A stretch of DNA of 7,843 bases, taken from contig QNAD01000090.1 of the NCBI GenBank assembly GCA_003641345.1, forward strand, positions 1-7,843, given 5' to 3'. The notes under the pieces were generated by a model. It ran no database searches and was not told where the DNA came from. It saw only the letters and a program-made list of their open reading frames with translations. The position numbers and the translations under genes were made by a program. The DNA is from Candidatus Zixiibacteriota bacterium (GTDB lineage Bacteria > Zixibacteria > MSB-5A5 > GN15 > FEB-12). Shown one piece after another: positions 1 through 7,843 of this stretch (its first letter is position 1; the number at the start of each line of letters is the position of its first letter).

Positions 1-398
1 GAATCGGAATTTCCAAATTTTGCTACGGGAATATCTTCACTATATTCGCTTAAGTCTAATTTTATAACAGCCAAATCAGTCATTGGGTCGCCACCAATAT
101 ATTTTGCTGTAACCTGTTCTTTATTATGCAAAGTGCAAATTATCCGTTCTGCTTTTCCGGCAACATGATAATTTGTAACAACATATCCGTCTTTATGAAA
201 AATAAAACCAGAACCGACAACAGCCTGTTTTTCCAGTTCGCCGGTACGATAGTTTTTTATAACCGGTTGAATATGCACCAAAGCCGGCATAACTTTATTA
301 CGAGCTTCATAAACTTTACTTTGCATTGATTGAGCATAAATATTGGAAATGGAAAACATAAAAATTAAAAATAATTTCAAATAGCAATTAGTTTTCAT
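1..398 (-). CDS. HtrA/DegP-like trypsin-family serine protease, N-terminal part (runs off left edge)
   Basis: Reading from the ATG at 398 leftward gives 132 codons before the window ends. Residues 1-22 form a signal peptide (basic MKTN, hydrophobic core, cleavage near IYA|Q), so the protein is exported. The S1C protease fold starts around residue 60 with the motif VGSGFIFHKDGYVVTNYHV. His78 in TNYHV and Asp108 in DPMTDLAVIKL are the first two members of the catalytic triad. They lie 30 residues apart, as His105 and Asp135 do in E. coli DegP. The catalytic serine (GNSGG) and any PDZ domains would lie outside the window. Proteases of this family degrade or refold damaged envelope proteins. AGGA at 410-413 sits 11 bases before the ATG. 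The gene lies downstream of the sigma/toast-rack operon on the same strand, separated from it by a terminator. Family assignment is secure; the exact subtype (DegP, DegQ, DegS or a single-domain form) cannot be decided. Confidence 0.9.
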   Translation of the reverse strand, partial: MKTNCYLKLFLIFMFSISNIYAQSMQSKVYEARNKVMPALVHIQPVIKNYRTGELEKQAVVGSGFIFHKDGYVVTNYHVAGKAERIICTLHNKEQVTAKYIGGDPMTDLAVIKLDLSEYSEDIPVAKFGNSD

Positions 399-430
399 AC
401 AGTTTTTATTCCTTTTACTTTTTGGTTTAT

Positions 431-460
431 AACATACCAAAGTTCGAAAAGTTCTATCAA
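431..460 (-). promoter_or_regulatory. possible sigma-70-type promoter for the HtrA-like protease
   Basis: On the minus strand TTGATA (455-460) and TATGTT (431-436) are separated by 18 bases. They match the -35 and -10 consensus at 5/6 and 4/6 positions. Transcription would start near 424, giving a leader of about 26 bases that contains the AGGA ribosome-binding site. The region lies between the operon terminator and the gene, where a separate promoter is expected. AT-rich DNA gives such matches easily, so this is tentative. Confidence 0.35.
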
Positions 461-525
461 GTTTTTAAATACGTTGAATTATAAAGAAATTAAAATTAGC
501 ATGAAACATATAATTATATATTATC

Positions 526-551
526 AAAAAAAAGCCTGCCAATGGCAGGCT
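526..551 (-). terminator. rho-independent terminator of the sigma/toast-rack operon
   Basis: Bases 533-540 (AGCCTGCC) and 544-551 (GGCAGGCT) form a perfect 8-bp GC-rich stem with a 3-base loop. On the minus strand it is followed directly by a run of eight T (533-526, the first overlapping the stem base). This is a textbook intrinsic terminator for minus-strand transcription. It lies about 115 bases past the stop codon of the toast-rack gene and before the protease gene, so it marks the operon end. No T-run follows the hairpin on the plus strand. Confidence 0.9.
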
Positions 552-581
552 AAATTTGTTGGCAAAGTATCAAAATTAGTC

Positions 582-647
582 ATATCAAGCGGAGTTTAGA
601 CATCGATTATTAAATATTCTATTATACTTCGACTCCGCTCAGTATAA
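582..647. repeat. small inverted-repeat element, possible dispersed intergenic repeat
   Basis: TTATACT (622-628) and AGTATAA (641-647) form a perfect 7-bp inverted repeat around a 12-base GC-richer core. Part of that core, ACTCCGCT (632-639), recurs inverted as AGCGGAGT (588-595), with weaker similarity on either side. The core reads TGAGCGGAGTCGAAG on the minus strand. From memory, words of this type recur in intergenic regions of many environmental bacterial genomes; that is recollection, not a search. The element sits in the 3' untranslated part of the toast-rack operon, before the terminator. Confidence 0.45.
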
Positions 648-664
648 CATGTGAAATTGTAATT

Positions 665-1522
665 TTATTTTTTCCAGTAAAGATCAACAGAACCAAGACC
701 AACCTCGATAGAAATAATCAATCTATCATCGGCATCATCAAAATCAGGGGATTCGTATAAATCATCATCAATCTCATCGAGATCTTCGTTGTGAAAATCA
801 ATTGAGGACAACCAATTGTTTCCTTCGGTTTCGATTCTTACCGAAAGTCCTTTAGGAACAATTATTTTAGCTGAACCAAGGCCAACTTCCAAATTTACTC
901 TTGATTCACCATGATATTCCCCTCCTCGTAAATCAATATCAAACGATCCTACTCCACCAGAAAAATTTAGTTCATCAAAATTTGCGTTACCCATAGATAT
1001 CATTTCAATCGAGGATGCTCCGGCATCAATATTAATTTCTTTGAGTCTAATTGGATTCGGTTTTGAAAATTCAATAGTGCCTTCAGCGGCTCCAACATCA
1101 ATTTCCAGATATTCCAAAGCAATACCTCCAAAATCAAACTCAGCATCACAGGCACCAATATCAAAATTTATTTCCGTATTATATTTTGTGGATACAATTA
1201 TATCCCACAAGTTATCATCAGTATCAATATTATTTTTCCGACGACTTTCGCTTTCAAACGCAAGATAACCGGTTGAACGTTTTACATCATAATCAATTTC
1301 ATAATCAATTTTACGGGAATCGTATTCTATATCAATAATGGCAATATCGTCAATATCTGCTGACTTTAAATTAAATTCACCTGCTCCCAAATCAGCATCA
1401 ATAATAACTTTTTCAACTCCTTCTGCTTCTATTGTTTTGGAGATTTTCTCCCACCTTCCAGCAATAGTAACATTTGCCAAAATTAGAATTAGCACCGTAG
1501 AGAATATTATAATTTTCTTCAT
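665..1522 (-). CDS. exported toast-rack/LiaF-like beta-repeat protein
   Basis: The product has 285 residues with a signal peptide (1-21, cleavage near TIA|G) and no other membrane segment, so it is probably periplasmic or surface-exposed. The body is a beta-repeat. A motif of alternating hydrophobics plus Gly-x-Gly/Ala recurs around residues 46, 123, 144, 168, 190, 214 and 275 (for example DADLGAGEFNLK, LEVGLGSAKIIVPKG, IEVGLGSVDLYW). This resembles the Toast_rack_N and LiaF C-terminal (DUF2154) families, linked in other bacteria to cell-wall and envelope stress. It is very acidic, with a D/E-rich insertion at 245-266. The ATG at 1522 has AGGAG at 1530-1534, 7 bases upstream. It is the last gene of the sigma operon and has its own ECF-type promoter at 1563-1591. 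The molecular role is unknown; the fold family is likely, not certain. Confidence 0.75.
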   Translation of the reverse strand: MKKIIIFSTVLILILANVTIAGRWEKISKTIEAEGVEKVIIDADLGAGEFNLKSADIDDIAIIDIEYDSRKIDYEIDYDVKRSTGYLAFESESRRKNNIDTDDNLWDIIVSTKYNTEINFDIGACDAEFDFGGIALEYLEIDVGAAEGTIEFSKPNPIRLKEINIDAGASSIEMISMGNANFDELNFSGGVGSFDIDLRGGEYHGESRVNLEVGLGSAKIIVPKGLSVRIETEGNNWLSSIDFHNEDLDEIDDDLYESPDFDDADDRLIISIEVGLGSVDLYWKK

Positions 1523-1562
1523 TATAAAACTCCTATTAAAAAGGTATCTATGTTTATTTAAG

Positions 1563-1591
1563 ATTACGATAGGTATAATAAGAAAGTTTCA
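1563..1591 (-). promoter_or_regulatory. ECF-type promoter in front of the toast-rack gene
   Basis: On the minus strand TGAAAC (1591-1586) is followed by 17 bases and then CGTAAT (1568-1563). This fits the -35/-10 pattern known for many ECF sigma factors (for example Bacillus SigW: TGAAAC, about 16 bases, CGTA). The TGA of the -35 is also the stop codon of the preceding gene. Transcription would start near 1557, leaving a leader of about 35 bases with a good AGGAG. It matches the site in front of the sigma gene itself, apart from one extra spacer base. Confidence 0.65.
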
Positions 1592-2785
1592 TTCTTCAAA
1601 TTTATTATTAGGTTCTATTTCGTCTTTGGAACTTGTTGGTATATTTGGGATTGGCGGTGGAGCCGGAACATTTTCATCGCCGTTGATTTTAGTTTGGCTA
1701 CCCAAACTATGATATGCTCTAAATCCAAGCCTGGTTAGAAAAGCAGTCCCAATTCCTGAAAAAATTGGAAAAGTTGAAATCAATATTGAGATTACTAAGA
1801 AAAAAATACCAAAACCTTCTGAGACAGAATCACTTGACCCCATCAAAACAGCAACAATCATCCATAACATCATTAGAATAAGCACGCCAACAATTGAATT
1901 TGAGAATGCAGATTTTGAATTGGTTTTAAATCTTGATGAAATTTTTTCTCCGATAATATTACCGAAAGCAATAACGCCCACAAAAATTGCAAATAAATAT
2001 GCAAGAGGTAAAAGCGGAATTAATACAATTCCAACAATCGTTATAGCAAAAAGTAATATTAAAGCCGGCAATAAGATTAAAAACAGAAATCCCACAAAAT
2101 ATGTTCGAATTCTATAATTCTGCATACATATTTTAAAATTGTCTAATTGCCTTGGCATTAAAAAGGCTACAAGATAAGAAAGTAAAACAAAAAAGATAAT
2201 AAATGAAGATACTATAATAATCCCATCAATTGAAAACGTGTCAACCAAACCCTCAAAATCTAAGGGATTATTTGTTTCAATAACTTCACCAACAACAACC
2301 GCTCCATTTTTCAAAATAATAGTTGGAGCTTCCACACTACCTTCAACTCGTCCGGTATTTGTAATCAGAATTTTATCGGTTAAAGATTTGACGTCCCCTT
2401 TAACCCAACCGCGAATAATTACTTTTTCCAAAGCAACTATATCACAATCCACATATTCATCAAACCCAACCTGAACATTTTTTTCAAGTTTGGATATTTT
2501 TAATTCATAGACTGCTCTATTTTCAATTTCTTCTTCAGCTTCTAATCTTTCTAAATCCGAATTTTCCTCAATTGATAAATCCTGTTGTCCATGAATAAAA
2601 AGGTCTTTGCTAAAATCATAATACCATTGTTCACCGGAAGTATCAACAGCCGCCACTCCTTCATCGTTAAGACGAATTTCAATAAATGTTATATCTGAAA
2701 TTTCTCTGACAGAGTCCTGAGCAACAACACTTGAAGTGATAACAATAAAAGAAATAAATAAAATTTTTAATAACAAAGTCTTCAC
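1589..2785 (-). CDS. membrane protein with bactofilin-like periplasmic domain
   Basis: The product has 398 residues. A signal peptide (1-22, VVA|Q) precedes a periplasmic part of about 160 residues. It holds an acidic, coiled-coil-prone stretch (70-90) and a short bactofilin/polymer-forming-type beta-helix (about 103-172: short hydrophobic rungs such as VIIRGWVKGDV, RVEGSVEAPTIILKNGAVVVGEV). Five predicted helices follow (about 187-210, 230-252, 253-276, 297-316, 326-350). Basic loops at 211-229 and 277-296 place these sides, and the proline-rich tail 351-398, in the cytoplasm. Similar architectures occur as polymer-forming membrane proteins of unknown function; soluble bactofilins are cytoskeletal. 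The start is GTG at 2785, supported by AGGA 7 bases upstream. It lies 25 bases after the DUF4097 gene. A role in sensing or scaffolding the envelope is inference. Confidence 0.75.
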   Translation of the reverse strand: MKTLLLKILFISFIVITSSVVAQDSVREISDITFIEIRLNDEGVAAVDTSGEQWYYDFSKDLFIHGQQDLSIEENSDLERLEAEEEIENRAVYELKISKLEKNVQVGFDEYVDCDIVALEKVIIRGWVKGDVKSLTDKILITNTGRVEGSVEAPTIILKNGAVVVGEVIETNNPLDFEGLVDTFSIDGIIIVSSFIIFFVLLSYLVAFLMPRQLDNFKICMQNYRIRTYFVGFLFLILLPALILLFAITIVGIVLIPLLPLAYLFAIFVGVIAFGNIIGEKISSRFKTNSKSAFSNSIVGVLILMMLWMIVAVLMGSSDSVSEGFGIFFLVISILISTFPIFSGIGTAFLTRLGFRAYHSLGSQTKINGDENVPAPPPIPNIPTSSKDEIEPNNKFEE

Positions 2786-2792
2786 TTTACAA

Positions 2793-2796
2793 TCCT
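2793..2796 (-). promoter_or_regulatory. ribosome-binding site that fixes the GTG start
   Basis: AGGA on the minus strand (2796-2793) stands 7 bases before the GTG at 2785. No ATG in the right frame lies between here and the signal peptide, so GTG is the best start. The site falls in the 25-base gap after the DUF4097 stop codon. Confidence 0.7.
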
Positions 2797-2810
2797 ATGT
2801 AACGAAAAGG

Positions 2811-3719
2811 CTAATATTGGCTTACTTCAACATCTCCGGTTAAAGATGTCAGAGAAACTTTTGTTCCACCGCCACCGAATTCACCTTCCATACGATTATT
2901 ATCAATAGATTTAATCGAAACCGGCACGTCAGATTTTATTTCACCAGCTTTTGTTTCAATTTCCAAATATCCGGCAGCAAAAACAGGCACCGAAAAATAA
3001 ATTGTACCACTGGTAGTTTCAACAAAATAATTTTTATCAGTTGACATTTCAGTTTCAATATTTACGGAACTTGAACTGGTCTTGATATTTATTGAACCTG
3101 TCAGCTGTTTTATATCAATCTTTCCCATCTGTGATTTAACTTTAATATCCCCTTCGACCCATTGTAAATCAATTTCCGCATTTTCACAATTAATAGATAT
3201 GGGACCTCGATTATATTCAATCTTCAAATCTTCTAATGTCCCGCTGGTAATATCAACCGCCCCGTCATGGTCACTGATGAATATTTTCCCTGTCATCGTA
3301 TTAAAAACCAAATCACATCTGTGTGGAACAGCTATTTTAAAATTGACATCACCATAAGAGTCTTCCCCAACACCGATAAATTTTTTCCAGAACGAACTAC
3401 TGCGATTTAACATTTTCAAGAAATTTGTACTAATATTTACGTTATCACCATCCTGGTCAACTTTGATTTCAATATGGTCAGCAACTTCTTCAGCTTCGTT
3501 TCTATTTGAGGCACGTACTGTTTTGACCGCTTCAACAATTAGCTTGTTATTATTTGATGGAATTACTTCAATAATCCCTCTTGGTATTTCCAGCTCCAGT
3601 TTTATTCCCGATTTGACCGATAATATTTTTTGATATTCAAATTGAAATTCATCTGCCTTAGTAATAGTAGTCATCAAAATTATAAGACAAAATATAATAG
3701 CCGTTTTCCGAACAAACAT
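2811..3719 (-). CDS. exported DUF4097-family beta-strand repeat protein
   Basis: The product has 302 residues. A signal peptide covers 1-22 (cleavage near TKA|D), and there is no lipobox, further membrane helix or sorting motif, so it is likely periplasmic. From residue 39 it shows the DUF4097 (putative adhesin) pattern. There is an early strand pair (LELEIPRGIIEVIP), then successive short strands with TGKI, SGTL, GPIS, GDIK, GKID, GSIN, SGTI and AGEI turns between about 142 and 262. A glycine-rich FGGGGTKVSLTSLTGDVEV ends the domain. These strands build a right-handed beta structure like the toast-rack fold of the last gene in the operon. AGGGAG at 3728-3733 lies 8 bases before the ATG. It occupies the slot right after the sigma gene (25-base gap) where an anti-sigma factor usually sits, but it has neither a zinc-finger nor a cytoplasmic domain. 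Its function is unknown. Confidence 0.85.
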   Translation of the reverse strand: MFVRKTAIIFCLIILMTTITKADEFQFEYQKILSVKSGIKLELEIPRGIIEVIPSNNNKLIVEAVKTVRASNRNEAEEVADHIEIKVDQDGDNVNISTNFLKMLNRSSSFWKKFIGVGEDSYGDVNFKIAVPHRCDLVFNTMTGKIFISDHDGAVDITSGTLEDLKIEYNRGPISINCENAEIDLQWVEGDIKVKSQMGKIDIKQLTGSINIKTSSSSVNIETEMSTDKNYFVETTSGTIYFSVPVFAAGYLEIETKAGEIKSDVPVSIKSIDNNRMEGEFGGGGTKVSLTSLTGDVEVSQY

Positions 3720-3744
3720 ATTAGTTACTCCCTGATTTAACCCG

Positions 3745-4308
3745 TTAAATTCCTTTTAGCTTTTTTTTCAAAAGCTCACGGGCTCTAAAAATTCTGGCTT
3801 TAACAGTTCCAACCGGTATATCCATTAATTCGGCTATTTCTTCATATGATTTATCATCCTTATGACGATAAATTATAACCATTTTATATTTTTCCGGAAG
3901 TTCTTCAATTGCCCCGGCAATACTAAATCTTTGCTGTTTTCTAACCATGTCATTTTCCGGGTTATATGATTGATCGGCAACTTCTATTTCTACTTTTCCG
4001 TCACCTGTATCCAACTCCCTGTCAAGAGAAAGAGCCTTGATTCTTTTCTTTCTCAAAAAATCTATTGAACAATTAGCGGCAATCTTATATAGCCAGGTCG
4101 AAAATTTGTATTCTGAACGATAGCTAGCAAGAGAATTAAACGCTTTCATAAAAGTTTCCTGCACTAAATCATTGGCAGTATCCGTATTCCTGACAATTTT
4201 ACTAATAATATGAAACACCGAAACACGGTATTTTTCATTTAACTTGCGGAATGCCTTCTGGTTACCATTTAAGGCATCGGCAATTATTTTATGTTCGTCA
4301 TTTTCCAA
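3745..4308 (-). CDS. ECF (RpoE-type) RNA polymerase sigma factor
   Basis: The product has 187 residues, the usual ECF length, with only regions 2 and 4. Region 2 spans about 20-90, including DLVQETFMKAF (2.1/2.2 core binding) and FSTWLYKIAANCSIDFLRKK (-10 recognition helix). A linker (91-130) follows. Region 4 spans about 131-184, with the helix-turn-helix SYEEIAELMDIPVGTVKARIFRARELL that reads the -35. The protein directs RNA polymerase to a small stress or envelope regulon. The start is a TTG at 4308. An in-frame stop lies four codons upstream, no ATG precedes residue 54, and homologous ECF factors begin at this point. The Shine-Dalgarno is weak (AAGAAG). It heads an operon with three exported envelope proteins and has an ECF-type promoter at 4324-4351, so it probably activates itself. 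No anti-sigma gene is adjacent, which is unusual. Confidence 0.95.
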   Translation of the reverse strand: MENDEHKIIADALNGNQKAFRKLNEKYRVSVFHIISKIVRNTDTANDLVQETFMKAFNSLASYRSEYKFSTWLYKIAANCSIDFLRKKRIKALSLDRELDTGDGKVEIEVADQSYNPENDMVRKQQRFSIAGAIEELPEKYKMVIIYRHKDDKSYEEIAELMDIPVGTVKARIFRARELLKKKLKGI

Positions 4309-4323
4309 AGCAGTCTTCTTTTA

Positions 4324-4351
4324 AATACGCAATTATTATGCACCTGTTTCA
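4324..4351 (-). promoter_or_regulatory. ECF-type autoregulatory promoter of the sigma operon
   Basis: On the minus strand TGAAAC (4351-4346), 16 bases, then CGTATT (4329-4324). This agrees at all fixed positions with the classic ECF pattern TGAAAC-N16-CGTA. It lies directly in front of the sigma gene. The predicted start near 4317 leaves a leader of only about 9 bases before the TTG codon. A matching site lies in front of the last gene of the operon (1563-1591). Confidence 0.7.
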
Positions 4352-4375
4352 TAACTTTTAATATAATAATGTCAA
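4348..4375 (-). promoter_or_regulatory. possible housekeeping promoter overlapping the ECF promoter
   Basis: On the minus strand a perfect TTGACA (4375-4370) is followed by 16 bases and TATGAA (4353-4348, 4/6 match). Its -10 shares four bases with the ECF -35 at 4351-4346. It could give basal sigma expression from a start near 4341, with a leader of about 30 bases. The two polymerase forms could not occupy both sites at once. Confidence 0.4.
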
Positions 4376-4583
4376 CTAACAGCTTACAAGCTAAATAAAT
4401 GAAAATTTCTGCCTAAATTGAACCCCTTCAAGTTTTATTTTGCCAATTAGTGACTCACAAAAAATATTGAATAAATTACATGATCAAAATTCATACAATT
4501 TTCAGATAACTTAACTCTAAAAAGAAGCCTTTCCTGTAGAGATGCAGATGGATTGACGTTAAGTACTTTAAGGAAATAAAAAT

Positions 4584-5348
4584 ATGACTATCTATGATTA
4601 TCCAAAATATTATGACGTTGCCTTCTCGTTTAGAGATTATGAACAAGAGGCAAAATTTTTAGATTTTTGCAATCAAAACTTATCTTCTGCCAAAACAAAT
4701 AAAATCCTTGAAATAGGCTGTGGGCATGCCCCTCATGCCGGAGAATTGAGTAAGTTGGGGTATAAATACTTTGGATTAGATATAAATCAGAAAATACTTA
4801 ATTTTGCTCGTAATCAGTGGAATCAGATTATAGCTCCAAATCACTTTTTTCAAAAAGATATGATATCTTTTGAATTTGAAGATACTTTTGATTTTATATA
4901 TATCATGCTTGGTTCTTTATGTACTAATAATGACGCCCAAATGAAATCTCATTTTGATTCAATATCAAAATGTTTAAACAGCGGTGGGCTTTATTTTATG
5001 GATTATTGCATTCAATTTGAAGACCCATTAAAATATCAGAATGAAAATGAATATATAATTGAAAAGGATGATATCAAAATACGGTCCAGATTTAATATCC
5101 GTTCACTTCAAGGAACTGAGAATCTATTCGAGGAAGCCTGGAACATAGATGTAATTGACAAAGGAATTACCCATTCATTTGAAATGCTTGAAAAAAGCAA
5201 AGCAATTTATCCCGATGATTTCCTTGAATTCATAAACAAACGAAAAGATTTCGAAATCATAGGCTGGTTTTCAGAATGGAATCTTGAAAAACCAATTCAC
5301 AAAGAATCAGAAATTATTCGACCAATAGTAATTTTAAAAAAACTATAA
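4584..5348 (+). CDS. class I SAM-dependent methyltransferase
   Basis: The product has 254 residues and no signal peptide, so it is cytoplasmic. A Rossmann methyltransferase domain runs from about 39 to 145. Motif I is ILEIGCGHAPHAGELSKLGY (41-60), which binds the methionine part of S-adenosylmethionine. GLDIN (64-68) provides the acidic residue for the ribose. Motif II-like DFIYIMLGSLC lies at 103-113, and the LNSGGLYFMDY strand at 131-141. The C-terminal half (about 145-254), with many aromatic and acidic residues, probably forms the substrate-binding part. The acceptor cannot be named from sequence. The ATG has AAGGA (4570-4574) 9 bases upstream. The gene diverges from the sigma operon across 275 bases and converges on the lipoprotein gene with a 12-base gap. 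No functional link to either neighbour is visible. Confidence 0.85.
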   Translation: MTIYDYPKYYDVAFSFRDYEQEAKFLDFCNQNLSSAKTNKILEIGCGHAPHAGELSKLGYKYFGLDINQKILNFARNQWNQIIAPNHFFQKDMISFEFEDTFDFIYIMLGSLCTNNDAQMKSHFDSISKCLNSGGLYFMDYCIQFEDPLKYQNENEYIIEKDDIKIRSRFNIRSLQGTENLFEEAWNIDVIDKGITHSFEMLEKSKAIYPDDFLEFINKRKDFEIIGWFSEWNLEKPIHKESEIIRPIVILKKL

Positions 5349-5360
5349 ATCAGTAAATTT

Positions 5361-6056
5361 TTATATTTTCTTAATCTGCTTAATCATAGCCATGTAAGCT
5401 TCAATCATAATTTTAGCAGTATAATCAGGACCTGTCAGCTTAAAGAAAACACTTCCCTCTGGAGTTTCAACAATTGAACCAACCAACCTATAATTTTCTT
5501 TGTTTTCCGACTTTCCGGTCATAGATCCGCCCATAGAAGATTTATAAATACCGAAAAGAGATAACATATGAACTGTCATACCATCGACATCCAATTCATA
5601 TTGAATAGCCGCAGTATGCGGGTCACGTCCATCCATTAGAGCCATCTGATTAATCCATCGTTCCAAATTAGAATTAACATCGCCGCCTTGACCCTTGCCA
5701 AAATAAAAAACAGTCATTGTAGCTGAATCAGCTTCATTTTCAAGAGGACCAAAAGAATAACTGGCAATTCTCATACCTGAACCGCCATAATCTGTCCATT
5801 GCGTAGCTGGGGTAAATTTGATACCGCCAACCTCAACTGGTTTTCCGTTTAAATCAAATGGGATTTCAGATGGAGTATATGTAATTTCCATATTAGCTTT
5901 CATTCCACCTTCAGTATTTTGGATATTTGATATCTGACCTTCAACATTTGCTTTTGATAATTGGTCTGTGTTATCTGAAGTTTGTTCCGATTTCTTTTCC
6001 GATGAACAACCGACTATCAGAAGTAAAGCTGTGATAAATATAATTATAGTTTTCAT
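5361..6056 (-). CDS. predicted lipoprotein of a conserved uncharacterised family
   Basis: The product has 231 residues. The N-terminus MKTIIIFITALLLIVGC has a lipobox (LIVGC), so Cys17 should be lipidated after signal peptidase II cleavage. A Ser/Thr/Asn/Gln-rich linker spans about 18-50. The globular part shows a pattern I recognise from hypothetical secreted proteins of Planctomycetota, Acidobacteriota and others. It includes GIKFTPATQW, GMRIASYSF, a signature VFYFGKGQGGDVNSNLERW (about 116-134), and a late YRLVGSIVETPEGSVFFKLTGP (about 189-210). No catalytic motif is evident and I cannot name a function. AAAGGA lies 5 bases before the ATG. It follows the ammonia-lyase gene by 73 bases on the same strand, so shared transcription is possible. 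It is tail-to-tail with the methyltransferase, with no hairpin terminator between them. Confidence 0.8.
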   Translation of the reverse strand: MKTIIIFITALLLIVGCSSEKKSEQTSDNTDQLSKANVEGQISNIQNTEGGMKANMEITYTPSEIPFDLNGKPVEVGGIKFTPATQWTDYGGSGMRIASYSFGPLENEADSATMTVFYFGKGQGGDVNSNLERWINQMALMDGRDPHTAAIQYELDVDGMTVHMLSLFGIYKSSMGGSMTGKSENKENYRLVGSIVETPEGSVFFKLTGPDYTAKIMIEAYMAMIKQIKKI

Positions 6057-6093
6057 TTCATTCCTTTCTTGTTACTAATCAATTAGCCAATAT

Positions 6094-6099
6094 AGTATA
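6094..6099 (-). promoter_or_regulatory. possible -10 element for the lipoprotein gene
   Basis: TATACT on the minus strand (5/6 match) lies about 37 bases before the lipoprotein ATG, in the 73-base gap after the ammonia-lyase gene. The only upstream partner is TTGCTA at a poor spacing of 15 bases. No terminator hairpin separates the two genes, so read-through is an alternative. Confidence 0.25.
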
Positions 6100-6129
6100 A
6101 CTTTTTTAAATTATTAGCAAGTTGATAAA

Positions 6130-7356
6130 TTATGAATTTATTATCTTGTTGAAATTCTCAGGATCAGTATCACCTTCGGTGTTTATCAAAAGAACTCTGG
6201 AATTTTTATTGAACAACTTATCTTTTATATGAGATAGATTTCTGTTTTCAAAAATAGCCAGCAAAGCCGCTAAACCTGTTGCTCCAGACTCACCGGAAAT
6301 AATTCGGGGATCATCACCAATTGGATTATAAAAGGTTTTCATGCTGTTTTCAGCAAATTTATCGTTTATAGTAAGAAACAATTTATAATTATTTTTTATA
6401 TATGGGAAGGCTATTTCCGAAGGTGTTCCACAGTTCAAGCCTGCCATTATAGTATTTAAGGAACCTCTGCTAACGGTAATCTCTCCAACATTGTATTTCA
6501 TCGAATCAAAAACACAGGCTGATTCAGTTGGTTCAACACAAACCAGTGTCGGCATTGATTGTTTATAATATCTATTATAAAACCACCCGGCGGTAGCCGC
6601 CAAAGCACCAACCCCGCATTGAATAAAAATAAAATCATTGTCAGACAATTTCTCATTTTCAAGTTGGTCGTCAATTTCTTTAAATAGAGTCGTATATCCA
6701 GCTGAAATTAAAAGGGGTATTTCAATTTGATTTTCATAAGATGTATCAGATATAACTTGCCAATCGTTCTTTTTTGCTTCATCAAAAGCCATTTTGACAG
6801 CATCATCGTAAGAACCATTAACAAGTATAACTTTTGCTCCTTCTTTTTTTATGCTTTCAATTCGGGCTGTTACTGTATCCGAAGGGATATAAATAACCGC
6901 TTTTTGGTTTAATTTGTTTGCCATCCAAGCCACCGCCCTGCCATGATTACCATCGGTAGCTGTACAAAAAGTATATAAAGGCAAAGTTTTCTTGACATTA
7001 GGTGAAAACAGGTTTTCCATTTCAACCCCAGTAACCTGTTCATATCTCTTTTTTAAAAATCTATAGATTGCATAAGAAGCACCCAATATTTTAAAAGCAT
7101 TCAGGTCAAACCGCTGGGACTCATCTTTTACAAATATATCTTTTATCCCAAATTTTGCTGATAATGATTTTAAAGAATAAAGAGGGGTTGGCTTATGTCC
7201 ATTTATTGAATGGTGAAAATTCAATATATCAGAACTACCAAATAGAATATTCGTCTTTTCGGGAACATGACAAATGTCTCCTAAGTGCTTGTTAAAATGA
7301 TACTTACACATATCGTCGGTCTGTTCGTTTAATGGTTTCAATCTAATAACATACAT
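6130..7356 (-). CDS. dpaL: diaminopropionate ammonia-lyase (PLP-dependent)
   Basis: This enzyme converts 2,3-diaminopropionate to pyruvate and two ammonia (EC 4.3.1.15); it belongs to fold-type II PLP enzymes. From the ATG at 7356 the product has 408 residues, against 398 for E. coli YgeX. The PLP lysine is Lys89 in RFDLNAFKILG. TATDGNHGR (Asp135) and VISDTSY (Asp204) carry the acidic residues matching E. coli Asp120 and Asp189. GVGALA, EPTESAC, IMAGLNCGTP, the phosphate-site region DDPRIISGESGATGL and the C-terminal LLINTEGDTD are family hallmarks. Cys281 and Cys309 match the E. coli disulfide pair (265 and 291). An in-frame TTG at 7365 would add three residues. I prefer the ATG because the predicted transcription start lies near 7364. 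No clear Shine-Dalgarno is present. Threonine dehydratase or synthase is less likely given the full motif set. Confidence 0.9.
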   Translation of the reverse strand: MYVIRLKPLNEQTDDMCKYHFNKHLGDICHVPEKTNILFGSSDILNFHHSINGHKPTPLYSLKSLSAKFGIKDIFVKDESQRFDLNAFKILGASYAIYRFLKKRYEQVTGVEMENLFSPNVKKTLPLYTFCTATDGNHGRAVAWMANKLNQKAVIYIPSDTVTARIESIKKEGAKVILVNGSYDDAVKMAFDEAKKNDWQVISDTSYENQIEIPLLISAGYTTLFKEIDDQLENEKLSDNDFIFIQCGVGALAATAGWFYNRYYKQSMPTLVCVEPTESACVFDSMKYNVGEITVSRGSLNTIMAGLNCGTPSEIAFPYIKNNYKLFLTINDKFAENSMKTFYNPIGDDPRIISGESGATGLAALLAIFENRNLSHIKDKLFNKNSRVLLINTEGDTDPENFNKIINS

Positions 7357-7370
7357 AAATACCAAATGAA

Positions 7371-7398
7371 ATTATAATACAAATAATGCGTTTTTGAA
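7371..7398 (-). promoter_or_regulatory. promoter for the ammonia-lyase gene with very short leader
   Basis: On the minus strand a perfect TATAAT (7376-7371) is preceded, 16 bases upstream, by TTCAAA (7398-7393, 4/6 match). The expected start near 7364 leaves about 8 bases before the ATG at 7356, too few for a normal Shine-Dalgarno. The -10 is strong and the -35 weak. Confidence 0.45.
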
Positions 7399-7417
7399 AT
7401 TTATTGAAAGCTAATAA

Positions 7418-7446
7418 TTGACAAAAAGAAGATATGTTCTTATATT
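7418..7446 (+). promoter_or_regulatory. sigma-70-type promoter for the secreted protein gene
   Basis: A perfect TTGACA (7418-7423) and TATATT (7441-7446, 5/6) are separated by the ideal 17 bases. Transcription should start near 7453, leaving a leader of about 128 bases before the ATG at 7581. An 8-bp inverted repeat covers the -10 and start point (7438-7457). Confidence 0.75.
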
Positions 7447-7457
7447 TTCATATAAGA
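7438..7457. repeat. operator-like inverted repeat on the promoter
   Basis: TCTTATAT (7438-7445) and ATATAAGA (7450-7457) form a perfect 8-bp inverted repeat with a TTTC spacer, lying on the -10 and transcription start of the promoter at 7418-7446. The half-site ATATAAG recurs at 7462-7468, 12 bases after its first copy. This is the geometry of a repressor site, though an AT-rich hairpin arising by chance is possible. Confidence 0.4.
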
Positions 7458-7580
7458 CTTAATATAAGTACCGCTATTACAACTATTTAGTTCTTGATTA
7501 TGAAGAAATGACATACCAAACCTCTATTATTTAACTGTATGACCGACAACCATATTAAATTATAGTGAGATAAGGAAAAA

Positions 7581-7843
7581 ATGAAAAAACAAAAAATTTT
7601 ACTTTTTAGCTTCCTTTTATGTTTAACTTTTACAGTTCCATCGTGGGGACAAATTAGTTCCGGAGGAACTCCGAGAAGTTTCTCAAGAATGGCTAAATCT
7701 AATATGCCCACTATTACTACGCCAAATGTCGATGTAGCAAAAATGCTGGCTGAAGATAAAGCCGAAAGCAAATTAGGAATTCCGTTCCGATTTGGAGCTC
7801 CTTTTGATGTCAATTACACTCTTGATAATTCCGGCGTTTGGGA
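7581..7843 (+). CDS. secreted protein, N-terminal part, resembling lysyl-endopeptidase-type protease precursors
   Basis: The gene starts at the ATG at 7581 (AAGGA at 7572-7576, 4-base spacer) and runs off the window after 87 codons. Residues 1-23 are a signal peptide (MKKQK, hydrophobic core, cleavage near SWG|Q). The mature start QISSGGTPRSF, the segment TITTPNVDVAKMLAEDKAE, then IPFRFGAPFDVNYTLDNSGVW follow the propeptide pattern I recall from large secreted trypsin-like (Lys-C type) proteases of Bacteroidota and related FCB bacteria. There the text usually continues into a galactose-binding-like segment and then the protease domain. The catalytic part is outside the window, so activity is unproven. 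A strong promoter lies at 7418-7446. The gene diverges from the ammonia-lyase gene across 224 bases. Confidence 0.7.
   Translation, partial: MKKQKILLFSFLLCLTFTVPSWGQISSGGTPRSFSRMAKSNMPTITTPNVDVAKMLAEDKAESKLGIPFRFGAPFDVNYTLDNSGVW

What the first reader, a model, noticed from the sequence alone, without database searches (positions are those of the whole stretch)
1563..4351. Two matching ECF promoters, both in the sigma factor's own operon
TGAAAC-N16-CGTA lies in front of the sigma gene (4326-4351) and TGAAAC-N17-CGTA in front of the toast-rack gene (1565-1591), on the correct strand. I looked at the other TGAAAC words in the window (minus strand, near 2275, 2951, 3019, 3049 and 5468; plus strand at 502) and none has CGTA at this spacing. 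The motif has ten fixed bases, so two such placements by chance are unlikely. The simplest reading is an autoregulated sigma factor with a second entry point that raises the last gene above the rest of the operon.
Basis: partly seen in the sequence, partly recalled or inferred. Interest (0 to 1): 0.75.

Follow-up and report, generated by a model that had tools for sequence, protein, structure and literature searches.

The report
Sigma factor operon with two promoters

Summary
In detail: TGAAAC-N16-CGTA and TGAAAC-N17-CGTA lie as stated (0.03 expected, 0 of 200 shuffles with two). No genome is held for the window, so I tested 80 related loci, mostly Zixibacteria. A relaxed form stands before the sigma gene in 59 of 79 and before the toast-rack gene in 38 of 51, but before the two middle genes in 0 of 71 and 1 of 76; exact: 41 of 79, 21 of 51, 0, 0. 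Spacers are hardly more alike than chance, so selection holds the boxes. The second site keeps its distance to the toast-rack start while sliding across the bactofilin end. The two sites are lost independently. Genome-wide, exact sites modestly exceed the reversed pattern (1603 to 1162 in 132 genomes) and favour gene starts; recurrent neighbours include envelope, efflux and regulator genes. The -35 box equals the SigW consensus (PMC6713349). No known anti-sigma gene was found in the operon. Side finding: the sigma gene starts with TTG or GTG in 57 of 62 loci. Activity is inferred, not measured.

The parts
4326..4351 (-). ECF-type promoter P1: -35 TGAAAC (4351-4346), N16, -10 CGTA (4329-4326), before the sigma gene; start of transcription expected near 4317-4319
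   Evidence: a site at the same place (-39 to -55 from the aligned start) in 61 of 79 relatives with variants chosen after looking, 41 of 79 exact
3745..4308 (-). ECF sigma factor, 187 aa, sigma regions 2 and 4 only, start codon TTG; nearest solved relatives SigW and RpoE
   Evidence: Pfam Sigma70_r2 and Sigma70_r4_2; PDB 5wuq SigW and 1or7 RpoE; NCBIfam SigW best but under its cut-off
2811..3719 (-). DUF4097 toast-rack protein, LiaG-like, with N-terminal hydrophobic segment (probably exported)
   Evidence: Pfam DUF4097; NCBIfam LiaG 46 bits, cut-off 285; hydrophobic N-terminus in 66 of 70 loci
1589..2785 (-). bactofilin-domain membrane protein, 398 aa, GTG start, hydrophobic N-terminus, about five further membrane helices, conserved PAPPPI motif near the C-terminus
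   Evidence: Pfam Bactofilin; alignment of 58; AlphaFold2 mean pLDDT 84; five further membrane-like segments in 55 of 73 loci
1565..1591 (-). ECF-type promoter P2: -35 TGAAAC (1591-1586, overlapping the bactofilin stop codon), N17, -10 CGTA (1568-1565), before the toast-rack gene; start expected near 1556-1558
   Evidence: a site in 42 of 51 relatives with variants chosen after looking, 21 of 51 exact; 36 of the 42 lie -67 to -83 from the aligned start
665..1522 (-). toast-rack protein with LiaF-like C-terminal domain, 285 aa, ATG start behind an AGGAG ribosome site, hydrophobic N-terminus (probably exported)
   Evidence: Pfam Toast_rack_N and LiaF-like_C; sequence; hydrophobic N-terminus in 49 of 51 loci

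Best explanation
The operon encodes a SigW-like ECF sigma factor that switches on its own operon from P1 and the last gene, the LiaF-like toast-rack gene, again from P2. Sigma-bound polymerase reads TGAAAC-like boxes at -35 and CGTA at -10 at both places and before a small set of other genes, among them envelope, efflux and regulator genes. P2 makes the toast-rack protein a direct target of the sigma factor, independent of read-through, so that its level can follow active sigma even where P1 has been lost. Shown: the sites, their recurrence at fixed positions, the enrichment before genes, the conserved DNA-reading residues. Inferred: that this sigma factor, not one of its paralogues, uses the sites; that they are active; that the response is to envelope stress.
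For: Two exact sites against 0.03 expected. Exact site before sigma in 41 of 79 and before toast-rack in 22 of 52, before DUF4097 0 of 72 and bactofilin 0 of 77, all counts including the window; 200 scrambled motifs average 0.00 to 0.03. Spacer identity between loci is 0.29 for sigma sites and 0.31 for toast-rack sites, near chance. Site position follows the toast-rack start, not the bactofilin stop. Of 46 ECF paralogues in four genomes 1 has an exact site within 350 bp upstream, against 2 of 4 orthologues; the other two orthologues are ones without a sigma-gene site. Region 4 keeps T168, K170, R172 and R175, residues with which SigW contacts TGAAAC (PMC6713349, passages read). Genome-wide enrichment. 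Recurrent neighbours include a BlaI-type repressor, ABC exporter, MATE, HlyD, DUF2807 and DUF2884 proteins.
Against: No transcription data. The -35/-10 pair is common to many ECF sigma factors (PMC8103513, passage read), each of five genomes carries 5 to 13 paralogues, and one of them has the site itself. The genome-wide excess is modest (12.1 against 8.8 per genome; 36 of 132 genomes show fewer matches than control). About half of the relatives lack the exact site at each place. With variants allowed, 8 of 34 relatives that have a sigma-gene site and the toast-rack gene show no toast-rack site, and 18 of 79 show no sigma-gene site. In several recurrent neighbours the called start is far from the site or the site lies inside a longer frame.
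Confidence: 0.85

Rival explanations
1. The two sites are real ECF promoters but are used by a different ECF sigma factor of the same cell (cross-regulation), not by the operon's own.
For: ECF sigma factors share AAC and CGT boxes (PMC8103513, passage read); 5 to 13 paralogues per genome in five genomes; one paralogue in G004 carries the exact site upstream.
Against: The site is tied to this orthologue: 41 of 79 relatives exact, but 1 of 46 paralogues in four genomes. Base-contacting residues match those of SigW, whose -35 consensus is the same (PMC6713349).
Confidence: 0.1
2. Housekeeping sigma-70 promoters drive these genes, and the ECF-like words are by-standers in AT-rich DNA.
For: The window is AT-rich; sigma-70-like matches lie nearby (1550-1521 and 4361-4332, minus strand).
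Against: The sigma-70-like matches are about as frequent as in shuffles (1 against 1.3; 3 against 2.2). The ECF boxes, not their surroundings, are conserved in relatives. Additional sigma-70 promoters are not excluded.
Confidence: 0.03
3. The second site is kept because it codes for the end of the bactofilin protein (a short peptide with E-T) or because of its stop codon, not as a promoter.
For: In 25 of 43 loci (window included) the site begins inside the bactofilin gene, and in 5 of these the TGA is the stop codon.
Against: In the other 18 of 43 it starts at or after the stop codon, yet keeps its distance to the toast-rack start; the second box is kept as well.
Confidence: 0.02

Closest known systems
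Bacillus subtilis SigW (ECF sigma factor) and its promoters
   Same: Same protein length and domain plan; best NCBIfam match, best PDB match with the alignment and third with the single protein; the published SigW -35 consensus is TGAAAC (PMC6713349, passages read). That SigW uses CGTA at -10 and governs export, detoxification and envelope genes is recalled.
   Different: 170 bits against the SigW cut-off of 209. No RsiW-like anti-sigma gene found next to it. Residue 171, Thr in SigW, is Ala in all 24 aligned sequences; in the sites, base -34 is A in 50 of 61 but C or T in 11, which would fit the lost contact.
Lia operon (LiaI, LiaG, LiaF with LiaRS) and toast-rack gene neighbourhoods (PMC11237479; section 27 and passages read)
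   Same: A DUF4097 (LiaG-like) and a LiaF_C-like toast-rack protein in one operon with a transcription regulator; that paper notes toast-rack contexts with an operonically linked sigma factor.
   Different: Sigma factor in place of the two-component system; a bactofilin-type membrane protein in between; both toast-rack proteins appear exported, whereas the paper argues that the domain is intracellular; LiaG and LiaF models score far below their cut-offs. The terms bactofilin, ECF and Zixibacteria do not occur in that paper's main text.
E. coli RpoE
   Same: Envelope-stress ECF sigma factor with several promoters for its own gene including an autoregulated one (PMC8103513, passage read); window residues Arg148 and Phe174 match RpoE rather than SigW (PMC6713349).
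   Different: RpoE -35 is GGAACTT (PMC6713349); RpoE has the anti-sigma factor RseA (PMC8103513), encoded next to it (position recalled).

Membership tests
ECF (group IV) sigma factors | only sigma regions 2 and 4 as promoter-binding parts | tested here: met
   Pfam Sigma70_r2 at 25-89 and Sigma70_r4_2 at 129-180 of 187 aa
ECF (group IV) sigma factors | AAC in -35 and CGT in -10 of target promoters (hallmark in PMC8103513) | tested here: met
   59 of 79 relatives upstream of sigma, relaxed form; 41 of 79 exact; that the sites are its targets is inferred
ECF (group IV) sigma factors | positive autoregulation (common, not universal) | tested here: inconclusive
   site present in 61 of 79 relatives, absent in 18, variants allowed; activity not measured
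ECF (group IV) sigma factors | cognate anti-sigma factor in the operon (common, not universal) | tested here: not met
   no anti-sigma Pfam or NCBIfam match among the window's operon proteins; genes upstream of sigma differ between loci. An unrecognised kind of anti-sigma is not excluded
SigW orthologues | NCBIfam equivalog cut-off for SigW | tested here: not met
   170 bits against 209, and 144 against 243
SigW orthologues | -35 TGAAAC and the residues that contact it | tested here: inconclusive
   motif exact; T168, K170, R172, R175 kept but T171 replaced by Ala (PMC6713349)
Lia system | LiaRS two-component system beside LiaF | tested here: not met
   no kinase or response regulator among the window proteins scanned
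Lia system | LiaF and LiaG family cut-offs | tested here: not met
   LiaG 46 of 285 bits, LiaF_C 30 of 57 bits
ECF classification group (published groups) | match to the group's own profile | not testable with these tools
   the ECF group models are not among the libraries

The most novel reading that the evidence does not exclude
A phylum-wide SigW-like sigma factor that works without a classical anti-sigma factor: its amount is held down by a conserved TTG or GTG start codon behind a very short leader, its activity is controlled by the membrane bactofilin protein and exported toast-rack proteins of its own operon, and the separately driven LiaF-like toast-rack protein closes a feedback loop that survives even where autoregulation of the sigma gene has been lost.
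Probability: 0.25. Interest if true: 0.7.

Novelty: new variant of a known kind. Interest (0 to 1): 0.47.

Why it matters
It gives a testable regulatory circuit, with a defined promoter and a candidate target set, for a phylum without a genetic model that I know of (recalled). It also joins toast-rack/Lia-type envelope parts to an ECF sigma factor rather than to a two-component system, and shows that the promoter before the LiaF-like gene persists in lineages that have lost the recognisable autoregulatory site, which suggests that making this protein is a purpose of its own and not a by-product of self-amplification.

Tried and rejected
The 10 were picked because they carry the operon, 9 of them with an exact site in it, so their enrichment (180 to 83) is higher than across the phylum (1603 to 1162); the phylum figure is the fairer one.

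A claim that the toast-rack site is steadier than the sigma-gene site: it does not hold in all countings and I dropped it. With my variant list, 41 of 50 relatives that hold both genes and upstream DNA have the toast-rack site and 34 of 50 the sigma-gene site. But with the exact motif it is 22 against 30 of 50, and with one mismatch 31 against 34 of 50 (window included). What stands is independent loss in both directions.

Region 4 covariation with the -35 variants: the recognition helix is nearly invariant in the aligned loci, so no covariation could be shown. Fold search with the bactofilin-protein model: best E 0.64, no useful match. An anti-sigma gene upstream of sigma was looked for and not found. 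An intrinsic terminator between bactofilin and toast-rack genes was looked for in the window and not found.

The relaxed motif and the variant list were chosen after seeing the loci, so the exact-motif counts are the unbiased ones; the constancy of G, AA and C in the -35 box is partly built into that choice. L011 was counted as lacking a sigma-gene site although a GGTAAC box lies at -115; L041 was left out for want of upstream DNA. Target clusters of TetR, ABC, FG-GAP and GNAT genes may be family resemblance rather than orthology. Target genes were called by simple scripts, not by a gene finder.

Literature: judged from listings (titles and starts of abstracts), the searches showed no paper on this operon; the 4 papers that hold both 'Zixibacteria' and 'sigma factor' were not opened. 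One search (SigW with the motif letters) returned nothing. The library lacks most subscription journals.
Full report
Check of the observation. The two sites are exactly as described, minus strand 4351-4326 and 1591-1565, and are the only TGAAAC-N15..18-CGTA matches in the window; 200 dinucleotide shuffles gave on average 0.03 and never two. The TGA of the downstream box is the bactofilin stop codon.

Genes. On the minus strand: sigma factor (TTG 4308 to 3745), DUF4097 protein (3719-2811), bactofilin-domain membrane protein (GTG 2785 to 1589), toast-rack protein (1522-665). The nearest solved relatives of the sigma factor are SigW and RpoE. Of the 74 relatives of the bactofilin protein, eight carry an organism in their name: five Zixibacteria (the closest, P0126, at 94% identity), one FCB group bacterium, one plain 'bacterium', one Candidatus Acidoferrum. 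No genome is held for the window.

Conservation. A scan of the species genomes with a sigma alignment returned 80 loci (413 stretches encoded relatives, the best 80 were kept): 63 are titled Zixibacteria or Zixiibacteriota, 11 'bacterium', 2 GN15, 2 Calditrichota, 2 FCB group. I anchored the four genes by tblastn. Exact site within -130 to -25: sigma 41 of 79, toast-rack 22 of 52, DUF4097 0 of 72, bactofilin 0 of 77, all counts including the window; 200 scrambled motifs averaged 0.00, 0.01, 0.02 and 0.03, maximum 2. With up to one mismatch: 52, 32, 0 and 1; 60 scrambled motifs averaged 0.52, 0.30, 0.67 and 0.38, maximum 12. With a relaxed form chosen after looking ([TCG]G[ACT]AAC-N16/17-CGT[AC], within -100, relatives only): 59 of 79, 38 of 51, 0 of 71, 1 of 76. 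Counting listed variants, 61 of 79 relatives have a sigma-gene site, all between -39 and -55, and 42 of 51 a toast-rack site, 36 of them between -67 and -83. Pairwise spacer identity among exact N16 sites is 0.29 (33 sigma sites, window included) and 0.31 (12 toast-rack sites); flanks 0.27 to 0.36. The boxes, not their surroundings, are held by selection.

The second site belongs to the toast-rack gene. Relative to the bactofilin stop it slides from 58 bases inside the gene to 41 after it; 25 of 43 begin inside the gene, 5 of these using the stop codon as the window does (window included). No terminator was found between the genes in the window, so read-through from P1 remains possible and P2 is a second entry.

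The sites are lost independently. Of 79 relatives with upstream DNA, 18 lack a sigma-gene site; on a maximum-likelihood tree this label needs 10 changes, at least 9 forced by well-supported branches. Sixteen of the 18 hold the toast-rack gene and 15 of these keep its site, variants included; conversely 8 of 34 loci with a sigma-gene site and the toast-rack gene lack a toast-rack site. With stricter matching, among 50 loci including the window: exact, both 17, sigma only 13, toast-rack only 5, neither 15; up to one mismatch, 20, 14, 11 and 5. So which site looks steadier depends on the stringency, and I make no claim there.

Who reads the sites. SigW binds T-36 G-35 A-34 A-33 A-32 C-31, with K170, T171, R172, R175 and T168 among the contacts (PMC6713349, passages read). 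The window protein aligns to SigW without offset in region 4 and keeps T168, K170, R172, R175; residue 171 is Ala in all 24 sequences. In 61 relatives the -34 base is A in 50, C in 10 and T in 1, as expected if that contact is lost; this is an inference, and the variant list was mine. Five complete genomes each hold one orthologue (E 1e-94 to 1e-107) and 5 to 13 further ECF genes, the best of which scores 6e-36. In four of them, 1 of 46 paralogues has an exact site within 350 bp upstream, against 2 of 4 orthologues; G005 was not tested.

Matches elsewhere. Ten genomes reached through the loci hold 180 exact matches against 83 for the reversed pattern; 132 phylum genomes hold 1603 against 1162, more in 86, fewer in 36, equal in 10. 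From the ten I held 130 loci with 129 distinct matches (duplicates dropped); the rest of the 180 were not listed by the tool, lay in the operon or were not fetched. Two of the 129 are toast-rack sites of the operon itself. By one fixed rule 63 of 128 are intergenic and before a gene, against 5 of 29 reversed-pattern matches (Fisher p 0.0017; first three per genome 15 of 30 against 5 of 29, p 0.013) and 7% of regularly spaced positions in the control loci. The 114 proteins called behind the sites form 19 similarity clusters, 18 of them spanning at least two genomes, one being toast-rack itself. I scanned 20 representatives: DUF2884 protein (cluster in 5 genomes), DUF2807 toast-rack (4), BlaI-type repressor (4), a membrane protein without Pfam match (4), ABC exporter (3), double-PDZ protein (3), FG-GAP (3), TetR (3), PhzF (3), and pairs with MATE, HlyD, S41 peptidase, GNAT, sigma-54 regulator, hydrolase or no Pfam match. 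In the membrane-protein and ABC clusters the called start lies about 260 to 325 bases from the -35 box, and some members of other clusters are as far or lie inside a longer frame, so these are weaker cases.

How sigma activity might be controlled. No product of the window's operon matches a known anti-sigma family. DUF4097 and toast-rack proteins have hydrophobic N-termini in 66 of 70 and 49 of 51 loci and further membrane-like segments in 0 of 70 and 3 of 51; the bactofilin protein has five further segments in 55 of 73 (window included). Besides sigma it is thus the likeliest to have cytoplasmic parts; four prolines of its PAPPPI motif are invariant and the Ala and Ile at least 90% conserved in 58 homologues. 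That it holds the sigma factor is a guess.

Start codon. In 62 loci with a sigma-gene site (window included), the first in-frame start after the -10 box is TTG in 36, GTG in 21, ATG in 4, none in 1. An in-frame ATG within eight codons of the aligned start exists in 12 of 79 sigma genes, but in 51 of 71 DUF4097, 41 of 76 bactofilin and 47 of 51 toast-rack genes of relatives. With 13 to 28 bases between the -10 box and the aligned start, the leader would be about 6 to 21 bases if transcription starts 7 bases after the box (assumed). Together with P2 this suggests low sigma and high toast-rack output.

Literature. A toast-rack survey mentions an operonically linked sigma factor but, in its main text, not bactofilin, ECF or Zixibacteria (PMC11237479: section 27 read, other passages by term). 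ECF hallmarks are from PMC8103513 (passages). No paper on this operon appeared in the listings.

Verdict. The finding is right and its main comparative predictions hold. Known in kind: autoregulated SigW-type ECF control. New, as far as I found: this operon make-up, a second sigma-type promoter kept before the LiaF-like gene, and the conserved non-ATG start of the sigma gene.

Noticed in passing
4306-4308 (-) and the sigma genes of 61 relatives: The first in-frame start of the sigma gene is TTG or GTG in 57 of 62 loci with a site, while an in-frame ATG is near the start in 47 of 51 toast-rack genes; with a very short leader this looks like conserved weak translation of the sigma factor.
   Followed up: partly
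1589-2785 (-), C-terminus: The bactofilin-type membrane protein carries a nearly invariant PAPPPI motif near its C-terminus in 58 homologues; a fold search of its model gave no useful match.
   Followed up: partly
4584-5348 (+): A methyltransferase gene lies divergently upstream of the sigma gene in the window and 14 relatives.
   Followed up: no
L184 (genome G004): A second, distant ECF sigma gene carries the same exact site upstream, a possible sigma cascade.
   Followed up: partly
L114, L130, L157: Three of four BlaI-type repressor genes have a site with a further ACGAAAC word at the same place inside the spacer; the fourth, L087, differs there.
   Followed up: no
toast-rack sites of L039, L045, L052, L055, L058: Five related loci have TGCAAC-N17-CGTC before the toast-rack gene, while the sigma-gene sites of the four that have one keep CGTA; possibly a weaker or altered promoter.
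   Followed up: no
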